A DNA stretch of 64,000 bases from Bacteroidota bacterium. GTDB lineage: Bacteria; Bacteroidota; Ignavibacteria; Ignavibacteriales; Ignavibacteriaceae. The stretch lies in contig JADFLR010000022.1 in the NCBI GenBank assembly GCA_022564295.1, forward strand, positions 1 to 64,000, in the 5' to 3' direction. Every line of letters starts with the position of its first letter. Position 1 is the first letter of the stretch. A program made the position numbers and the translations under genes. The notes below the pieces were generated by a model. The model was not told the origin of the DNA. It worked only from the letters and a program-made list of their open reading frames with translations, and did not search any database. Below, piece by piece: positions 1 to 64,000 of this stretch.

Positions 1-89
1 TAATGGAATTAAAGGATTTTATAATATCTATAATTATATCAAAACCTGAATACAAAAAATTGCCACCTACGAAAAGTGGTTATCAATAA
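1..89 (+). CDS. possible 3' tail of a gene entering from the left (partial)
   Basis: A reading frame is open from base 3 to a TAA at 87-89 (28 codons, followed at once by a second in-frame TAA at 90-92 only if shifted, so one stop is certain). The codons read as a plausible lysine- and isoleucine-rich protein end (ELKDFIISII, then KPEYKKLPPTKSGYQ). It contains an ATG at 3-5 but no visible ribosome site, so it is more likely a protein tail than a complete small gene. No family was recognised. The window edge prevents a firm call. Confidence 0.3.
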   Translation, partial: MELKDFIISIIISKPEYKKLPPTKSGYQ

Positions 90-376
90 TAAAAAAGCAA
101 ATATAACCAGCAACTCAAAGCGACCGCCATTTCAATGCGTTCATTTTGAGTATTATAAAGTTTGTAAACAAGTTCAGCATTTTGTTGAGCGTAAATAAGT
201 TAAATAATCGTTGTTACAGCTCGTTGCGTGGATGACGCTAAATTACGCAACGGCTGTTAAATCATTGGCATTTGTGGCTAATGTGGCGTAGCAGTTTTGG
301 GTGGCGCTTTAGTTGCAAGGCCGTTATAAGCTCACAACTTTTTCTTAATAGATTGAGTAAGCAAGCATTGAATAAA
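90..376. other. non-coding stretch with several hairpins before the first accessory gene
   Basis: No convincing gene is seen here. Besides the strong hairpin at 217-262 there is an inverted pair ACTCAAA (113-119) / TTTGAGT (145-151) with a 25-base loop, and the boundary motif GTTATAAGC at 323-331. The density of imperfect palindromes is like the gap between gene cassettes. An open frame starts at 272, but its first 35 codons do not look like protein. Confidence 0.4.
217..262 (+). repeat. attC-like imperfect hairpin
   Basis: The left arm CAGC-T-CGTTGCGT (217-229) pairs with ACGCAACG-GCTG (245-256) over 12 base pairs with one unpaired T at 221. It is followed by GTTAAAT (256-262), which fits the integron core-site form GTTRRRY. 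A stem with an extrahelical base next to such a core is typical of attC sites. A matching RYYYAAC box on the left side was not found, so the call is tentative. Confidence 0.35.
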
Positions 377-1387
377 GTGAAAAATAAAAGATTCGAGTTG
401 AAGGATTGGACTGAACCTAATGGTATTTTTATAATGAATATTCCCATAGATTGGCAGTACAAAAATGTTATCGTACCCGACTTCAAAGATGCATCACCAT
501 TTAGTTTTGAAAAATATGAAAATTCAATTGGTTGTTTTCAGATAAGTTGTTATCCGCTTTCTGAGAGAGGAGTTAATAATAATTTCCCTGTTCAAAAAAA
601 TAACTCAAAAGTATCTTGGTTTCCTAATAGAATGGATGGGAAAGGGTTTAATGTTCACGTTTATTATGCTCAAGTTGATGATCAATTTTGTATGGCAAAA
701 TATATTTATTCAACTAAGGATCAAGATAATGTAAATGTTAAAGATGAGTTAGAAAAAGTTGAAGTTGTTTTAGATACATTGCGTGTAATTCCATTAAAAG
801 ATAGAAAATTAGCATCGAACTTAAAGAAATATGATAATTTTCTAGGTTCTTTGATTGCTTCATTTGATCTTTGGCAAAAAGCTTTAGAAAATGATTCATT
901 TATTGAATTAGTAGTAATTACATCTAATCAGATAGATGCGTTTCTCAGACTTAGTATTATTTTACATAAACAATTGGAAGAGGAGACAGATGATATTGAA
1001 ATAGAATACCTATTTCAATCTGATGAAGAAAAAGGATTTATGGAAAGAAAGATATATTCAGATGCGCATAAATTAGGAATCATAGATGATGAATTAAAAG
1101 ATGCATTGAACGATTTATATAATAATAGAAATCGAGTAATTCACCGCTACATAATTTCATATATAAAAACTAAAGACATTTACAAGATAGCTTACGATTA
1201 TAGCGTTATAGCTGAAAAAGTTCGATTGATATTAAAGTCCTATGAAGAAAAACAATATGGTAAAGGATTTGGAATATATGGCAGAGATTTTGACATAAAC
1301 CATAGTATTACCGAAGAAGATAGAAAAAGAGCGTTTGCAATGGTCAACGATAAGCATTTTTTGGAAAAACTAAAAAGGAAACTATAA
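377..1387 (+). CDS. hypothetical protein with HEPN-like C-terminal region
   Basis: The frame is open from 272, but the first 35 codons are rich in W, R and S and overlap boundary motifs, so they are probably not translated. A GTG at 377 starts just before the protein-like segment FELKDWTEPNGIF; an ATG at 434 is the next choice. The N-terminal half (about 150 residues) looks beta-rich and was not recognised. The C-terminal half is helical and carries NNRNRVIHRY. The R-N-R-V-I-H part has the R-x4-H spacing of HEPN ribonuclease domains, so an RNA-cutting or defence role is possible but not shown. The gene lies between the mirrored motifs GTTATAAGC (323-331) and GCTTATAAC (1400-1408), which suggests that it moves as a unit. 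Confidence 0.6.
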   Translation: MKNKRFELKDWTEPNGIFIMNIPIDWQYKNVIVPDFKDASPFSFEKYENSIGCFQISCYPLSERGVNNNFPVQKNNSKVSWFPNRMDGKGFNVHVYYAQVDDQFCMAKYIYSTKDQDNVNVKDELEKVEVVLDTLRVIPLKDRKLASNLKKYDNFLGSLIASFDLWQKALENDSFIELVVITSNQIDAFLRLSIILHKQLEEETDDIEIEYLFQSDEEKGFMERKIYSDAHKLGIIDDELKDALNDLYNNRNRVIHRYIISYIKTKDIYKIAYDYSVIAEKVRLILKSYEEKQYGKGFGIYGRDFDINHSITEEDRKRAFAMVNDKHFLEKLKRKL

Positions 1388-1399
1388 ATTGCAAAGGTC

Positions 1400-1422
1400 G
1401 CTTATAACAAGCAATTAGGCAG
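1400..1422 (+). repeat. cassette-like junction between the first two accessory genes
   Basis: GCTTATAAC (1400-1408) is the exact reverse complement of GTTATAAGC at 323-331, before the first gene. A few bases on, CAATTAGGCAG (1412-1422) is the exact reverse complement of CTGCCTAATTG at 2318-2328, after the second gene. Each gene is thus bounded by its own inverted pair. In integrons the first bases of a cassette match the R'' box of its own attC in this way. At about 20 bases the junction is much shorter than a normal attC. Confidence 0.4.
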
Positions 1423-1438
1423 CTTATCAACGGAAAGT

Positions 1439-2296
1439 ATGAAAAAATTAAAAAAGATTAAAAAACCTTTTACGAGGAAGCTATCGGAATTTGAATTAGC
1501 ATATTTAGAAGAATTAGTGAAATATGATAAAGTACTTAACACAACAATGTTAATATCTCAAAATCAACAAGAGATTAATACAACTGGAAGAGGAGTACGT
1601 GCTTCAAAAATTTTAACAAGGCAAACTATAATAGCTATGAGTTTGAAGAATATTCTTCCTTACCCAACTAAAAGTAAACATCATGAAGAGGATCTTTGGG
1701 ATATATGTTCTATTTCATCGTTAGCTAGAAATATAATGGAGGGTTACATCAGCATATATTATTTCGGAACTGAAGAGGTTACTGAACAAGATGCTGAGTT
1801 GAGGTTTTTCTTGTTTCAATATCATAGGAATAGGGAATGGTACCAAATAAGGAGAAAATTTGGTGAAAAAGAAGATGATTTAAGTGATTTTAAAAATGTT
1901 CTTGAAGAGCAAAAGAAGAATATTCGTGAACACCCTTTTCTATCACAACTTACAGATATTCAGAAAAATAAAGTCTCGCAAGGGCATGAAATCTATAAAA
2001 CTAAATCAGATTTTGAGAATGAGAATACATTGTGTCATGGTCTCGTTAAAAATTATCAACTCCTATCCAATTTAGTTCATCCGTTGCCATTTTCTATCGA
2101 AAGAATGGATAACGAAAAGGGACGTGGAATTGGTCACAAAACTGATATAAATTATTGCATTATCGCATTAATAATTGCTAGAAAATATTTAGCAGCATCG
2201 ACAATTGCATTTACAGATTTTTTAAATGAAGAGTTGCGAAAGAAATTTAAGAATGTTCTTGATGATATTAGACCGTTTCAATCTGAGGAAACATAA
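1439..2296 (+). CDS. hypothetical protein, possibly DUF5677-like
   Basis: A 285-residue, largely helical protein starting at ATG 1439 with a lysine-rich N-terminus and no signal peptide or membrane span. The central part (SISSLARNIMEGYISIYYF, about residues 92-110) and the later LLSNLVHPLPF (about 205-215) resemble the pattern of DUF5677-type proteins, which are thought to have a HEPN-like helical fold. This is recalled resemblance, not a search result. The gene starts 16 bases after the junction at 1412-1422 and is followed by a palindrome at 2318-2343, so it looks like the second member of a cassette-like pair. No function is assigned. Confidence 0.6.
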   Translation: MKKLKKIKKPFTRKLSEFELAYLEELVKYDKVLNTTMLISQNQQEINTTGRGVRASKILTRQTIIAMSLKNILPYPTKSKHHEEDLWDICSISSLARNIMEGYISIYYFGTEEVTEQDAELRFFLFQYHRNREWYQIRRKFGEKEDDLSDFKNVLEEQKKNIREHPFLSQLTDIQKNKVSQGHEIYKTKSDFENENTLCHGLVKNYQLLSNLVHPLPFSIERMDNEKGRGIGHKTDINYCIIALIIARKYLAASTIAFTDFLNEELRKKFKNVLDDIRPFQSEET

Positions 2297-2317
2297 AATT
2301 TCCGTGAACAATATTTT

Positions 2318-2343
2318 CTGCCTAATTGTAACGCCGTTAGGCA
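2318..2343 (+). repeat. palindromic junction after the second accessory gene
   Basis: TGCCTAA (2319-2325) and TTAGGCA (2337-2343) form a perfect 7-bp inverted repeat. GTTAGGC at 2336-2342 is the canonical integron core-site form. CTGCCTAATTG (2318-2328) mirrors the motif at 1412-1422. It lies 22 bases after the preceding stop codon and marks the right end of the accessory stretch. Confidence 0.4.
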
Positions 2344-2452
2344 TCTTTTGTGGGAAAATTATTTATTGAAAATGTTACTATAGTGTTATTATAAAATTAG
2401 CAAACATAAGTAAATCAATATGTTATGAAGTTTATAAGTAATTTAAAATAAA

Positions 2453-2476
2453 AAAGCCCCGATAATTCGGGGCTTT
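2453..2476 (-). terminator. rho-independent terminator of the sigma factor gene
   Basis: A perfect 10-bp stem AAAGCCCCGA / TCGGGGCTTT with a 4-base loop. Read on the minus strand it is followed by a T-rich run, and it lies about 30 bases past the stop of the minus-strand sigma gene. This is the clearest terminator in the left part of the window. Confidence 0.85.
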
Positions 2477-2504
2477 CAATTATCATTTAATTCGGCTAAT
2501 TGTT

Positions 2505-3374
2505 TTAGCCGAGATACGATTTCAATTTAACGCTTCTTTTTGAGTGTCTTAAGTTTCTCAGAGCTTTTTCTTTAATCTGCCTTACTCTTTCGCGGGTAAG
2601 ATTGAATCTTTCACCAATCTCTTCGAGAGTTGCAGAATGATCTCCTTCAATACCGAAGTACAACTTAATAACTTCAGCTTCTCTTTCAGAGAGAGAAGAA
2701 AGAACATTACTCACTTCGTTTTTAAGAGATTCTTTCATCAGATCCTTGTCCGGTAGCGGTTGTTGTTCATTTGGTAAAACATCCATCAAACTGTTTTTGT
2801 TTTCATCACCTGCTTTTAATGGTGCATCCATTGAAACATGACGACCTGATATTTGAAGAGCATATGCAACCTCGTCGCTTGTCATATCAAGAATTTTTGC
2901 AAGCTCATCTGTAGTGGGTTTTCTTTCAAACTCCTGTTCCAGATCTCTGAAAGCTTTGCTGATCTTTGTTAGATTACCCACACGGTTTAACGGTAAACGA
3001 ACCACTCTTGATTGATCGGCAATAGCTTGCATAATAGACTGCCTGACCCACCATACTGCATACGAAATGAATTTAAACCCTCTTGTTTCATCGAATCTTT
3101 GAGCTGCTTTTATAAGACCAATATTGCCTTCGTTTATAAGATCGCCGAGTGATAAGCCCTGGTTTTGAAATTGTTTTGCAACCGAGACTACAAATCTCAG
3201 GTTTGCCTTTACTAATTGTTCCTTGGCTAATTCATCACCCTTCTTAATCTTTACGGCTAATTCTATCTCCTGGTCCGGAGTTAACAGATCAACTTTACCT
3301 ATTTCCTGTAAATATTGATCTAATGATTTACTTTCGCGGTTAGTGAATTGCTTTGTTATCTTCAACCTGACCAC
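2505..3374 (-). CDS. rpoD: RNA polymerase sigma factor, RpoD/SigA type
   Basis: A 289-residue sigma-70 factor that directs core RNA polymerase to promoters. Region 1.2 is at about residues 15-47, region 2 at about 53-113 with [17 protein letters not shown] for -10 recognition and melting, and region 4 has the helix-turn-helix [18 protein letters not shown] near 250. Region 1.1 and the long non-conserved insert of proteobacterial RpoD are missing, as is usual for the primary sigma factor of Bacteroidota. The frame opens with GTG at 3374; a TTG three codons later is the alternative. The gene stands alone and ends at a strong terminator. A second, sigma-A-like paralogue elsewhere in the genome cannot be excluded. 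Confidence 0.93.
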
Positions 3375-3507
3375 TCCCTATTTTTGAAGGTTAATAAAAA
3401 TAGATTAATTAAATTTGTTAGAATAAATTCGCCCTGTATTTCTAAAGTAAAAGGTTGTAATATAATAAAATTATTTGATGAATGTAAGTGAAAAAGGGTT
3501 CCGGTAT

Positions 3508-3756
3508 TCAATTATATTTCAAATTTTCTCCGGAAACAGGAAAACGAACATTTTTAGAACTCAACTTGACTAATTTTTCCCTCAAAACGAGGGATTGCTT
3601 CTCTTCTCCGTGCACGAGAAATATGTTTTTTAACTTTTCCTTTTGGTTTAGACGCAGGTAATCGATTAAATCTCCCTGATCTGCGTGCACGCTGAAGTAG
3701 TCCATTATTTTTACCCTGCAATTAATAATAAGTGCTGTGAACCTGTACTTGTTCTC
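3508..3756 (-). pseudogene. C-terminal fragment of an MBL-fold RNA exonuclease (RMMBL domain)
   Basis: The frame is open from just after a stop at 3757-3759 and reads through RVKIMDYFSVHADQGDLIDY and then KNIFLVHGEEKQ before stopping at 3508. This is the end of the metallo-beta-lactamase-fold RNA exonuclease / mRNA 3'-end processing family (RMMBL domain: FSxHADxxDL followed by an FLVHGE strand). Full proteins have about 450 residues; only the last 80 or so remain. The metal-binding HxHxDH part is absent, since polB ends only 100 bases upstream. An ATG at 3705 would give 65 residues, but the homology continues upstream of it, so a truncated remnant is the better call. Confidence 0.7.
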
Positions 3757-3855
3757 TTACCTCCGATGAATTGTATCTTCAAATTTGTTCCCGATTAAAA
3801 TGATGTTTGGCTTTAATATAAAAAATTTTATGAAACTAGCAAGTAAAAATATTTT

Positions 3856-6183
3856 TTAAAAGAAACTCATCTGATCAGATTCAATAATTGAATCGAAAGA
3901 TTTGCCAAGAAGACTGAGAACCGAATCGGTGATTGGTTTTAACTGTTTTTCTATGTAATGATCATAATCAATATCGTTATGTTTTAGCTCAACAGGAATG
4001 GGACCGCGCTTTGTAATTACATAATAGACCGTACCGCTCGATTCACTGAGAAGTTTTGCTGCTTTTACATGCTGCGGAATATTTTTTATGTAATCTCCCA
4101 CATCTTTTCTTAATCTTTTTCTGTAAACAAGTTTTTCATCAAACTCACCGTTCTTTACTTTAAAAACAAAATCTTTCAGCCAGTCTTCAATATCTTTGTT
4201 ATGAAACACACGATTATATAATTCAACCTGGAATTCTTTTGCAAGCCGTGTCCAATCCGATCGAACAAATTCCAGCCCTACAAATTCGAGTTTTTCTTCA
4301 CCGTTTTCTGCGAGTAGTCCCGCATATCTTTTTTTTGCACCCAATTCACTTCCTCTTGCAGGTGTGATGATAAACTTCCTGTAGTATTTTTCATATTCCA
4401 GTTCCAGGTAAGATTTCAAACCATATTCTTTTTTAATTTTTTCTCCCCAATATTCGTTTAGCTGTTTGGCTAATCTATTTCCATGTTCGGATGCATTTTT
4501 TCCTTCACCCGCTTTTAATTTTATGAACAAAGAATCTGTATCGCCGTAAACTACTTCGTAACCGTTTTTTGTAAGATAATCTTTGCTGCCGAGCAGAAGT
4601 TTTTGCCCCGTGCCTGTAATAGCTGTAGGTAAATTATGATGATAAAATCTGCAGCCGAAGGAACCCATTACACCGTAAAAGCTGTTCATTAAAATTTTTA
4701 TTGCCTGTGATAGCTGTTTATCCTTTTTCTTATTAGCGATATTTCTTTGCTCAATCAGCCCGGTAATAAAATCAGGTAGGAAATGCTGTGTGGATGAAAA
4801 TTTGTATCCGTTCAATGTTTCAATCGTATCAATATCCGAAAGTAATCTTGAAAGAGGATCTATCTTAAAAGTTTGGATGATAGTTGGGTACAAACTTTTG
4901 AAATCGAGCACAATTACATTGTCATATATTCCCGGAGCGGGATCCATCACATAACCGCCTGCTGCGTGTTCGTTTGCTTCAATATCCTTAACATTCGGAG
5001 CAACGTAACCGGCGCGGTGCAGCTTTGGTAAATAAAAATGGTCGAAAGCCGCGGTCATCATTCCTAATTGATCCATTAACAATCCGGATAGCTGTGAACG
5101 GCGGACAGATAATTCTATTAATCCAGACTTCCTGAAAATACTCGTTACAAGCAAAGCATCTTTCAGGTTATATTCAGCAAGAGCTTTTTTATCTTCTTTG
5201 AACAGTTTCTCAATCTCTTCCACCTTATTTCTATCCGCAGTGATTGTCTTTCCTTCAGCGAGCATTTCCTGTGCAACTGTTTCTAAACGAAAATCTTCAA
5301 AGGTAAAGAATGATGAGCGAAGTGCCGGTGGGCCATCAATTACAACTCTTCCCGTTATAGATGCAAAATATCCGCGTGGTTTTCTTGTGCGAAGTGAAAC
5401 CCTTCCTCCGGCTCTTGCAATATCAAACGGGATGTGATATTCATTACATTTGCTTTCTAAAAACATTAAATCGAAACCGATAACATGCCATCCAATTATA
5501 ATATCGGGATCAACTTTGTTAAACCACTTAATGAATTCAGTAAGCAGTTCCTTTTCATCGGGAAAAGTTAATATATAAGAAGGAAGTTCTTCTTCGCCGT
5601 TGCCAACCACAAAAACCTGTTTTAACTCCTCTTTGTTTCCTGTGATATGAACTGCAATTGAATATAAGCGTGTGTTATTTTCACCGGTTTCAATATCTAG
5701 CGAAGCAACAACAAATTTTGGTGTAACAGTACAAGGTTCAATTTTCGGATTTGTAAAGGTTGTAAGCTTATCTCTTTTCGTTGATTTGCCGGTTACTTTT
5801 ATCTGAGCATTAATGAACCTTTCCATCAAATATCTTCTTACGGGATTGATATCTGTCTCGTATTGGGTAATATTATTTTGATGAAGGTCATCAGCAGTTT
5901 TTCTAAAGTCGCTTTGTGTGTTAAAGTAAATCGCATCGACATTTTTTCCGTCGAATGTTTTTAACTGAACTTCTTTACGTGTACAAGAAATATTCAGATT
6001 TGCGAGTGCAGATTCTCGTTTAACAAAAAAGACAGGTTTGTTATCAGTAATATTTATTTCAACCGTACCAAATTCTTCCGATGTTCCGATAAACCGGATT
6101 ATATTACTTCCTCTCCGGTCCATCCATTCACCGGTAAGTATAAAAACATTTGCCGTATTTTGATTGTTTCCGTTTACAGACAT
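3856..6183 (-). CDS. polB: DNA polymerase II, family B
   Basis: A 775-residue family B DNA polymerase, close to the 783 residues of E. coli Pol II. The 3'-5' proofreading exonuclease has DIETG (D163, E165), GWHVIGFD, and YNLKDA as the third motif. The polymerase palm has DFKSLYP near residue 425, the fingers/palm helix with NSFYG, and the catalytic YGDTDS near 547. All catalytic acids are present, so it should be active. Pol II is known for replication restart and bypass of damage. The ATG at 6183 is the only sensible start. The gene is alone, upstream of the exonuclease remnant. A possible minus-strand -7 box TAGTTTTG lies at 6324-6331, but no -33 partner was found. Confidence 0.95.
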   Translation of the reverse strand: MSVNGNNQNTANVFILTGEWMDRRGSNIIRFIGTSEEFGTVEINITDNKPVFFVKRESALANLNISCTRKEVQLKTFDGKNVDAIYFNTQSDFRKTADDLHQNNITQYETDINPVRRYLMERFINAQIKVTGKSTKRDKLTTFTNPKIEPCTVTPKFVVASLDIETGENNTRLYSIAVHITGNKEELKQVFVVGNGEEELPSYILTFPDEKELLTEFIKWFNKVDPDIIIGWHVIGFDLMFLESKCNEYHIPFDIARAGGRVSLRTRKPRGYFASITGRVVIDGPPALRSSFFTFEDFRLETVAQEMLAEGKTITADRNKVEEIEKLFKEDKKALAEYNLKDALLVTSIFRKSGLIELSVRRSQLSGLLMDQLGMMTAAFDHFYLPKLHRAGYVAPNVKDIEANEHAAGGYVMDPAPGIYDNVIVLDFKSLYPTIIQTFKIDPLSRLLSDIDTIETLNGYKFSSTQHFLPDFITGLIEQRNIANKKKDKQLSQAIKILMNSFYGVMGSFGCRFYHHNLPTAITGTGQKLLLGSKDYLTKNGYEVVYGDTDSLFIKLKAGEGKNASEHGNRLAKQLNEYWGEKIKKEYGLKSYLELEYEKYYRKFIITPARGSELGAKKRYAGLLAENGEEKLEFVGLEFVRSDWTRLAKEFQVELYNRVFHNKDIEDWLKDFVFKVKNGEFDEKLVYRKRLRKDVGDYIKNIPQHVKAAKLLSESSGTVYYVITKRGPIPVELKHNDIDYDHYIEKQLKPITDSVLSLLGKSFDSIIESDQMSFF

Positions 6184-6349
6184 TTTATTTTTTAGTCAAT
6201 TTCAATTAATAATTTACTGAATGCTTTAGAGATTTAACAGGATTTAATTTAGGAGGAGAAATGGAGCGATTAAAGCTGATTCGATAAATATTAGTTAAAA
6301 AGTATAATTCCTTTGTCATGAATCAAAACTAACTATCAGAAATCATTGG

Positions 6350-6380
6350 TTTGGCAGATAAAAATAAATTGTATTTTTGT
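6350..6380 (+). promoter_or_regulatory. Bacteroidota-type promoter for the T9SS cargo gene
   Basis: TTTG at 6350-6353, a 19-base spacer, then TATTTTTG (6373-6380), an exact match to TAnnTTTG. This is the consensus used by the primary sigma factor of Bacteroidota. The predicted start of transcription is about 45 bases before the ATG at 6434. It is the best promoter match seen in the window. Confidence 0.7.
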
Positions 6381-6433
6381 GAATAAATTAACTTATTGAA
6401 TCACAAATATTTTTAATTTCTACCGGGGACAGA

Positions 6434-9400
6434 ATGAAAACCTATTGTTTCAAATGTTTTCTCTCAATATTGCTCATCAATATTAGCTCTTTTGCGCAAG
6501 AGAAGAGTTTAACCATTACGGGTGAGCCCTCCAAAACATATCTTAATCGAAATTACATTTCTTCAGTCTTTTACAACAATGGCATTTCGGATATTAATGA
6601 AGATTTTTCCTATTTAAGTTCTGGTTTTGTGTACCCAAAAGGAAGCGGGAAATCGGCAGTATTTATTTCCGGATTTATTTGGGGAGGATTTGTTCCCGGC
6701 GATTCACTTTTTCCAAGAGTTGGCGGATCACAGTATCAAAGTGTGCTGCAACCCGGAAAAATAATTTCACCCGGAATTGCAGAAGATCCAAACCTTCCGA
6801 AGAATAGAATATACAGGGTAAGAAGAGACGTTTATCCTGGAGGACCTCCCGCAGACTTTAGTTCAGAAATTACGGATGCTGAAGGAACGGAGAGCGAAAT
6901 AAGATTTCAATATGAAACAGACTGGAATGAATGGCCGGTAATCGATGGTGCTCCTTTTGAAGATATGAATGAAAATGGTAATTACGAACCAGCAATTGAT
7001 ATCCCCGGCTATCCCGGTGCAGATCAGACAATTTGGTTTGTGGCTAATGATCTTGATTCTTCTCTCTATTATCAACCAATGAATGTGGGAATAGAACTTC
7101 AGGTTACAATCTGGAATTATTTTCAACCCGGTCCTTTGAGCCACGTCTTTTTCAAAAAATTTAGAATGATAAATAAATCTGCAGGTTCATTTGATAGCGT
7201 TTATGTTGGTTTTTGGTCTGATCCGGATATAGGGAGCTCAATTGATGATTTTGCCGGTTGTGATACAACTTTGAATTTAGGTTACGCATATAATGCTGAA
7301 GACTTTGATGATGTTTATAAGTTCACTCCGCCCGCTGTAGGTTACATGTTAACTCAGGGTCCTGTTGTTCCCGGTATTGCTGGTAAAGATAAAAACAGAA
7401 ATGGCATTGATGACCAGCTTGATTATGCGTATCGTGAAGGGATAAGAACCGAGCAGGGTTTTATCAATTTACCGATGTCCGCGTTTGTGTACTATGTAAG
7501 AGGTAACCCCTTCCCAATTGATCCCTTCCCTTCTTGGTCACTAAATTGGGCGAGAGGTGTTTATCATAATATGCAGGGGAGAATCGGTTTAGCAGGGAAC
7601 TGGTTTATCGACCCAATTACAGGACTTCCAACATCATATGCTCTAGCCGGCGATCCTATAACACAAGAAGGATGGATTGATGGATTGTTAATCGGTCCCG
7701 GAGACCGGAGAGTGCTCTCATCTTCGGGTCCGTTTAACCTTGCCGTAAACGATACTCAGGATGTTATCTATTGTGAAATTGCCGCAGGCGGTGTTGATAG
7801 ATGGAATTCAATAAAAGTTCTTAGATATTATTCAAGTATTATAAAATCACAAATAGAAAGTAACCTGGGATTTATTCGTCTTCCAAGAACTCCTGAAATA
7901 ACAGTTTCATCAAAACAAAACCTTAGCAGCATAGAACTGTGGTGGGATGAAGATGAGTCGGCTGTTAATCAAATAGAAAGTTTTGAAGAAGATGGTTATT
8001 CATTCCAGGGATACAATGTTTATCAATTGTATAACGATTGGCCGTTTATAGGTAACTCAATACGGCTCGCAACTTTTGATAAAGCGGATGGCATTAAAGA
8101 AATTGAAGGTCTTATTATGAATCCTGAAACAGGTTACCCAATAGAAGGAATTAAACAGTTTGGAACTGATTCGGGAATTAGACGAAGATTTGTTGTTGAT
8201 TGGGATTCGGTTAATAATATATATTTAATGCCCGGCCGACAATATAACTTAATGGTTACTGCTTATACTTATAATCCCGATCCCGGGCTAAAACCAAAAA
8301 GTGTTGAATCGCTTGTTGGCATAGTTGAATTAGCTTTTCAGGACACTCTTAATGAACCACAATATGGTGATACACTTGAGGTAATTCATACAAACGGTAA
8401 TGGAGATCCTATTATTACTCCTTTTGTGATTGATCCTTATAAACTTACCGGGCACGAATACAAAATTGATTTTGATACGATGACTGTTTCTAACGATGTA
8501 CAAACCGTTTGGAACTTAACAGATTTAACAATTGATTCTCTGCTTATTGAAAATCAACAGGAATATATTAATGATCATACTGCTCCGGTAATTGATGGTA
8601 TCCAGCTTAAAATCAATAATGAATTGTTTGACGTAAAGCGGTTTAGTTTAACTTCAAATGGTAATGGTCCTGTTTCTTCGATAATTGGTTATGATGAAAC
8701 AGAGCCGCCACAGTATAATGGATATTCAGCAGACTTCTACAGAGATGCACGAGATGGTGAGGGCAGTATATTTGAACTCCCGGGAAACCAGGCATCTGGT
8801 GGTTTCTATTTTTGTGTAGCGGGCGGACCATCTGTTACAAATCACCAAACTGCTGTGAACAGATGGTTGAGATACTTTGACGTTGTAGAAGGAGTACTTG
8901 GAAACAAATACGAAATAAGATTCACCCAGGAAGGTGGAAAAGGGTGGATGGTATATACAACAGGAACTCTGGTGGATGTTCCATTTGAACTTTGGTTTTT
9001 AGGGAATGATATTGAAGATACTTCAGATGATGTACGAATGATGCCCTGGATATTTGATGATAACGGCAACGATACTTTAGATTTTAAACTTGATCACATG
9101 GCTTCCAGCGGAGAAAATGATCCTTATTCTGATTGGATCTATTTCAATATGCCAAATGATAATCCACAGCCAGGTGAACAGGATTATTTAGATCTTATTG
9201 CAGCAATGACACCAAATCCGGTAGGTTGGCCCGGTGATGTTGAAGTAGAGCATATTGCAAGATTTGTTTTAATGAATTACAATCAGTTACAGGGAAGCGG
9301 TGGAGAGAATGAATTTCCTGAAACCGGCACCACATTTTTAATTGAATTTCCGAACCCAATTCAACCCCGGGTTGATGAATTTACATTTACATCTGAAATT

Positions 9401-9715
9401 CTTGATACTTCAAAATATTTTATCCCTCTGCCCAAAGAATATCTTCTATATCAAAACTATCCTAACCCGTTTAACCCCACAACTACAATCAGGTTTGATT
9501 TAGTAAATCACTCAAACGTAAAATTGTATATTTATGATGTTTTGGGGCAAAGGGTTCAAACACTATTAAACCATGAGGTTAGTGAAGGAAAGCACTCCGT
9601 AGAGTTTTCAGGAAGAAGCTTAGCAAGCGGAGTTTACCTATATCAACTTATAGTTAATGAATCCGGAACTGGAAGAGTTTTTATTGATACTAAAAAGATG
9701 ATATTGATCAAATAA
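6434..9715 (+). CDS. large secreted protein with T9SS C-terminal sorting domain
   Basis: A 1093-residue protein with a signal peptide ending near ISSFAQ (residue 22) and a C-terminal sorting domain (about residues 1000-1093: YQNYPNPFNPTTTIRF, YDVLGQRV, ASGVYLYQL), which sends proteins through the type IX system to the cell surface. The middle is beta-rich with aspartate-rich turns such as DKNRNGIDD, likely calcium-binding. It is clearly related over its length to the cargo at 17287-20685: both share GADQTIWFVANDL, QGWIDG, and DNDPYxDWIYFxMP-type segments. It is monocistronic with its own promoter at 6350-6380. No enzymatic domain was recognised, so a structural or binding role is only a guess. 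Confidence 0.85.
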   Translation: MKTYCFKCFLSILLINISSFAQEKSLTITGEPSKTYLNRNYISSVFYNNGISDINEDFSYLSSGFVYPKGSGKSAVFISGFIWGGFVPGDSLFPRVGGSQYQSVLQPGKIISPGIAEDPNLPKNRIYRVRRDVYPGGPPADFSSEITDAEGTESEIRFQYETDWNEWPVIDGAPFEDMNENGNYEPAIDIPGYPGADQTIWFVANDLDSSLYYQPMNVGIELQVTIWNYFQPGPLSHVFFKKFRMINKSAGSFDSVYVGFWSDPDIGSSIDDFAGCDTTLNLGYAYNAEDFDDVYKFTPPAVGYMLTQGPVVPGIAGKDKNRNGIDDQLDYAYREGIRTEQGFINLPMSAFVYYVRGNPFPIDPFPSWSLNWARGVYHNMQGRIGLAGNWFIDPITGLPTSYALAGDPITQEGWIDGLLIGPGDRRVLSSSGPFNLAVNDTQDVIYCEIAAGGVDRWNSIKVLRYYSSIIKSQIESNLGFIRLPRTPEITVSSKQNLSSIELWWDEDESAVNQIESFEEDGYSFQGYNVYQLYNDWPFIGNSIRLATFDKADGIKEIEGLIMNPETGYPIEGIKQFGTDSGIRRRFVVDWDSVNNIYLMPGRQYNLMVTAYTYNPDPGLKPKSVESLVGIVELAFQDTLNEPQYGDTLEVIHTNGNGDPIITPFVIDPYKLTGHEYKIDFDTMTVSNDVQTVWNLTDLTIDSLLIENQQEYINDHTAPVIDGIQLKINNELFDVKRFSLTSNGNGPVSSIIGYDETEPPQYNGYSADFYRDARDGEGSIFELPGNQASGGFYFCVAGGPSVTNHQTAVNRWLRYFDVVEGVLGNKYEIRFTQEGGKGWMVYTTGTLVDVPFELWFLGNDIEDTSDDVRMMPWIFDDNGNDTLDFKLDHMASSGENDPYSDWIYFNMPNDNPQPGEQDYLDLIAAMTPNPVGWPGDVEVEHIARFVLMNYNQLQGSGGENEFPETGTTFLIEFPNPIQPRVDEFTFTSEILDTSKYFIPLPKEYLLYQNYPNPFNPTTTIRFDLVNHSNVKLYIYDVLGQRVQTLLNHEVSEGKHSVEFSGRSLASGVYLYQLIVNESGTGRVFIDTKKMILIK

Positions 9716-9857
9716 ATCGGGCACTCAGTTCAGAATTTAGGCGATCATTTTTTGACCTCCATATTCTTCCCCTGAGCTGTAGCAAAACAACCCGCGACTA
9801 AGATCAGACCTGATTGAAAAATTATTTTATCCTATCTTTACACACAAAAAAAATATT

Positions 9858-10214
9858 ATGAATGTAGAAGATATTAGCGAATATTGTTTAAGTAAAAATG
9901 GTACGTCGGAAGATTTCCCTTTTGATGAAGAAACGCTTGTGTTTAAAGTAATGGGGAAAATGTTTGCACTAATTCCTTTGGAACGGATTCCTCTACAGAT
10001 AAACTTAAAGTGTGACCCTGAACTTGCTGTTGAATTAAGAGAAAGGTACGAGACAGTTCAACCCGGTTATCATATGAATAAAAATAATTGGAATACTATA
10101 TTAATTGACGGCAGCTTATGCAGGGACTTAATTTTAGAATGGATCGATCTATCGTATGAGTTAGTTGTGAAGGGATTAAAAAAATTGGAAAAAGAAAAAT
10201 TGCAGAAAATGTAA
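9858..10214 (+). CDS. MmcQ/YjbR family protein
   Basis: A 118-residue protein of the YjbR (CyaY-like fold) family. Typical features are the N-terminal PFDEETLVFKVMGKMFAL strand pair, the KCDPELAVELRE segment, and the later HMNKNNWNTI motif followed by a helix starting DLILEWIDLSY. Members have been called DNA-binding, but their function is not settled. The length matches the family. The next gene starts 18 bases on, so the two are probably co-transcribed. A near-consensus -7 box TATCTTTA lies at 9833-9840. Confidence 0.85.
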   Translation: MNVEDISEYCLSKNGTSEDFPFDEETLVFKVMGKMFALIPLERIPLQINLKCDPELAVELRERYETVQPGYHMNKNNWNTILIDGSLCRDLILEWIDLSYELVVKGLKKLEKEKLQKM

Positions 10215-10232
10215 ACCTCTTAATAAAGAATT

Positions 10233-10577
10233 ATGGAATTTAACAAGTTATCAGATAAAAATGAGTGGAAGGAATTAATAAAAAATTCTCCCAACGATTA
10301 TGAGATTATTATATTCAAACATAGTCCTATTTGTCATCTCAGCAATGCGGCTGAAGTGGCTATAAGTGACTGGAGTAAAGCGCACAGCGATTATAACCAT
10401 ATTAAAATTCTAAAAGTGAATGTTGTTTTATCAAAATCTTTAAGCAGAAGTATTGCAAAGGATTTAAAAATTGTACACGAATCTCCTCAAATAATATGGC
10501 TTGATAGTGAGTTAAAAGTTAAATTTCAAGCCAATCATTATGATATTACCGTGGAAAAATTAAATGAGCATTTATAA
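10233..10577 (+). CDS. ytxJ: YtxJ-like monothiol bacilliredoxin
   Basis: A 114-residue thioredoxin-fold protein. The motif FKHSPICHLS near residue 28 matches the YtxJ pattern KHSxxCxxS with a single active cysteine. The rest (NHIKILKVNVV, then IVHESPQIIWL with the cis-proline strand) follows the same fold. YtxJ proteins remove bacillithiol from oxidised proteins, so the organism probably makes bacillithiol. No bsh biosynthesis genes are in the window. It follows the YjbR-like gene by 18 bases. The CPxS form is changed here to C-H-L-S, a mild variant. Confidence 0.85.
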   Translation: MEFNKLSDKNEWKELIKNSPNDYEIIIFKHSPICHLSNAAEVAISDWSKAHSDYNHIKILKVNVVLSKSLSRSIAKDLKIVHESPQIIWLDSELKVKFQANHYDITVEKLNEHL

Positions 10578-10675
10578 TTAATAAATAATTATTTTGCTTA
10601 TAAATTCTTGTATTAGTAATTAAAACATACTAATTTACGTTAGTTCATCTTTATCACAATTAAGCAGGAGGCACA

Positions 10676-11065
10676 ATGAAAAAACTATTTTTTATTTCAT
10701 CATTATTGATAGTATTTGGTTTAACAACACTTTCCTTTGCGCAAGAACAGGTTGAGAGTAATAAGTGGGGTGTGAGTACAACAAATACTGGTTATACGCT
10801 CGATGGAAATGAAGGAAACAGAAGTATGACCATTGATGTTAGCTTTGTGTATCCGTTTGATGAAAAACCCGACATAATTATTGGTGTTACAATGCTAGAT
10901 GCAACAACTCAAACCAATGTTAGGTATAATGTTAATCCTATGTCTATATCAAGAGATGGCTTTACAATAAAAATTGCTACCTGGTCTGATTCAAAGATCT
11001 ATGGTATCGGTGGATATTGGATAGCTCACGCAAAAAAGCATATGAATAAAGATACGGATTATTAG
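10676..11065 (+). CDS. small secreted protein with H-type lectin domain
   Basis: A 129-residue protein with a signal peptide ending near TLSFAQ (residue 22). The rest matches the H-type lectin fold (named after the snail agglutinin HPA): FVYPFDEKPDIIIGVTML, an R before the next strand, DGFTIKIATWSDS, and a closing YWIAHA. H-type lectins form trimers that bind N-acetylgalactosamine-like sugars. Ligand residues cannot be verified here. A strong ribosome site (AGGAGG, about 6 bases before the ATG) suggests high expression. The gene ends at a terminator at 11082-11109. The call rests on pattern recall. Confidence 0.7.
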   Translation: MKKLFFISSLLIVFGLTTLSFAQEQVESNKWGVSTTNTGYTLDGNEGNRSMTIDVSFVYPFDEKPDIIIGVTMLDATTQTNVRYNVNPMSISRDGFTIKIATWSDSKIYGIGGYWIAHAKKHMNKDTDY

Positions 11066-11081
11066 TTGTTTTTAATGATAA

Positions 11082-11109
11082 AACCGTCTTCATTTTTTTG
11101 AAGGCGGTT
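11082..11109. terminator. bidirectional terminator between convergent genes
   Basis: AACCGTCTTC (11082-11091) pairs with GAAGGCGGTT (11100-11109), nine Watson-Crick pairs and one wobble, followed by six T bases on the plus strand. On the minus strand the stem is followed by TTTTAT. It lies between the plus-strand lectin gene and the minus-strand barrel gene that ends at 11112. Confidence 0.75.
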
Positions 11110-11111
11110 TT

Positions 11112-12056
11112 TTATTTTAAACTAAAAATATAGCTGATCTCTGTTCCTAACATTTCAGTAACTGCAAGTTGAATGCCTTGCAAATCTCTGTACAAAGGCA
11201 GCTGCGTAAAAACCCGAAGTGAAAAACTTCCCTCATAATAAATTATACTTGGAGTCAAATCAATATATGTTCCGCCTGTGCTAGGCAAAAATCTTCCGTT
11301 CCAATAATCTTTATCCGCAAATCTTCCTTTTAATTGCAGGTTAATTGCAATAAAATCAGCTATTGCATAAGCTCCGTTTACCGAAGTGAGAAGTTCATCT
11401 CCGTATCGGTAGCTGTCTAAATTTACACCGGCATACCTGTAAAGGAAATTAGCATTAAATGAAAGTGAAATTGAAGGAAAGGCATACATCGTGTGACCCC
11501 ACAAAAGCAGATCAGCAGCGCCTGTTCCCGGCTGAAGGTCGATTGATAATCGTGCACCGTTTTTTTCTTTTTCAAAACTACCTGTTGGCAATTTTACTCC
11601 GCCCCCGAGCGCCAAACCGAAAGGTGATAAAATTGATGGTGTTATAACTTCATATTTCCCCAGGATAACAATATCGCTAAACCCGTTAGCTGTAAAAATT
11701 ATAACCTCGGTACCGTTTGTTTCAATATCCGTAACAGTTGTTTCCCTGCTTCGGTTGGAATAAGGCAATATTAATAAAATGGAAACCTTTTCCACCAAAC
11801 CGTATTCTATTTCAATATTAAAATTTGTTACGGTCGATCTCCTGTTAAGAGGGTCTTTTATTTCCGTTGATGATTGAAAGGTGGTATTTAATATGTTATG
11901 CTGAAATGTGAAAGCGGTTGATAGCGTATTTACAGGGATAGCACTTCTTTCGCCTCCGTTTGAAATTGAAGTTCCAACGGTACAGCATGCCTGTGAAAAG
12001 ATTTGAATGTTTGAGATGAAAAGATATACAACAACGAGAGAAAAATATATTATCAT
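11112..12056 (-). CDS. outer-membrane beta-barrel protein
   Basis: A 314-residue protein with an N-terminal signal peptide and a mature start at QACCTVG, followed by alternating hydrophobic/polar beta strands to a C-terminal aromatic-containing strand (ISYIFSLK). The pattern (IEYGLVEKVSILLILPYS, GGGVKLPTGS) resembles the MetA/phenol-degradation transporter-like barrel family. It should sit in the outer membrane; its substrate is unknown. The start codon lies 4 bases after the stop of the lipoprotein gene at 12061-12420, so they form an operon. The two neighbouring cysteines right after the signal are unusual for a barrel and recur in the partner. Confidence 0.75.
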   Translation of the reverse strand: MIIYFSLVVVYLFISNIQIFSQACCTVGTSISNGGERSAIPVNTLSTAFTFQHNILNTTFQSSTEIKDPLNRRSTVTNFNIEIEYGLVEKVSILLILPYSNRSRETTVTDIETNGTEVIIFTANGFSDIVILGKYEVITPSILSPFGLALGGGVKLPTGSFEKEKNGARLSIDLQPGTGAADLLLWGHTMYAFPSISLSFNANFLYRYAGVNLDSYRYGDELLTSVNGAYAIADFIAINLQLKGRFADKDYWNGRFLPSTGGTYIDLTPSIIYYEGSFSLRVFTQLPLYRDLQGIQLAVTEMLGTEISYIFSLK

Positions 12057-12060
12057 ATTT

Positions 12061-12420
12061 CTAGGGATTAATTTCTATATTTACAGACCCACTTACTTTT
12101 GCCCCTTTTGAATCTTTAACCACAACGTTTATAGTGTTAATACCAACACAGCAATAAGCTGCGGTATAGCGCACCTGTTTTCCGCTTCCAATTATATCGC
12201 CAAGTGCAACAGACCATGAATAAGACAAAATATCACCATCAGGATCAGTTGCATCTACTATTACTGTTGTGGTAGTTCCAACTCTTATAAATACAGGATT
12301 AATTGTAATGCTGTTTATAACCGGATCACTGTTACCGGCAGTATTTACATCCGTATCAGTTGGCTGAACACAACCAAGTAAGAAAAAAGATAAGAGCGAA
12401 ATTGATAGTAAACTTTTCAT
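12061..12420 (-). CDS. lipoprotein with Ig/PKD-like domain
   Basis: A 119-residue protein. The N-terminus has a lipoprotein signal with the lipobox LLGC (cysteine at about residue 17). The remainder is one PKD/Ig-like beta-sandwich: DATDPDGDILSYSWSV is the typical PKD strand pair, and it ends in VNIEIN. It holds a neighbouring cysteine pair, YCCVG, near residue 90. It is the first gene of a two-gene operon with the barrel protein that starts 4 bases downstream. The two probably act together at the outer membrane. Confidence 0.7.
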   Translation of the reverse strand: MKSLLSISLLSFFLLGCVQPTDTDVNTAGNSDPVINSITINPVFIRVGTTTTVIVDATDPDGDILSYSWSVALGDIIGSGKQVRYTAAYCCVGINTINVVVKDSKGAKVSGSVNIEINP

Positions 12421-12596
12421 GGTGATTCCGTTAAAAAATGTTCAAAATGGTTTTATCATAAATCATAATAAAAAATCGACCTGACCAAAGAAAGGGAAAA
12501 TTACTTCCCATTCAAATCAATGCAAATGTTAATAAAAATAATCCTCTGTTAATGTCTTCCAACCGTCAATCTCTTAAAAATGACCTAAAATATTTC

Positions 12597-12604
12597 TATA
12601 TTTG
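12597..12604 (+). promoter_or_regulatory. -7 box of the exchanger gene
   Basis: TATATTTG fits TAnnTTTG exactly. It ends on the first base of a GTG at 12604 that opens the frame. Transcription would begin after this GTG, so the ATG at 12628 or 12622 is the better start. No clear -33 TTTG was found at the expected distance. Confidence 0.5.
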
Positions 12605-12627
12605 TGTTCATTTTTCAATATATGTTA

Positions 12628-13581
12628 ATGAATGATCTACAGATAGCGCTTTATATTATTGGCGGAAGTATCGGTTTATTTATCGGCGCTGAAAGTCTTG
12701 TAAGAGGAGCATCATCTTTAGCAATAAGACTGGGGATATCTCCGCTTGTTGTAGGTTTAACAGTTGTAGCATTCGCCACGAGCAGTCCGGAAATGGTTGT
12801 AAGTATTAAGGCAGCAATTGAGGAAAATCCGGGAATAGTGGTGGGAAATGTTGTCGGTTCAAATATTTGTAACATAGCTCTTATACTTGGTGTGGCAGCT
12901 ATGGTCTCTCCTCTTAGTGTAAAAACCCAGGTTATAAAAAGAGAAATACCAATTATGATTATTGTTAGTGTAATTCTTCTTTTAATACTTTTAGATGATA
13001 CAATAACCCGTGTTGAGGGTGTTTTCCTGGTAATTGGTATAATTACATATATAATTTTGGGCTATAATTACTCAGTAAAAGAAAAAGACAATAAAGAGGT
13101 AATAAAGGAATTTCAAGAAATTATTCCCAAGAGTCCCTACAAAGTATGGCAGTCCTTAGTATTGATGACAGTTGGTTTGGGTTTATTGGTTGTTGGTTCA
13201 AATCTATTTGTGGATGGAGCAGTAGCAATTGCAGAAAACTTTGGTGTTAGTCAGGCAGTAATCGGTTTAACAGTAGTAGCCCTCGGTACAAGCTTGCCAG
13301 AGTTAACAACTTCCATTGTAGCTTCTTTTAAGAATGAAAATGATATCGCAATTGGAAATGCAGTGGGTTCAAATGTTTTTAACATTCTAAGTATCCTTGG
13401 AGTTTCTTCGCTTGTAAGACCAATAGCGGATACTGGAGTAACTATGATCGATCTTTCAATTATGATGTTCTTCACCATTCTGATTCTGCCTCTAAGCAGA
13501 TCAAAATTTACTTTAAGAAGATGGGAAGGCGCACTTTTATTTTGTGGATATGTTGCTTATATTTTCTATCTGGTAAATTAA
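12628..13581 (+). CDS. calcium/sodium antiporter of the CaCA family
   Basis: An inner-membrane cation exchanger of about 317 residues with around ten membrane segments in two inverted repeats. The alpha repeats are AFATSSPEMVVS with GNVVGSNICNIALILG, and ALGTSLPELTTS with GNAVGSNVFNILSILG, which hold the ion-binding acidic and asparagine residues. This is the YrbG-like bacterial branch. It should export calcium in exchange for sodium or protons. The frame opens at a GTG at 12604, but that base is within the promoter, so ATG 12628 (12622 possible) is chosen. The gene stands alone. Confidence 0.92.
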   Translation: MNDLQIALYIIGGSIGLFIGAESLVRGASSLAIRLGISPLVVGLTVVAFATSSPEMVVSIKAAIEENPGIVVGNVVGSNICNIALILGVAAMVSPLSVKTQVIKREIPIMIIVSVILLLILLDDTITRVEGVFLVIGIITYIILGYNYSVKEKDNKEVIKEFQEIIPKSPYKVWQSLVLMTVGLGLLVVGSNLFVDGAVAIAENFGVSQAVIGLTVVALGTSLPELTTSIVASFKNENDIAIGNAVGSNVFNILSILGVSSLVRPIADTGVTMIDLSIMMFFTILILPLSRSKFTLRRWEGALLFCGYVAYIFYLVN

Positions 13582-14219
13582 TAAACGTATTCATTAATCG
13601 TACAACAGAAATAATCTTGAGAACCTGAATCCGGAAACATCGTTTGAAAGTTTTGGGGTTTTGTTCAGATTGGATACAAACTGGGTTATAACACCGACAT
13701 AAGTTTACTTACTGGTGCACTAAAGGCAACAAATATCTGTATTGGCGATGCTTGTTGATTCGAACCCGAATTCAGGTATATATAATTAAAAATGTTAACA
13801 AGTCTTTAATTTTTAAATTATTGAGGATATAAAGAAAAATATTGCTATTTTGGGTGTCATTGAAAAAATCACAATAAATTATTAGTGATAAAAAAAGTGT
13901 TGACTTTGTGAATAATTTTTCAGACGTTAGTATTGCTTTAATAATTTTCTAATAAAATCCGGAGGTAAATGAAATTTTTTACTCTTTTCTAATTAAAAGT
14001 GTGTCAACCACTAACATACTCTCCGATAAGGTAAACTCTATTTTAGTGTTTTACTTCAGTGGCGAATACCATTAATAATTCCCAGTATTTTGCAATCGGA
14101 GTTCAATGCTTTCTTATATCTATTGAGATAGAAAGCAGTGATTTGTTCTTATACGGAGTGAGTAATTTAATTATCACTCAAGAAAATAATTCATTCATTC
14201 AATAATTATGGAGAGAGAT
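13582..14219. other. 638-base gap with no gene recognised
   Basis: No credible open frame is seen. A short stretch on the plus strand (about 13620-13710, giving PETSFESFGVLFRLDTNW) reads like protein and then meets stops, so it may be a decayed remnant. The last 200 bases are very AT-rich and should hold the promoter of the receptor operon, but no full TAnnTTTG match was found. A T-loop-like string near 13758 is not part of a tRNA. Confidence 0.4.
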
Positions 14220-17200
14220 ATGAATAGAATATTCACAGTTCTCTTATTTTTCCTGATACTACCCGTTGTGGCTTTGGCTCAATCCGGGCAGCTCAGAGGT
14301 ACAATTACAGATCAGGAAACGGGTGAGCCACTTATAGGAGCCAACGTTTTAGTTGTTGGAACTACCCAGGGTGCAGCAACCGATATCAACGGTGAGTATA
14401 TCATTCTTAACTTACATGCTGATGTATATGAAGTACGAACCTCTTACATCGGTTATCAAGATAAAACAATCCAAAATATCCGTGTTGTAGCAGGTTTAAC
14501 CTCAGAGATAAATTTCCAACTCGCTGCCGAAGGTATTCAGGTAGGCGAGGTTGTGGTTATAGCCCAAAGACCATTGGTTAACAAATATAATACAAACTCT
14601 TACAGAATTACAACAAGTGAAGACATTGACGCATTACCTATAAGGACCATTGATGATATTTATGCACTTAATCCGGGTGTTATACTTCAGAATAGCACTG
14701 TTCACATCCGCGGTGGTCGTCAAGATGAAGTCGGGTATTATCTTGAAGGAACAAATATAACCGATCCTGTGGTAGGGGGACGTTCGGTGACTCTTGTTTC
14801 CGATGCACTCGAGGAAATTCAGGTTCAGTCCGGTGGCTATACTGCTGAATTCGGTGGTGCGAATTCAGGAATCATTAAACAGCAAATTAAGACCGGTACC
14901 CCTAACTTAAAAGCTTCTTTTGAGTTTATTACAGATAATCTTGGATTCCAAAGCTCTGATGACGCTTTCAGTGGCGATAAAACTTTAGGAGCTTTCTGGT
15001 ACGGGTATAGTGAATATATTGCTACATTAAGCGCACCATTAGGCACTCCGAATATAAAATTCTTTGGTTTATTCAATTATAATTTTATTAGGGACCGGAA
15101 TCCTCAGGCGTTTCCCGGAATTGATCTGGGCAGGATTGGTGATGCGAGTACCGGCGACACACTCGATTTCTTCTATCCGGCAGGTGCAACTTTGAATAAC
15201 TCAGCAGAGAATTATACAGGTACTGGTAGCATAACATTTAATTTCAATCCATTTATTGCCAGAGTTGTTGGTACTTATACTAGTGGTAAATTCGATAATC
15301 CATGGCCTGCAACACGTGATTTAACCCAGATTAACAGCACAATTGCTGGTAATTCAAGGTATGAACAATTGGAAACTGAAGATGCTGCCGTCAATTTAAA
15401 ACTTACTTACTTACTGAATCCACAAACTTTTGTGGAATTGAACGGTGGCTTTGCGTTTAATAATTTAGATCGTTTCGACCCAGTTTTGAAACAAGACTGG
15501 ATGTTTTATGGAGATAGCGCAAAAAATGCAGATGCCGGCTTCGTATGGTCAAGAGACCGTGGAAATCTCGGTCGGTATCAAAGACCCGGAGAATTTAATA
15601 TCTTAAGTTTCATCTTTTTTGATCCGAATGATGTGTTGGCTGGTTTTCAAAAATTTGAAAGACAGACAATTAATGGAAAAATATCTCTCACATCACAGAT
15701 TAATAAAGAGAATAATTTAAAAGCTGGATTTGAAATATCATCTTATGATATATCCAACTTTTCTTTCAATAATGAAACTGTTATGGCTCTTGCTGGTCTT
15801 CTAGCTGACACCGGGGAACTTACCCCGGAGACTGTAATCAGAAGACAGGGAGTAAACAATTTTGGCTATGATGTTTTTGGTAATAAAACAGACAATCCCG
15901 AACGCCCATGGGAAGACTCAAGAAAACCTATTTTTATCGGCGCATACATTCAGGATAGAATGGAGTATAAGGATCTTGTTATTAATTTCGGTTTACGGTA
16001 CGATTATATTGACATTGATAACTGGGTTCCAGCTGATCTTACTAGACCGGAAACAGTTTGGGATAAAAACACTGGTGATATTGTAGTATTTGACGGCGTA
16101 TTAGGAGGCGGTTTGGTGCAGACACCGTCATTCAGTTCCATTAGTCCAAGACTCGGTTTTTCATTCGCATTAACCGATCAAACTATATTCCATGCACAAT
16201 GGGGTAAGTTTGTTCAGCAATCAAGGCTGAGAGATACTTATGTTGGTCTCCAATCAACAGGAAGAGCAATTCGCGGCGGATTCTTCATTCCGGCACCTGT
16301 TGGTTTTAATATTAGACCAACAAGAACAACACAGTACGATGTTGGTTTTACACAGCAAATTGGTGAATTTGCATCCTTCGATATCACAGGATATTATAAG
16401 AACATTCAGGATCAAGTTGTATATAAACTACAAGATGTAGTTAGTGAATCTCCATTTGGCTCATTTTCTTATTATACAAATGGTGATGTCGCAACAATAA
16501 CAGGTGTTGAGATATCCCTTAATATGCGAAGAGTGCAAAGATTCAAGGTTGATGCAAATGTTTCTTTTGCGTCAGCAAAAGGAACAGGATCTTTCCCAAG
16601 CTCAAACAGAGGCATTGTTGGAGCCCCTCTAGATGCAATTCTCACTCCTGCTGGCTTCGAACCACAATATATTTCGCCTCTCGAGTTCAATCAGGCAATA
16701 ACCGGCGCAATGAACCTTGATTTCAGGTTCGGTGCAGGAGATGGCGGACCTGTATTTCAGGAAGCAGGTATCACTGCATTAATAACATATTCTAGTGGTC
16801 ATCCCTATACTAGAGGTACAGGCGGAGCCGATCTTGAAGGAGATCCCAGGGACAGACAGCCCCTGGAACCGCTGAATTTTTCAACAACTCCTTCAATATT
16901 CCAGGTTGATATGACGCTGGATAAAACTTTCAACATTGCAGATGTAATAAATTTGAATATTTATATTCGGGCTATTAACATTTTAGACACAGAAAATATT
17001 AATAATGTATTCTTGAGAACCGGCACACCTTTCGATGATGGTTTCCTGAACGATCCTGCACAAGGTGAAATATTAGCGGGGTCTTTGGGTTCTGATTATG
17101 TAGCCTTATATACAGCGCTAAATCTTGACTATTATCAGCAATGGAGGGATGCAAGTTCTCCAAGTGCAACAATTACTACTGATGGGTTCCTCTTTGGACC

Positions 17201-17240
17201 ACCACGTCAGATTCAACTTGGTATTAGGTTAGAATATTGA
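14220..17240 (+). CDS. TonB-dependent receptor with carboxypeptidase-like regulatory domain
   Basis: A roughly 1006-residue outer-membrane receptor. A signal peptide ends near VVALAQ. A CarboxypepD_reg-like domain follows (GQLRGTITDQETGEPLIGAN, about residues 20-105), then the plug (HIRGGRQDEVGYYLEGTNI) and a long 22-strand-type beta-barrel ending in IQLGIRLEY with a terminal aromatic residue. It should import a large substrate using TonB energy. The frame opens at ATG 14208, but GGAGAGAG just before the ATG at 14220 is a ribosome site, so 14220 is the real start. It is the first gene of an operon with the T9SS cargo (46 bases on) and the PorV-like protein. No SusD partner is present. Confidence 0.9.
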   Translation: MNRIFTVLLFFLILPVVALAQSGQLRGTITDQETGEPLIGANVLVVGTTQGAATDINGEYIILNLHADVYEVRTSYIGYQDKTIQNIRVVAGLTSEINFQLAAEGIQVGEVVVIAQRPLVNKYNTNSYRITTSEDIDALPIRTIDDIYALNPGVILQNSTVHIRGGRQDEVGYYLEGTNITDPVVGGRSVTLVSDALEEIQVQSGGYTAEFGGANSGIIKQQIKTGTPNLKASFEFITDNLGFQSSDDAFSGDKTLGAFWYGYSEYIATLSAPLGTPNIKFFGLFNYNFIRDRNPQAFPGIDLGRIGDASTGDTLDFFYPAGATLNNSAENYTGTGSITFNFNPFIARVVGTYTSGKFDNPWPATRDLTQINSTIAGNSRYEQLETEDAAVNLKLTYLLNPQTFVELNGGFAFNNLDRFDPVLKQDWMFYGDSAKNADAGFVWSRDRGNLGRYQRPGEFNILSFIFFDPNDVLAGFQKFERQTINGKISLTSQINKENNLKAGFEISSYDISNFSFNNETVMALAGLLADTGELTPETVIRRQGVNNFGYDVFGNKTDNPERPWEDSRKPIFIGAYIQDRMEYKDLVINFGLRYDYIDIDNWVPADLTRPETVWDKNTGDIVVFDGVLGGGLVQTPSFSSISPRLGFSFALTDQTIFHAQWGKFVQQSRLRDTYVGLQSTGRAIRGGFFIPAPVGFNIRPTRTTQYDVGFTQQIGEFASFDITGYYKNIQDQVVYKLQDVVSESPFGSFSYYTNGDVATITGVEISLNMRRVQRFKVDANVSFASAKGTGSFPSSNRGIVGAPLDAILTPAGFEPQYISPLEFNQAITGAMNLDFRFGAGDGGPVFQEAGITALITYSSGHPYTRGTGGADLEGDPRDRQPLEPLNFSTTPSIFQVDMTLDKTFNIADVINLNIYIRAINILDTENINNVFLRTGTPFDDGFLNDPAQGEILAGSLGSDYVALYTALNLDYYQQWRDASSPSATITTDGFLFGPPRQIQLGIRLEY

Positions 17241-17286
17241 TTTAGAATAAAACCTGATTTATAAATAAAAAAGGAGTTTAATTAAT

Positions 17287-20200
17287 ATGAATTTAGGAAT
17301 ATTTAAAATCCTGCTGGTCTTTCTCTTTGGCGGAGTGCTCATTTCGGGCAGCATATTCGCAGAAGGGGATGGTAAGGATAGGAGAAACAGGCTGAATAAA
17401 ATCACAGGTTCGCCTATTAGGGCGTATATGAATATCAATAACATTTCAACTGTCATTAAAAACGATGGTGTTTCTGATATTGATGAGGAAGAATCCAACT
17501 CGGGTCTTGTGTATCCAAAAGGCAGTGGTAAAACTGCTGTATTTACCTCGGGGTTGGTATGGGGCGCATTTGCCCCTGGTGATCCACAGGTTAGGGTTGG
17601 TGGTACAACCTACGCCACTGGAATGCAAGCCGGAAGAATTCTTCCCGATGGAACTGCCGAAGGTGATTTGGACCATGTTAGAATATACAGGGTTCGTCCG
17701 GTTGTTTTCCCAGGAGTGGAACTTCCCGATGACTTTTTAAAGCCGGAAGCAGATGATGAACGCAAATCCCAGGACGATGTACTTTCACAGTATATTTTAG
17801 ACTGGCAAGAATGGCCTGCCGAGTTCGGTGCTCCTTATTTTGATGGAAATGATAATGGAGTGTACGATTCAGATCCCAGTTCCGGTGACATTCCCGGAGT
17901 ATCGGGTGCCGATCAGACAATCTGGTTTGTTGCAAACGATCTTGAACCGGGATTAACAAGAAACCTTTATGGTGCTGATCCATTAGGTATTGAAATGCAG
18001 GCAACTTTCTGGGCGTATGCTCAAACAGGTGCCCTTGGCAATATGTTTTTTAGGAAGTATAGGATAATTAATAGGTCGGGTGGTGATTTCACTAATATGT
18101 ATCTGTGCTTCTGGTCAGATGTTGATCTTGGAAACTCTACCGATGACTTTGTAGCTGTAGATACTACACTTAGTCTCTCGATGAGCTATAATGCAAATGC
18201 AAGTGATGGTACATATAGTCCATTACCACCACCAGTTGTAGGATTTGACTTTTTCCAGGGTCCTCTCCTTGATGGAATAGCTGGTGAGGACAGAAATAAG
18301 AACGGTATAGATGATGCAGATGATTTTGGAATTTTCGATGGTAGAGTTGTTGGTCCGGGAAAGATTAATCTTCCAATGACTGCCGCATTTTATTTTACAA
18401 GAGGTGCTGCTGATGTAACTGACCCGACCCTTGCAACTATAGAAGGCTCAAATGAATTTTATAACTTTATGCAAGGAAGAATTGGTAAAACAGGAAAATT
18501 CTTTTTTGACCCGGTAAAGATGGATTCAACAGTATTTACACTTACCGGTGATGTGCCGACAAGACAGGGATGGATTGATGGAATACTTCAAGGTCCCGGC
18601 GATAGAAGACAGGGTTTATCATCCGGTCCTTTTTTAATGGAAGATGGCGACACACAGGAAGTGGTTATTGCTGAAATAGTTGCTGGTGCCACACCTGAGG
18701 TTGACAGGATTTCTGCAATTGGTTTGAACAAATTCTATGATCAACAAGCGCAGATTGCCTATGATAACTTTTTTGATCTTCCTCTTCCACCACCAGCACC
18801 GACGGTTAACCGCGTAGAATTGGATAGGCGAATTGTACTCGACTGGGGAGAAGACCAGGAAAGAGTTACTTTGATTGAAAGCAATGATTCAAAAGGATAT
18901 TCCTTCCAGGGGTATAATGTATATCAATTACCTTCAGCTTCTGCTCAGGTTAGCGAAGGAATAAGAGTTGCTACCTTTGATATTGTTGATGGTACTGGTA
19001 AAATTAATGATTTCATATTCGATCCGGTAACGGGCTCAGTTATTAATGTTCCTGTACAGTTTGGTAACGACACCGGTATAGAGAGACAAATATCAATTAC
19101 TATTGATGAAATTAATCAAAGACCGCTCATCAACGGTATCAGGTATTATTTTGCTGTAACTGCTTATAATTATAATCCCGCTCTCGATGCTATACCAAAT
19201 AATCTTGAGAATCCGATAACAATATTTACTCTCGTTCCACATTCAAAGAATCCGGGAACATCTGCTACATATGATTACGCTGATACAATTGCCGTTAGCC
19301 ATACAAGAATAGATCCCAGTATTCCTCTAAGTGATGGAGGAGTTTTCCCTCTTGTTATTGATCCCACTCAATTAAATGGCTCTACGTATAAAGTAACTTT
19401 TGAAAACGTTGGTGATACACTTGAAGTTTGGAATTTGTTTAGAGATGGTGAACTGATTCTTGCAAATCAAACAAATCAGCTTTCAGATGCAGAATCACCA
19501 ATAGTGGATGGAATTCAGTTTAGAGTACAAGGTGCTCCAAATGAATTCAAGGGATTTGATATTATTGCAAATGGAAATGGTCCAGTTACTGGTGCCGGCC
19601 CTTCGTCTACCTATGAAGTTACTCAAATTGGAGCCGACGATCTCGGTATATCAGCGTCATGGTATCGAGATGTTTTGCTTTCAATAAATGGCGGTGCATT
19701 AGGTGTAAACGATCCAATGCAAGCTGGCGGCGGATTCTATTTTATTGTTGCCGGCGGGCCTAGTATTGGTAGTTTTGACGCTGCTTTAGGAAGATGGTCG
19801 CGGGATGGGGCCAGATGGCCATTAATTATTCCGAATAACTTTGAGATAAGATGGACAGGTGATGAAACTAACCCAGCCGGAAAAGCCTGGATGGCTTTCA
19901 CAACAGGATCTCTTGTAGATGTGCCTTTCTCATTATGGTTCTTAGGTCCTAATCTGGATGATCCAAGTGACGACATAAGAATGATGCCGTGGTTGTTTGA
20001 TGATAATGAGAACGATATCTTTGATTTCAAATTAGATCATGGTGCATCTGGTGGTGATAATGATCCATACACTGATTGGATATATTTTATGATGCCGGAA
20101 GAAAATGCAGCACCGGGTGAGGCTGCCTATGATGCGGCAGTTATTCGCTCATCAGATCCAGCATATGGAGGTGATATTGAAATAGAGTTTATCGCCAGAG

Positions 20201-20685
20201 TTGTAATTATGAATTGGAACCAGCATCAGGGTGATGGTGGCGAAAATGTATGGCCGGATGCTGGAACAGTTTTCAGATTGAGAGGCTCGCTTCCGAATAG
20301 TGCAAATGATGAATTTACACTCACTGCCACACCTCCTGTAACCGACGATGCTCTGGCACGCTCTCAGCTAGATGAGATTAATGTATTCCCAAATCCGTAC
20401 TATGGTGTCAATTCCGAAGAGCTTAACAAATATAACCGCTTCGTAACGTTTAGCCATCTACCGGAGAAAGCAAAGGTAAGAATATTTAACCTTGCTGGGG
20501 TATTAGTTAAAACCATCGACAAGGACGATGAAAGTCAATTCTTAAGATGGGATCTGGCGAATAAAGATGGATTACCGGTAGCAAGCGGACTTTATATCGC
20601 TTATATCGAGTTAACCGATCTTGGTGAAACTAAAATTCTTAAACTGGCAATCGTTCAAGAGCAACAAATTCTTGATAGATTCTAA
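17287..20685 (+). CDS. large secreted T9SS cargo protein, paralogue of the one at 6434
   Basis: A 1132-residue protein with a signal peptide (cleavage near GSIFAEG) and a C-terminal sorting domain with NVFPNPYYG, VRIFNLAGVLVKTI and ASGLYIAYIEL, a variant of the T9SS type A end. The body is a paralogue of the 1093-residue protein at 6434-9715: both have NDGVSDIDEE-like, GADQTIWFVANDL, GDRR, YSFQGYNVYQL and MPW(L/I)FDDN segments in the same order. Aspartate-rich loops (DRNKNGIDD) suggest calcium binding. It has a good ribosome site (AAGGAG) and lies between the TonB receptor and a PorV-like gene, 11 bases from the latter. The role is unknown; binding of a substrate for the receptor is a reasonable guess. 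Confidence 0.85.
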   Translation: MNLGIFKILLVFLFGGVLISGSIFAEGDGKDRRNRLNKITGSPIRAYMNINNISTVIKNDGVSDIDEEESNSGLVYPKGSGKTAVFTSGLVWGAFAPGDPQVRVGGTTYATGMQAGRILPDGTAEGDLDHVRIYRVRPVVFPGVELPDDFLKPEADDERKSQDDVLSQYILDWQEWPAEFGAPYFDGNDNGVYDSDPSSGDIPGVSGADQTIWFVANDLEPGLTRNLYGADPLGIEMQATFWAYAQTGALGNMFFRKYRIINRSGGDFTNMYLCFWSDVDLGNSTDDFVAVDTTLSLSMSYNANASDGTYSPLPPPVVGFDFFQGPLLDGIAGEDRNKNGIDDADDFGIFDGRVVGPGKINLPMTAAFYFTRGAADVTDPTLATIEGSNEFYNFMQGRIGKTGKFFFDPVKMDSTVFTLTGDVPTRQGWIDGILQGPGDRRQGLSSGPFLMEDGDTQEVVIAEIVAGATPEVDRISAIGLNKFYDQQAQIAYDNFFDLPLPPPAPTVNRVELDRRIVLDWGEDQERVTLIESNDSKGYSFQGYNVYQLPSASAQVSEGIRVATFDIVDGTGKINDFIFDPVTGSVINVPVQFGNDTGIERQISITIDEINQRPLINGIRYYFAVTAYNYNPALDAIPNNLENPITIFTLVPHSKNPGTSATYDYADTIAVSHTRIDPSIPLSDGGVFPLVIDPTQLNGSTYKVTFENVGDTLEVWNLFRDGELILANQTNQLSDAESPIVDGIQFRVQGAPNEFKGFDIIANGNGPVTGAGPSSTYEVTQIGADDLGISASWYRDVLLSINGGALGVNDPMQAGGGFYFIVAGGPSIGSFDAALGRWSRDGARWPLIIPNNFEIRWTGDETNPAGKAWMAFTTGSLVDVPFSLWFLGPNLDDPSDDIRMMPWLFDDNENDIFDFKLDHGASGGDNDPYTDWIYFMMPEENAAPGEAAYDAAVIRSSDPAYGGDIEIEFIARVVIMNWNQHQGDGGENVWPDAGTVFRLRGSLPNSANDEFTLTATPPVTDDALARSQLDEINVFPNPYYGVNSEELNKYNRFVTFSHLPEKAKVRIFNLAGVLVKTIDKDDESQFLRWDLANKDGLPVASGLYIAYIELTDLGETKILKLAIVQEQQILDRF

Positions 20686-20696
20686 AAGGAGTAAAA

Positions 20697-21719
20697 ATGA
20701 AAAATATAATAAAAATTCTTTTAGCTTTTATCCTGCTGCTGGCAGTGGATGCATTTGCCGGCGGAGGAAAAAGAACTGGAACTGGCGGGGCTGCGGAACT
20801 TTTGATTCCGGTAGGTCCTCGTGGTATTGCAATGGCTGGAGCAAACTTATCAACTTCAACGGGTATTGAAGCATTGTTTTGGAACCCTGCGGGTGTAGCT
20901 CTTATGCAGAACAATGCTGATGTTATATTCTCCCATATGTCATATATCGCAGATATAGGTGTTGATTATGGAGCCATTGCAGCAAACTTTGAAGGTTTTG
21001 GAGTCGTATCCTTCAGTATCAAATCCCTCTCTGTTGGTGATATTTTGATTACCACTACTTCAAACCCCGATGGAACAGGTGAAACATTTTCGCCATCCTT
21101 CATAGTAGCAGGGTTATCTTATTCGCGTCAGCTAACTGAGACTATATCAGTTGGATTAACCACTAATTTTATCTCTGAAAGAATGGCAGATGTTAGTGCC
21201 AGTGGCGTTGCTTTTGATGTCGGTGTCATGTATAATAATCTCGCCGATATCAATGGTCTGAGCCTTGGTGTGGTAATTAAAAACCTCGGCCCCGAGATGA
21301 AATTTAGTGGCGGTGGATTATTTCAACGAGGTCAGATTGATGACGTAAACCGAGGTCCAACATTCTACTTAGTTGATGCTGCTGCGTTTGAGCTGCCGTC
21401 AAACTTTCAGTTAGGATTGGGTTATAGTCCAGTACTTGACGAAATAAATTCTCTGCAGTTCTCCGGGATTTATCAGAACAATAACTTTTCCGGTGACGAA
21501 TATAAAATTGGCGGCGAGTACGGTTATAATGATATGTTCTTTGTAAGAGCAGGCTATCAATTAGCGCCCCAGGTTAGTGAAGATTACTTATATGGATTCT
21601 CAGCCGGTGTTGGAATTGATTACGAAGTTGAAGGATTTGGCTTCAAAGTTGATTACGCATTCAGAGATGTTGAGTTCTTTGAGGCGAATCACATATTTTC
21701 CCTCACTTTGGGCTTCTAA
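20697..21719 (+). CDS. PorV/PorQ family outer-membrane protein
   Basis: A 340-residue outer-membrane barrel with a signal peptide (ending near DAFAG). The N-terminal block GTGGAAELLIPVGPRGIAMAG, then GIEALFWNPAGVA, is the signature of the PorV/PorQ (FadL-like) family. It ends in a strand finishing in phenylalanine (SLTLGF). PorV shuttles T9SS cargo from the translocon to the attachment complex. This copy is the last gene of an operon with a T9SS cargo protein and a receptor, so it may be dedicated to that cargo. A ribosome site AAGGAG precedes the ATG. A strong terminator follows at 21741. Confidence 0.85.
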   Translation: MKNIIKILLAFILLLAVDAFAGGGKRTGTGGAAELLIPVGPRGIAMAGANLSTSTGIEALFWNPAGVALMQNNADVIFSHMSYIADIGVDYGAIAANFEGFGVVSFSIKSLSVGDILITTTSNPDGTGETFSPSFIVAGLSYSRQLTETISVGLTTNFISERMADVSASGVAFDVGVMYNNLADINGLSLGVVIKNLGPEMKFSGGGLFQRGQIDDVNRGPTFYLVDAAAFELPSNFQLGLGYSPVLDEINSLQFSGIYQNNNFSGDEYKIGGEYGYNDMFFVRAGYQLAPQVSEDYLYGFSAGVGIDYEVEGFGFKVDYAFRDVEFFEANHIFSLTLGF

Positions 21720-21740
21720 TTTCTTGTTAGAGGTTCTTGC

Positions 21741-21774
21741 AATCCGTACGGTCTTGATTTAGACCGTACGGATT
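21741..21774 (+). terminator. strong terminator of the receptor-cargo-PorV operon
   Basis: A perfect 14-bp stem, AATCCGTACGGTCT (21741-21754) with AGACCGTACGGATT (21761-21774), and a 6-base loop, followed by an AT-rich tail. It lies 22 bases after the stop of the PorV-like gene. Confidence 0.85.
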
Positions 21775-21842
21775 TATTATTAATATTATATACACATCGT
21801 CTGGCGCACACTTATTTTAAATACAAAAGTGTAATTTTTTTA

Positions 21843-22373
21843 ATGAGGTTTTACAAAAAACATTTTTATTTTATGAGACCAAATTTCAATCGGTTAAAAA
21901 GTGTTATTTTAGTTGGAATCTTTGTTGCTATCTCCTTTATAAATTCATTTGCGCAGGATAGAAACTATATTGCAATCTCCTCGGCGGTTTTTGATATTCT
22001 TCAGCAAGCCGATCCCTCCTTTGAAAGCAGAGTTGAATTCAGATTAGGCAAAGTTAATCTGGGTGGTCATCCCTTCAGCGGAGTGATGGTAAATACGGAA
22101 GGTGCAATGCATATTTTTATGGGTCTTTACTATGATATTCCACTCACAGATTTTTTATTTCTTACACCAAGCTTTGCTCCGGGTTTATATGCAAAAAACA
22201 ACAGTAAGGATTTAAAATTTGCTCTCGAATTTCAGTCACAGATTGAAATCTCATTTAAATTTGCTAACGGTGCAAGAGTGGGAGTTAGTTTTAATCATAT
22301 GTCTAATGCTACTTTAGGCGAAGAAAATCCCGGGGTTGAAAGTCTGGCATTAACTTACATCATTCCTTTATAG
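21843..22373 (+). CDS. PagL-like lipid A 3-O-deacylase (acyloxyacyl hydrolase)
   Basis: A 176-residue protein with a signal peptide (ending near INSFAQ) and an eight-strand-type small outer-membrane barrel. Near the C-terminus, FNHMSNATLG followed by ENPGVESL fits PagL: the H-x-S pair and the glutamate after NPG are the likely catalytic His, Ser and Glu. PagL removes the 3-linked acyl chain from lipid A in the outer membrane, which modifies the cell surface. The start could be ATG 21843 or the ATG at 21873 ten codons in. The gene stands alone with a small hairpin after it. Confidence 0.75.
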   Translation: MRFYKKHFYFMRPNFNRLKSVILVGIFVAISFINSFAQDRNYIAISSAVFDILQQADPSFESRVEFRLGKVNLGGHPFSGVMVNTEGAMHIFMGLYYDIPLTDFLFLTPSFAPGLYAKNNSKDLKFALEFQSQIEISFKFANGARVGVSFNHMSNATLGEENPGVESLALTYIIPL

Positions 22374-22396
22374 AAAAAATGAATATTTATCTCCGC

Positions 22397-22409
22397 ATCC
22401 CGCGGGGAT
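22397..22409 (+). terminator. short hairpin followed by T run
   Basis: ATCCC / GGGAT with a GCG loop, then TTTTTT, 24 bases after the stop of the PagL-like gene. The stem is short, but the T run is typical of a terminator. Confidence 0.45.
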
Positions 22410-22440
22410 TTTTTAACTAACCGAACGACTTTTTTATTAA

Positions 22441-23685
22441 TTACAAAACAGGAACAACTTTTTTTGATTTTTTAACGAAAGGTGTGAGATAGATATTTGC
22501 TGCGCTTCTTCCAATTACAAATGAGGTTGTTGCAGCTACTGCACCGACAAATGAAAAAATATTAATTGAAAGCAACATAACAATTACAATCACCGCAAAT
22601 TCAATTGCTGTTCCCCAGGTGATTGGCGCGGTGTTTTTATCACTTATAAGCACAGACCTTTGGAAGCTAATAAATACTGTTAAAGCAGGAAGGATTGCTA
22701 TAATCTTTAAGGGGATTCTTGCAAACTCACTTAATAAGTTGGATAATCCGGACACATCATTAAACCAAATATCTGCCAATGGTGTGAAGGCAATAATTAA
22801 AAGAATGATTGATAAAACCCCTGCAAGTACTACGGCAAAATTTCTTAACGGCACATAACCACTTTTATCATCTCCAATTTTTGCGATAATTACTTCCTGA
22901 TACGATAAACCTAAAGCTCTGAAAATAAAAACAAATGAGGTTATTACAGGCAATACGGCAAGTGATTCAAGTGCCATACGGCTTTGCACCACAAAAAAAG
23001 TAACGAATGGCTGCACACCCAAAGACAAAAGAGACATTATTGCTAAAGGGTAATAAAATTTATAAATCTCTTTGTAGGTAATCTTTTCCCCATTGGCGGA
23101 AGGATTATAGTGCAACTGCCTTACAATATCTATTGTCATTAAACGACTCGCTATTGCTTCGGCTAAAACTGCAACAGTAAGAGCTGATGCACCCACAACA
23201 ACACCGGGCACATCAAAATAAAAATAAATTACAAATGCGGTTACTGCCATTGTAGTTAGTCTTATTACGGTTCCGTACGCAACACGGCGGGTTAGATTGT
23301 TCCTGATCAAAACTCCCTGGTAAAATCTTCTGTAACCAATTGCTGCAGGCCACGGCAGAAGAATTATTGTTGCAATATGTGTTAAGTAAGAAACTCGTTT
23401 TGGTAAACCAATCAGATCTTCTGCTATAAAATAAAAGATAGCAGGAATAACCATTATCAACATCAACAAAGTAATTCCGGTAATTAGAAAATAAGTAAAC
23501 CTTTTTAGTTTATTAAAAGAATAACTATCCTTTACCAACGCTGTTGAAGCGCTCATCATCATTATTACAGGCGCCTCAATTATTAACGCAAATGCAAATG
23601 CAACTCCGTATGCTGCAAGATTGTAAATCGGTTCATCTAATCTTGCTATTAATGCTGATAGGAATGGTCCTTCAACCGACATCAT
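22441..23685 (-). CDS. ANKH-like (progressive ankylosis family) membrane transporter, N-terminus incomplete
   Basis: A multi-spanning protein of 414 residues from the ATG at 23685. The layout and segments (VEGPFLSALIARL, a central PLAIMSLLSLGVQPFVTFF, then IPLKIIAILPALTVFISFQ and a final GAVAATTSF) resemble the animal ANKH family of the MOP exporter superfamily, more than ordinary MATE pumps. ANKH is linked to export of pyrophosphate/ATP or citrate; the bacterial substrate is unknown. The homology clearly starts earlier: upstream codons read VFWLPLGATWLM, giving the rest of helix 1. That frame has no normal start, while an ATG at 23793-23795 is in another frame, joined by a run of five G at 23757-23761. 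An indel there would restore a complete protein. Confidence 0.7.
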   Translation of the reverse strand: MMSVEGPFLSALIARLDEPIYNLAAYGVAFAFALIIEAPVIMMMSASTALVKDSYSFNKLKRFTYFLITGITLLMLIMVIPAIFYFIAEDLIGLPKRVSYLTHIATIILLPWPAAIGYRRFYQGVLIRNNLTRRVAYGTVIRLTTMAVTAFVIYFYFDVPGVVVGASALTVAVLAEAIASRLMTIDIVRQLHYNPSANGEKITYKEIYKFYYPLAIMSLLSLGVQPFVTFFVVQSRMALESLAVLPVITSFVFIFRALGLSYQEVIIAKIGDDKSGYVPLRNFAVVLAGVLSIILLIIAFTPLADIWFNDVSGLSNLLSEFARIPLKIIAILPALTVFISFQRSVLISDKNTAPITWGTAIEFAVIVIVMLLSINIFSFVGAVAATTSFVIGRSAANIYLTPFVKKSKKVVPVL

Positions 23686-23918
23686 TAACCAGGTGGCACC
23701 GAGAGGAAGCCAAAAGACGAATATTTTTTTTGGTGTTAATTGCTGTTGAATTTTTACCCCCGGTGGTTGAAATATTTTAATAAGAGTTTTACCATTTATG
23801 AAGTAAAATTATGAAGAATTAAAGTAACAAGTTTAATATGAGTTGTATTAAAAAACAGCCATGCATAGTTTAACTGTAACCGTTTATTATTTTAAGCAAA
23901 AAAGAAGGAGAAAAAATA

Positions 23919-24506
23919 TGAAAACTATATTTTCTATCAATCTTCTAATTCTTATACTGATAATCTCCTGTAGTGAAAAAAAATCAGGATATACAAATAA
24001 CGGAAAACCAGAAACAGGAAATGAGAGAAAATGCTTCCGAATTTATGGGACAGCTTAAGAGTATATTAATCAAACAGATAAAATCCGAAGGCACGTTGAG
24101 CGCCGTAGCCGTGTGTTCGGATACCGCACAGTTATTAACAAATGATTTTGGTTTGAGGAAGGGTGTTTATATTAAAAGAGTGTCATTCAAAAACAGGAAC
24201 AAACACAATGCGCCGGATGGGTTTGAAGCAAAAGTATTGAAAGAGTTTGAACAAATGAAAAAAGAAGGCAAATTAACTTCCGACACAGAACATTTTGAAA
24301 TCGCTATAGAGAATGATTATCAGTATCTAAGATATATGAAACCAATAAAAATTGGCGCAGCTTGTTTAAAGTGCCACGGAGATAAAGAAAAGATATCTTC
24401 TGAAGTTAAGGGGCTGATTACAAAAAGATATCCTGATGATAAAGCTGTCGGTTATAAAAATGGAGACTTAAGAGGAGCAGTATCAATTAAAAAGCTGATT
24501 GATTAA
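23919..24506 (+). pseudogene. DUF3365 (Tll0287-like) haem lipoprotein, split by a frameshift
   Basis: ATG 23919 starts a lipoprotein signal (ILIISC, lipobox cysteine near residue 18) that runs into a stop at 24058 in its own frame. The rest of the protein is in the next frame, from GTG 23973 to 24506. It carries SAVAVCSDTAQLL, the DUF3365 core, and one c-type haem motif CLKCH near its C-terminus. The shift falls in a run of eight A (23976-23983); seven A would join the parts. Such proteins are periplasmic haem sensors or electron carriers. It may be a real mutation, a sequencing error, or slippage on the A run. A ribosome site (GAAGGAG) precedes the ATG at 23919, so that is the true start. 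Confidence 0.75.
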
Positions 24507-24549
24507 ATGTTGCAGCAAAGTTTATTAATCTGTGCTGCGAATGCTTAAA

Positions 24550-26262
24550 CTATTTGATCAGCATCATCTTTTTAGCGTTTATAAATGTACCGGCTCTTAA
24601 TGTGTAAAAATAAATTCCGCTGGGCAGATTGGTTGCATCGAACTCAACTTCATAAATTCCTGTTTGCATTTCTTCATTAATAAGAGTTACGATTTCGTTT
24701 CCTAAAACATCATATATAGTAATATTCACATTTGACGATTCACCATTCATGTTTGAAGGAATAACAAATTTTATTTTAGTTGATGGGTTAAACGGATTCG
24801 GATAGTTTTGAAATAATTCAAATTGTGCTGGGATCAAATCCGAATTGGTTTCTTCTATGCTTGTTGGGTATAGTTCAATCGGGTCGCCCGGTGTCAGATC
24901 TCTACCGTCAAATCCGGGATAATCCGCAGCATAACGATAAACTCTAAAAGCCCAGTTCTGTGTACCGGGTATTGGATCTTCATAATACATTGGTCCTGTG
25001 GCAATTACTGGATTTACATATAGCCACACTAACTCTTCTTCATCTGTAACCTCAAAAAATCTGCCCCATGTGCCGCTGCATATAAGTGTATTCCCATTTG
25101 GCTGCCGTTGAGAACCGGAAACATTTGGCGAAAAGAAATCGGATGGGACGGGATCAACATAGGTCCAGAGAAGTTGGTCGGGTCCGAATGTTGTGCCGGG
25201 ATCAAGGAGATAATTACCATTTTGATCTACAGGTGGAACGATTTCGTCCACAGTAGAGTACTCCCCACCTGGTCTGTTTCTCCCATTATTAAAAATCAGA
25301 ATGTTTCCTTCTCCCGGCAACCCCGGTTTAATCCAATGTGAGTCATGCTGCCCAAAGAGCATTTGATCTGTTACATCTCCTCTATCATAGGTTTGGGGAT
25401 TTCCCCATCTATATAATAGATCACCGCCCATTCCGCTGTTGCCACCAGTGTGACCCGCTGCTTCTTGTGTTGTGGTGCTGTGATCGATCACCCAGATTTC
25501 ACCAAAGTGGTGAGCCGAAAGCATTATCTGATCCAATTCTTCATTGTAGTCCACTGCATTAATATGATTCCAGTCAGCACCGAGTGAATTTGGAAAATTA
25601 CTAACAAAATTTATATCTATTAGTTCTGGATGTTCCGAAATAACACCATAATTCAATTGTAGTGGATCATAATCCTGAATTAAATGATCCCAGACATGCC
25701 ATTCCCAAACAATATTACCGCCGGTAGTTCCATCAGGTTGAACTTCAACGATATGATCCGGCCAAAGTTCATTCTGTGACATCAAGTCAGGATCACGACC
25801 TGCTGTAAAGGCTTCCTCAAATGATTTATATTCCCAGGCAATAATTAAAGTATTCCCGTTTGGAAGTCTTTCAATATCGTGATGCTGATAGAATTGATCT
25901 GTAGAATATTCAAACTCCCAGAGCAGGTTTCCTTCCCAGTCAAATTCCTGGATGAGTCCGCCGGAACCTCCACCATTAAAGGTGGAGTTACTATCAATAG
26001 CTGTCCTAAGAAGATTTCCATTTTCTAATAAATATGCAGATAGCGCCGGCTTGCGGGTACCTTCCCAAAGGTTTACTAACCTACCCTCATTATTGATGAG
26101 ATAAGTATTTATATAGGAGTTTGGTGCGAATAAGGTATATCCATTAGAAGAGGATGAATCATTCAGAAATAAACCAACTGTTCGATCTTGAGCCTTGACA
26201 GAGATGAAAACTGACAGAAAAACAATCAAGGTTACGGCACAATAGATTCGTTTGCTATGCAT
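24550..26262 (-). CDS. secreted arylsulfotransferase-like protein with T9SS sorting domain
   Basis: A 570-residue protein with a signal peptide (ending near SVKAQ). The body has the repeated beta-blade pattern of arylsulfotransferase (ASST)-type propellers: HHDIERLPNGNTLIIAWE, WEWHVWDHLIQDYD, HINAVDYNEELDQI, QPNGNTLICSGTWGRFF. The C-terminus (about 485-570) is a T9SS type A sorting domain (NYPNPFNPSTKIKF, YDVLGNEIV, SGIYFYTLRAG). Whether the catalytic histidine for sulfate transfer is kept cannot be judged here; many such relatives are not enzymes. It is a tandem paralogue of the broken gene at 26281-27999 and follows it by 18 bases on the same strand, so both were probably one transcript. 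Confidence 0.82.
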   Translation of the reverse strand: MHSKRIYCAVTLIVFLSVFISVKAQDRTVGLFLNDSSSSNGYTLFAPNSYINTYLINNEGRLVNLWEGTRKPALSAYLLENGNLLRTAIDSNSTFNGGGSGGLIQEFDWEGNLLWEFEYSTDQFYQHHDIERLPNGNTLIIAWEYKSFEEAFTAGRDPDLMSQNELWPDHIVEVQPDGTTGGNIVWEWHVWDHLIQDYDPLQLNYGVISEHPELIDINFVSNFPNSLGADWNHINAVDYNEELDQIMLSAHHFGEIWVIDHSTTTQEAAGHTGGNSGMGGDLLYRWGNPQTYDRGDVTDQMLFGQHDSHWIKPGLPGEGNILIFNNGRNRPGGEYSTVDEIVPPVDQNGNYLLDPGTTFGPDQLLWTYVDPVPSDFFSPNVSGSQRQPNGNTLICSGTWGRFFEVTDEEELVWLYVNPVIATGPMYYEDPIPGTQNWAFRVYRYAADYPGFDGRDLTPGDPIELYPTSIEETNSDLIPAQFELFQNYPNPFNPSTKIKFVIPSNMNGESSNVNITIYDVLGNEIVTLINEEMQTGIYEVEFDATNLPSGIYFYTLRAGTFINAKKMMLIK

Positions 26263-26280
26263 TCTAAATAACTCTCTAAA

Positions 26281-27999
26281 CTATTTAAGAAGCATCATTT
26301 TTTTAATGCTCACATAATTGCCAGCAATAAGTTTGTAAAAATATACACCGCTGGGAAGTTTGAACGCATTGAAACTTACATTATAACTGCCGGCATGCTT
26401 TTGTTCATTGACTAAAGTAGTAATCGTCCTTCCCAGCACGTTATAAATGGTTAAATTAACAAATTCATCTGTTGGTAATGCATATGCAATATGAGTTAAC
26501 GGGTTGAAAGGATTTGGATAATTTTGGGATAATTCAAATTGTTTTGGGACCAAATCCGTACCAGTCCCATCTTCATCTACTGATAAAATCAATTCGCAGA
26601 AATTGGAATCCGGATTAAGTTCAATCCATCCTTTTGGTGATAAGTCTTTACCTTCGAATGCCGGATAATCAGTCGGGATTCTTTTAAATCGAAAAGTAAG
26701 ATTATCATTAATCAAAAGAGTATCTCCTTGAGAAACAGGATTCCCACCACGGAGGGGGGTTTTATATTCCCAGACTATTTCATTATCCGGTGTAATTTCA
26801 AAGGTGTAACCCCAGCGACCGGAACAAATCAGTACATTGTTATTTGGTAGTATCTGCACGCTTGACAAACCAGTGGAATGTAATTCTGTGGGTGTTGGAT
26901 GTGTAATAGTCAAATCAAATTCTTCAGGTCCCCAAAAAATCGGCCCAAACGTATATCCTCACTTGTACATATCCCATGGAGGAGTAAATACATTCACAGT
27001 TGAAAAATCCTCTGCCACCCTATTGTTGAAAACAGCAATTTTCCCATAGTAAGGGTGAGTGGGTACTAAATGATCATCTACCCAATGAATATCATGTGCA
27101 GAAAACAGAGTTTGATCATCTATTGTTCCTAAATCATAAGTTTCGGGATTTCCCCACCTATACATTAAATCGCCTCCTCTATTGCCCAATCCACCGCTAT
27201 GTCCTGCGGCTTGCTTTGTAGTGGTACTATGGTCAATAACCCAAGCTTCACTAAAAGTTGGGACACCTATTATAATTTGATCTAATTCCTCATTGTAATC
27301 AATTCCATTGGTATGCATCCAGTCAGGATGTCCATTGTTGGTAACCCAATTGAGATTGATGAGTTCCGGGTGGTCTGCAATCACCCCATAATTATTTTTT
27401 GTGCTGTCATAACTTTGAATTAGATGATCCCACACATGCCATTCCCAAACAATCTCGCTGTTTGTTGGATCTACCTCAATAATTTTGTCAGGCCAAAGCT
27501 TATCCTGTGCCATTAAAGCAGTGTCTCTACCAGCTTGAACAGATTCCTGCTCAGTCTTTAATTCCCAAACTATCATAAGAATATTCCCGTCTGGCAAAGT
27601 TGCAAAGTCATGGTGCAAACGTTCCAAAGAATCGTTAATCGTATAGCTCCATTCAAGGTTATTGGCCCAATCCCTGATCTCAACTGTTGCACCTCCGCCG
27701 CCTGCCCAGATTGGGTCATTTACTACTGAAGATGGACGTTTTCCTTTTAGTAATCTTCCATCCTCCAGTAAGTATGCGATATTCCCGGGCCTGAAATCAG
27801 CATCATCTGTCCAGGTATGAACAATCTCACCACAATTGTTTAAGAGGTAAACATTAGGTTGATTATGTGGATACATCAAATTATAACCATCGAATGCTTT
27901 ATCAGGGTCATAAGAAAGTAATCCAACTGTGTTTTGGGTGTAATGTGGATGAATAAAAATGAAGAGAAAGAAATAAAATGTTAGTAAATGTCTAATCAT
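26281..27999 (-). pseudogene. arylsulfotransferase-like T9SS protein interrupted by in-frame TGA
   Basis: A paralogue of the gene at 24550-26262. The first part (27999 to 26962) reads from a signal peptide through WEWHVWDHLIQSYD to FTPPWDMYK and meets TGA at 26959-26961. The same frame continues directly as GYTFGPIFWGPEEFDL and runs on to the T9SS sorting domain (NYPNPFNPLTHIAY) at 26281. The intact paralogue has the matching PPVDQNGN then TFGPDQLL without a stop. So a single nonsense codon, not a frameshift, splits a gene of about 572 codons. It may be a recent pseudogene, a base error, or read-through. No selenocysteine context was identified. Confidence 0.8.
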
Positions 28000-28410
28000 G
28001 GTCTTACTACCTTTAATGAAAAGAATTGATCAGGAGTTACAATTGAATTATAGACGAGTCATATAATATCCTCCTGAAACACCAATATCGAACTTAAATT
28101 AGTTATGATACTAAATTAAGACAATTGTAAAAAAAACAAAAGTCAATAAAAAATGCGCTTTTAAGCGAATATATTCGATCTCATTACAGAATTCTTAACC
28201 AAACACGATAAACATTTCTCCAGACAAGTTAAATGATTGGTTGTAGACAGTAAATCCGTAGTGTCTAGAGAACCTAAAGTTAAAAAAGATTAGTAGAAAG
28301 AGATATAGATCACATTTCTTTAAAAAAAGCTCGATGGGATAAAAATTAAACTTTTTTTATTAAGAAAATAGTATAATTTGTTATCTGACTTTTTAAGAAT
28401 AAAGAACATT
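28000..28410. other. divergent intergenic region, no gene seen
   Basis: About 410 very AT-rich bases between the broken arylsulfotransferase gene (minus) and the DUF2203 gene (plus). It should hold promoters for both. AGGAGGAT (plus-strand ATATCCTCCTGA at 28066-28077) reads as a ribosome-site-like string on the minus strand, but no start codon follows it closely. An open frame from TTG 28378 is an extension of the DUF2203 gene and probably not translated. No clear TAnnTTTG box was found. Confidence 0.35.
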
Positions 28411-28797
28411 ATGACAACGGACATCAAATATTTTACTCCTGCAGAAGCCAGGAAAACCTTACCCCTGGTAAAAAAAATTGTTCGGGATATTCTTGATACT
28501 TCAAAAGAAATGCAATTAATAGCCGAAGAAATTGGAAATAATGCCGAGGGTGATGATAGAATAAAAAAAATGGCATCGGATGTTGATGAATTTATGACTG
28601 AACTTGAAGAAATTGGCTGCTATTTTAAAGATTGGAATTTTAGAATTGGATTGGTTGATTTTCCCGGATTGATTGAAGGAAGGGAAGTGTTCTTTTGCTG
28701 GAAAAGTGACGAGGAAGATATAGAATTTTATCACGAACTTGAAGAAGGTTTTACCGGAAGAAAACCCATTCCTCGTGAACTTATTGAAGCAAAGTAA
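28411..28797 (+). CDS. DUF2203 family protein
   Basis: A small, acidic, soluble protein of 128 residues. The start YFTPAEARKTLPLVKKIV is the DUF2203 signature (FTxxEAxxxLPxV), and the end has GCYFKDWNFRIGLVDFP followed by EVFFCWK and FYHELEEGFTGRKPI, typical of the family. The function is unknown. ATG 28411 gives the usual family N-terminus; the frame could be extended to a TTG at 28378. The gene is convergent with the lipoprotein gene at 28801-29226, with only 3 bases between their ends. Confidence 0.88.
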   Translation: MTTDIKYFTPAEARKTLPLVKKIVRDILDTSKEMQLIAEEIGNNAEGDDRIKKMASDVDEFMTELEEIGCYFKDWNFRIGLVDFPGLIEGREVFFCWKSDEEDIEFYHELEEGFTGRKPIPRELIEAK

Positions 28798-28800
28798 AAC

Positions 28801-29226
28801 TCATTCGGTTAAATCAAATTCTGCGGAACCTGTTATATTGGTTTGAGAATAAACATCTGTTATATTAAAGATGATTGTGTACTTACCAAAAGAATAAGTT
28901 GAGTCCAACTCAAACTGTACTTCAAGGGGAATATCAATTATCTCTTCTTGAGCGGAAATATGTATTTTATCGGAATATAAGTTTTCCACTGTTTTCCCAT
29001 TTGGGGTTTTAATATCGGCAGAATAAGAAATTGATGCTTCAAAAGTATTTCCGCTGCCTTCTCTCTGCTCGAATCCTTTAACATTAATCGTTGCAATTAA
29101 TTCCCATGTATTTCCCAAATCGTAAGCGAATGCTACAGGATTAAATGCCTCAAGCTTTGTCTCTTCCTTATCACAGGCAGTTAGTAGTAACAACGATAAT
29201 GTAAAAATTGATAGAAATCTTTTCAT
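28801..29226 (-). CDS. hypothetical lipoprotein
   Basis: A 141-residue protein with a lipoprotein signal (LLLLTAC, cysteine near residue 18). The mature part is beta-rich with alternating hydrophobic residues (ELIATINVKGF, GKYTIIFNIT) and resembles one Ig-like sandwich domain. No family was recognised. It lies downstream of serC on the same strand, and a structured element at 29249-29317 occupies the 104-base gap between them. It may be the last gene of the DUF1015-serC transcript or have its own promoter. Confidence 0.65.
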   Translation of the reverse strand: MKRFLSIFTLSLLLLTACDKEETKLEAFNPVAFAYDLGNTWELIATINVKGFEQREGSGNTFEASISYSADIKTPNGKTVENLYSDKIHISAQEEIIDIPLEVQFELDSTYSFGKYTIIFNITDVYSQTNITGSAEFDLTE

Positions 29227-29248
29227 ATCTTTCCTATAAAATATAAAT

Positions 29249-29317
29249 GAGGTTGACTCCGCAATAAAGTTAATAGTTGTGTTAGCGGGTCAGCAACAAC
29301 AACTCTGAGCCAACCTC
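29249..29317 (-). other. long RNA hairpin between serC and the lipoprotein gene
   Basis: GAGGTTGACTC (29249-29259) faces GAGCCAACCTC (29307-29317). On the minus strand all 11 positions pair (one as G-U), while the plus strand has an A-C mismatch, so the RNA is likely made from the minus strand. Inside, AGUUGU and ACAACU can form a second helix. No T run follows, so it is not a normal terminator. No known riboswitch class was recognised. It could be an attenuator, a processing site or a small RNA. Confidence 0.45.
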
Positions 29318-29330
29318 GGAAATAAAATAT

Positions 29331-30419
29331 TTAACTATTCTTTGCCTGGAAGTCGTTCATAAATTCCACAAGGTCTTCAACACCTTTGGTTGGAAACGCA
29401 TTATAAATTGAAGCGCGTAATCCGCCAACAGATCTGTGTCCCTTTAATCCGCTGAATCCCGCATATAAAGTTTCAGCAATTAATTTCTTTTCAAGTCCCT
29501 CTGTAGGAAGATTGAAAGTAACATTCATCAAAGAGCGGCTGTCTTCTTCAGCGTGTCCCTTGTAAAATCCGTTACTGTTATCAATACAGTCATACAAAAT
29601 TCCTGCTTTATGTTTATTGGTCTCATACATTTTATCCAATCCACCCATATTTAATAACCACTTTGTAACTAACCCGATAATATAAATACCAAAAGTATTT
29701 GGTGTGTTGAACATTGAATCGTTTTCTACCTGGGTCTTGTAATTTAACATAGTTGGAAGATCATCCGAACTTCTTTCTAAAAGATCGTTTCGATAAATTA
29801 CCATAGTTACACCCGAAGGACCCATGTTTTTCTGTGCCCCGGCGTATATTATTCCGTACTTATTCACATCAATTTTTTTGTGAAAGATGTCTGATGATGC
29901 ATCGCAAACAAGAGTAACGTCTCCAACTTCCGGCTCGGATTTATATTGCGTGCCGTAAATTGTGTTATTTGATGTAAAGTGTACATAGGAAACATCACCG
30001 CTTAATTTTAATTCATCTTGTTTTTGGATCCTGTTAAATGTTGTTTCTTCGGTTGTAGCGGCAATGTTAACAGCTCCGACACGCTTTGCTTCTTTCACTG
30101 CTTTTTTAGACCAGGAACCCGTAACAATGTAATCAGCTTTATTTTTAGGAGGCATAATATTCATCGGTACCATAGAGAATTGAAGACTGGCACCAAATTG
30201 CAGAAACATTATCGAATAATCATCGCTGATATCCAACAGTTTTTTAATATCAGCTTTTGCTTGATTGATAACATCATCAAATGGTTTTGAGCGGTGACTT
30301 ATCTCAAGGATTGACATTCCTACACCTGGAAGTGCCATTAAATTTTCCTGAGCTTCTTGTAAAACTTCCTCCGGTAATATTGCCGGACCTGCGTTAAAGT
30401 TATATATTCTTTTTTCCAT
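29331..30419 (-). CDS. serC: phosphoserine aminotransferase
   Basis: A 362-residue class V PLP aminotransferase that converts 3-phosphohydroxypyruvate and glutamate to phosphoserine, the second step of serine synthesis. The N-terminus YNFNAGPAILPEEVL, the substrate segment EISHRSKPF, and the PLP lysine in GAQKNMGPSGV are all present. The end GGLRASIYNAFPTKGVEDL is typical of SerC. The length matches the family. It starts 34 bases after the DUF1015 gene and is in the same operon, a common arrangement in Bacteroidota. Confidence 0.96.
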   Translation of the reverse strand: MEKRIYNFNAGPAILPEEVLQEAQENLMALPGVGMSILEISHRSKPFDDVINQAKADIKKLLDISDDYSIMFLQFGASLQFSMVPMNIMPPKNKADYIVTGSWSKKAVKEAKRVGAVNIAATTEETTFNRIQKQDELKLSGDVSYVHFTSNNTIYGTQYKSEPEVGDVTLVCDASSDIFHKKIDVNKYGIIYAGAQKNMGPSGVTMVIYRNDLLERSSDDLPTMLNYKTQVENDSMFNTPNTFGIYIIGLVTKWLLNMGGLDKMYETNKHKAGILYDCIDNSNGFYKGHAEEDSRSLMNVTFNLPTEGLEKKLIAETLYAGFSGLKGHRSVGGLRASIYNAFPTKGVEDLVEFMNDFQAKNS

Positions 30420-30453
30420 AGTCTTTCCCTTGTATAAAGATATCCATTAAAAA

Positions 30454-31704
30454 TTATTTTATCATATAAGTTAATAAACCATCCCTTAGTTTAGGTTCAA
30501 ACCAGGTTGATTTTGGAGGCATCACTTCTCCCGCATCTGAAATGTTCATCAGGTCATCGATAGAAACGGGAAACATGGAGAATGCAACTGCAGCTTTACC
30601 CATATCAACAAGTTTTTCCAATTCCATTGTTCCTCTTATTCCGCCAATAAAATCTATCCTGTTGCTTGTGCGCTGGTCTTCAATTCCTAAAACGGGATTT
30701 AGTAAAAAGTTTTGAAGAATACTCGCATCGAGCTTAGCACCAACAGATATAGAAAGCGAGTTGCTTGCAAGAACAGAATCTCTTGCTTTTAATCCGTACC
30801 ATTCGCCATCTAAGTACATCCCGAAACTTCTTCTTGCGGTTGGGTCCTTCTTGGCAGATTTCTGTAATTCAAATTTTTCGCTCACCTTGTTAAGAAATTC
30901 TTCTTTGCTGTTTCCGTTCAGATCAAAAACAACCCTGTTATAAGGCATAATATGCAACTGTTCACCTGGGAAAATTACAGCGATAAAATAATTGTATTCC
31001 TCTTTGCCGGTATGATTAGGATTAGCTTTTCTTTTCTCTTGCCTTGCCCTGCTCGCACTCTTTGCGCGGTGATGTCCGTCTGCAACATAAAGCTTATCAA
31101 TTTTAGCAAACTCATTCATCAACAAATCATTATAATTGTCAGGCATAATCCAAACTGTATGCTGAATACCATCAGGAGCGGTAAAATCATAAAGCGGTTC
31201 AGTATCTGCGATGGTTTTATTCACAAAATTATTTATCTCATCAACACCACGGTAAGTTAAAAATACAATTCCCGTTTGTGCATCGGTTGCGATGATGTGA
31301 TTCGTTCTATCATCTTCTTTCACTTTCCGGGTTTTTTCGTGCTTGAGTATCACATCGTTATCATAATCATCAACAGCAAAAGTTGCGGTAATACCAACCT
31401 GCTCTCTTCCATCCATTATCAACCGGTAAAGATAAAAATGCGGTTCATCATCAGCAATTAACGGGGCTGCTTTTCTAATCTTTTCTAAATTTTCTCTTGC
31501 TTTTTCGTAAACCTCTTTGGAATAAGAATCAACGTCATCAGGTAAATCTATCTCTGCTCTTGTTATGTGCAGAAAGCTTAAATCATTGCCACCGACGATC
31601 TCTTTCGCTTCATTTCTGTTAACAACATCATAGGGTACGCTTGCTACGAGATGAGTATTTTCCTTGTTTGGTCTTAGTGCTTTAAATGGTCTTACTCTTG
31701 CCAT
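30454..31704 (-). CDS. DUF1015 family protein (SerC-associated)
   Basis: A 416-residue soluble protein starting ARVRPFKALRPN, with VASVPYDVVNRNEA, LYVADGHHRAKSA and a closing FPVSIDDLMNISDAGEVMPP then STWFEPKLRDG. This is the full DUF1015 pattern, sometimes listed as HTH of SpoOJ/ParA-like. The histidine-rich DGHHR looks like an active or binding site. DUF1015 genes often sit beside serA/serC, and some are thought to act as a kinase for serine; that role is inferred. It is first in the operon with serC and has a -7 box at 31757-31764. Confidence 0.9.
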   Translation of the reverse strand: MARVRPFKALRPNKENTHLVASVPYDVVNRNEAKEIVGGNDLSFLHITRAEIDLPDDVDSYSKEVYEKARENLEKIRKAAPLIADDEPHFYLYRLIMDGREQVGITATFAVDDYDNDVILKHEKTRKVKEDDRTNHIIATDAQTGIVFLTYRGVDEINNFVNKTIADTEPLYDFTAPDGIQHTVWIMPDNYNDLLMNEFAKIDKLYVADGHHRAKSASRARQEKRKANPNHTGKEEYNYFIAVIFPGEQLHIMPYNRVVFDLNGNSKEEFLNKVSEKFELQKSAKKDPTARRSFGMYLDGEWYGLKARDSVLASNSLSISVGAKLDASILQNFLLNPVLGIEDQRTSNRIDFIGGIRGTMELEKLVDMGKAAVAFSMFPVSIDDLMNISDAGEVMPPKSTWFEPKLRDGLLTYMIK

Positions 31705-32025
31705 ATTATTTTCGTCTCCTTTAAAAGAAATATAAAATGAGCGAGTTTAAAATCCACAAAATTAGTACAATAATCCATTTTTTAGAGATAAAAATTTTAT
31801 TGCTGTAATAATTCGATAACAAATTTTTTAACATCTATTATAACAGCCATATTTTTTCATTTGGCAATGAGTATCCTTATTTTTACCCGATTATTTAGAA
31901 AACCCTTATTAAATAAGTAATAACATTGTAGATCACAGTAGGAAATTCCACACTGAAATTTTTAACAAGCAAGAACATAATTAAACGGAAGTTCCTTCCA
32001 ACCAGTAATAAAAAAATATAAACAG
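31705..32025. other. 321-base divergent intergenic region
   Basis: AT-rich DNA between the DUF1015 gene (minus) and the esterase gene (plus). The only recognised site is the minus-strand -7 box at 31757-31764. A partial box TATTTTTA at 31878-31885 may serve the plus strand. No gene or RNA was seen. Confidence 0.4.
31757..31764 (-). promoter_or_regulatory. -7 box of the DUF1015-serC operon
   Basis: On the minus strand TAATTTTG matches TAnnTTTG. It lies about 50 bases before the DUF1015 start codon. No TTTG was found 19 bases further out, so the -33 part is weak. Confidence 0.45.
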
Positions 32026-32832
32026 ATGAAAGAATCGGGTAAGAGTTTAAAATCTTTGAAAAGAAAACGCGGTTTGGGTAGATATGAAATAGTAGGAACT
32101 GCAAGAATACTTACAGATTTCCATTCCAAACATTTAGACAATTACAGAAATATAATTATTTGGCTGCCGCCCGGGTATAAAAAACCGAGGAATGCTCAAA
32201 AGAAATATCCCGTGCTTTATATGCACGATGGTCAGAACTTAATAGATCCCGAAACTTCTTTTGCAGGTAAAGATTGGCGTATTGATGAAACTGTTGTTAA
32301 GCTTTCAAAAGCAAAAAGAATGAAGGAGATTATTGTTGTTGGTATTTACAACACATCAGATCGGCTTGAAGAATACAGTGATTCTGAAAAAGGCGATCGG
32401 TATCTCAAATTTATTGTAGATGAGCTTAAACCCTTTATTGATAATAACTACAGAACCCTTCCGCAAAGAGAGTGTACAGCAATAATGGGATCATCAATGG
32501 GCGGGTTAATTTCTTTTATTGCCGGCTGGAAATATTATGATGTGTTTTCAATGGCGGGTTGCATGTCAAGTTCGTTTTATTACGATAACGAAAAAGTGTT
32601 TGACATTATTAATCCGCTTGGGCGCCCAAAGAAAAAAGTAAAATTTTATATAGATCATGGTGAAGACGGATTAATAAGAGGACAAAAAATATTTTACCGT
32701 TTAACGGAATTAGGCTATGTAATCGGGAAGGATATCGATTACTACTATGCACCGAACGCAGAGCATAATGAAACTGCCTGGGCAGAAAGATTAGAGAGAC
32801 CATTGTTGTTTTTCTTTGGGAAAAAGAGATGA
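32026..32832 (+). CDS. alpha/beta hydrolase, putative esterase (enterochelin esterase-like)
   Basis: A 268-residue protein of the esterase D / Fes-like family (PF00756). It has a first domain strand YRNIIIWLPPGY, YPVLYMHDGQNL, the nucleophile elbow MGSSMGGL (serine near residue 163), an acidic residue in KFYIDHGEDG, and a late HNETAW with the catalytic histidine. All three triad positions appear to be present. No signal peptide is obvious; the start is lysine-rich (MKESGKSLKSLKRKRG), so it may be cytoplasmic. The stop overlaps the start of the next gene (ATGA), so the two are translated together. Confidence 0.88.
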   Translation: MKESGKSLKSLKRKRGLGRYEIVGTARILTDFHSKHLDNYRNIIIWLPPGYKKPRNAQKKYPVLYMHDGQNLIDPETSFAGKDWRIDETVVKLSKAKRMKEIIVVGIYNTSDRLEEYSDSEKGDRYLKFIVDELKPFIDNNYRTLPQRECTAIMGSSMGGLISFIAGWKYYDVFSMAGCMSSSFYYDNEKVFDIINPLGRPKKKVKFYIDHGEDGLIRGQKIFYRLTELGYVIGKDIDYYYAPNAEHNETAWAERLERPLLFFFGKKR

Positions 32833-33488
32833 GGCTAAAAACACAAAATATATTTTTTCTGACAGCAATTTTTGCAGTTGTAATTCAGTTAGCCGGATGT
32901 ACTACAAAACCGGTCAATCTATCAGTTGCAAGAGAATCTGTAAAGGAATATTATGAATCCGGTAAGTTTGATGAAGAGCTTGATAACGTAATACGTGAAG
33001 CAAAAGATAAGTTCAGTAAAGTCGAATTTGCAGATAACTCTGTTGTAATATTTGATGTTGATGAGACAGCACTTAACAATTATGAGGTAAGCAAAAAAAT
33101 GGGCTATGGCTACCTTTATGAAATGGTTTATGAATGGACACAGGGTGCCAAAGTTCCAGCTTTCCCGCAAGTAAAAGAATTATATGACTATTTGTTAAGC
33201 AAAGGATCAAAGATCATTTTTTTAACGGCAAGAAGAGATGATGAGTATGATGCCACGTATAAAAATCTTATCAATCAAGGTTATACTGAGTTCGATACTT
33301 TATTGACAAAAAGCAAAAATGAATATGAGATGAAATCGCTTGAATTTAAAAGTGCAAAACGTGTTGAGCTGATAGAAATGGGTTATGAAATAATCGGAAC
33401 AGTTGGAGACCAAAGGAGTGACCTTGAAGGACCCCACCATGGAATACAGGTTAAAGTTCCAAATTATCTTTACCAAAATGTGTATTAA
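32829..33488 (+). CDS. HAD acid phosphatase lipoprotein (e(P4)-like, class B/C)
   Basis: A 219-residue lipoprotein (lipobox QLAGC, cysteine near residue 24) of the plant-type acid phosphatase family (PF03767), like the Haemophilus outer-membrane protein e(P4). The catalytic motif is IFDVDETALNN (first aspartate is the nucleophile), motif II is IFLTARRDD, and motif IV is VGDQRSDLEG. It should remove phosphate from nucleotides or other esters at the outer membrane or periplasm. It overlaps the esterase gene by 4 bases. Confidence 0.88.
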   Translation: MRLKTQNIFFLTAIFAVVIQLAGCTTKPVNLSVARESVKEYYESGKFDEELDNVIREAKDKFSKVEFADNSVVIFDVDETALNNYEVSKKMGYGYLYEMVYEWTQGAKVPAFPQVKELYDYLLSKGSKIIFLTARRDDEYDATYKNLINQGYTEFDTLLTKSKNEYEMKSLEFKSAKRVELIEMGYEIIGTVGDQRSDLEGPHHGIQVKVPNYLYQNVY

Positions 33489-33549
33489 CAATGTTGTAAT
33501 AGAGTACCAATCTACATTCGTTTCAACAATCCCTCTCTAATAATTTTCT

Positions 33550-33557
33550 TATATTTG
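33550..33557 (+). promoter_or_regulatory. -7 box of valS
   Basis: TATATTTG matches TAnnTTTG and lies 30 bases before the valS start codon. No TTTG at the ideal -33 position was seen. Confidence 0.5.
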
Positions 33558-33586
33558 CACTTCAAAATCGATAAAACAGAATTTTA

Positions 33587-36235
33587 ATGGCAGAAAAAAA
33601 ACAAAAAGAAATACCAAAAGCATACGATCCCTCTGTTGTTGAGGATAAATGGTACAAGTATTGGCAGGATAACAAAATATTTCATTCCGAGATAGATGAA
33701 TCAAAAGAGCCATATGTAATACCAATTCCCCCACCCAATGTTACAGGTATGCTTACGATGGGACATATCCTTAACAATACACTTCAGGATATTTTCATCC
33801 GGACTAAAAGAATGCAGGGTTACAACGCCTGCTGGGTTCCCGGAACAGATCACGCATCAATTGCTACGGAAACAAAAGTAACAAATTATCTTTCAGAACA
33901 GGGAATTAATAAATATGAAATTGGAAGAGAAGAATTTATAAAACATTGCTGGGAATGGACGAAAGAATACGGCGGAATTATAAATCAGCAGCTTAAAAAA
34001 CTTGGAGTTAGCTGCGATTGGGATCGTGAGCGATTCACGATGGATGATGATTACTATCGCGAAGTTATAAAAGCATTTGTTGAATTATATAAAGATGAAA
34101 AGATATATCGAGGTTACCGAATGGTTAATTGGTGTCCCGCATCCAAATCAGCAATTTCTGATGAAGAAGTAATTTATAAAAATGTTAACGGCAAACTGTG
34201 GTATCTTAAATATCCTGTTGTTGGAACGGATAAATACTTAGTGGTAGCTACAACACGACCCGAGACGATGCTTGGAGATACAGGTGTTGCAGTTAATCCG
34301 AATGATGAAAGATATAAAGATGTAATAGGCAAAAAAGTTTTACTGCCAATTGCCGAAAGGGAAATTCCAATATTTGCAGATGAATATGTTGACATGGAAT
34401 TTGGAACAGGTGCTGTAAAGGTAACACCCGCGCACGATATTAATGATAACGAAATGGGACAGCGGCATAACCTAAAAGTGATTAATATTTTTAATGATGA
34501 TGCAAGCACAAATGATAATGTACCGAAAGACTTTCGCGGTCTTGATAGGTTTGATGCACGAAAAAAAGTTATTGCTCGTTTTGAAGAGCTTGATCTGATA
34601 GAAAAGATTGAAGATCATCAGCATAAAGTTGGTTACTCCGAAAGAGGTGGTGTTCCTATTGAACCATATCTTTCGGACCAATGGTTTATGAAAATGTCGA
34701 TAGACTCTGCCGGACTCTCCGGGGATGGACTTGCAAAAGCGGCGATAGATGTTGTAAAAGAAGGGAAGATAAATTTTTATCCCGATCATTGGAAAAAAAC
34801 ATATTTTCACTGGATGGAAAATATCAGGGATTGGTGTATTTCACGCCAGCTTTGGTGGGGTCATCGGATTCCTGTTTGGTATCATAAAGAAACCGGTGAA
34901 ATATATTGTGATATTGAACCACCGAAAGATATTGCAAACTGGAAACAAGATGAAGATGTGCTCGATACATGGGCATCAAGCTGGCTTTGGGCACATGCAA
35001 TTTTCAGAACAGAAGAAGAGCGCAAATACTATTATCCAACGAGCACTTTGGTTACAGGACCGGATATAATTTTCTTTTGGGTTGCGCGTATGATAATGGC
35101 AGGAATGTATTTCAGAAAAGACATTCCGTTCCGCGATGTATATTTCACAAGCATCATCAGGGATATGAAAGGGAAGAAGATGAGTAAATCTCTCGGCAAT
35201 TCTCCGGATCCGCTTGATGTAATAAAAGAATACAGCGCCGATGCTCTTCGCTTTACAGTTATCTATCTTGCTCCTTTGGGGCAGGATGTTCTTTTTAGTG
35301 TTGATAAATGTGAGATTGGAAGAAACTTTGCCAATAAGATTTGGAATGCAGGCAGGTTCCTTCTAATGAATGCACAGAACATTCCTGTTAATAACAAACT
35401 TTTGGAAAAACATATAGATTTTGCAGATGAATGGATAACATCACATTTTCACCTGACACTTGCTCTTCTAAATACTGCAATGGATAATTTTGAAGTAAAC
35501 AACGCTACAAAAATTTTGTATTCTTTTGTGTGGAATGATTTCTGCGATTGGTATTTGGAGATGATAAAAACCCGTTTTTATTCCGATAACGATGAGGTTA
35601 AATCTGCAACGCTTACAAGAGCACTAAAACTGTTTGCCGAAATGCTGAAATTAGTTCATCCGTTTATGCCGTTTATTACTGAAGAACTATGGCAGCTAAT
35701 TGAAGAAAGAAAAGATGGTGAAAGCATATCTACTTCGGAGTATCCGAAATTGAATAGCGATCTTATAAAACCTTCCGCTGAATCAGAAATGGAAATGGTA
35801 CAGGGTATTGTTTATTCAATAAGAAACATACGGGGCGAGATGAACATACCGCCTTCAAAAATAATTGATGCTCATATTAAATCTTCCGAAGTGAAAAAAC
35901 ATCAGATTGATTACATTAAAAAACTTGCTAAGGTTGAAAACATTATAGTCGGAGAAGATATAGAAAAACCGGGCGCGAGTGCTTCTGCTGTGTTTAGCAA
36001 GTCCGAAATTTATATTCCGCTTAAAGGTCTGATTGATCTTGATGTTGAAAGGCAGAGAATTGAAAAAGAAATAAATCGTCTTGAAAATTCTATTAAAGGA
36101 ATTGAAAATAAATTATCTAATGAAAAGTTTATTAATAATGCACCGGCAGATGTAGTTGAAAAAGAGAAGGCAAAGCAAATGGATTGGACTGAAAAATTAA
36201 GTAAATTGAGAGAGATTTTAAGTAATCTTAATTAA
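33587..36235 (+). CDS. valS: valine-tRNA ligase
   Basis: An 882-residue class Ia synthetase that charges tRNA-Val. The ATP-binding signature is PPNVTGMLTMGHIL (HIGH variant, near residue 45), the editing domain has TTRPETMLGDTGV and GTGAVKVTPAHD, and the second ATP motif is KGKKMSKSLGN near 530. The anticodon domain follows (FVWNDFCDWYLEMIK), then the C-terminal coiled coil (about 810-882), which is specific to ValS. The length is normal. It has its own -7 box. The decayed HEPN gene starts 2 bases after the stop. Confidence 0.97.
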   Translation: MAEKKQKEIPKAYDPSVVEDKWYKYWQDNKIFHSEIDESKEPYVIPIPPPNVTGMLTMGHILNNTLQDIFIRTKRMQGYNACWVPGTDHASIATETKVTNYLSEQGINKYEIGREEFIKHCWEWTKEYGGIINQQLKKLGVSCDWDRERFTMDDDYYREVIKAFVELYKDEKIYRGYRMVNWCPASKSAISDEEVIYKNVNGKLWYLKYPVVGTDKYLVVATTRPETMLGDTGVAVNPNDERYKDVIGKKVLLPIAEREIPIFADEYVDMEFGTGAVKVTPAHDINDNEMGQRHNLKVINIFNDDASTNDNVPKDFRGLDRFDARKKVIARFEELDLIEKIEDHQHKVGYSERGGVPIEPYLSDQWFMKMSIDSAGLSGDGLAKAAIDVVKEGKINFYPDHWKKTYFHWMENIRDWCISRQLWWGHRIPVWYHKETGEIYCDIEPPKDIANWKQDEDVLDTWASSWLWAHAIFRTEEERKYYYPTSTLVTGPDIIFFWVARMIMAGMYFRKDIPFRDVYFTSIIRDMKGKKMSKSLGNSPDPLDVIKEYSADALRFTVIYLAPLGQDVLFSVDKCEIGRNFANKIWNAGRFLLMNAQNIPVNNKLLEKHIDFADEWITSHFHLTLALLNTAMDNFEVNNATKILYSFVWNDFCDWYLEMIKTRFYSDNDEVKSATLTRALKLFAEMLKLVHPFMPFITEELWQLIEERKDGESISTSEYPKLNSDLIKPSAESEMEMVQGIVYSIRNIRGEMNIPPSKIIDAHIKSSEVKKHQIDYIKKLAKVENIIVGEDIEKPGASASAVFSKSEIYIPLKGLIDLDVERQRIEKEINRLENSIKGIENKLSNEKFINNAPADVVEKEKAKQMDWTEKLSKLREILSNLN

Positions 36236-36237
36236 AT

Positions 36238-36635
36238 ATGACTGAACAACATGAGATTGATTATTGGATAGATATAGCGGATTATGATCTTAAGACTGCT
36301 GAAGCCATGTTGGAGACCGGACGTTATCTTTATGTCGGTTTTATGTGTCATTAAGTGATTGAAAAAATGCTGAAAGGATATTACGTCTTTGTAAGAAATG
36401 AGCAACCCCCCTTAATACATACTTTGGATAGATTGGCGAAGATGATAGGACTATTTGATGAGTTTTCGGAAAATCAAAAGGAGTTTATTAGAAGATTACA
36501 ACCATTAAATATTGAAACGAGATATCCTGTTTATAAAGAAAAATTACTTAAGTTTTTAACAAAAAAAAATGTGAAGATATTATAACGGAAACCAGAGAAT
36601 TAATGAAATGGATAAAGCAAAAGCTATCTCATTAG
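36238..36635 (+). pseudogene. HEPN-domain toxin gene, broken at two places
   Basis: From ATG 36238 the frame reads HEIDYWIDIADYDLKTAEAM and VGFMCH, then meets TAA at 36352-36354 and continues as VIEKMLKGYYVFV and PPLIHTLDRLAKM. Relatives have a glutamine at the stop (MCHQAIEK), so CAA became TAA. A second lesion lies in a run of nine A at 36561-36569: in the next frame the usual HEPN end, CEDIITETRELMKWIKQKL, is found, ending at TAG 36633. The intended gene thus overlaps the MNT gene start, as in many HEPN/MNT pairs. A shortened product from GTG 36355 would lack helix 1. HEPN toxins cut RNA or modify translation; this copy is probably dead. Confidence 0.8.
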
Positions 36636-36922
36636 TTGAGAAATATTCTGAAATTGTAAAAGATTATTTTTCAGTAAAGAAAATTCTTTTATTTGGCTCA
36701 CACTGTAAAGACAAAGCAAATGATTTTAGTGATATTGATGTTGCTGTTGTTGTTGATAAAATAGAAGGCGATTTTTTAACGTCTGCTTCAATGCTTTACA
36801 AGTTAAGAGAAAACATTGATTTTAAGATTGAACCCATTCTCCTTGCATTAGAGGAAGAGGATAAGAGCGGGTTTTTGGAACATGTGTTAGAAACCGGTAT
36901 AGTGGTATATCAAACTGATTAA
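36608..36922 (+). CDS. MNT-type nucleotidyltransferase antitoxin
   Basis: A 104-residue minimal nucleotidyltransferase. The motif LLFGSHCKDKANDFSDIDVAV holds G-S and D-x-D, the nucleotide and metal-binding residues of the Pol-beta fold; the further acidic residue is in KIEPILL. MNT proteins of this type neutralise HEPN toxins by adding AMP to them. This copy is intact, while the HEPN gene just before it is broken. It may survive as a leftover or act on another HEPN protein. C in place of the usual R after GS is a small change. It is convergent with egtD. Confidence 0.85.
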   Translation: MDKAKAISLVEKYSEIVKDYFSVKKILLFGSHCKDKANDFSDIDVAVVVDKIEGDFLTSASMLYKLRENIDFKIEPILLALEEEDKSGFLEHVLETGIVVYQTD

Positions 36923-36946
36923 AAAGTAAATGTATGTATGGCAAAA

Positions 36947-37894
36947 TTATACAGCTCTCAAATATTGCACACTAAACAATTGCTTATCATCAACCCATAT
37001 TTTCTCAACATCATAAATACCATCAACAAGCTTTTTAAAATCCTGCAGACTGTATTTATAAGAGTATTCAGTTAAAATGTTTTCATCTTTCCCGAAACTT
37101 ATCACCTCATCATCAATTTGTACTTCCTGATTTTCTTTGCTTATCAGGTGCATTTCAATTCTCCCATATTTCTCATTATAAAATGCTTGATGAGAAAACT
37201 TATTAATATCAAAATCAGCATTAACCAAAGCGTTAATATGGTTAAGTATATTAAGATTAAACTCTGCTGTAATGCCTTTACTGTCGTTGTATGCTGTATT
37301 CAAAATACTTTTTTCTTTTTTCAGATCAACACCAATTAACAAACCACTGTTTTTTTCACAAGTGTTTGCGACTCTTTCTAAAAACCGTATTGCTTTTTCA
37401 GGTGTAAAATTTCCTATTGTTGAACCTGGATAGAAGGCATCTACGGTTTTATAATTCTCGTTTATTATCGGCAATGCGAATTCTTTTGTGTAATCTGCAA
37501 CAAGCGGATAAACTTTTAAACCCGGATGATCGGCTTTAAGGCTTTCTGCGGAATAGACCAAATGTTCCGATGAAATATCCACAGGCACATAAGCTGCAAG
37601 TGTTGGCAAGTGATCGATAAGCAATCTTATTTTAACACTGCTTCCGCTGCCAAGTTCAACAAGCACACAATCATCGCCAAAATATGATGTGATCTCTTCA
37701 ATATTATCATCTAATATTTTTAACTCTGTTCGTGTTGGATAGTATTCATCGAGCTCACAAATTTTGTCGAAAAGCTGAGAGCCCTTTTCATCATAAAATA
37801 ATTTTGTCGGTAATATTTTAGGTGAGTTTTTTAATCCGTCCATTATCTCATCAAGTATATCTTCGTGACGAGTGTCCTGAGTTTTTACTTGCAT
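36947..37894 (-). CDS. egtD: L-histidine N-alpha-methyltransferase
   Basis: A 315-residue SAM-dependent methyltransferase that makes hercynine (trimethylhistidine), the first step of ergothioneine synthesis. The N-terminus has LPTKLFYDEKGSQLFDKI, then LDEYYPTRTE, the SAM loop VELGSGSSVKIR, and PGSTIGNF later, all typical of EgtD. The length matches the family. The ATG at 37894 is 3 bases after the stop of egtB, so the two are one operon. Confidence 0.95.
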   Translation of the reverse strand: MQVKTQDTRHEDILDEIMDGLKNSPKILPTKLFYDEKGSQLFDKICELDEYYPTRTELKILDDNIEEITSYFGDDCVLVELGSGSSVKIRLLIDHLPTLAAYVPVDISSEHLVYSAESLKADHPGLKVYPLVADYTKEFALPIINENYKTVDAFYPGSTIGNFTPEKAIRFLERVANTCEKNSGLLIGVDLKKEKSILNTAYNDSKGITAEFNLNILNHINALVNADFDINKFSHQAFYNEKYGRIEMHLISKENQEVQIDDEVISFGKDENILTEYSYKYSLQDFKKLVDGIYDVEKIWVDDKQLFSVQYLRAV

Positions 37895-37897
37895 AGT

Positions 37898-39217
37898 TTA
37901 AACATCCTTAGCTAATCGTAATCCCATAAACTGCCAGCGAGAGTGAGGTGGAAAGAAGTTTCTGTAAGTGTTTCTTATATGTGATTGAGATGTTGCACAA
38001 CTTCCTCCGCGCAAAACCATTTGGCTGCTCATAAATTTACCGTTGTATTCTCCCAGAGCGCCGGGTAACGATTTATAACCCGGATAAGGTGAATAAGAAC
38101 TTCGCGTCCATTCCCACACATCGCCATACATCTGATTTAAACCATCTTTTTCATTTTGCAATGATGCAGTATGATAGATTTCTTCATCAACAAAATTTCC
38201 TTTGTAATTAAGTTTGTGGGAAGCCACTTCCCATTCGGCCTCGGTTGGAAGTCGTAAATCCCGCCATGCTGCAAAAGCATCTGCTTCGTAGTAACTTAGG
38301 TGTGCAACAGGTTCTGCGGGATTTACTATTCTAAAGCCGTTCAATGTAAAGTTCCACCATTCGCCGTCCTTCTTCTCCCAGTATAAAGGAGCTTTCCATT
38401 TTTCCTTTTCAATAATTGTCCAGCCGTCTGATAACCATAATGGCGCATTTTCATAACTGCCATCTTCAATGAATTCTATAAACGCACCATTGGTTACCAA
38501 TCTGTTTGCAAGCATAAAAGGGTTAAGAAAATCTTTATGTCGTGGGGTTTCATTATCATAACAAAACTCATTGCCTTCATTTCCTATTTCATAAATTCCA
38601 CCGTCAAAATTTATCCACTTCATTTCCGGAAATTCATTCTGAATTATAATTTCTCTGGTAGAATAAACAGGGTTAAGAGGATTAATAGAAAGCACGTGCT
38701 TTATATCTGTTAAAAGTAGTTCCTGGTGCTGCTGTTCATGGTTCAATCCAATTTCGATTATCGGCGCGAACTCTTTGTAAATCTTTTCATGGGCTTTTTC
38801 GATAAAATCTAAAACATTTTCATTAACGAATTTTCTATACTCAAAAATATCTTTTACTGTTGGTCGCGATAACAAACCGCGATTCGGTCTAAACCATCTT
38901 TCACCAACCTGCACGTAGTAAGAATTGAATAAATATGTATATAATGGATGAATTGATTTATAATTTGAATCTGCTTTACCGAGAACAAATGCTTCGAAAA
39001 ACCAGCTTGTGTGCCCGAGGTGCCATTTAGTCGGACTAACATCCGGCATTGTTTGAATTACATAATCTTCAGTTTCAAGGGGCTCACAAATTTTTTCTGT
39101 GAATGCTCTAACCTTGTTATAATATTTAACAAGTTCCGATTTGTTATTAACCAAAGGTTTTGAATTAATAGCAGATGAACTTTTTAGTGATGTTTCTTCA
39201 AGTGGGCTCATGTCCAA
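37898..39217 (-). CDS. egtB: ergothioneine synthesis sulfoxide synthase EgtB
   Basis: A 439-residue protein with an N-terminal DinB-like helical domain and a C-terminal formylglycine-generating-enzyme-like (FGE-sulfatase) domain. Iron ligands are visible: KWHLGHTSWFF early, and H-E-Q-Q-H-Q-E, the H-x3-H-x-E motif, near residue 150. The FGE part has FDGGIYEIGN, DLRLPTEAEWEVAS and VLRGGSCATS. It joins a sulfur donor to hercynine using oxygen. No egtA or egtC is nearby, so cysteine may be the direct donor; this is inferred. A -7 box lies at 39250-39257. Confidence 0.93.
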   Translation of the reverse strand: MDMSPLEETSLKSSSAINSKPLVNNKSELVKYYNKVRAFTEKICEPLETEDYVIQTMPDVSPTKWHLGHTSWFFEAFVLGKADSNYKSIHPLYTYLFNSYYVQVGERWFRPNRGLLSRPTVKDIFEYRKFVNENVLDFIEKAHEKIYKEFAPIIEIGLNHEQQHQELLLTDIKHVLSINPLNPVYSTREIIIQNEFPEMKWINFDGGIYEIGNEGNEFCYDNETPRHKDFLNPFMLANRLVTNGAFIEFIEDGSYENAPLWLSDGWTIIEKEKWKAPLYWEKKDGEWWNFTLNGFRIVNPAEPVAHLSYYEADAFAAWRDLRLPTEAEWEVASHKLNYKGNFVDEEIYHTASLQNEKDGLNQMYGDVWEWTRSSYSPYPGYKSLPGALGEYNGKFMSSQMVLRGGSCATSQSHIRNTYRNFFPPHSRWQFMGLRLAKDV

Positions 39218-39249
39218 TTCTTTTTTTAAGTAAAGCCTAATATTATTAT

Positions 39250-39257
39250 CAAAAATA
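39250..39257 (-). promoter_or_regulatory. -7 box of the egtB-egtD operon
   Basis: On the minus strand TATTTTTG fits TAnnTTTG, about 35 bases before the egtB start codon. No -33 partner was found at the usual spacing. Confidence 0.45.
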
Positions 39258-39345
39258 ATAAAGTTTTTTTCTAATTTCTTGCGTTAGCAAAATAAAATGC
39301 AAATAGTTTTTGAATTGCAAACAAATTTACATCCAATATTTTGTG

Positions 39346-39379
39346 TTTGTTTCCATCTGTTTATAGCCTTATATTTTTG
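39346..39379 (+). promoter_or_regulatory. possible promoter of the VCBS/T9SS gene
   Basis: TTTG at 39346-39349 and TATTTTTG at 39372-39379 form a Bacteroidota-type promoter, but with a 22-base spacer instead of about 19. The start codon is 75 bases downstream. A repeat copy begins immediately after the -7 box. Confidence 0.5.
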
Positions 39380-39406
39380 TTCCGATGTATCGAGACTCGT
39401 TTCATC
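39380..39406 (+). repeat. degenerate copy of a dispersed palindromic repeat (family B)
   Basis: This 27-base string (core ATCGAGACTCGTTTCATC) matches the reverse complement of 47204-47238 (core ATCGGGTCTCGTTTCATC) at most positions. It lies in the leader of the VCBS/T9SS gene, right after its -7 box. Confidence 0.5.
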
Positions 39407-39454
39407 ATGCAAAACATTATACTTATTGGGTAATTAAAAATTTAGGATAATATT

Positions 39455-41254
39455 ATGAAAACTTTTGTCTTATTTATTACACTTATTTTATTTAACGGCT
39501 ACTTGATTGCAGGTGACAGCTTAAAAGTAATTAATGTTTTGCCTGTCCCACAATTGATTTCAGCAGAACCGTCCGCAACAATTGAGGTCCAATTTAATAT
39601 GCGTGTCGATCCCTCATCGTTTACCGATACCACATTTATGGTTTGGGGAAGATGGTCAGGCGTTCATATGGGAGTTTTAGTTTTTAATTCCATTGGCACA
39701 GTTGCATACTTCAATCCTGATGAGGATTTCTTTTTCGGAGAGAGGATTACTGTTTCGTTATCGAAAGGAATAAAAGATGAACTGGGGAATAACTTAAGTT
39801 TTGGTTATGCATGGAATTTCTGGACAATTACAACCAAAGGTACGCTTGATCTCACACGTACAGCCACCATTGAAGTAAGAGAAGAAGGTGAGGGACATAT
39901 ACAAACTTACGGCACTTATGCCGGAGATCTTAATGGTGATGGATGGAGTGATTTCGCTGTTCCTAATGAAATATCAAATGATGTGAGAGTTTTTATGAAC
40001 GACGGGATCGGCAATTATAATAATTTTACAATTTTTCCAATTTCCGGGGGAAACAGACCAAGCACGAATGAAGGAATGGATTTTAATCTTGATGGGTTTA
40101 TTGACATTGCAGTTGGCAACAGTCAAAATAATATGGTTACTGTATTTATCGGTGATGGAACAGGAGGTTTTTCAAGCATTCAAAATTATATTGCCGATGA
40201 GGGAGTGCGTGGTTTAAGCGTAATTGATGTGAACGGTGACGGCTTTATGGATATTGTGACAGCTAATAGAAATGCAAACAATGTCTCTATTTTGATCAAC
40301 AACGGTGATGGTTCATTTGCTTCGCCAGTCAATTTTGATGGTAACGGAATCGGAGAAACTGCATGTGCAAGCGCTGATGTAAACGGCGACGGCATTATGG
40401 ATTTATATATCGGTGCGAGAAGCAGTAACGAACTAATTCTTTTCATGGGTGATGGTGATGGGGGATTTACATTTTCATCAAAAGTAAAGGTAGGAAGTGG
40501 TCCGTGGATGATAACAGCAGGAGATGTAAATGGTGATGGTGTGCCCGATGTTGTTTCTGCAAATTCAGGTTCCTCAAACTTATCGGTTGTTTTTGCTGAT
40601 GCCAATGGGAATTTATCCGCTCCAGTAAATTATCCAACCGGTAGTTTTCCTCTTGCCATTGACCTTGGTGACATTGATGGCGATGGTGATTTAGAGGTTG
40701 TTACAAGCAACTTTTCTACGGCGGATTATACAATGTATGAGAATGACGGAACAGGTAATTATATTAATAGAAGAAACTTTGATGCAAACTCAGCAGGAAG
40801 CTGTGCAGTATTGCACGATAGAGATAACGACGGTGATATGGATATGACAGGAATTGATGAATTAGATGATCTGCTGATTCTATTTACAAATGAGATTGCT
40901 GTAAGAGTTGATAATGAAAATATTTCTCCTGAGATGTTTTCTCTTTCACAAAATTATCCAAATCCTTTTAACCCCTCAACAAAAATCAAATTTACAATTC
41001 CAACCTCACCCTTAAATCCCTCTCCTTACCAAGGAGAGGGACAGAGGGAGAGGTTAATTACACTTAAAGTTTATGATGTTTTGGGAAATAAAATTGTAAC
41101 TCTTGTAAACGAAAAATTATCTGCCGGAGAATACGAAGTTGATTTTAATACAGGGGCGACCCACCCTATCGCCCTCACAAGTGGCATATATTTTTATCAA
41201 TTACGTGCCGGAGAATCATTTATACAAACAAAGAAGATGATTTTGCTTAGGTAA
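39455..41254 (+). CDS. secreted VCBS/FG-GAP repeat protein with T9SS sorting domain carrying palindromic insertions
   Basis: A 599-residue surface protein. A signal peptide ends near GYLIAG. An Ig-like domain of the SbsA type follows (about 25-130: SAEPSATIEVQFNMRVDPSS, FGERITVSLSKGI). Residues 145-490 hold about seven FG-GAP/VCBS repeats with calcium loops (DLNGDGWSD, DVNGDGFMD, DVNGDGIMD, DIDGDGD), probably a beta-propeller. The T9SS sorting domain begins SLSQNYPNPFNPSTKIKF, but SPLNPSPYQGEGQRER breaks it before the next strand, and GATHPIAL interrupts it again later. Both extra pieces are encoded by palindromes (41004-41053 and 41154-41174) and keep the frame. Function: probably adhesion or ligand binding. 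Confidence 0.85.
   Translation: MKTFVLFITLILFNGYLIAGDSLKVINVLPVPQLISAEPSATIEVQFNMRVDPSSFTDTTFMVWGRWSGVHMGVLVFNSIGTVAYFNPDEDFFFGERITVSLSKGIKDELGNNLSFGYAWNFWTITTKGTLDLTRTATIEVREEGEGHIQTYGTYAGDLNGDGWSDFAVPNEISNDVRVFMNDGIGNYNNFTIFPISGGNRPSTNEGMDFNLDGFIDIAVGNSQNNMVTVFIGDGTGGFSSIQNYIADEGVRGLSVIDVNGDGFMDIVTANRNANNVSILINNGDGSFASPVNFDGNGIGETACASADVNGDGIMDLYIGARSSNELILFMGDGDGGFTFSSKVKVGSGPWMITAGDVNGDGVPDVVSANSGSSNLSVVFADANGNLSAPVNYPTGSFPLAIDLGDIDGDGDLEVVTSNFSTADYTMYENDGTGNYINRRNFDANSAGSCAVLHDRDNDGDMDMTGIDELDDLLILFTNEIAVRVDNENISPEMFSLSQNYPNPFNPSTKIKFTIPTSPLNPSPYQGEGQRERLITLKVYDVLGNKIVTLVNEKLSAGEYEVDFNTGATHPIALTSGIYFYQLRAGESFIQTKKMILLR
41004..41053 (+). repeat. palindromic element inserted in frame in the sorting domain
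   Basis: Left arm 41004-41027 (CCTCACCC, then CCCTCTCCTT) and right arm 41031-41053 (AAGGAGAGGG, then GAGAGG) form an imperfect hairpin with a 3-base loop. It resembles the dispersed elements of the type CTCACCCxxxCCCTCTCC known from many genomes. It encodes SPLNPSPYQGEGQRER, which is missing from the sorting domains of the other proteins in the window. Confidence 0.8.
41154..41174 (+). repeat. second palindromic element in the same sorting domain
   Basis: GGGCGA (41154-41159) and TCGCCC (41169-41174) form a perfect 6-bp hairpin with a 9-base loop CCCACCCTA. It encodes the extra THPIAL between two conserved strands; paralogues read FDATNLPSGIYFY there without the insert. Confidence 0.65.
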
Positions 41255-41267
41255 CATTTTTATTTAG

Positions 41268-41287
41268 AGACGCATTTCCGTGTGTCT
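41268..41287. repeat. palindrome between convergent genes, possible terminator
   Basis: AGACGCA (41268-41274) pairs with TGTGTCT (41281-41287), with one wobble, and a 6-base loop. It resembles the common dispersed GAGACGCA/TGCGTCTC type of repeat. It lies 14 bases after the VCBS gene stop and 8 bases before the end of the protease gene, so it may also end transcription. Confidence 0.5.
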
Positions 41288-41294
41288 TTACAGC

Positions 41295-42260
41295 TTATTT
41301 CCTTACATAAATCTCTTCATCACCAAGATCAATTACGTCTTCTATTGCGCCCTTATCTCCTCGCGAGAGTTCATCGTAAGTCAGTTCTGATATATGATCG
41401 GAAGAGATGTAAGGGTACATAATATCATACTCATTATCACTATGTCCCAAACCAAATGCATGGCCAAGTTCGTGAATGATAGTTGCTTTTATCTCGCCGT
41501 CACTCACAACTTCATCACTAAATTTTATTAAGCTTATCTGGACTTTGGAATAATCGATAACCTTACCTCTATTCAAATCATATTCTGTAAGACCAAGATA
41601 ATTTTCATTATATTTTTCGCCAAGGTCCTCAATAAAATATACTGCGATATCTGCATCTCTTTTAGAGTTTACTATGGAATAGTTAATTCTGTCATCAGCC
41701 TTTCTCCAAATATCCATAGCGTATTTTACGTAATTTTTATAAACAGATTTATAATAACGTGATGAAGATTCTTTAACATAAATTTTCAACGGGAAATCTG
41801 TAATCTCCCAATGCTTTCCATCCCAAAGGGTTCTGCCTGTTCTATCAATATGAAAGTAATTTTCTGTTCTTGTTTCTTCGGATGAATATTTGTCTTCATA
41901 TCTTTCGTTATAATTTCTCTCTTCGTTTTTGTTATATCTGTTATTAAAATTGTCGTTGTTTGTGTATTGTTCTTTTTGTTCAAACCGGTCTGTGTAGTAA
42001 TCACCATCCCTTCTATTTTTGTTTCTTCTGTATTCATCCAAAAAGTTATCGTTACTTTTTGTGCTACGGTTGTAATGTCTGTCAGATGCTTCGCTTAGGG
42101 TGGAACTGCTGGAATTATCGTATAAGTTGTGGTACCGTGTGGTGGTAGATTTTGGTTTTTGATGGCGTGAACTATTTTGTGCAAATATTAAATCGGGAGT
42201 ATTTATAGTTAGGATGATTGCAATAATCAGAATATTCAGGTTTAATCTAATAAATTTCAT
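41295..42260 (-). CDS. secreted matrixin-like metalloprotease
   Basis: A protein of about 321 residues with a signal peptide (ending near DLIFAQ). A middle section (about 30-140) is rich in N, R, S, Y and E and of low complexity, probably disordered. The catalytic domain has the zinc motif TIIHELGHAFGLGHS (H-E-x2-H-x2-G-x2-H) followed by the Met-turn DIMYPY, as in M10 matrixins. It should cut proteins outside the inner membrane. The frame opens with GTG at 42269; ATG 42260 with a GGTG ribosome site is preferred. No sorting domain is present. It is convergent with the VCBS/T9SS gene, with a palindrome between. Confidence 0.85.
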   Translation of the reverse strand: MKFIRLNLNILIIAIILTINTPDLIFAQNSSRHQKPKSTTTRYHNLYDNSSSSTLSEASDRHYNRSTKSNDNFLDEYRRNKNRRDGDYYTDRFEQKEQYTNNDNFNNRYNKNEERNYNERYEDKYSSEETRTENYFHIDRTGRTLWDGKHWEITDFPLKIYVKESSSRYYKSVYKNYVKYAMDIWRKADDRINYSIVNSKRDADIAVYFIEDLGEKYNENYLGLTEYDLNRGKVIDYSKVQISLIKFSDEVVSDGEIKATIIHELGHAFGLGHSDNEYDIMYPYISSDHISELTYDELSRGDKGAIEDVIDLGDEEIYVRK

Positions 42261-42531
42261 TTGCGGCACCTTTAATTGATTGCAAAATATTGTGTCTTGT
42301 GCGATCTATTCTTTAATCGTGATAATTTGTTAGACAGCTTAGGGCAACTTCTGTTCCCTTAAAATTCGTTCGAAATTAAGAGTAAAACAAAACATATAAA
42401 GATCCATTGCATTTTTATTGCAACAATAGTGTATAGGATAGTGCGCAGAAAAAAGAAGATTAATTCATCTCATAGTGAGAAAATAAAGTCTGTTATTAAA
42501 TATTAATGCATTAAATGCCGAGGATTATTTT

Positions 42532-43878
42532 TTAAGAATAATCTAACTTACTTCCGCCAATAAACTCTCTCATAACCGAATCGTTTGGAACCGAAGAATT
42601 ATCCTTAACAGGTGTAACAGCTTTTAATACTTTAAATACTCTTGCCGATCGCTCGTAAGCATCTGCTTTAAGAGGATCACCCTCAAAATTCTTTTCCCAT
42701 CCGGCGAAGCTGTTTAAAAGCAAGTGCGCATAAAGAGGAAACTCGTAAGGCATACCACTACTGATAATATAATCCGCTGAATTGCTGTAAGGAATTATAT
42801 TTCTTAATTCACTCGAGCGCACATAATGCCAATGCTCTAAAGTTTGCTGCGGTTTGTAAGCACGGTGCACGGAATCTCTCAGCATTCTCCTTATCAATCG
42901 TATGTCTGTCCATCTAATATATTTTCCGTTTGGTCCTTTCATCTGAAGCAATGGTTCCAAATACAATTTAAACTTTTTATCTAAAGAAATATCCTTGCTG
43001 AAATCGGGATACAATCCGTGCAGACTATCAATTAACAGCAGTTCATCTTCCTCTAATTTCATCGGAGTAACGTTGAGTGTACGGGTTCCTGTTTTAAAAT
43101 CATAAGATGGAATTAATACTTCTTCGCCATTACTAAGCTTCAGCAAATGTTCATTAATTAATTGCAAGTCTAACGCTTGCGGAGTTTCAAAATCGTAATC
43201 ACCAAATTCATCTTTAGGATGAAGTTCAAGATCAAAAAAGTAATGATCTACATTAAGCGCTTTGAACTTAAATCCTTTTTTAACCAGTTTTTGCTCAAGT
43301 TTAATGGTAGTTGTTGTTTTGCCGGATGATGAGGGTCCGCTAATCATTACCATTCTTAAACTGTCGAGTCTTTCAATTATCAATTCAGCAGCGAGTGAAA
43401 CATCATCTTCATAAAGATTTTCAGATTCGTGTACAATGCGTGCAAACTCTCCTTTTGCAATTCTTTCGTTTAATGCCTCAACGGTGTGAAGGTTATGAGA
43501 GACTGCCCAATCAAGGTTTTGCCATATTTTAGCCCATGGAATATTTTCATTTGGTTTTGAAAGATGGCGCGCTTCAGCTTCTTTCCTTTTTGCTGCTTCG
43601 TCGCGGTAAAGAATAAATTCCTTTGTAACTTTGGCATGACCGTTTTCAATTAATACTTTTTCAACAACGTCCTGAATATCTTCAATGTGAGGATTTGTTT
43701 CAGCGGAAAATTTTTGATTGAGAATTTCAACCACCTGGTCGGATAATGCATTGGCTGTTTCTTTATCTCTTCCGCCAACCGCCACTACGGCACGGTAAAT
43801 TGCATTTGCAATCCTCTCCTGGTTAAAGGGAACAATTGCACCGCTTCTTTTTATAACGCGAGTGATTTTGTTTGTCAT
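42532..43878 (-). CDS. nucleoside kinase with N-terminal ATP-cone domain
   Basis: A 448-residue cytoplasmic protein. Residues 1-95 form an ATP-cone (VIKRSGAIVPFNQERIANAI), the regulatory domain seen in ribonucleotide reductases. Residues 180-400 are a uridine kinase / phosphoribulokinase-type P-loop kinase with Walker A SGPSSSGKTTTT, LNVDHYFFDLELHP, and DSLHGLYPDFS. The combination is known in Bacteroidota and others as a nucleoside kinase whose substrate is not firmly known; ATP sensing by the cone is inferred. The ATG at 43878 is clear. The gene stands alone. Confidence 0.87.
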   Translation of the reverse strand: MTNKITRVIKRSGAIVPFNQERIANAIYRAVVAVGGRDKETANALSDQVVEILNQKFSAETNPHIEDIQDVVEKVLIENGHAKVTKEFILYRDEAAKRKEAEARHLSKPNENIPWAKIWQNLDWAVSHNLHTVEALNERIAKGEFARIVHESENLYEDDVSLAAELIIERLDSLRMVMISGPSSSGKTTTTIKLEQKLVKKGFKFKALNVDHYFFDLELHPKDEFGDYDFETPQALDLQLINEHLLKLSNGEEVLIPSYDFKTGTRTLNVTPMKLEEDELLLIDSLHGLYPDFSKDISLDKKFKLYLEPLLQMKGPNGKYIRWTDIRLIRRMLRDSVHRAYKPQQTLEHWHYVRSSELRNIIPYSNSADYIISSGMPYEFPLYAHLLLNSFAGWEKNFEGDPLKADAYERSARVFKVLKAVTPVKDNSSVPNDSVMREFIGGSKLDYS

Positions 43879-43936
43879 TATTGTTCCGTTAATGTTTATC
43901 TGATTAAAACTTCTTCACTTTTTAAAAATAAAAACA

Positions 43937-44212
43937 TTAGGTAAGAAGATCTTTGTATTTATCATTTCGTTCTACAAACACCTGCACATAAGAACAGGTT
44001 GGAATGACTTTTAAATTATTTTCCTTTGCAAATGTAAAAGCATACTCAACAACAATTTTAGCAATACCTTTCCCTCTTAATTCAGGAGGTGTAAAAGTTC
44101 TGTAAAAATCTATTTCATCATCAGAAATACTATACGATAAATATGCTATTTGGTTATCAACCTCAGTTACGAATTGCTCATTATCTTTATCGTGCCTTAC
44201 TTCTAAATCCAT
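43937..44212 (-). CDS. GNAT-like N-acetyltransferase (YidJ type)
   Basis: A short acetyltransferase of 91 residues. The core EIDFYRTFTPPELRGKGIAK contains the acetyl-CoA loop (R-G-K-G), followed by VVEYAFTFAKENNLKVIPTCSYV, which is the small single-domain GNAT family (PF14542). The substrate is unknown. The frame can be extended to 44293, overlapping the upstream gene, but ATG 44212 gives the family's normal N-terminus (DLEVRHDKDNEQFV). It starts 7 bases after the TANGO2-like gene and is probably co-transcribed. Confidence 0.85.
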   Translation of the reverse strand: MDLEVRHDKDNEQFVTEVDNQIAYLSYSISDDEIDFYRTFTPPELRGKGIAKIVVEYAFTFAKENNLKVIPTCSYVQVFVERNDKYKDLLT

Positions 44213-44219
44213 CTTTTTT

Positions 44220-44987
44220 TTAACTCTGTATTTTAAAATTATAATCTTTATCTGAAAAAGCTCCCTGATTGCCAAAAAAAGTTTTTTCGGCAAATCGAAT
44301 ATTATTTTCTAAATCTACAACCACAGCGGTTGAACATCTTGTTCCATACTTTGGTGATTGAATAAAAATTGAAGACAATACTTTTTCCCATTCTAAGCCA
44401 ACACCGGTATCTGGCAGTTCTTCATCTTTTGCTCTTCGTGTATCATTTAAAAGACTTAAAAGTTCCCATGGATGAACCTTATCATGTTTAATTAATCCTG
44501 ATAAAACTTCTTTGCTCTTTTTTACCTTTGGCCACTCTGTATTTAATAGTGCATTACTCAATCCGTAGATACCCGGTTCAAGTTTTTTAATACCGTTTAT
44601 ATGAGTAGAAAAATAAAACAGTTTATCAACGCTGCCGAATATAAGATTAAAACCGTTATAGTTTTGTAATGAAGGTTTTAAGTTTTCATAATATTCTTCG
44701 GCGAAAATATTGTTATTCAGAAAATCCAATGTTAGCATTCCGCGCGAGGGAGCATTTTCTTTTATATTTTTCAAATCTCTGTAATTTGTAACTGCCGCAA
44801 ATCTTCCTCCCTTAGTTATGCCCATCCAGGTTCCGCCGGCTTTTAAATCCTTACCTGCAAGCAAATCCGGATGATCTTTCCAATAATCAGCTTGTTGGGT
44901 TGGGCGAGCGTAATACTCATCTCTGTTTGCAGCAAAGATGAATTTATATTTAGGATGCGACTTGTATGCGAAAACTATTAAGCACAT
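44220..44987 (-). CDS. NRDE (TANGO2-like) family protein
   Basis: A 255-residue protein with the family start CLIVFAYKSHPKYKFIFAAN followed by RDEYYARPT (the NRDE motif) and later GGTWMGITKGGRFAAVTNYR. The second residue is cysteine; removal of the methionine would leave an N-terminal nucleophile-type cysteine. TANGO2 homologues are linked to haem handling and metabolic crises in animals; the bacterial role is not known. It is first of a two-gene operon with the GNAT gene. Confidence 0.9.
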   Translation of the reverse strand: MCLIVFAYKSHPKYKFIFAANRDEYYARPTQQADYWKDHPDLLAGKDLKAGGTWMGITKGGRFAAVTNYRDLKNIKENAPSRGMLTLDFLNNNIFAEEYYENLKPSLQNYNGFNLIFGSVDKLFYFSTHINGIKKLEPGIYGLSNALLNTEWPKVKKSKEVLSGLIKHDKVHPWELLSLLNDTRRAKDEELPDTGVGLEWEKVLSSIFIQSPKYGTRCSTAVVVDLENNIRFAEKTFFGNQGAFSDKDYNFKIQS

Positions 44988-45141
44988 AAATTACAAATTA
45001 ATCAAAGTTTGTTATTTCTTTTATATAAATTTAACAAAACGAATGGAAATTATCTTGACTATTAAATTGGCGGTTTATTTAATATGAATTGTTCGATAAT
45101 GATTATTGAAAATCCCCAGCACTACTTTGACTTTAATAAAA

Positions 45142-45534
45142 TCAAAAATCATCATCAATTTTAAAAACAATAGGAATTGACATAGTTATCACAACAGGTT
45201 TTCCCCTTTGCTCCCCGGCAGTATATCTTGAAGAGTTTACTAATCGTAATGCTTCTTCATCACAGGCATACCCAATACCTTTGATTATTCTTGCGCAGAA
45301 CGGGTTACCAAGCGAATCAATTGTCACCAAGACATAAACTTTCCCTTCTATTTTATGCTTTAATGCTTCTGGCGGATAAATTAATCTTAAGTGCAAACTA
45401 CCCATCCCACCTATGATGACAGGCATTTTTTCTACTGAAAAACATCTGGATTGTAAAGAATCGCAATCTATAGTGGTTGACTGTGGAAAAAAATTGGCTT
45501 GGATGAAGAATAATAATACAAATAATAATTTCAT
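45142..45534 (-). CDS. TonB C-terminal domain protein
   Basis: A 130-residue protein with an N-terminal hydrophobic segment (LLFVLLFFIQANFFPQ) that looks like a signal peptide or anchor. The rest is a TonB C-terminal domain: LRLIYPPEALKHKIEGKVYV, VTIDSLGNPFCARIIKGIG, DEEALRLVNSSRY, and a last strand TMSIPIVFKI. It lacks the long proline-rich spacer of true TonB, so it may be a periplasmic TonB-like module and not the energy transducer of the receptor operon. It has four cysteines in the mature part, possibly two disulfides. Nothing is seen in its neighbours that fixes its role. Confidence 0.82.
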   Translation of the reverse strand: MKLLFVLLFFIQANFFPQSTTIDCDSLQSRCFSVEKMPVIIGGMGSLHLRLIYPPEALKHKIEGKVYVLVTIDSLGNPFCARIIKGIGYACDEEALRLVNSSRYTAGEQRGKPVVITMSIPIVFKIDDDF

Positions 45535-45629
45535 TTCTAATTAAAACCTTCTTAGATTCTAACAAATACTATTAGATTTGAATAGTTTTTAACTAATTAA
45601 AATAAAGATGGTTCCCGAAATAAATTATT

Positions 45630-46244
45630 TCAAATTATACCTCTAAACCTAAAATCCCTAACTAAAGAATTATAACCTTTAAAATGTATACTATCCCAGC
45701 CAAAGCTTTTTGCCGCATTTACATATTCTTCAATATCATCTACAAAAATGTGCTCTTCGGCAGGTGACCCGGAAGACTTTTCAACAACACGGTAAATTTT
45801 TTCTTCGGGCTTAACCGCACCAATTTTGTGTGAGAGAATCAGGTCATTAAAATATTTAAGAAAATCGTAGTATTCCCATCCGTACTTTTCGTGAATAGAG
45901 TTTGTGTTTGAGAGCAGGATTAGTTTGTAATTCTTTTTCAGTGCGGGAAGTAGTGCAGTAACCTCTTTGTTTTGTTTGAAGACCGATGAAAAATAATTGC
46001 AGAATGTTTCTCCGTCAATGGAGTGGTCAAGAATTTCAAGCATTCTTTCAATAAACTTCTCTTCACTTATTTTCCCCCGTTCAAAATCTCTGTGGAATTC
46101 ATAATTGGCGAAGTAGGTATCAACAAAATGTTTGCCGGATCCTTCCTTTACAGAATCGAGTTTTTTTATGAGAATATTGTAATCAAAAGGAAGAAGCACA
46201 TTACCAAGATCAAAAACAATAACGGAATATTTTCTTTTTTGCAT
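45630..46244 (-). CDS. HAD family hydrolase
   Basis: A 204-residue haloacid-dehalogenase-like phosphatase. Motif I is IVFDLGNVLLPFD, where G-N-V follows D-L; the second aspartate usual in phosphatases is thus replaced, as in the YihX/HAD-IA-like branch. Motif II is LLSNTN, the lysine is near KPEEKIY, and motif IV is HIFVDDIEEYVNAA. The substrate is unknown. Its ATG overlaps the TAA of the upstream LolA-like gene by one base, so they are translated together. Confidence 0.88.
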   Translation of the reverse strand: MQKRKYSVIVFDLGNVLLPFDYNILIKKLDSVKEGSGKHFVDTYFANYEFHRDFERGKISEEKFIERMLEILDHSIDGETFCNYFSSVFKQNKEVTALLPALKKNYKLILLSNTNSIHEKYGWEYYDFLKYFNDLILSHKIGAVKPEEKIYRVVEKSSGSPAEEHIFVDDIEEYVNAAKSFGWDSIHFKGYNSLVRDFRFRGII

Positions 46245-47020
46245 TATTCAGGTATCTCGAAAACAGAATCCTTTAACCCCATATTTAACTTAATACTGCT
46301 AACGTTCATCTCAATTGTCTGCATACCGAACGATTGTTTAATTTTAAAAGGAAATTTTAAACCGTCAACTTCTTTATAATCGCCGTAAAAAGTTTCCTGC
46401 TGAAAACTTCCCTGTGTGGTTTCAATCTCTTTCACTTCTTTTATTTTTAGTCCTGAATCAATTGAATAGAACTGCACCCAATTTGTTCCGACTTCAGATG
46501 TCAATTCAATTTTATAACAGTCAGTACTGTCAACAGTTTCAATTCCTGTCAATTCAAGCGAAACTCCGTACGCTTCGGGATCAAGAAGAAAATTCATTGC
46601 TGCTTGCATTTTTAATTTTTCCAGTTCTTTATTATCAATCTCAGTATTCTTATCACCTATAATCATAACACCTTTCGTGCCATCATAAAGTATGGTTTGC
46701 TTCATCTCTCCGGAGCGGATGCTCTGTTTTAGTTTATTTGGGGCTTTTTGTTTAATAACTATGCTTAAATTTTGTCCCATTATTTCGCCACGCATAATAG
46801 TTGTTCGATCTTCAACGATTGAAAATTTTTCTTTTCCGCCAATTGCTTCTAAATAATTATAAATTACATCATTTGCAGTTAATCCTTCAGGAACTTGTTT
46901 TATTGTTACATTCACTTCAGGAAGGTAGGTTTCTGGACTATCCTGAGCAAATGTATTTTGCATGGTTATTAATGCAACTATTAATAAAGTTGCAGTTAAT
47001 ATTAAATTTACTTTTATCAT
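46244..47020 (-). CDS. LolA-like outer-membrane lipoprotein-sorting family protein
   Basis: A 258-residue protein with a signal peptide (ending near NTFAQ). The mature part has the half-barrel pattern of the LolA/LolB-like family: YNYLEAIGGKEKFS, a string of antiparallel strands (LSIVIKQKAPNKLKQSI, QTILYDGTKGVMI), and a late GLKFPFKIKQSF. Members bind lipids or lipoproteins in the periplasm. A true LolA has a different N-terminus, so a specialised role is likely. It is first in a two-gene unit with the HAD hydrolase and has a -7 box at 47066-47073. Confidence 0.8.
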   Translation of the reverse strand: MIKVNLILTATLLIVALITMQNTFAQDSPETYLPEVNVTIKQVPEGLTANDVIYNYLEAIGGKEKFSIVEDRTTIMRGEIMGQNLSIVIKQKAPNKLKQSIRSGEMKQTILYDGTKGVMIIGDKNTEIDNKELEKLKMQAAMNFLLDPEAYGVSLELTGIETVDSTDCYKIELTSEVGTNWVQFYSIDSGLKIKEVKEIETTQGSFQQETFYGDYKEVDGLKFPFKIKQSFGMQTIEMNVSSIKLNMGLKDSVFEIPE

Positions 47021-47065
47021 GTTATTAACGCCTGGATGTTGCGAATTTTACTTGTTTTCCCTCAC

Positions 47066-47073
47066 CAAATTTA
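47066..47073 (-). promoter_or_regulatory. -7 box of the LolA-like gene
   Basis: On the minus strand TAAATTTG fits TAnnTTTG and lies about 45 bases before the start codon. The -33 element is not clear. Confidence 0.45.
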
Positions 47074-47203
47074 CAAATAATTGTACTTAATTAAATAAAA
47101 AGAAGAATAATGTTGGCTAAGTTATTGATTTGAGTTGACTGATATTAGAATATTCATTTAGTTTTACATTTATTTTAAAATGAATTTAGGAAAACCGCTA
47201 ATT

Positions 47204-47238
47204 GGATGAAACGAGACCCGATGAATCGGGACGAGTCC
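47204..47238. repeat. dispersed palindromic repeat (family B)
   Basis: CCCGAT (47218-47223) and ATCGGG (47225-47230) form a near-perfect palindrome flanked by GAAACGAGA and CGAGTCC. A degenerate copy in the opposite direction lies at 39380-39406. The rest of the 390-base gap between the LolA-like gene and the saccharopine gene (47021-47410) holds only this repeat and the promoter box. Confidence 0.6.
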
Positions 47239-47410
47239 CATTTGACTAAAATAAGAAATTATAAACATATGAAACGTATAGTTGTATGATTGAATGGATG
47301 CATAAGAATCGATTGATAAAGATTATCAAAAAGTATCCAAACATTATATTATGCAGTCATACGGTCATGCATTCACACTTAGCCAAGGCGGAGGTTATAA
47401 GAATAAACAG

Positions 47411-48745
47411 ATGAACAAAATATTAGTGATTGGTGCAGGCAGGACCTCCATCACCTTAATATCTTACCTTGTTAAGAAAGCCGAAGAGCAAAACTGGCAA
47501 ATAACAGTTGCAGATCAATCTCTCAAATTAGCACAGGAAAAAGCCGGAAAACATCTCAAAACTCGTGCAATAAGTTTTGATGTTAATAGTACAGAACAAA
47601 GGAGGAAAGAATTATCAAAAGCAGATATTGTCGTATCTTTGCTTCCGCCGAATCTTCATATAAAGTTTGTTGAAGATTGCCTGGAATATAAAGTTCACCT
47701 GCTAACAGCATCCTATGTTTCTCCTGAGATGAGAAAGTATCATGAAGGTGCAATTAAATCGGGTGTGATATTGCTTAATGAAATGGGGGTGGATCCAGGA
47801 ATAGATCACATGGATGCAATGAGATTGATAACGAAGATAAAGGATAAGGGAGGTAAAATATTCTCATTAAAATCTTACGGCGGCGGATTAATTACACCAG
47901 AAAGTGATACGAATCCCTGGGGTTATAAGATTACCTGGAGCCCGATGAATGTTGTAACTGCGGGAATGGCAAGTGCGCGTTATGTTAAAGAAGGCAAATT
48001 AAAAATTGTACCTTACAACAGATTATTTTTAGACACGGAACTTGTTGAGGTTCCTGGCGTTGGAAAATACGAATCATACCCAAACAGAGATTCCATTAAG
48101 TACAGAAAGATTTATCATCTTCATAAAATTTCAAATGTATATCGTGGCTCCTTGCGGAAGATTGGTTTTTGCGATGCATGGCATGCTCTGGTTAAAATAG
48201 GTTTAACCGATAACAGGTACATTATTCCCGAATCTCAAAGATTTACGTATGAACAGTGGCTGTCAATCTACCTGACAAAAAGAAACGGTACGACAACAAA
48301 AGAAGCAATGCTTGAGTTTTTAGATATCTCACCCAATAGTGAAGTAATGAAGAAATTGGAATGGCTTGGTTTGTTGGGTGATAAAAAAATAAGAATTAAA
48401 AATGCAACACCCGCAGAAATACTGTTAGACCTCTTAATACAAAAATGGGAGTTTAAAAAGAGTGACCGCGATATGGTTATTCTGCAAACAGAAATTGAGT
48501 ATAAAATAAAAAATAAAAAGGAAAAAATAATTTCGTCTCTGGTGATTAAAGGAGAAGACTATAAGCATACAGCGATGGCACGAACAGTAGGACTTCCGCT
48601 GGGAATTGGTGTTAATTTAATTTTAAATGATAAGATTAAAGAGAGAGGGGTAATCATTCCTGTTCACCGTGATATATACAGACCAGCATTAAAAGAGTTA
48701 GCCGAATTTGGTATTGAACCAACGGAGATTGTAACTAAAATTTAG
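47411..48745 (+). CDS. saccharopine dehydrogenase (glutamate-forming type)
   Basis: A protein of about 444 residues with an N-terminal Rossmann NAD(P) motif (ILVIGAGRTSITLISYL), VVSLLPPNLH, and the signature NEMGVDPGIDHMDAM. It ends in a segment starting GIEPTEIV. This fits the saccharopine reductase family and the C-terminal half of animal AASS. It should split saccharopine into glutamate and aminoadipate semialdehyde. The frame opens at 47351, but ATG 47411 (after GGAGG about 15 bases earlier) gives the natural start. The lysine-ketoglutarate reductase gene lies next to it, convergent. Confidence 0.88.
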   Translation: MNKILVIGAGRTSITLISYLVKKAEEQNWQITVADQSLKLAQEKAGKHLKTRAISFDVNSTEQRRKELSKADIVVSLLPPNLHIKFVEDCLEYKVHLLTASYVSPEMRKYHEGAIKSGVILLNEMGVDPGIDHMDAMRLITKIKDKGGKIFSLKSYGGGLITPESDTNPWGYKITWSPMNVVTAGMASARYVKEGKLKIVPYNRLFLDTELVEVPGVGKYESYPNRDSIKYRKIYHLHKISNVYRGSLRKIGFCDAWHALVKIGLTDNRYIIPESQRFTYEQWLSIYLTKRNGTTTKEAMLEFLDISPNSEVMKKLEWLGLLGDKKIRIKNATPAEILLDLLIQKWEFKKSDRDMVILQTEIEYKIKNKKEKIISSLVIKGEDYKHTAMARTVGLPLGIGVNLILNDKIKERGVIIPVHRDIYRPALKELAEFGIEPTEIVTKI

Positions 48746-48852
48746 AATGTGAATGTGTTGTCATTTTGTATCTTCTCGCCGAATGTTCAGCAGGATAGTA
48801 AAGCATGACAAAAACAAATTAGTTTTTCATAAGTCCAAAAGATTTATAATTA

Positions 48853-50211
48853 TTATTTCTTAATGAACTCCTTCATATACTTAAAAGCTTCTGTAAATTC
48901 ACCTTTCCACATTATAACAGCACGTTTAATTTCCGGGGCCAACTCTGAATTATCAAAAGATTTTTTATAATCAGTACTTACTATGTTTTTGTAAAACGGC
49001 GCCAATTCGCCGCTGAATTGAATAGATGCATCTGCGGAAAATTCACAAGGCAGATTTGTTACAGCCATCACTGCAATACCTTCACCTTCAAATCCATCTG
49101 TTACTGTTTCGTTTTCGGGATTGTAAATATAAACCGGATCATCAATCCAAGTTTCTTTTGAAAATTCAATAGAGCCGTTTGGATCGCAGGTAATATCTCC
49201 GATAACCTGCAATGTTTTATGTTCTTTATAAATTTTCTTCATTAAGCTTTTGGTTGTGCTTCGTGGATATTTTGGAGACCAGATGATGCAGTTCATTAAA
49301 ACTGTAATGTAGGGCAGAACTTTATCAAGGTTTGTTTCAAAAAATTCGGGATGATCGAAATAAGCCTGCCATTTATCTCTTACATTAAGTTTGCCATATT
49401 CTTCCTGTGAAAACTTACTATCATTTTTTAACCTGTAAATTTCTTCGATATCTATATGCAATGCATAAAGTTTTTTCCTCGAACCGTTTTGATAAACCTC
49501 CTTTAATTGATCAATGCTAATATTTTCGTGAGGAAGAATATCAAACAATTCGCGTGTACCTTGTGCGGTTTTACCTTTTCCTAAAATACAAACGATTATC
49601 GGAGGAAGTTCTTCAGGTGTCCCGTTCGATTCAATTTCTCTTGCAGCGTGTTTAAAACTTTCTTTCGCTTTATTAAAATGTTCTTCTTCAATTGCTTGCT
49701 TAAGTAACTCAAAAGGATTTGGAACACCTTTAATTTTTAACCTTTTACCAAGAGTCCAAAGAGAATCAACCATTCCGGCATAACCTGCAATATATGTAAA
49801 AGCGGATACAAGCCGTACGTTTTTATGAGTTCTTATCAGTTCATAATCAATAACGGTTGAATTATTCTCAACCAAAGTATTCAGCATCGTTCTGTTTTTT
49901 TGCTGTCCTTTATGTGTGTGCGAAAAAAATAAGTAAGTTTTATTTGAAAGAATTCTGTCCGTATCGATTTCTTTAAGTCCGAAAATCACATCAGCGGTTG
50001 ATAAGTCTTCACTTATTTCCGAACCGGCGTTTTTATATTCTTCATCGTTAAATACGCGTTTATTTTCTCCAGTTTCGGCATGAACAGCCGGCTGTGCAAT
50101 TAATTTGTATCCCCACTCTACAATTTGTTTCGCATATTCAGGAGTAACGGCAACACGTTTCTCGCCCTTTTTACTTAATCCTTCACGTAGAATACCGATA
50201 ATGTTCTTCAT
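48853..50211 (-). CDS. lysine-ketoglutarate reductase (AASS N-terminal type)
   Basis: A 452-residue protein of the alanine dehydrogenase / PNT-like fold. It opens with IGILREGLSKKGEKRVAVTP and has VIFGLKEIDTDRI, FFSHTHKGQQKN, the nucleotide-binding VCILGKGKTAQGTRELFDIL, and DITCDPNGSIEFS followed by PVYIYNPE. This matches the lysine-ketoglutarate reductase half of animal and plant AASS, which joins lysine and 2-oxoglutarate into saccharopine. Together with the gene at 47411 it gives both steps of lysine breakdown (or the reverse). It is on the opposite strand, 107 bases from its partner. Confidence 0.88.
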   Translation of the reverse strand: MKNIIGILREGLSKKGEKRVAVTPEYAKQIVEWGYKLIAQPAVHAETGENKRVFNDEEYKNAGSEISEDLSTADVIFGLKEIDTDRILSNKTYLFFSHTHKGQQKNRTMLNTLVENNSTVIDYELIRTHKNVRLVSAFTYIAGYAGMVDSLWTLGKRLKIKGVPNPFELLKQAIEEEHFNKAKESFKHAAREIESNGTPEELPPIIVCILGKGKTAQGTRELFDILPHENISIDQLKEVYQNGSRKKLYALHIDIEEIYRLKNDSKFSQEEYGKLNVRDKWQAYFDHPEFFETNLDKVLPYITVLMNCIIWSPKYPRSTTKSLMKKIYKEHKTLQVIGDITCDPNGSIEFSKETWIDDPVYIYNPENETVTDGFEGEGIAVMAVTNLPCEFSADASIQFSGELAPFYKNIVSTDYKKSFDNSELAPEIKRAVIMWKGEFTEAFKYMKEFIKK

Positions 50212-50408
50212 AAAATTTAAATTGGAAATTATAAGTTTAGAAAATCAGGAGTTCAATATAATTATTTAGGCAATGATTTAATAGAATTAGAAATTTGTTT
50301 AAGCAACATCGATCATCATTAAAAATAACCTTCTGTTTAATTTAATTTTTATCATTAAAGAATTTCATTGATATTGTATCATTCACTTAATATTATTTCC
50401 AATCATCA

Positions 50409-52820
50409 ATGAAAAAACTTTTAAGCGGTATTCTTGTTGTAATGTTTTGCGCAGGAGCAACTGCTCAACAATTTACAATTAAAGGAATGGTTAGAGATCT
50501 TCAATCAAATCAAGTTTTGGGTTATGCAAACATAAGAGTAGCCAAAACTACAATGGGCACCGCTGCTAATCTTGAGGGAAAGTACGAACTGAAAATTAAA
50601 AGGGGCAATTACATTTTAGTAGCGACTTACATAGGTTACTATTCGGACACAGTCGTTGTTAATATAAGCGAAGACATTTCAGATTTGAACTTTAGATTAA
50701 AAAAAACAGAAGTACGGCTGCCTGAAGTTGTTGTCCTTCCGGGAGAAAATCCCGCTCTGGAAATTATAAGAAAAGCAATCGCCAGCAAAAATGAGATGAA
50801 TTCAAAACTCTTAAGCTATGAGTTTGAAGCATATACAAAAGGAACAGTGAGAACTGAAGGTGAAATTTATTCAAGAGGAAGACGTGTATCAATAGGTTCC
50901 GATGACAATGATTCTTCCGGAATGAAAATTACAGGAATACTCGAAAACCAAAGTACGGGGTTCTTCAAAAAACCGGACAGCTATAAAGAAATTATTATTG
51001 CTCGAAAACAAAGTGCAAACTTTCCTCCTACCTTAAACACCTTAACAAGCGGAAGAGTAATTCAGAATTTTTACGAGGATGATGTTAGGTTTTTCGGAAT
51101 ACAACTTCCCGGTCCTATCGCAGAAAATGCGCTTGAGTATTATAATTTTTACCTGGAAGGAATGTCTGCGATAAACGATCAAAAAATTTATAAGATAAAT
51201 ATGTATCCGCAAGATTCTCAAGACCCGGGATTTGTTGGAAGTATTTACATTACAGACAGCACATATTATTTGGTAAAGGTTGATCTGAGAATTAACAAGG
51301 CAGCCAACACAGGAGGAATTTTTGATACTATCAGTGTTGTTCAGCAGTTTGCTGATTATGATGAAATTTACATGCCTGTTGATTACCATCTGCTAATTAA
51401 AGTGAATTTTCTTGGGATTGTAAAATTCGGGTTTGAACTTAATTCTGTATTATACAATTATAAAATCAACCAGCCGATGGATGATGAAATTTTCAGCAAA
51501 GCAATAGTTACTGTTCTACCTGAAGCGGACAAAAAGGATTCACTCTACTGGGAAAAAACTTTAACCATACCAAATACGGATGAAGAAGATTTAGCTTACA
51601 AAAGAATAGACAGTGTAAGCAATGTACCGCGAACATTTTGGGATGATTTTTCAATTCTCAGCACAAGCGTTTATTTTACAGATGATTTAGCAGTAAGCGG
51701 TCCGCTTGCATGGTTCCGTTTTAACAGGGTAGAAGGGAGTGCACTTGATTTTACTTTTTATCTGGATGATGCGTTTGACAGAAGATTAAATTCTTCTCTC
51801 GATTTTTCTTATGGGTTTGCAGATGAAAGATTTAAAACTGATTTTTATGGTGAATATCTCTTTGGAGATTACAGAACTTACGGCATTACACTAAATGCGT
51901 ACGATAAGCTCAGCATTCTTTTTGGCGAATCCGATAATTACAGTGATCTTACCGCGACATTAATTGCTCTTTTATTCAAAGAAGATTTTAGAGATTATTA
52001 TTATTCGAATGGATTTGATATAACAATTGAAGGCGAGGTAGCACCGGTTCTTGGACTGAGTCTCGGTTATACAAATCATACCGATCACAGCGCTACAGTC
52101 AACACCGACTTCTCAATTTTTAATAAGGACAAAACTTACAGACCAAATCCGCCCGTGTTTGAAGGAAAGATAAATGCACTGACTGCTGGATTCACACTTG
52201 ACTTTAGAGATTACATTGAGAACGGATATTTTAGAAGAAGAACATCACAGGGCAGATCGTACGTTTTATTTTCCGGTGATGTAACTTATTCCAATGGTGA
52301 TTTTATTAGCAGCAATTTGGATTACACAACTTATAAATTTAGGAGCAGGGGATTTATACGGACTTTCAGATCGGCATATTTAAACTTCAGGCTTTACGCC
52401 ATGTATAATGACGGGACTATTCCCTACCAGGATCTTTATTCATTGCCGGGTAACATTAATTATATCTCCAAGCGGTTCACTTTCAGAACACTAACTGTGA
52501 ATGAAATTTTAGGTGAAAATGTTGTAACGTTAAATCTTGAGCATCAGTTTAGAGATGAGCTATTTAAAATGCTAAACATTCCGGGATTAAAAAACTGGGA
52601 GATTACACTGAACCTTTTCCTTAATATTGCATTATCAAACGTTGAAGAGAAAACCGAAGCAAATCTACCCATAACGGTTAAAGAATTTCCGCATCCGTTT
52701 TATGAAATTGGTTTTGGACTTGGACAGGGAATAATTCCATTCCAGTTAGAATTTGCATGGAAACTAAACTACAGAGATGGTAATAATTTTAGAGTAAGCT
52801 TTAATGCGTTTGTGTTTTGA
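50409..52820 (+). CDS. outer-membrane protein with carboxypeptidase-like domain and DUF5686 barrel
   Basis: An 803-residue protein with a signal peptide (ending near GATAQ), a CarboxypepD_reg-like domain (FTIKGMVRDLQSNQVLGYAN, about 20-105), and then the DUF5686 region (ALEIIRKAIASKNEMNSKL, LLSYEFEAYTKG) with a long C-terminal beta-barrel ending VSFNAFVF. It has no TonB plug, so it is not a normal receptor. DUF5686 proteins are typical of Bacteroidota; function unknown. It ends in a final phenylalanine, as outer-membrane barrels do. It stands alone and is convergent with radA, with a palindrome between. Confidence 0.88.
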   Translation: MKKLLSGILVVMFCAGATAQQFTIKGMVRDLQSNQVLGYANIRVAKTTMGTAANLEGKYELKIKRGNYILVATYIGYYSDTVVVNISEDISDLNFRLKKTEVRLPEVVVLPGENPALEIIRKAIASKNEMNSKLLSYEFEAYTKGTVRTEGEIYSRGRRVSIGSDDNDSSGMKITGILENQSTGFFKKPDSYKEIIIARKQSANFPPTLNTLTSGRVIQNFYEDDVRFFGIQLPGPIAENALEYYNFYLEGMSAINDQKIYKINMYPQDSQDPGFVGSIYITDSTYYLVKVDLRINKAANTGGIFDTISVVQQFADYDEIYMPVDYHLLIKVNFLGIVKFGFELNSVLYNYKINQPMDDEIFSKAIVTVLPEADKKDSLYWEKTLTIPNTDEEDLAYKRIDSVSNVPRTFWDDFSILSTSVYFTDDLAVSGPLAWFRFNRVEGSALDFTFYLDDAFDRRLNSSLDFSYGFADERFKTDFYGEYLFGDYRTYGITLNAYDKLSILFGESDNYSDLTATLIALLFKEDFRDYYYSNGFDITIEGEVAPVLGLSLGYTNHTDHSATVNTDFSIFNKDKTYRPNPPVFEGKINALTAGFTLDFRDYIENGYFRRRTSQGRSYVLFSGDVTYSNGDFISSNLDYTTYKFRSRGFIRTFRSAYLNFRLYAMYNDGTIPYQDLYSLPGNINYISKRFTFRTLTVNEILGENVVTLNLEHQFRDELFKMLNIPGLKNWEITLNLFLNIALSNVEEKTEANLPITVKEFPHPFYEIGFGLGQGIIPFQLEFAWKLNYRDGNNFRVSFNAFVF

Positions 52821-52845
52821 TAACAGTGGTTATAATATTTCGTAG

Positions 52846-52864
52846 GTCAGGATATCATCCTGAC
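52846..52864. terminator. palindromic terminator or dispersed repeat between convergent genes
   Basis: GTCAGGAT and ATCCTGAC form a perfect 8-bp stem with the loop ATC. Minus-strand transcripts reach it 7 bases after the radA stop but T bases come before, not after, the stem in that direction; for the plus-strand gene it is followed by A bases. It may therefore be a dispersed repeat more than a classic terminator. Confidence 0.5.
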
Positions 52865-52870
52865 AAAAAG

Positions 52871-54220
52871 CTATTTCAACAAATAATTTATTGCCGAAGA
52901 AAGATCTGTTATTGGTACGATTGATATTTTATGGTTACGCTTTGATTCCTTCACATTACCGGCAGGAACAATTATTTTTTTAAATCCAAGTTTTTCGGCT
53001 TCCTGAATTCTTTTTTCGATGTTGTTCACATTTCTTATTTCTCCACCTAGCCCAACCTCACCTACGAGTACGGTTTTATTATCGATTGCTTTATCAAATA
53101 AACTCGATGCAATGCTGCAGCATACTGCAAGATCAACAGCAGGTTCAATAATTCGCACACCACCAGCCATATTAACAAATATATTATTTGCAGATACTCT
53201 TATCTTCGCCCTTTTTTCCAGAACAGCCAGAAGTATTGATAAACGTCTTTGATCAAATCCAGTTGTTACCCGCTGAGGATAACCGTAATTGGAAGTAGTT
53301 ACTAGTGCCTGAACTTCCAGCAGAATAGGGCGTGTTCCTTCAATGCTTGAAGTAACAACCGAGCCCGGAGCTTTTCTGTCACTCCCGCTTAAAAATAGTT
53401 CGCTTGGATTTTTAACTTCATGCAAACCATCTTCCCGCATATCAAAAATGCCAATTTCGTTTGTGCTTCCGAATCTGTTTTTCTGTGCGCGCAATATCCT
53501 GAATGAATGATGCGAATCTCCCTCAAACTGAACCACGGTATCAACAATGTGCTCAAGAACTTTTGGTCCGGCTATCATTCCTTCTTTGGTTACGTGTCCG
53601 ATTATTATAACACTAAAATGCTTTCTCTTCGCCTCTTCCATAAGCAGCGATGTACATTCTCTTATTTGTGTTATTGTGCCGGGAGAGTTTTCAAGTTCTG
53701 AACGGTAGGTAGTTTGGATTGAATCGATAACAACCACAGCAGGTGATACATTGTTTATTGCTGCAATGATGTGTCCCAAATCAGTTTCGGGAAAAACAAA
53801 AAAGTTATCGGACTTTAGTTTTAATCTCGATGCCCTAAGTTTAATTTGTCTATCGGATTCCTCGCCAGTAACATAAAGAACTTTTTCATTTATCTGTGCT
53901 GCGGCTTGCATTGCCAGGGTTGATTTTCCGATTCCGGGATCACCAACGAGAAGTATAACAGATCCGGGCATTATTCCGCCGCCTAACACTCTGTCGAATT
54001 CCTTAATCCCTGTTTGTATTCTATCTTCTTTAGCCGCTGTTATTTCATCAAGTTTTGTAACGGTAACTTTTGTTTTAGGAGTTGCAGCTTTTCTTCTCGA
54101 TGTTTCGATCATCTCTTCTGTAAAACTGTTCCAGCTATCACACTCCGGGCATTTACCTATCCATTTTAGTGAATCATATCCGCAGTTTGAACAGATGTAT
54201 TTTATTCTTGTTTTACTCAT
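52871..54220 (-). CDS. radA: DNA repair protein RadA
   Basis: A 449-residue RecA-like ATPase that helps branch migration in recombination repair. The zinc finger is CSNCGYDSLKWIGKCPECDSW-like (C-x2-C, C-x2-C, residues 10-28), Walker A is GDPGIGKST near 95, the RadA motif KNRFGS is near 250, and the Lon-like C-terminal domain has GEVGLGGEIRNV. The length fits. The start codon lies only 6 bases after the stop of the GIY-YIG gene, and a palindrome ends 8 bases before it, so the original upstream region of radA has been replaced or shifted. Confidence 0.96.
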   Translation of the reverse strand: MSKTRIKYICSNCGYDSLKWIGKCPECDSWNSFTEEMIETSRRKAATPKTKVTVTKLDEITAAKEDRIQTGIKEFDRVLGGGIMPGSVILLVGDPGIGKSTLAMQAAAQINEKVLYVTGEESDRQIKLRASRLKLKSDNFFVFPETDLGHIIAAINNVSPAVVVIDSIQTTYRSELENSPGTITQIRECTSLLMEEAKRKHFSVIIIGHVTKEGMIAGPKVLEHIVDTVVQFEGDSHHSFRILRAQKNRFGSTNEIGIFDMREDGLHEVKNPSELFLSGSDRKAPGSVVTSSIEGTRPILLEVQALVTTSNYGYPQRVTTGFDQRRLSILLAVLEKRAKIRVSANNIFVNMAGGVRIIEPAVDLAVCCSIASSLFDKAIDNKTVLVGEVGLGGEIRNVNNIEKRIQEAEKLGFKKIIVPAGNVKESKRNHKISIVPITDLSSAINYLLK

Positions 54221-54225
54221 TGAGT

Positions 54226-54251
54226 GTTACCCTGAACTTGTTTCAGGGTCT
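54226..54251. repeat. inverted palindromic repeat, left copy (family A)
   Basis: ACCCTGAA (54229-54236), loop CTTGT, TTCAGGGT (54242-54249): an 8-bp perfect stem. With its flanks (GTTA and CT) it matches the reverse complement of the copy at 54544-54569. It forms the last codons and the stop of the GIY-YIG gene and sits just before the radA start codon. Confidence 0.85.
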
Positions 54252-54535
54252 GAATTAAAATCTTCTGATAAATCTTTCCAATCAGTATTAATTGATTCTA
54301 TCAGATTTATTTTCCATTCTCTGTGCCAATTCTTCAGTTGTTTTTCTCTATGTATTGCATCCTGCATAATATTAAAAGTCTCGAAATAAATTAAACTCGT
54401 TAAATTATATTTCTTTGTAAAGCCATCTATGAGTTTTTGCTTATGTTCATAAATTCTTCCTTGAAAATCACCGGTTACTCCAATGTACAGAGTTTTTGAT
54501 TTGTTACTTAGAATGTAAACCCAACAATTTTTCAT
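54227..54535 (-). CDS. GIY-YIG nuclease family protein (UPF0213/URI-like)
   Basis: A 102-residue single-domain GIY-YIG endonuclease. It has the two strands WVYILSNKSKTLYIGVTG (V-Y-I and Y-I-G, residues 5-22), the catalytic arginine in FQGRIYEHK, FTKKYNLTSLIYFETF with tyrosine, and the glutamate in AIHREKQLKNWHREWK. All usual catalytic residues are visible. The last residues, DPETSSG and the stop, are encoded by the flanking palindrome at 54226-54251; a second, inverted copy lies 9 bases before the ATG. The frame opens at TTG 54541, but ATG 54535 gives the family start. It lies between alaS and radA, on the same strand, and probably shares their transcript. It may be a small mobile unit. Confidence 0.88.
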   Translation of the reverse strand: MKNCWVYILSNKSKTLYIGVTGDFQGRIYEHKQKLIDGFTKKYNLTSLIYFETFNIMQDAIHREKQLKNWHREWKINLIESINTDWKDLSEDFNSDPETSSG

Positions 54536-54543
54536 AAACAAAC

Positions 54544-54569
54544 AGATTCTGAAACAAGTTCAGAATGAC
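54544..54569. repeat. inverted palindromic repeat, right copy (family A)
   Basis: ATTCTGAA (54546-54553), loop ACAAG, TTCAGAAT (54559-54566). It is the reverse complement of the 54226-54251 copy apart from compensating changes in the stem (CC to TT and GG to AA), so pairing is kept. It lies between the alaS stop and the GIY-YIG start. Confidence 0.85.
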
Positions 54570-54619
54570 CCATATTTAATATTTATTCTTGTCGAAAGTG
54601 TCTAAGTGGTAACATTTCC

Positions 54620-57394
54620 CTATAAAAAGTCACTCACTATCTTTTCCACTTTACCAATTGCAGCAGGAATTTGCTCAATATCTTTTCCGCCGGCTGTTGC
54701 CAAGTGTGGTCTTCCGCCTCCAGCTCCGCCAACAATTTTAGCAAGCTCACCTACTATTTTTCCTGCAGCCAGGTTTTTCTCTTTTATTAAACCATCTGAA
54801 ACAACAGCCACGATACCAACTTTGTCATCTATCTGCGCGACCAATACTCCAACCCCGCGACCCATTCTGTTTCTCATATCATCGCCAAATGATTTCAGTT
54901 CATCCATACTATCAGTAACCACTTTACCTTTATAAATTTTGATTCCTTTTACTTCGGTAGATAATGCCAACAAATGATCGAGCTGCCCGAGATTATCTTT
55001 TAGCCTGAGTTCCGCCACTTCCTTCTCAAGTTTCTTTTTCATATCGAGAAGTTCTTCAATGCGATCATTATGATTATTAACCACATTAAGCTGGTCGGTA
55101 ATATATTTTTCAACACCGCTGCCTGTAACGGCTTCAATTCTTCTAACTCCGCTGGCGATTGATGATTCACTTAAAATTTTAAATAAACCAATTTCGGAAG
55201 AATTGTTAACATGCGTACCGCCGCAAAATTCCAAAGAAAATTCACCAAACTGAACTACGTTAACTTTAGCTCCATACTTATCCCCGAAAAACATTAAAGC
55301 GCCCATCTTCTTTGCTTCATCAAATGGGATATCCCGATGATGTTGTAAAGAGTAATTTCTTCGCAATTCATCATTAACCAATGCTTCAATATCTCGTATC
55401 TCTTCAGAAGCAGGTTTTGCGAAATGAGTAAAATCAAATCGTAAATGATCCGGACCAACATAAGAGCCCGCCTGATGAACATGATCTCCAAGCACTTTTC
55501 TTAAAGCAGCATGAAGAAAGTGAGTAGCGGTATGATTCCGCATAATATCCCATCTCCGTTTGCTGTCAATTTCTGCAATCACTTTTTTACCGTTTGATAT
55601 TAATCCCTCTGTTAAATCTTGTACAATATGGATAGTTTTGTTATCGACTTTTGTAACACCAACCACGTCAAACTTATTCTCATCCATTTGAATTTTTCCG
55701 ATGTCATCAATCTGTCCGCCTGCCTCAACATAAAAAGGTGAGCGGTCTAAAATTATAAGATCCGTCTCTGTCTCTTTTTTATGTCCTATCAGCTTTGCTT
55801 TCGACTTTAATTCATCATAACCGGTAAATTCAGTAGCTTTATCATCAAATAAATCGAAGGAGGAAAGATCGCTAAGAGAAATATTCACCGTAGCAAATTT
55901 ATCTTTCGATGCTTCCCTCGCTCTTGCTTTTTGTTTATCCATTAGCTCGTTAAATTCTTTTTCATCTATCGTAAATCCTTTTTCTTGAGCCATGATGTTT
56001 GTTAAATCAGCAGGGAAGCCATAGGTATCGTAAAGTATAAAAACCTGTTTTCCGTCAATTTGTGGTGACTTTTTAAACAATATTTTTGTATATGTTGGTT
56101 TCCATTCATCCCAATATCTCTCTAAGATAAGTTTTCTATCTTCTTCTGTTGGACTCCATTGCCCCTCTTTAAGCATTTTTATTTCTTCTTTAGACCGTTT
56201 ATATATACTAACCAGTATATCTTTATTTATGTAACAATAATAACTTAAACGGTCGCATTCCAAACGTAGAATATCTAAAGTTATATCATTAAATATTTCA
56301 ATTCCTCTATCAAGCGTTGCATTAAAGCTTTCTTCTTCGGCTTTAATAATTTTTTTCACATAATTTTTTTTATCTTTTATTTCGGGGAACACATCTCCCA
56401 TTGTTTTAACGAGTGTATCAACAAGCTTGTATAGAAAAGGATCATTTAAATTTAATTTTCTGCCGTAGCGTGCTGCTCTTCTTAATATTCTTCTTAAAAC
56501 ATATCCCCTGCCTTCGTTACCCGGTACAGCACCGTCTGCAATGGCAAAAGTAAGAGTGCGAATGTGATCGGTAATTACGCGCATCGGAATTTTATTTTCT
56601 TCAGAATCGTTTTTTATTCCCGACAGCATTACTACTTGTTCAATCAAAGGAGAAAAAACATCAGTATCGTAATTTGATTTTTTATTTTGTAAGAGCGCAC
56701 ACATTCTTTCGAAACCCAATCCTGTATCGATGTGTTTCATCGGAAGATTGTGAAGCTTACCTTTTTCATCTTTATTATATTGAATGAACACAAGGTTCCA
56801 TAGCTCGATGCATTCCGGCACACCGGCATTTACATATTTTGGATTATTATAATCATCCCCGGTATTGATATGAATTTCAGAAGACGGTCCGCACGGTCCC
56901 GTTTCACCCATTTCCCAAAAATTATCTTTTTCACCAAATCGCAAAATATGATTCGGATCAATATCAGTTTCAGTTTTCCATAGCTTGTACGATTCATCAT
57001 CATCATTATAAACCGTTGCCCAAAGGCGTTCTTTTGGCAGTTTCCAAACATCCGTTAATAATTCCCATGCCCAGGTAATGGCTTCTTTTTTATAATAATC
57101 GCCGAAAGACCAGTTACCTAGCATCTCAAAAAAAGTGTGATGGTAAGTATCGTATCCAACTTCTTCAAGGTCGTTATGTTTACCACTAACACGAATACAT
57201 TTTTGTGTATCAGCTGCACGCGAATAATCCCGCTTTCCTTTACCAAGAAATACGTCTTTAAATTGATTCATTCCCGCATTTGTAAATAATAATGTCGGGT
57301 CATCAAATGGCACAACAGGTGCACTCGGCACTATTTTATGTCCTTTTTCCCTAAAAAAACTAAAGAATTGTTCTCTTATTTCCTTTGATGTCAT
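54620..57394 (-). CDS. alaS: alanine-tRNA ligase with an insertion
   Basis: A 924-residue class II synthetase for tRNA-Ala. Motif 1 includes LFTNAGMNQFKDVFLG; the tRNA-recognition part and RRAARYGRKL follow. The editing domain has HTATHFLHAALR, CGGTHV and the zinc-binding histidines, and the C-terminal DHHA1 domain ends GGGRPHLATAGG. Between ESFNATLDRG (about 356-365) and the usual ILYDTYGFP (about 450) lies a segment of about 80 residues where relatives have 25-30, rich in Y, K and E. It looks real, as the frame is clean. The GIY-YIG gene and radA follow on the same strand. Confidence 0.95.
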   Translation of the reverse strand: MTSKEIREQFFSFFREKGHKIVPSAPVVPFDDPTLLFTNAGMNQFKDVFLGKGKRDYSRAADTQKCIRVSGKHNDLEEVGYDTYHHTFFEMLGNWSFGDYYKKEAITWAWELLTDVWKLPKERLWATVYNDDDESYKLWKTETDIDPNHILRFGEKDNFWEMGETGPCGPSSEIHINTGDDYNNPKYVNAGVPECIELWNLVFIQYNKDEKGKLHNLPMKHIDTGLGFERMCALLQNKKSNYDTDVFSPLIEQVVMLSGIKNDSEENKIPMRVITDHIRTLTFAIADGAVPGNEGRGYVLRRILRRAARYGRKLNLNDPFLYKLVDTLVKTMGDVFPEIKDKKNYVKKIIKAEEESFNATLDRGIEIFNDITLDILRLECDRLSYYCYINKDILVSIYKRSKEEIKMLKEGQWSPTEEDRKLILERYWDEWKPTYTKILFKKSPQIDGKQVFILYDTYGFPADLTNIMAQEKGFTIDEKEFNELMDKQKARAREASKDKFATVNISLSDLSSFDLFDDKATEFTGYDELKSKAKLIGHKKETETDLIILDRSPFYVEAGGQIDDIGKIQMDENKFDVVGVTKVDNKTIHIVQDLTEGLISNGKKVIAEIDSKRRWDIMRNHTATHFLHAALRKVLGDHVHQAGSYVGPDHLRFDFTHFAKPASEEIRDIEALVNDELRRNYSLQHHRDIPFDEAKKMGALMFFGDKYGAKVNVVQFGEFSLEFCGGTHVNNSSEIGLFKILSESSIASGVRRIEAVTGSGVEKYITDQLNVVNNHNDRIEELLDMKKKLEKEVAELRLKDNLGQLDHLLALSTEVKGIKIYKGKVVTDSMDELKSFGDDMRNRMGRGVGVLVAQIDDKVGIVAVVSDGLIKEKNLAAGKIVGELAKIVGGAGGGRPHLATAGGKDIEQIPAAIGKVEKIVSDFL

Positions 57395-57594
57395 TTCAGT
57401 TCTACATATAAATTATTTAACCTTAAAGATAATAAATTAAGATTTAACCTTTTATAGATATTAAAAGTGAGATTTTTTGGGATGAGACCATATAAATAAT
57501 GTTTACTAAATAAGTTTCATTACAATTGATTTTCTTATATTGTAGAGGTACTTTTAAAATCACAAATAAGTAATATTACTTAAGGTTTATTAAC

Positions 57595-58173
57595 TTGGAC
57601 GACTATAAGTCTTTTTCTGACATTCAAATAATGAACAAAGTTGGTGAATATGATTCTAAAGCACTGGAAGAATTGTATGATCGATACTCACCTATTTTAT
57701 ATTCATTAATCAAAAAGATAGTTGAAGATAAAACAAAAGCCGAAGAAGTTTTAGCCGATGTATTTGTGCTGGTATGGAAGAATGAAAACTCATCCAATAA
57801 ATCGGCTGCTAATGTTTATACATGGTTGATAACACTAGCACGCAATAAAGCCGTTGACAGAAAAAGAAGAGATGAAAACCCCGATCTGATGCCCGAATAT
57901 AATGATGATTACGAAGATCGTTTTATCATTCCCAGACTTTCAAAATCTATCGACCCGCTTGATCTTAACAAAGCACTATCAGTAAAAGATAATTTTGAAG
58001 AAGCTTTGAACAAATTAACTGATGCACAGAACTTTGTGCTTTATCTGGCATACTACGAAGGCAGAACACATGGTGAAATTGCAAAACAGCTTAACATTCC
58101 GGTTGCAACAGTAAAATCTAAAATAAAAGTTTCGCTCTCGAATTTAAAACAAAACTTAGTTTCGGGTGAATGA
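57595..58173 (+). CDS. ECF-type sigma factor
   Basis: A 192-residue sigma-70 factor of the extracytoplasmic-function group. Region 2 is LEELYDRYSPILYSLIKKIV, with ADVFVLVWKN and YTWLITLARNKAVDRKR; region 4 is GEIAKQLNIPVATVKSKIK, a helix-turn-helix. The frame begins at TTG 57595, which gives the family's N-terminus (DDYKSFSDIQIMNKVGEYD); the first ATG at 57631 would cut into region 2. So a TTG start is likely, and no strong ribosome site is seen. It overlaps the next gene by 4 bases. The partner encodes a membrane protein that should be its anti-sigma factor. Confidence 0.9.
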   Translation: MDDYKSFSDIQIMNKVGEYDSKALEELYDRYSPILYSLIKKIVEDKTKAEEVLADVFVLVWKNENSSNKSAANVYTWLITLARNKAVDRKRRDENPDLMPEYNDDYEDRFIIPRLSKSIDPLDLNKALSVKDNFEEALNKLTDAQNFVLYLAYYEGRTHGEIAKQLNIPVATVKSKIKVSLSNLKQNLVSGE

Positions 58174-58967
58174 TGAGTAATATAGAGTCAATGGAATTAC
58201 TTCAAGCAAAAGCTTTGGGATGTTTGGATCCTGAAGATGATGCACTGTTTACTAAATTAATGAAAGAAGATGAAGACTTTCCCTGGCAGGAGTTAGGTCA
58301 TTATCAGAACCTTGTGGCATTTTTACCAACATTAATTGATATTGAAATTCCCGAACCGGAAGTTAAGGATAATGTTGCCCGAAAACTTTATGAACTCGGT
58401 GAAAAAATTAAAACTGAGAAAGAAGAAGATGTGAAGCAGAATACAATTGCTAAAGAAGAAGAATTGGATAAAATTGAAGGAGAAGGTGTTATTATAGAAG
58501 AGGAACCGAATGAGAAAGCTGAAATACCGGTAGTTGAAAAAGATTTGGATGATGTAAGTGATGCTAATAAGGAAATATCATTTAAAGAGCATGGGGTACT
58601 GATGCAATCGCCTTCAAATGATGAAAAAAAGATAATACGGAAACCACTGATAAAAAAACAACAGGGGGGATCTGGAACAATAATAACTCCCACAAAACCA
58701 AAGAAAGAGTTTGAACAAAAAAGCGTTAAGAGTTACATCTCAAAATTTTCTACTGAAGCAGCAGACGGTGAAAGCAGTAAAAGCAAGAGCGGACTTATCG
58801 TAGCGGTTATTTTTTTTGTTGTTACTCTATTAGCTTTAATCTTTATTTACTTTAAATTGTCTTCTGATATTCAGGAGAACAGGGATAGAATTAATATATT
58901 AGAGAAACAAATAGTGGCAGAAATTATGTTAGAAAATACTTTACTACAGAAAGACTTCAATACATAG
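58170..58967 (+). CDS. anti-sigma factor-like membrane protein
   Basis: A 265-residue protein. The N-terminal part (about 1-90: SMELLQAKALGCLDPEDDALF and QNLVAFLPTLIDIEIPEPEV) resembles the cytoplasmic anti-sigma domain of the RskA type. A long acidic, low-complexity linker follows (about 90-205), then one membrane span (SGLIVAVIFFVVTLLALIFI, about 208-228) and a short outer part with a coiled coil. The zinc-binding HxxxCxxC pattern is absent. It overlaps the ECF sigma gene by 4 bases, the normal layout of a sigma/anti-sigma pair. It should hold the sigma factor until an envelope signal appears. Confidence 0.82.
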   Translation: MMSNIESMELLQAKALGCLDPEDDALFTKLMKEDEDFPWQELGHYQNLVAFLPTLIDIEIPEPEVKDNVARKLYELGEKIKTEKEEDVKQNTIAKEEELDKIEGEGVIIEEEPNEKAEIPVVEKDLDDVSDANKEISFKEHGVLMQSPSNDEKKIIRKPLIKKQQGGSGTIITPTKPKKEFEQKSVKSYISKFSTEAADGESSKSKSGLIVAVIFFVVTLLALIFIYFKLSSDIQENRDRINILEKQIVAEIMLENTLLQKDFNT

Positions 58968-59212
58968 CTCGGTAATTAGCAAATTAAAAATTAAGTATCT
59001 AATCAGTTCTGTTAATTTTTTGCACAGCACTAACATTTTAAAATTTTTAATTAACCTAATTGATCTAATTTCTAAATGACCTAATCAAATATCAAAGTAG
59101 AAATCACAATTTACAATCTGTTTGGTTACTTTATGTTTGTCCCCGCTCTCAAGTTTCACTTTACTTTTTTATAGGTTGAATTGAAAATTAAATTTAGTTC
59201 TTTAGCTTCTTG

Positions 59213-59515
59213 CTATAATGGTTTGCCATCCTCTTTTAATTTTGGAACGGCTGCCACAATCATTCTAATAAAATGCTTTGATTCCCGTGATTCTTTTTTA
59301 ACTATTCCTGTTTTATGTCTAAAATCTTTTTTACTTTCCGCATCGTCAGCCTCACAATAATTTGCTCCTACACTAGTCCCACCTTTTACAAGTTGTGTTA
59401 TAAGAGGGATTGTAATTGGGTTTCTTGGTACTTTTTTACAAAACAGTATTACATTTTCTTCAAATTTTGTTATTCTTTTCGTCAAAAGCCGAATGTCCCA
59501 TCTTCTAAATCCCAC
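59213..59515 (-). CDS. four-helix-bundle protein (S23 rRNA-intervening type)
   Basis: A 100-residue helical protein with the signature QLVKGGTSVGANYCEADDAESKKDF, here split as GGTSVGANYCEAD and SKKDFRHKTGIVKKE, of the S23/four-helix-bundle family. Relatives are coded in intervening sequences of 23S rRNA genes or as free genes. The frame opens with GTG at 59515, and no ATG fits. The C-terminus (RMIVAAVPKLKEDGKPL) is shorter than in many relatives. The gene is alone between the anti-sigma gene and the arginase operon. Confidence 0.85.
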   Translation of the reverse strand: MGFRRWDIRLLTKRITKFEENVILFCKKVPRNPITIPLITQLVKGGTSVGANYCEADDAESKKDFRHKTGIVKKESRESKHFIRMIVAAVPKLKEDGKPL

Positions 59516-59698
59516 TTTTTGTTATTAGTTATATTGGTTATTTTTTAGATCAATTATCCAAATTCTTCATTGCTAATATATAGGGCACTGATTAATTACA
59601 AAATTAATAATTAAAAACATATAAATGATTAGTCATATTTTACACTAAAAACTTTTGCAAAAAACAAAGATTTGATCACCAATAGCAGGATCTTCCGG

Positions 59699-60223
59699 TT
59701 ACACAGAATCCTTTTTCTTTTCCTTTATATCTTTGTTTACAAGAGCAATTATAGCTAATAAAATTATTAACACAGGCCAATATATTTTAAATATATTAAC
59801 AGTATAATTAATAAAATATTTAATTCCATGTATGCTCATAATTGCAAGGGTAGCAATTCCAGCAGTAAATAATATTATTGCAGCATACAATCCTAACTTA
59901 AAAGAAGTATCTGACAGAAATACCATTAAAGAGCCGATTGAAAGAATAAAAATTGCTGCCGGCACAAAAATTTTATCTGTATTCTCAAATTCAAAGTTAC
60001 CCGTTATAAAAAAGAATACCCCAATAAGAAAAACCGTTGAGCCGATAAAGACGAATGGTTTTCTGCTTTCGATGTATGCTGAATAAAACAAACTTAATCC
60101 ATAAGTAATTAAACCATATCCAATCAATTCATCATTATTAATACTAATAACTCCAATGAATCTAAGAAGAATTAATACAGAAATAAAAACAACAAGGTAA
60201 ACGATGATTAAATTATTACGCAT
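59699..60223 (-). CDS. small multi-spanning membrane protein
   Basis: A 174-residue inner-membrane protein with about six hydrophobic segments (LIIVYLVVFISVLILLRFI, LITYGLSLFYSAYI, FIGSTVFLIGVFFFIT, IFVPAAIFILSIGSLMVF, LYAAIILFTAGIATLAI, WPVLIILLAIIALV) and a charged C-terminal tail. No family is certain. Its ATG overlaps the TAA of the arginase gene by one base, so the two are translated together. A link with arginine or ornithine metabolism is possible but not shown. Confidence 0.8.
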   Translation of the reverse strand: MRNNLIIVYLVVFISVLILLRFIGVISINNDELIGYGLITYGLSLFYSAYIESRKPFVFIGSTVFLIGVFFFITGNFEFENTDKIFVPAAIFILSIGSLMVFLSDTSFKLGLYAAIILFTAGIATLAIMSIHGIKYFINYTVNIFKIYWPVLIILLAIIALVNKDIKEKKKDSV

Positions 60224-61137
60224 TAGAAAATTCTTTGTCCCATACTTGATGCAATAAGATCAGCAGTAAAAACTGCAGTTTTATTTTCGTGATCTATAAT
60301 AGGGTTAACTTCAGTTATTTCAAGTGACGACATACATCCACACTCCGCAATTGTTTCCATTATAAGATGAGCTTCTCTGTAACTTAAGCCGCCTGCAACT
60401 GGTGTCCCAACACCTGGTGCAACTGTCGGGTCAACACTGTCAACATCAAAGCTTACATGAATATGATCAACATTATTCTGAAAATGTTTAAGTGTTTTAA
60501 CAATTATTCTGTAAACACCGGTCTTATCAATATCTGCCATAGTTGCAACTGGAATTTTTAACTTTTTTATATTCAACTTTTCAGCTTCATCAATGGAACG
60601 GATTCCAATAAGGGCACAGTTCTCGGGTTTTAGCTTTGTTGCTATTCCGTAAAGATTAACCAGCTTACTGTTTCCAATTCCTAATGAAGCTGCAAGCGGC
60701 ATTCCGTGAATATTACCTGATGGAGATGTTTCCTCGGTGTTCATGTCTGTATGTGCATCAATCCAAATCACACCAAGCTTTAATTTATTTTTCTTACAAT
60801 GTGCTGCAATTCCTGCAATAGTACCAAGCGCCATTGAATGGTCACCGCCAAGACACAACGGAAAATCTCCGTTCGCAAGAACCTTTTCTACTTTTGCGGC
60901 AAGTATTTTGGAAGTTTTCAGAATTTCGTTTAAATACTTTAGTTTTGGGTTCTGGATCTTTTGGCGTTCCATTATTTCAATTTTAATGTCGCCGTTATCT
61001 TTTACAGTGTATCCAAGTTTTTCAAGTTTACCTTGTAGTCCCGCAATTCTTAATGCGGAGGGACCCATATCAACACCTCTTCTGCCGGCGCCTAAATCTA
61101 TAGGAAAACCAATTATTGATACAATCTCTCTGCTCAA
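60223..61137 (-). CDS. rocF: arginase
   Basis: A 304-residue ureohydrolase that converts arginine to ornithine and urea. Motifs are GGDHSMALGT (metal-binding histidine), DAHTDMNT (three ligands), and SFDVDSVDP (two aspartates), all with the two-manganese ligands kept. The N-terminus VSIIGFPIDLGAGRRGVDMG is arginase-specific. The frame begins at TTG 61137; no ATG is available before the conserved N-terminus, so the TTG start is real. The small membrane protein follows, coupled by a one-base overlap. Confidence 0.94.
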   Translation of the reverse strand: MSREIVSIIGFPIDLGAGRRGVDMGPSALRIAGLQGKLEKLGYTVKDNGDIKIEIMERQKIQNPKLKYLNEILKTSKILAAKVEKVLANGDFPLCLGGDHSMALGTIAGIAAHCKKNKLKLGVIWIDAHTDMNTEETSPSGNIHGMPLAASLGIGNSKLVNLYGIATKLKPENCALIGIRSIDEAEKLNIKKLKIPVATMADIDKTGVYRIIVKTLKHFQNNVDHIHVSFDVDSVDPTVAPGVGTPVAGGLSYREAHLIMETIAECGCMSSLEITEVNPIIDHENKTAVFTADLIASSMGQRIF

Positions 61138-61319
61138 AATTCACATCTGCTTTTATTAATTAGAAAATTGATTATTTAAAAATGAAGTTAAACAGAATCA
61201 TTATAAGATTCCATAATGTATTTATGTTAAAATTTTAATGTGTTGAATTATGTATATTTAAATATTATATACAATCATAATATATATGTTTCACTAATAC
61301 TAAAAAGTAAACTAATCAA

Positions 61320-62669
61320 ATGTTGTTCAGGGAAGAACCGCTAATAAGTGTAGGAATATTAACCGAAAAGAAAATAGTTTTCGAGCTGCATGGAAATTAC
61401 ATGGTAGCAGGATCTGAAACATATTTCAGAGGAATATTTTCAGCGGAAATAAAAGATAATCAAATTGTATGCAGTAACAATTCTGATAAAATAGAGAATA
61501 CTGAAGAAATCTTGTTTGCACCTGAAGATCCGCATTCAGAATCTTTTCTTATTAGAGATGTTATAATCGGAATAGATTTTCACTGGCAGAGAAAAGAAAA
61601 ACAACGGTTTAATCATTCTTTAAAAATAATAAGAGATGGTAATAAAGTAGTAGCAATAAACATTTTACCGCTGGAAAATTATATCGTATCGGTTATTTCT
61701 TCTGAAATGAGTGCTAAATGCTCTCTTCAATCACTAAAATCACTTTCAGTAGTTTCACGCAGTTGGGTGCTTGCTCAATTAGAAAAGAGGGAAACTGAAG
61801 AAGTCGTTGAAAAAAATTTATCTATTAATCAACCCGAAGATGAGCTTGTTAAATGGTATGATAGAGAACAGCATAAAAACTATGATGTATGTGCCGACGA
61901 TCATTGTCAAAGGTTTCAGGGGATCACTAAAGTTTCAACCGAAAATGCGAGGGAAGCTGTAACGCAAACACGCGGCATCGTTTTACTCAGTGAAGGTAAA
62001 ATATGCGATACAAGATATTCCAAATCGTGCGGCGGTATAACGGAAGATTTTGAGAATGTTTGGGAAACCGTTAGGGTGCCATATCTTACTTCAAAAATAG
62101 ATTATAAATACGAACCCGAAAATTTTAACATCGATTTTTCCAATGAAGCAAATGCGAGAAAATGGATAACAGGTAATCCCCAATCTTTCTGCAATACTTC
62201 GGATAAGGTTATTCTCTCACAAATTTTAATTGATTATGATCAGGAAACAACAAATTTTTTCCGCTGGCGTGTTGAGTACACTCAAAAGGAATTAGCAGCA
62301 ATTATAAAAGATAAGAGCGGAATTGATTTTGGAGATATTCTCGATTTGATTCCTGTTGAAAGAGGTTCCTCAGCGAGATTAATTAAATTGAGAATTGTTG
62401 GAACTAAAAAGTCATTAACTGTCGGCAAAGAATTAGAGATTAGAAGAATCCTATCAAAAAATCATCTTTACAGTTCCGCATTTATGGTGGATAAGATTAT
62501 TGGTAAAAATGATATGCCCAAAAAATTTATTCTTCACGGAGCCGGTTGGGGACATGGAGTTGGCTTATGCCAAATCGGCGGTGCGGTAATGGCTGAGAAA
62601 GGATATCAATTCGATGAAATTCTTCTCCACTATTTTTCTAACGTAACAATTAAAAAGATCTATCACTAA
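61320..62669 (+). CDS. SpoIID/LytB domain protein
   Basis: A 449-residue protein with a SpoIID/LytB domain: LPLENYIVSVISSEMSAKCS, LKSLSVVSRSWVLAQL, YSKSCGGITEDFENVW, and the end GWGHGVGLCQIGGAVMAEKG. SpoIID is a lytic transglycosylase that cuts denuded peptidoglycan; non-sporulating bacteria carry such relatives. A catalytic glutamate is present in SSEM. No signal peptide is visible, which is odd for a wall enzyme. An insertion of about 50 residues lies between the second and third motifs. It is followed 2 bases later by a glycosyltransferase gene, so the two are one operon. Confidence 0.88.
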   Translation: MLFREEPLISVGILTEKKIVFELHGNYMVAGSETYFRGIFSAEIKDNQIVCSNNSDKIENTEEILFAPEDPHSESFLIRDVIIGIDFHWQRKEKQRFNHSLKIIRDGNKVVAINILPLENYIVSVISSEMSAKCSLQSLKSLSVVSRSWVLAQLEKRETEEVVEKNLSINQPEDELVKWYDREQHKNYDVCADDHCQRFQGITKVSTENAREAVTQTRGIVLLSEGKICDTRYSKSCGGITEDFENVWETVRVPYLTSKIDYKYEPENFNIDFSNEANARKWITGNPQSFCNTSDKVILSQILIDYDQETTNFFRWRVEYTQKELAAIIKDKSGIDFGDILDLIPVERGSSARLIKLRIVGTKKSLTVGKELEIRRILSKNHLYSSAFMVDKIIGKNDMPKKFILHGAGWGHGVGLCQIGGAVMAEKGYQFDEILLHYFSNVTIKKIYH

Positions 62670-62671
62670 TT

Positions 62672-63784
62672 ATGAAGATACTTTATTCCTGTTTATCAAA
62701 AAGCTGGGGTGGAATGGAAATAGTTACAATCAATTCTATTAAACAGCTTTTGGATAGGAATATTTCTGTTGAATTAATATGCACTGCAGAAAGCAGAATC
62801 CATATTGAAGCAAATAATATTGGAATGATCATTTATCCCATAAAAGCCCCTGGTTATTTCCATCCGATTATAACAATTAAAGTTGTTTCAATTATTAAAA
62901 ACGGAAAGTATGATTTAATACATACACATGCTTCAAAGGATTTATGGCTGCTTGTACCGGCACTAAAATTAATCAAAAGCAAAACACCGCTCGTCCTTAC
63001 AAAACATGTTGGATCGTTTATAAAAAAAACAGATAAAATGCATAACTGGCTTTACAGCAGAGTGAACTATGCAATTGCAATCAGTAAAGTTATAAAAGAA
63101 AACCTTCTCGAAACAACAGCGCTTGATGAAAATAGGATTATACTTCATTACAATGGAGTTGATCCTGAAAAATATGATCCCGATAAAATTGACCCGATGA
63201 AGGTTAGAAATGAATTGAATATAAAAGAAGATGAATTATTATTAGGAATGGTTGCAAGGTTCAGCGCAGGAAAAGGGCACGAAAATTTTCTTTTGGTTGC
63301 AAAGGAGTTAAGTACTAAGTATAATGATTTAAAATTTATAATAGTGGGCGAAGCAAGTAAAGGGGAAGATGCTTATGCAAAAGAAATAAAAAATCTTGCT
63401 GATGATTATGGGCTGAACAATATTATCTTTACAGGATTTAGAACCGATATGCCCCAAGTATTATCTGCAATGGATATTTTTATCTTTCCATCGCATGCGG
63501 AAGCATTTGGTGTTGCTCTTGTAGAAGCAATGGCAATGGCTAAACCGTCGGTCTCGACAAGCTCAGACGGTATTCTCGATATAACGGTTGATAATGAAAC
63601 CGGTTACTTGTTTAATAAGGATGATCCGGCAGATTTAAAAAGTAAATTAGAATTATTAATCAATTCACCCGAAAAGAGAAAAACACTTGGAAAAGCTGCG
63701 AGGCAAAGAGTACTTGAACAATTTGATTCGCAAAAACTAATGGATGGTTTGGTTGAATTATACAAGCAATTTATAAAACGTTAG
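62672..63784 (+). CDS. glycosyltransferase family 4
   Basis: A 370-residue GT-B glycosyltransferase. The N-terminal domain has SKSWGGMEIVTINSIKQL and HTHASKDLWLLVPAL; the C-terminal domain has GMVARFSAGKGHENFL, FTGFRTDMPQVLSAMDIFIF, and PSHAEAFGVALVEAMAMAKP with the E-x7-E donor-binding motif. It transfers a sugar from a nucleotide or similar donor to cell-envelope glycan or lipid; the substrate is unknown. It overlaps closely with the SpoIID gene and is followed by another open frame. The codons for KPSVSTSSDGI form a palindrome-like string at 63545-63570. Confidence 0.9.
   Translation: MKILYSCLSKSWGGMEIVTINSIKQLLDRNISVELICTAESRIHIEANNIGMIIYPIKAPGYFHPIITIKVVSIIKNGKYDLIHTHASKDLWLLVPALKLIKSKTPLVLTKHVGSFIKKTDKMHNWLYSRVNYAIAISKVIKENLLETTALDENRIILHYNGVDPEKYDPDKIDPMKVRNELNIKEDELLLGMVARFSAGKGHENFLLVAKELSTKYNDLKFIIVGEASKGEDAYAKEIKNLADDYGLNNIIFTGFRTDMPQVLSAMDIFIFPSHAEAFGVALVEAMAMAKPSVSTSSDGILDITVDNETGYLFNKDDPADLKSKLELLINSPEKRKTLGKAARQRVLEQFDSQKLMDGLVELYKQFIKR
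63545..63570. repeat. possible copy of the family A repeat core inside the glycosyltransferase gene
   Basis: CCGTC (63545-63549) and GACGG (63566-63570) bracket TCTCGACAAGCTCA. On the minus strand it reads CTGAGCTTGT, close to the CTGAACTTGT core of the repeats at 54226 and 54544. The protein length is unchanged compared with the family, so chance resemblance is possible. Confidence 0.3.
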
Positions 63785-63816
63785 ATGAATAATTTATAAA
63801 TTAATATTTCCTTCCT

Positions 63817-64000
63817 ATGGTCGATAAATCAATAACGGCGTTTGCTCTTACCGAAAACACTGATTTTGCACAAAAGAATATTGAGCAGTTAAATGATTAT
63901 AATGTTGTTCGAGATTCATATCTTGTTATTAGTGAATCAAATTCTTCATCATCACCAAACTATAAAATAATACAAACCAAATCAACCGGCAGTAGTAAAT
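63817..64000 (+). CDS. start of a further gene, cut by the window end
   Basis: An open frame from ATG 63817 to the last base (61 full codons), beginning VDKSITAFALTENTDFAQKN and then YNVVRDSYLVIS. It has no signal peptide. The short string resembles the N-terminus of some glycosyltransferases (family 2-like), and its place after a glycosyltransferase gene supports this, but no catalytic motif is in view. It lies 33 bases after the GT4 stop, probably in the same operon. Confidence 0.55.
   Translation, partial: MVDKSITAFALTENTDFAQKNIEQLNDYNVVRDSYLVISESNSSSSPNYKIIQTKSTGSSK

Follow-up and report, generated by a model that had tools for sequence, protein, structure and literature searches.

A short GIY-YIG nuclease gene bracketed by inverted GTC-tagged palindromes: a candidate partner of the CGTC repeats

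In a Bacteroidota bacterium of the family Ignavibacteriaceae, a small nuclease gene lies on the minus strand between alaS and radA, enclosed by two inverted palindromes. The window in which it was found is a stretch of 64,000 nucleotides of a single contig. The locus raises the question of whether the gene and the palindromes form one mobile unit, in the manner of REP repeats and their RAYT transposases, or are found together for another reason. We consider it probable that this is a minimal selfish REP element, in which a single-domain GIY-YIG nuclease takes the place of a RAYT in the spacer of inverted hairpins tagged with GTC (CGTC or TGTC). The features of the locus are:

54544..54569, minus strand: upstream GTC-tagged palindrome (GTC, 8-bp stem, 5-nt loop, CT tail)
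54227..54535, minus strand: single-domain GIY-YIG nuclease gene, 102 aa, with an ATG start and a TAA stop within the downstream palindrome
54226..54251, plus strand: downstream palindrome, inverted, with the degenerate tag GTT, encoding the C-terminal residues and stop of the GIY-YIG protein

Read on the gene strand, the upstream palindrome is GTC-ATTCTGAACTTGTTTCAGAAT-CT; read on the plus strand, the downstream one is GTT-ACCCTGAACTTGTTTCAGGGT-CT. The first-pass annotation had described two mutually inverted 26-base palindromes, and these are present, with two stem differences (T-A versus C-G, twice) that preserve pairing. Its statement that one palindrome encodes the last residues and the stop of the protein also holds (DPETSSG*, TAA at 54227). 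The distance from the upstream 26-mer to the ATG, given as 9 bases, is 8. A hairpin had been placed 8 bases ahead of the radA ATG, which is right for the hairpin proper; three of those bases are tag, and with the tag counted the palindrome stops 5 bases short of the radA start codon. In a search of the genome with covariance model R1, which has both window palindromes among its 35 model sequences, the upstream palindrome scored 42.7 bits (E=5.3e-8; the 27-mer model match is 54543-54569) and the downstream one 35.5 bits (E=6.5e-6).

The related core reported at 63545-63570 belongs to another repeat type and is therefore no third copy. It is an imperfect CCGTC..GACGG palindrome with a AGCTTGTCGAG core, by reading within a coding frame, perhaps as an in-frame insertion. 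Adjoining the GIY unit at 54598-54613 is GTGTCTAAGTGGTAAC, which resembles one of the inverted-repeat ends flanking a PDDEXK_3 ORF at alaS-radA of relatives and, judging by this resemblance, is possibly the remnant of an earlier element. A known structured RNA at 53900-54900 was considered and rejected, as the sole Rfam match is far under the gathering score (18.2 versus 88). PADLOC, PHROGs and NCBIfam models gave no match, so a defence or phage label is unsupported.

Pfam analysis of the 102-aa protein detects a single domain, PF01541 (54.6 bits, residues 4-77, above the cut-off), and no second family. The catalytic domain of the GIY-YIG superfamily has conserved Tyr, Tyr, Arg, His, Glu and Asn residues. 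In this clade Y7, Y17, G19, R27, H31, E64 and N83 are invariant in 58 of 58 homologues, and we take these residues to include the catalytic set. The dN/dS ratio was 0.063-0.142 in five of the ten pairs tried (of the remainder, one pair was identical, two were saturated and two had no called ORF), and such low values indicate that the gene has been kept working.

The AlphaFold2 model has a pLDDT of 88.4, with low confidence at the last residues. The nearest solved folds are UPF0213 (1zg2; Z 7.3, rmsd 5.3, 81 aligned) and Slx1 (7cq3; Z 6.7, rmsd 3.0, 94 aligned), but identity in the structural alignments is low, at 24% and 21%. These are followed by the catalytic domains of I-TevI (Z 5.6, rmsd 2.6, 70 aligned) and UvrC (Z 5.4). 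The Z values of the predicted model are middling, and a common fold is no proof of a common function. A sequence search of solved structures returned only a weak UPF0213 match (E 0.059). Slx1 acts on branched DNA; we know of no repeats surrounding UPF0213 or Slx1 genes.

The repeat is not confined to the window. Across its own genome (G000, 4.07 Mb in 59 contigs) the 15-base core has 54 matches at up to 2 mismatches versus 5 for a reversed control pattern, which rules out chance; ten sites are exact, the two copies in the window included. A genome-wide search, which the first-pass annotation had suggested, found further copies, with 49 matches at E<=1 to a covariance model built from palindromes adjoining GIY genes. 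Adjacent matches no more than 120 bp apart form 14 convergent pairs with no gene between them (gaps of 4-23 bases), no divergent pair and one tandem pair. Two more convergent pairs enclose a GIY gene, one in the window and the other on contig C47. Nine GIY-YIG domain matches are found in this genome, two of them within long frames (607 and 570 codons). Among the seven short GIY genes, those of the window (C8) and C47 are closely bracketed by the GTC palindrome, and several others adjoin different repeats. The doublets on C21 and C13 have an identical spacer and palindrome pair, with differing bases displayed outside.

This arrangement is similar to that of REP/RAYT systems (REPtrons) and REPINs, in which a gene also lies within inverted palindromes, gene-less inverted doublets are dispersed and the repeat sometimes provides the stop codon. 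The gene-less doublets are best read, by this analogy, as putative non-autonomous relatives of the GIY unit, as REPINs are of RAYTs. However, the enzyme is a GIY-YIG protein (PF01541 being its only Pfam domain) rather than an HUH tyrosine transposase, and the tag is GTC here and GTAG there.

Two further observations concern the shape of these repeats. The degenerate REP doublets at C12:30083, C13:255685 and C21:39015 have a common spacer and by eye are also alike outside the tags (GAGTCTGTTGCA..-like ends), as if they were nested in a larger inverted-repeat element, to judge from the sequence. At alaS-radA of two relatives, a CCTGCCTG..CAGGCAGG-type palindrome is found inside the loop of the REP palindrome, and a similar case is present elsewhere in the window's own genome (L151, L160 and L020 in all).

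The bracketing was then assessed across bacteria. A scan of genome contigs with four proteins of the clade gave 549 confirmed loci, of which the best 80 were taken; 76 were usable, four being dropped because a flank ran beyond the contig end. A tagged hairpin was defined as GTC with a stem of 7 bp or more immediately after it, closed by a small loop, and the controls were 927 mechanical ORFs of at least 120 aa from the same loci, which are not curated genes. A convergent pair of tagged hairpins surrounds the gene at 33/76 GIY loci and at 0/927 control ORFs. Forward-sense hairpins upstream were found at 43 of the 76 (controls 13/927), and any tagged hairpin at 61 (controls 46/927). The first-pass annotation had asked whether GIY-YIG homologues end at a repeat copy more often than chance; they do, as a reverse hairpin lies downstream at 49/76 loci versus 14/927 controls. 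Hairpins of the opposite sense are rarer (16/76 upstream, 16/76 downstream, 7/76 on both sides). The pairing that the first-pass annotation likened to REP/RAYT, with a nuclease of another family, is thus shown statistically over many phyla and with controls: 47 of the 68 tree proteins have a named phylum, with 18 phyla represented.

The geometry of the unit is tight. The start codon lies a median of 22 bases beyond the upstream palindrome (n=45); between the stop codon and the downstream palindrome the median distance is 5 bases (n=52), and in 20 of 52 cases the two overlap. The ORF is 88-112 aa long in 69/80 loci; a figure of 17/80 broken ORFs is an overcall, some matches extending beyond the true stop. 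Among hairpins preselected by the rule demanding GTC and a stem, the palindrome is 21 nt long in 64/97, 20 nt in 29/97, 23 nt in 3/97 and 22 nt in 1/97, and the tail is C, then mostly C or T. The base preceding GTC, which the search motif itself requires, is T in 34/45 and C in 9/45 upstream palindromes, and T in 36/52 and C in 12/52 downstream ones. When candidates were selected by tag and tail only, which fixes just the first stem pair, at least 6 of 8 stem pairs formed in 125/136 near GIY genes versus 63/187 far from them; pairing near the gene is therefore not a mere artefact of selecting pairs. The stems differ by swaps such as C-G, T-A and G-C at one position. In 15 of 32 long named loci the palindrome core beside the gene is found again at a distance of over 800 bp, versus a mean of 5.6 and a maximum of 12 in 2000 shuffles.

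A second sample consisted of 30 alphaproteobacterial loci, matches having been found in 26 of 76 genomes; it was weaker and in the same direction: any hairpin at 15/30 loci versus 4/27 control ORFs, and a convergent pair at 7/30 versus 0/27. By eye and post hoc, about eight of the 15 misses still have GTCA-tagged inverted elements with imperfect stems. An identical tag 8-mer occurs inverted on both sides of 22/76 GIY genes versus 6/960 control ORFs, and of 12/30 versus 0/21 in the alphaproteobacterial set, in a test that is blind to units with two differing palindromes; the corresponding counts are 3/29 for PDDEXK_3 and 1/14 for DUF559 genes. The tag 8-mer is shared in direct orientation at 31/76 GIY loci. 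A general inverted-match score discriminates less (GIY 56/76 inverted, 47/76 direct, 25% with cross-paired flanks). Homologues lacking flanking repeats and sitting at conserved positions had been named as one outcome that would speak against a nuclease-repeat pairing, and an absence of further repeat copies as the other; neither occurred in full. Most of the homologues examined are flanked; some units do share a position in related genera, with a common downstream sequence in L085 and L091 and a common upstream sequence in L091 and L128.

It could be argued that palindromic repeats merely gather in the lax flanks of any small laterally moved gene, so that their presence here is coincidence or hitch-hiking. 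In its favour, the strict rule detects no tagged hairpin at 15/76 GIY loci, and repeats also surround other small nuclease genes; against it, none of the control ORFs is bracketed, and the small, often intergenic nuclease genes of the same phylum have repeats of their own that are not of the CGTC type. Convergent CGTC-type hairpins were found at 0/29 PDDEXK_3 genes and 0/14 single-domain DUF559 genes of the phylum, and at 0/22 of the best GIY-YIG genes of relatives, which by reading are mostly of other clades (the denominators are those loci of 30, 16 and 29, respectively, that did not run off the contig). Among the families tested, the repeat therefore goes with one GIY-YIG clade, whose consensus includes KNWxRxWKIxLIExxNPxWxDL. 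Barring a larger sample, this control contradicts hitch-hiking for this clade, and we give that explanation hardly any credence.

The other nuclease families show flanking repeats of several kinds. PDDEXK_3 genes (L285-L314, PF13366) are flanked by inverted, mostly non-palindromic repeats such as AACCACAGAGGNCACAGAG (match of at least 12: inverted 21/29, direct 8/29, cross-paired flanks 7%), and L150 and L155 are PF13366 genes at alaS-radA in relatives of the window genome. DUF559 genes lie between CCCTCTCC..GGAGAGGG-type palindromes (L282 at sufB-sufC of Sphingomonas parapaucimobilis, L318, L322, L323, L325, L331, L335, L336, L338); an inverted match of at least 12 was found in 11/14 single-domain loci and a direct match likewise in 11/14, as palindromes match both ways, with 6% for cross-paired flanks. 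At 14/29 loci the GIY domain is no more than 180 bp from a tRNA gene. In the GIY-YIG clade that directly adjoins tRNA genes (L043, L047, L051, L052, L055, L056, L057, L061, L062, L065, L066, L067) a second, partial copy of the tRNA 3' end is present, which by eye is in many cases attached to a palindrome of the TCCCGA..TCGGGA type. L366 and L367 are tandem arrays of five units next to tRNA-Asp (period 315, 99% matches) and tRNA-Leu (period 450). The GIY clade with KGWSRxKKEALI (L001 = G000:C49, L040, L049, L063) adjoins another GTC-tagged repeat with an imperfect stem, of the types GTCATCCTxAGCTTGTCGAAGGAT and CTGAGCGxAGTCGAAG.

At the level of whole genomes, repeat and nuclease also occur together. 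Among 118 genomes of the phylum, a GIY match is present in 37/43 with the repeat versus 26/75 without it, in 22/23 with at least 10 repeats versus 41/95 others, and, at a stricter clade cut-off of E<=1e-23 counted by hand, in 32/43 versus 18/75; the lineages are non-independent, repeats were counted among at most 64 scored candidates in each genome, and it is mainly the form with a 5-nt loop that the model captures. By this mainly 5-nt-loop model, 26 genomes have a GIY match and no repeat. G150, a relative within the phylum (2.2 Mb, one contig), gave 13 matches to the repeat and none to GIY-YIG at the cut-off applied; its repeats may have outlived their enzyme, and the single 20-kb stretch of it that was inspected contained none.

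GIY identity correlates with palindrome similarity, to a modest degree (rho 0.198; maximum of 1000 null replicates 0.151; 0.184 against 0.175 for pairs below 60% identity). Palindrome length requires 13 changes on the GIY tree versus a minimum of 17 in 400 shuffles. Phylum requires 21 changes (null minimum 26 in 300 shuffles, vertical minimum 17); the tree thus tracks phylum better than chance, which indicates that transfer between phyla has been limited.

Within-genome copies were compared in 22 pairs, and the ends were read for the four pairs more than 82% alike. In pairs alike enough to read, the limits of the unit coincide with the tags to within 0-6 bases. In G187, L345 and L346 are 83% alike over 355 bp, with a likeness that spans the GTC tag to GACAT between unrelated flanks; that of L345 and L348 runs from 6 bases outside the tag to GACAT. 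The pair L346/L348 is uninformative on ends, as its likeness exceeds the unit and begins at contig ends. In the two copies of G039 (88% over 722 bp) the likeness extends from TGTC as far as GACAGA. No target-site duplication was seen by eye in the within-genome copy pairs, which offer few precise events, and an all-against-all BLAST of the 80 loci was too noisy to define unit ends. G037 contains a tandem array of three units, and decayed GIY copies bearing stops also occur.

Three junctions are found both with and without the unit. At trpB-trpA of Aquimarina, 30 loci were read from 52 genomes: nine have a GIY unit, one has another gene and 20 have no GIY, two of these 20 retaining one palindrome, single or fused. 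The nine units belong, by reading, to two GIY clades with distinct palindromes. Azospirillum lipoferum 4B has at sufB-sufC a unit flanked on either side by a doublet, with one imperfect doublet member. A. ramasamyi, A. oryzae and B510 (identity over aligned pieces 96.0, 95.6 and 94.8%) lack it, with gaps of 91, 87 and 129 bases in which no GTC-tagged hairpin was found by rule or eye; Shinella has a different unit there. At alaS-radA, the empty site in a close relative that the first-pass annotation had proposed to look for exists in two congeners, G004 and G005, again with no GTC-tagged hairpin at the junction by rule or eye. G001, also a congener, lacks a GIY ORF there and has a palindrome pair, possibly a decayed GIY unit, with only short matches (16 and 27 bases); G018 has a doublet. 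Inverted repeats of the TTACCACT type enclose another gene or its remains in G002 (a congener) and in G016 and G023 (same family); in G002 and G016 the ORF is PDDEXK_3. The within-genome copies alike from tag to tag, together with the three junctions occupied in some genomes and empty in others, show that the unit moves and indicate that the whole tag-to-tag unit is the mobile piece.

Movement also bears on whether the gene has a housekeeping role in the host, as a domesticated resolver of extruded palindromes, the flanking palindromes acting as terminators or in self-regulation. Purifying selection, the Slx1-like predicted fold and the tight spacing of the palindromes to start and stop would all fit such a role, but the gene is patchy, with presence in 63/118 genomes and up to 9 matches per genome. 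Patchiness and copy number, like the tandem arrays, the insertions between operon genes, the decayed copies with stops and the copies alike from tag to tag, are marks of a selfish element. We regard the housekeeping explanation as quite improbable.

The main rival to the REP-element reading is that the gene is a homing parasite: the palindromes would spread by other means, and the GIY-YIG nuclease would cut a resident doublet, into whose spacer repair would copy the gene. Free-standing homing endonucleases of the I-TevI/Seg kind have the GIY-YIG fold, that of the I-TevI catalytic domain being common to our model, and their genes are likewise present or absent at a fixed junction; our gene differs from theirs in that no separate DNA-binding domain was found in the 102 aa, that it is bracketed by hairpin repeats of its own and that there are many insertion sites. 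In favour of homing, the gene occupies the position of a doublet spacer; the palindrome pair of G001 and the doublet of G018 at alaS-radA, the two GIY clades at trpB-trpA and the different units of Azospirillum and Shinella at sufB-sufC count on the same side. Against it, repeat-rich genomes nearly always have a GIY match, and PMC3733652, as far as it is drawn on here, found no enzyme for the CGTC repeats. Further, the nearest empty sites (A. ramasamyi, A. oryzae, B510, G004, G005) are free of GTC-tagged hairpins, so the occupied sites were not clearly doublets at the start. We judge homing to be rather unlikely, though worth serious attention, and the REP-element reading to fit better.

The palindromes correspond to a repeat family already described. 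CGTC REPs have a CGTC or TGTC tag, a stem of 8-9 bp starting with AT, a loop of 4-5 and a short tail, and frequently form dimers (Di Nocera, De Gregorio and Rocco 2013, PMC3733652); the GIY palindromes have these features of tag, stem, loop and tail as given there. In the parts of that paper used here, CGTC-tagged palindromes are known from five phyla, "apparently lack a dedicated transposase" and have no associated enzyme gene reported. S. meliloti, N. aromaticivorans, A. lipoferum and Neisseria, which the same parts name for CGTC repeats, also carry the GIY unit. Dimers described there as head-to-head predominate; the doublets in the window's own genome are convergent, with tags outside. Its intragenic analysis, as described in these parts, excluded REPs inside hypothetical proteins of less than 120 aa, so genes of about 100 aa annotated as hypothetical would be missed. 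One short GIY-YIG gene is annotated 'excinuclease ABC subunit C'.

Ten loci from a plasmid collection were examined by rule up to 450 bp from the gene, and seven have convergent CGTC-type hairpins. These are the loci of N. aromaticivorans, Rhizobium CIAT894, Sphingobium, Aeromonas and Shinella, together with those of A. lipoferum and N. gonorrhoeae, where it is the outer palindromes of the flanking doublets that converge. In S. meliloti the gene is flanked by palindromes upstream and downstream, the downstream tag containing one additional base; over the same distance the rule detects no tagged hairpin in Planktothrix and R. tumorigenes (L244, L277). The Neisseria CGTC-1 repeats are equated with dRS3 in the same source (PMC3733652, in part), and the N. 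gonorrhoeae GIY gene has CGTC-ATTCCCGC..GCGGGAAT palindromes on both sides, as doublets. Relative to the start these lie at -220 (forward) and -137 (reverse) upstream, and at 276 and 350 (forward) and 434 (reverse) downstream; the nearest palindromes thus aim their tags at the gene, and the convergent bracket is formed by the outer copies only. In a search of open-access literature, which excluded bioRxiv preprints and many subscription papers, no paper was found linking GIY-YIG with extragenic palindromic repeats or dRS3.

These correspondences suggest that the GIY-YIG clade is the missing partner of a widespread CGTC repeat family thought to have none. We infer that the nuclease cuts the palindromes and that it spreads or maintains the repeats. 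Tag and loop would guide its recognition of the palindrome in hairpin or cruciform form, and the enzyme, whose predicted fold is nearest to UPF0213 and Slx1, would cut near the tag. Double-strand-break repair or replication by the host could then copy or move the cut unit or a gene-less doublet. To our knowledge no GIY-YIG enzyme joins ends alone, so host repair must do the joining.

More tentatively, the unit could be one member of a whole class of minimal selfish elements, each a single-domain nuclease with a private hairpin or inverted repeat and no transposase, spread by cutting and host repair, and the source of several common short interspersed repeats. Besides the one GIY-YIG clade and its CGTC palindromes, the proposed members would be further GIY-YIG clades paired with tRNA 3' fragments or different repeats, PDDEXK_3 (GxxExxY-like) nucleases paired with inverted repeats of the ACCACAGAG type, and DUF559 nucleases paired with palindromes of the CCCTCTCC..GGAGAGGG type. 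We find such a class possible, at somewhat less than an even chance.

The mobiliser of CGTC palindromes was left open in the parts of PMC3733652 considered here, and an enzyme of about 100 residues is now a candidate; with a specific enzyme named, the question can be tested at the bench. If the REP-element reading is true, REP-like elements arose at least two times with unrelated enzymes, an HUH transposase and a GIY-YIG nuclease, and a nuclease without end-joining activity sustains a repeat family via host repair. It would also explain the very short GIY-YIG genes found between operon genes such as trpB-trpA and sufB-sufC.
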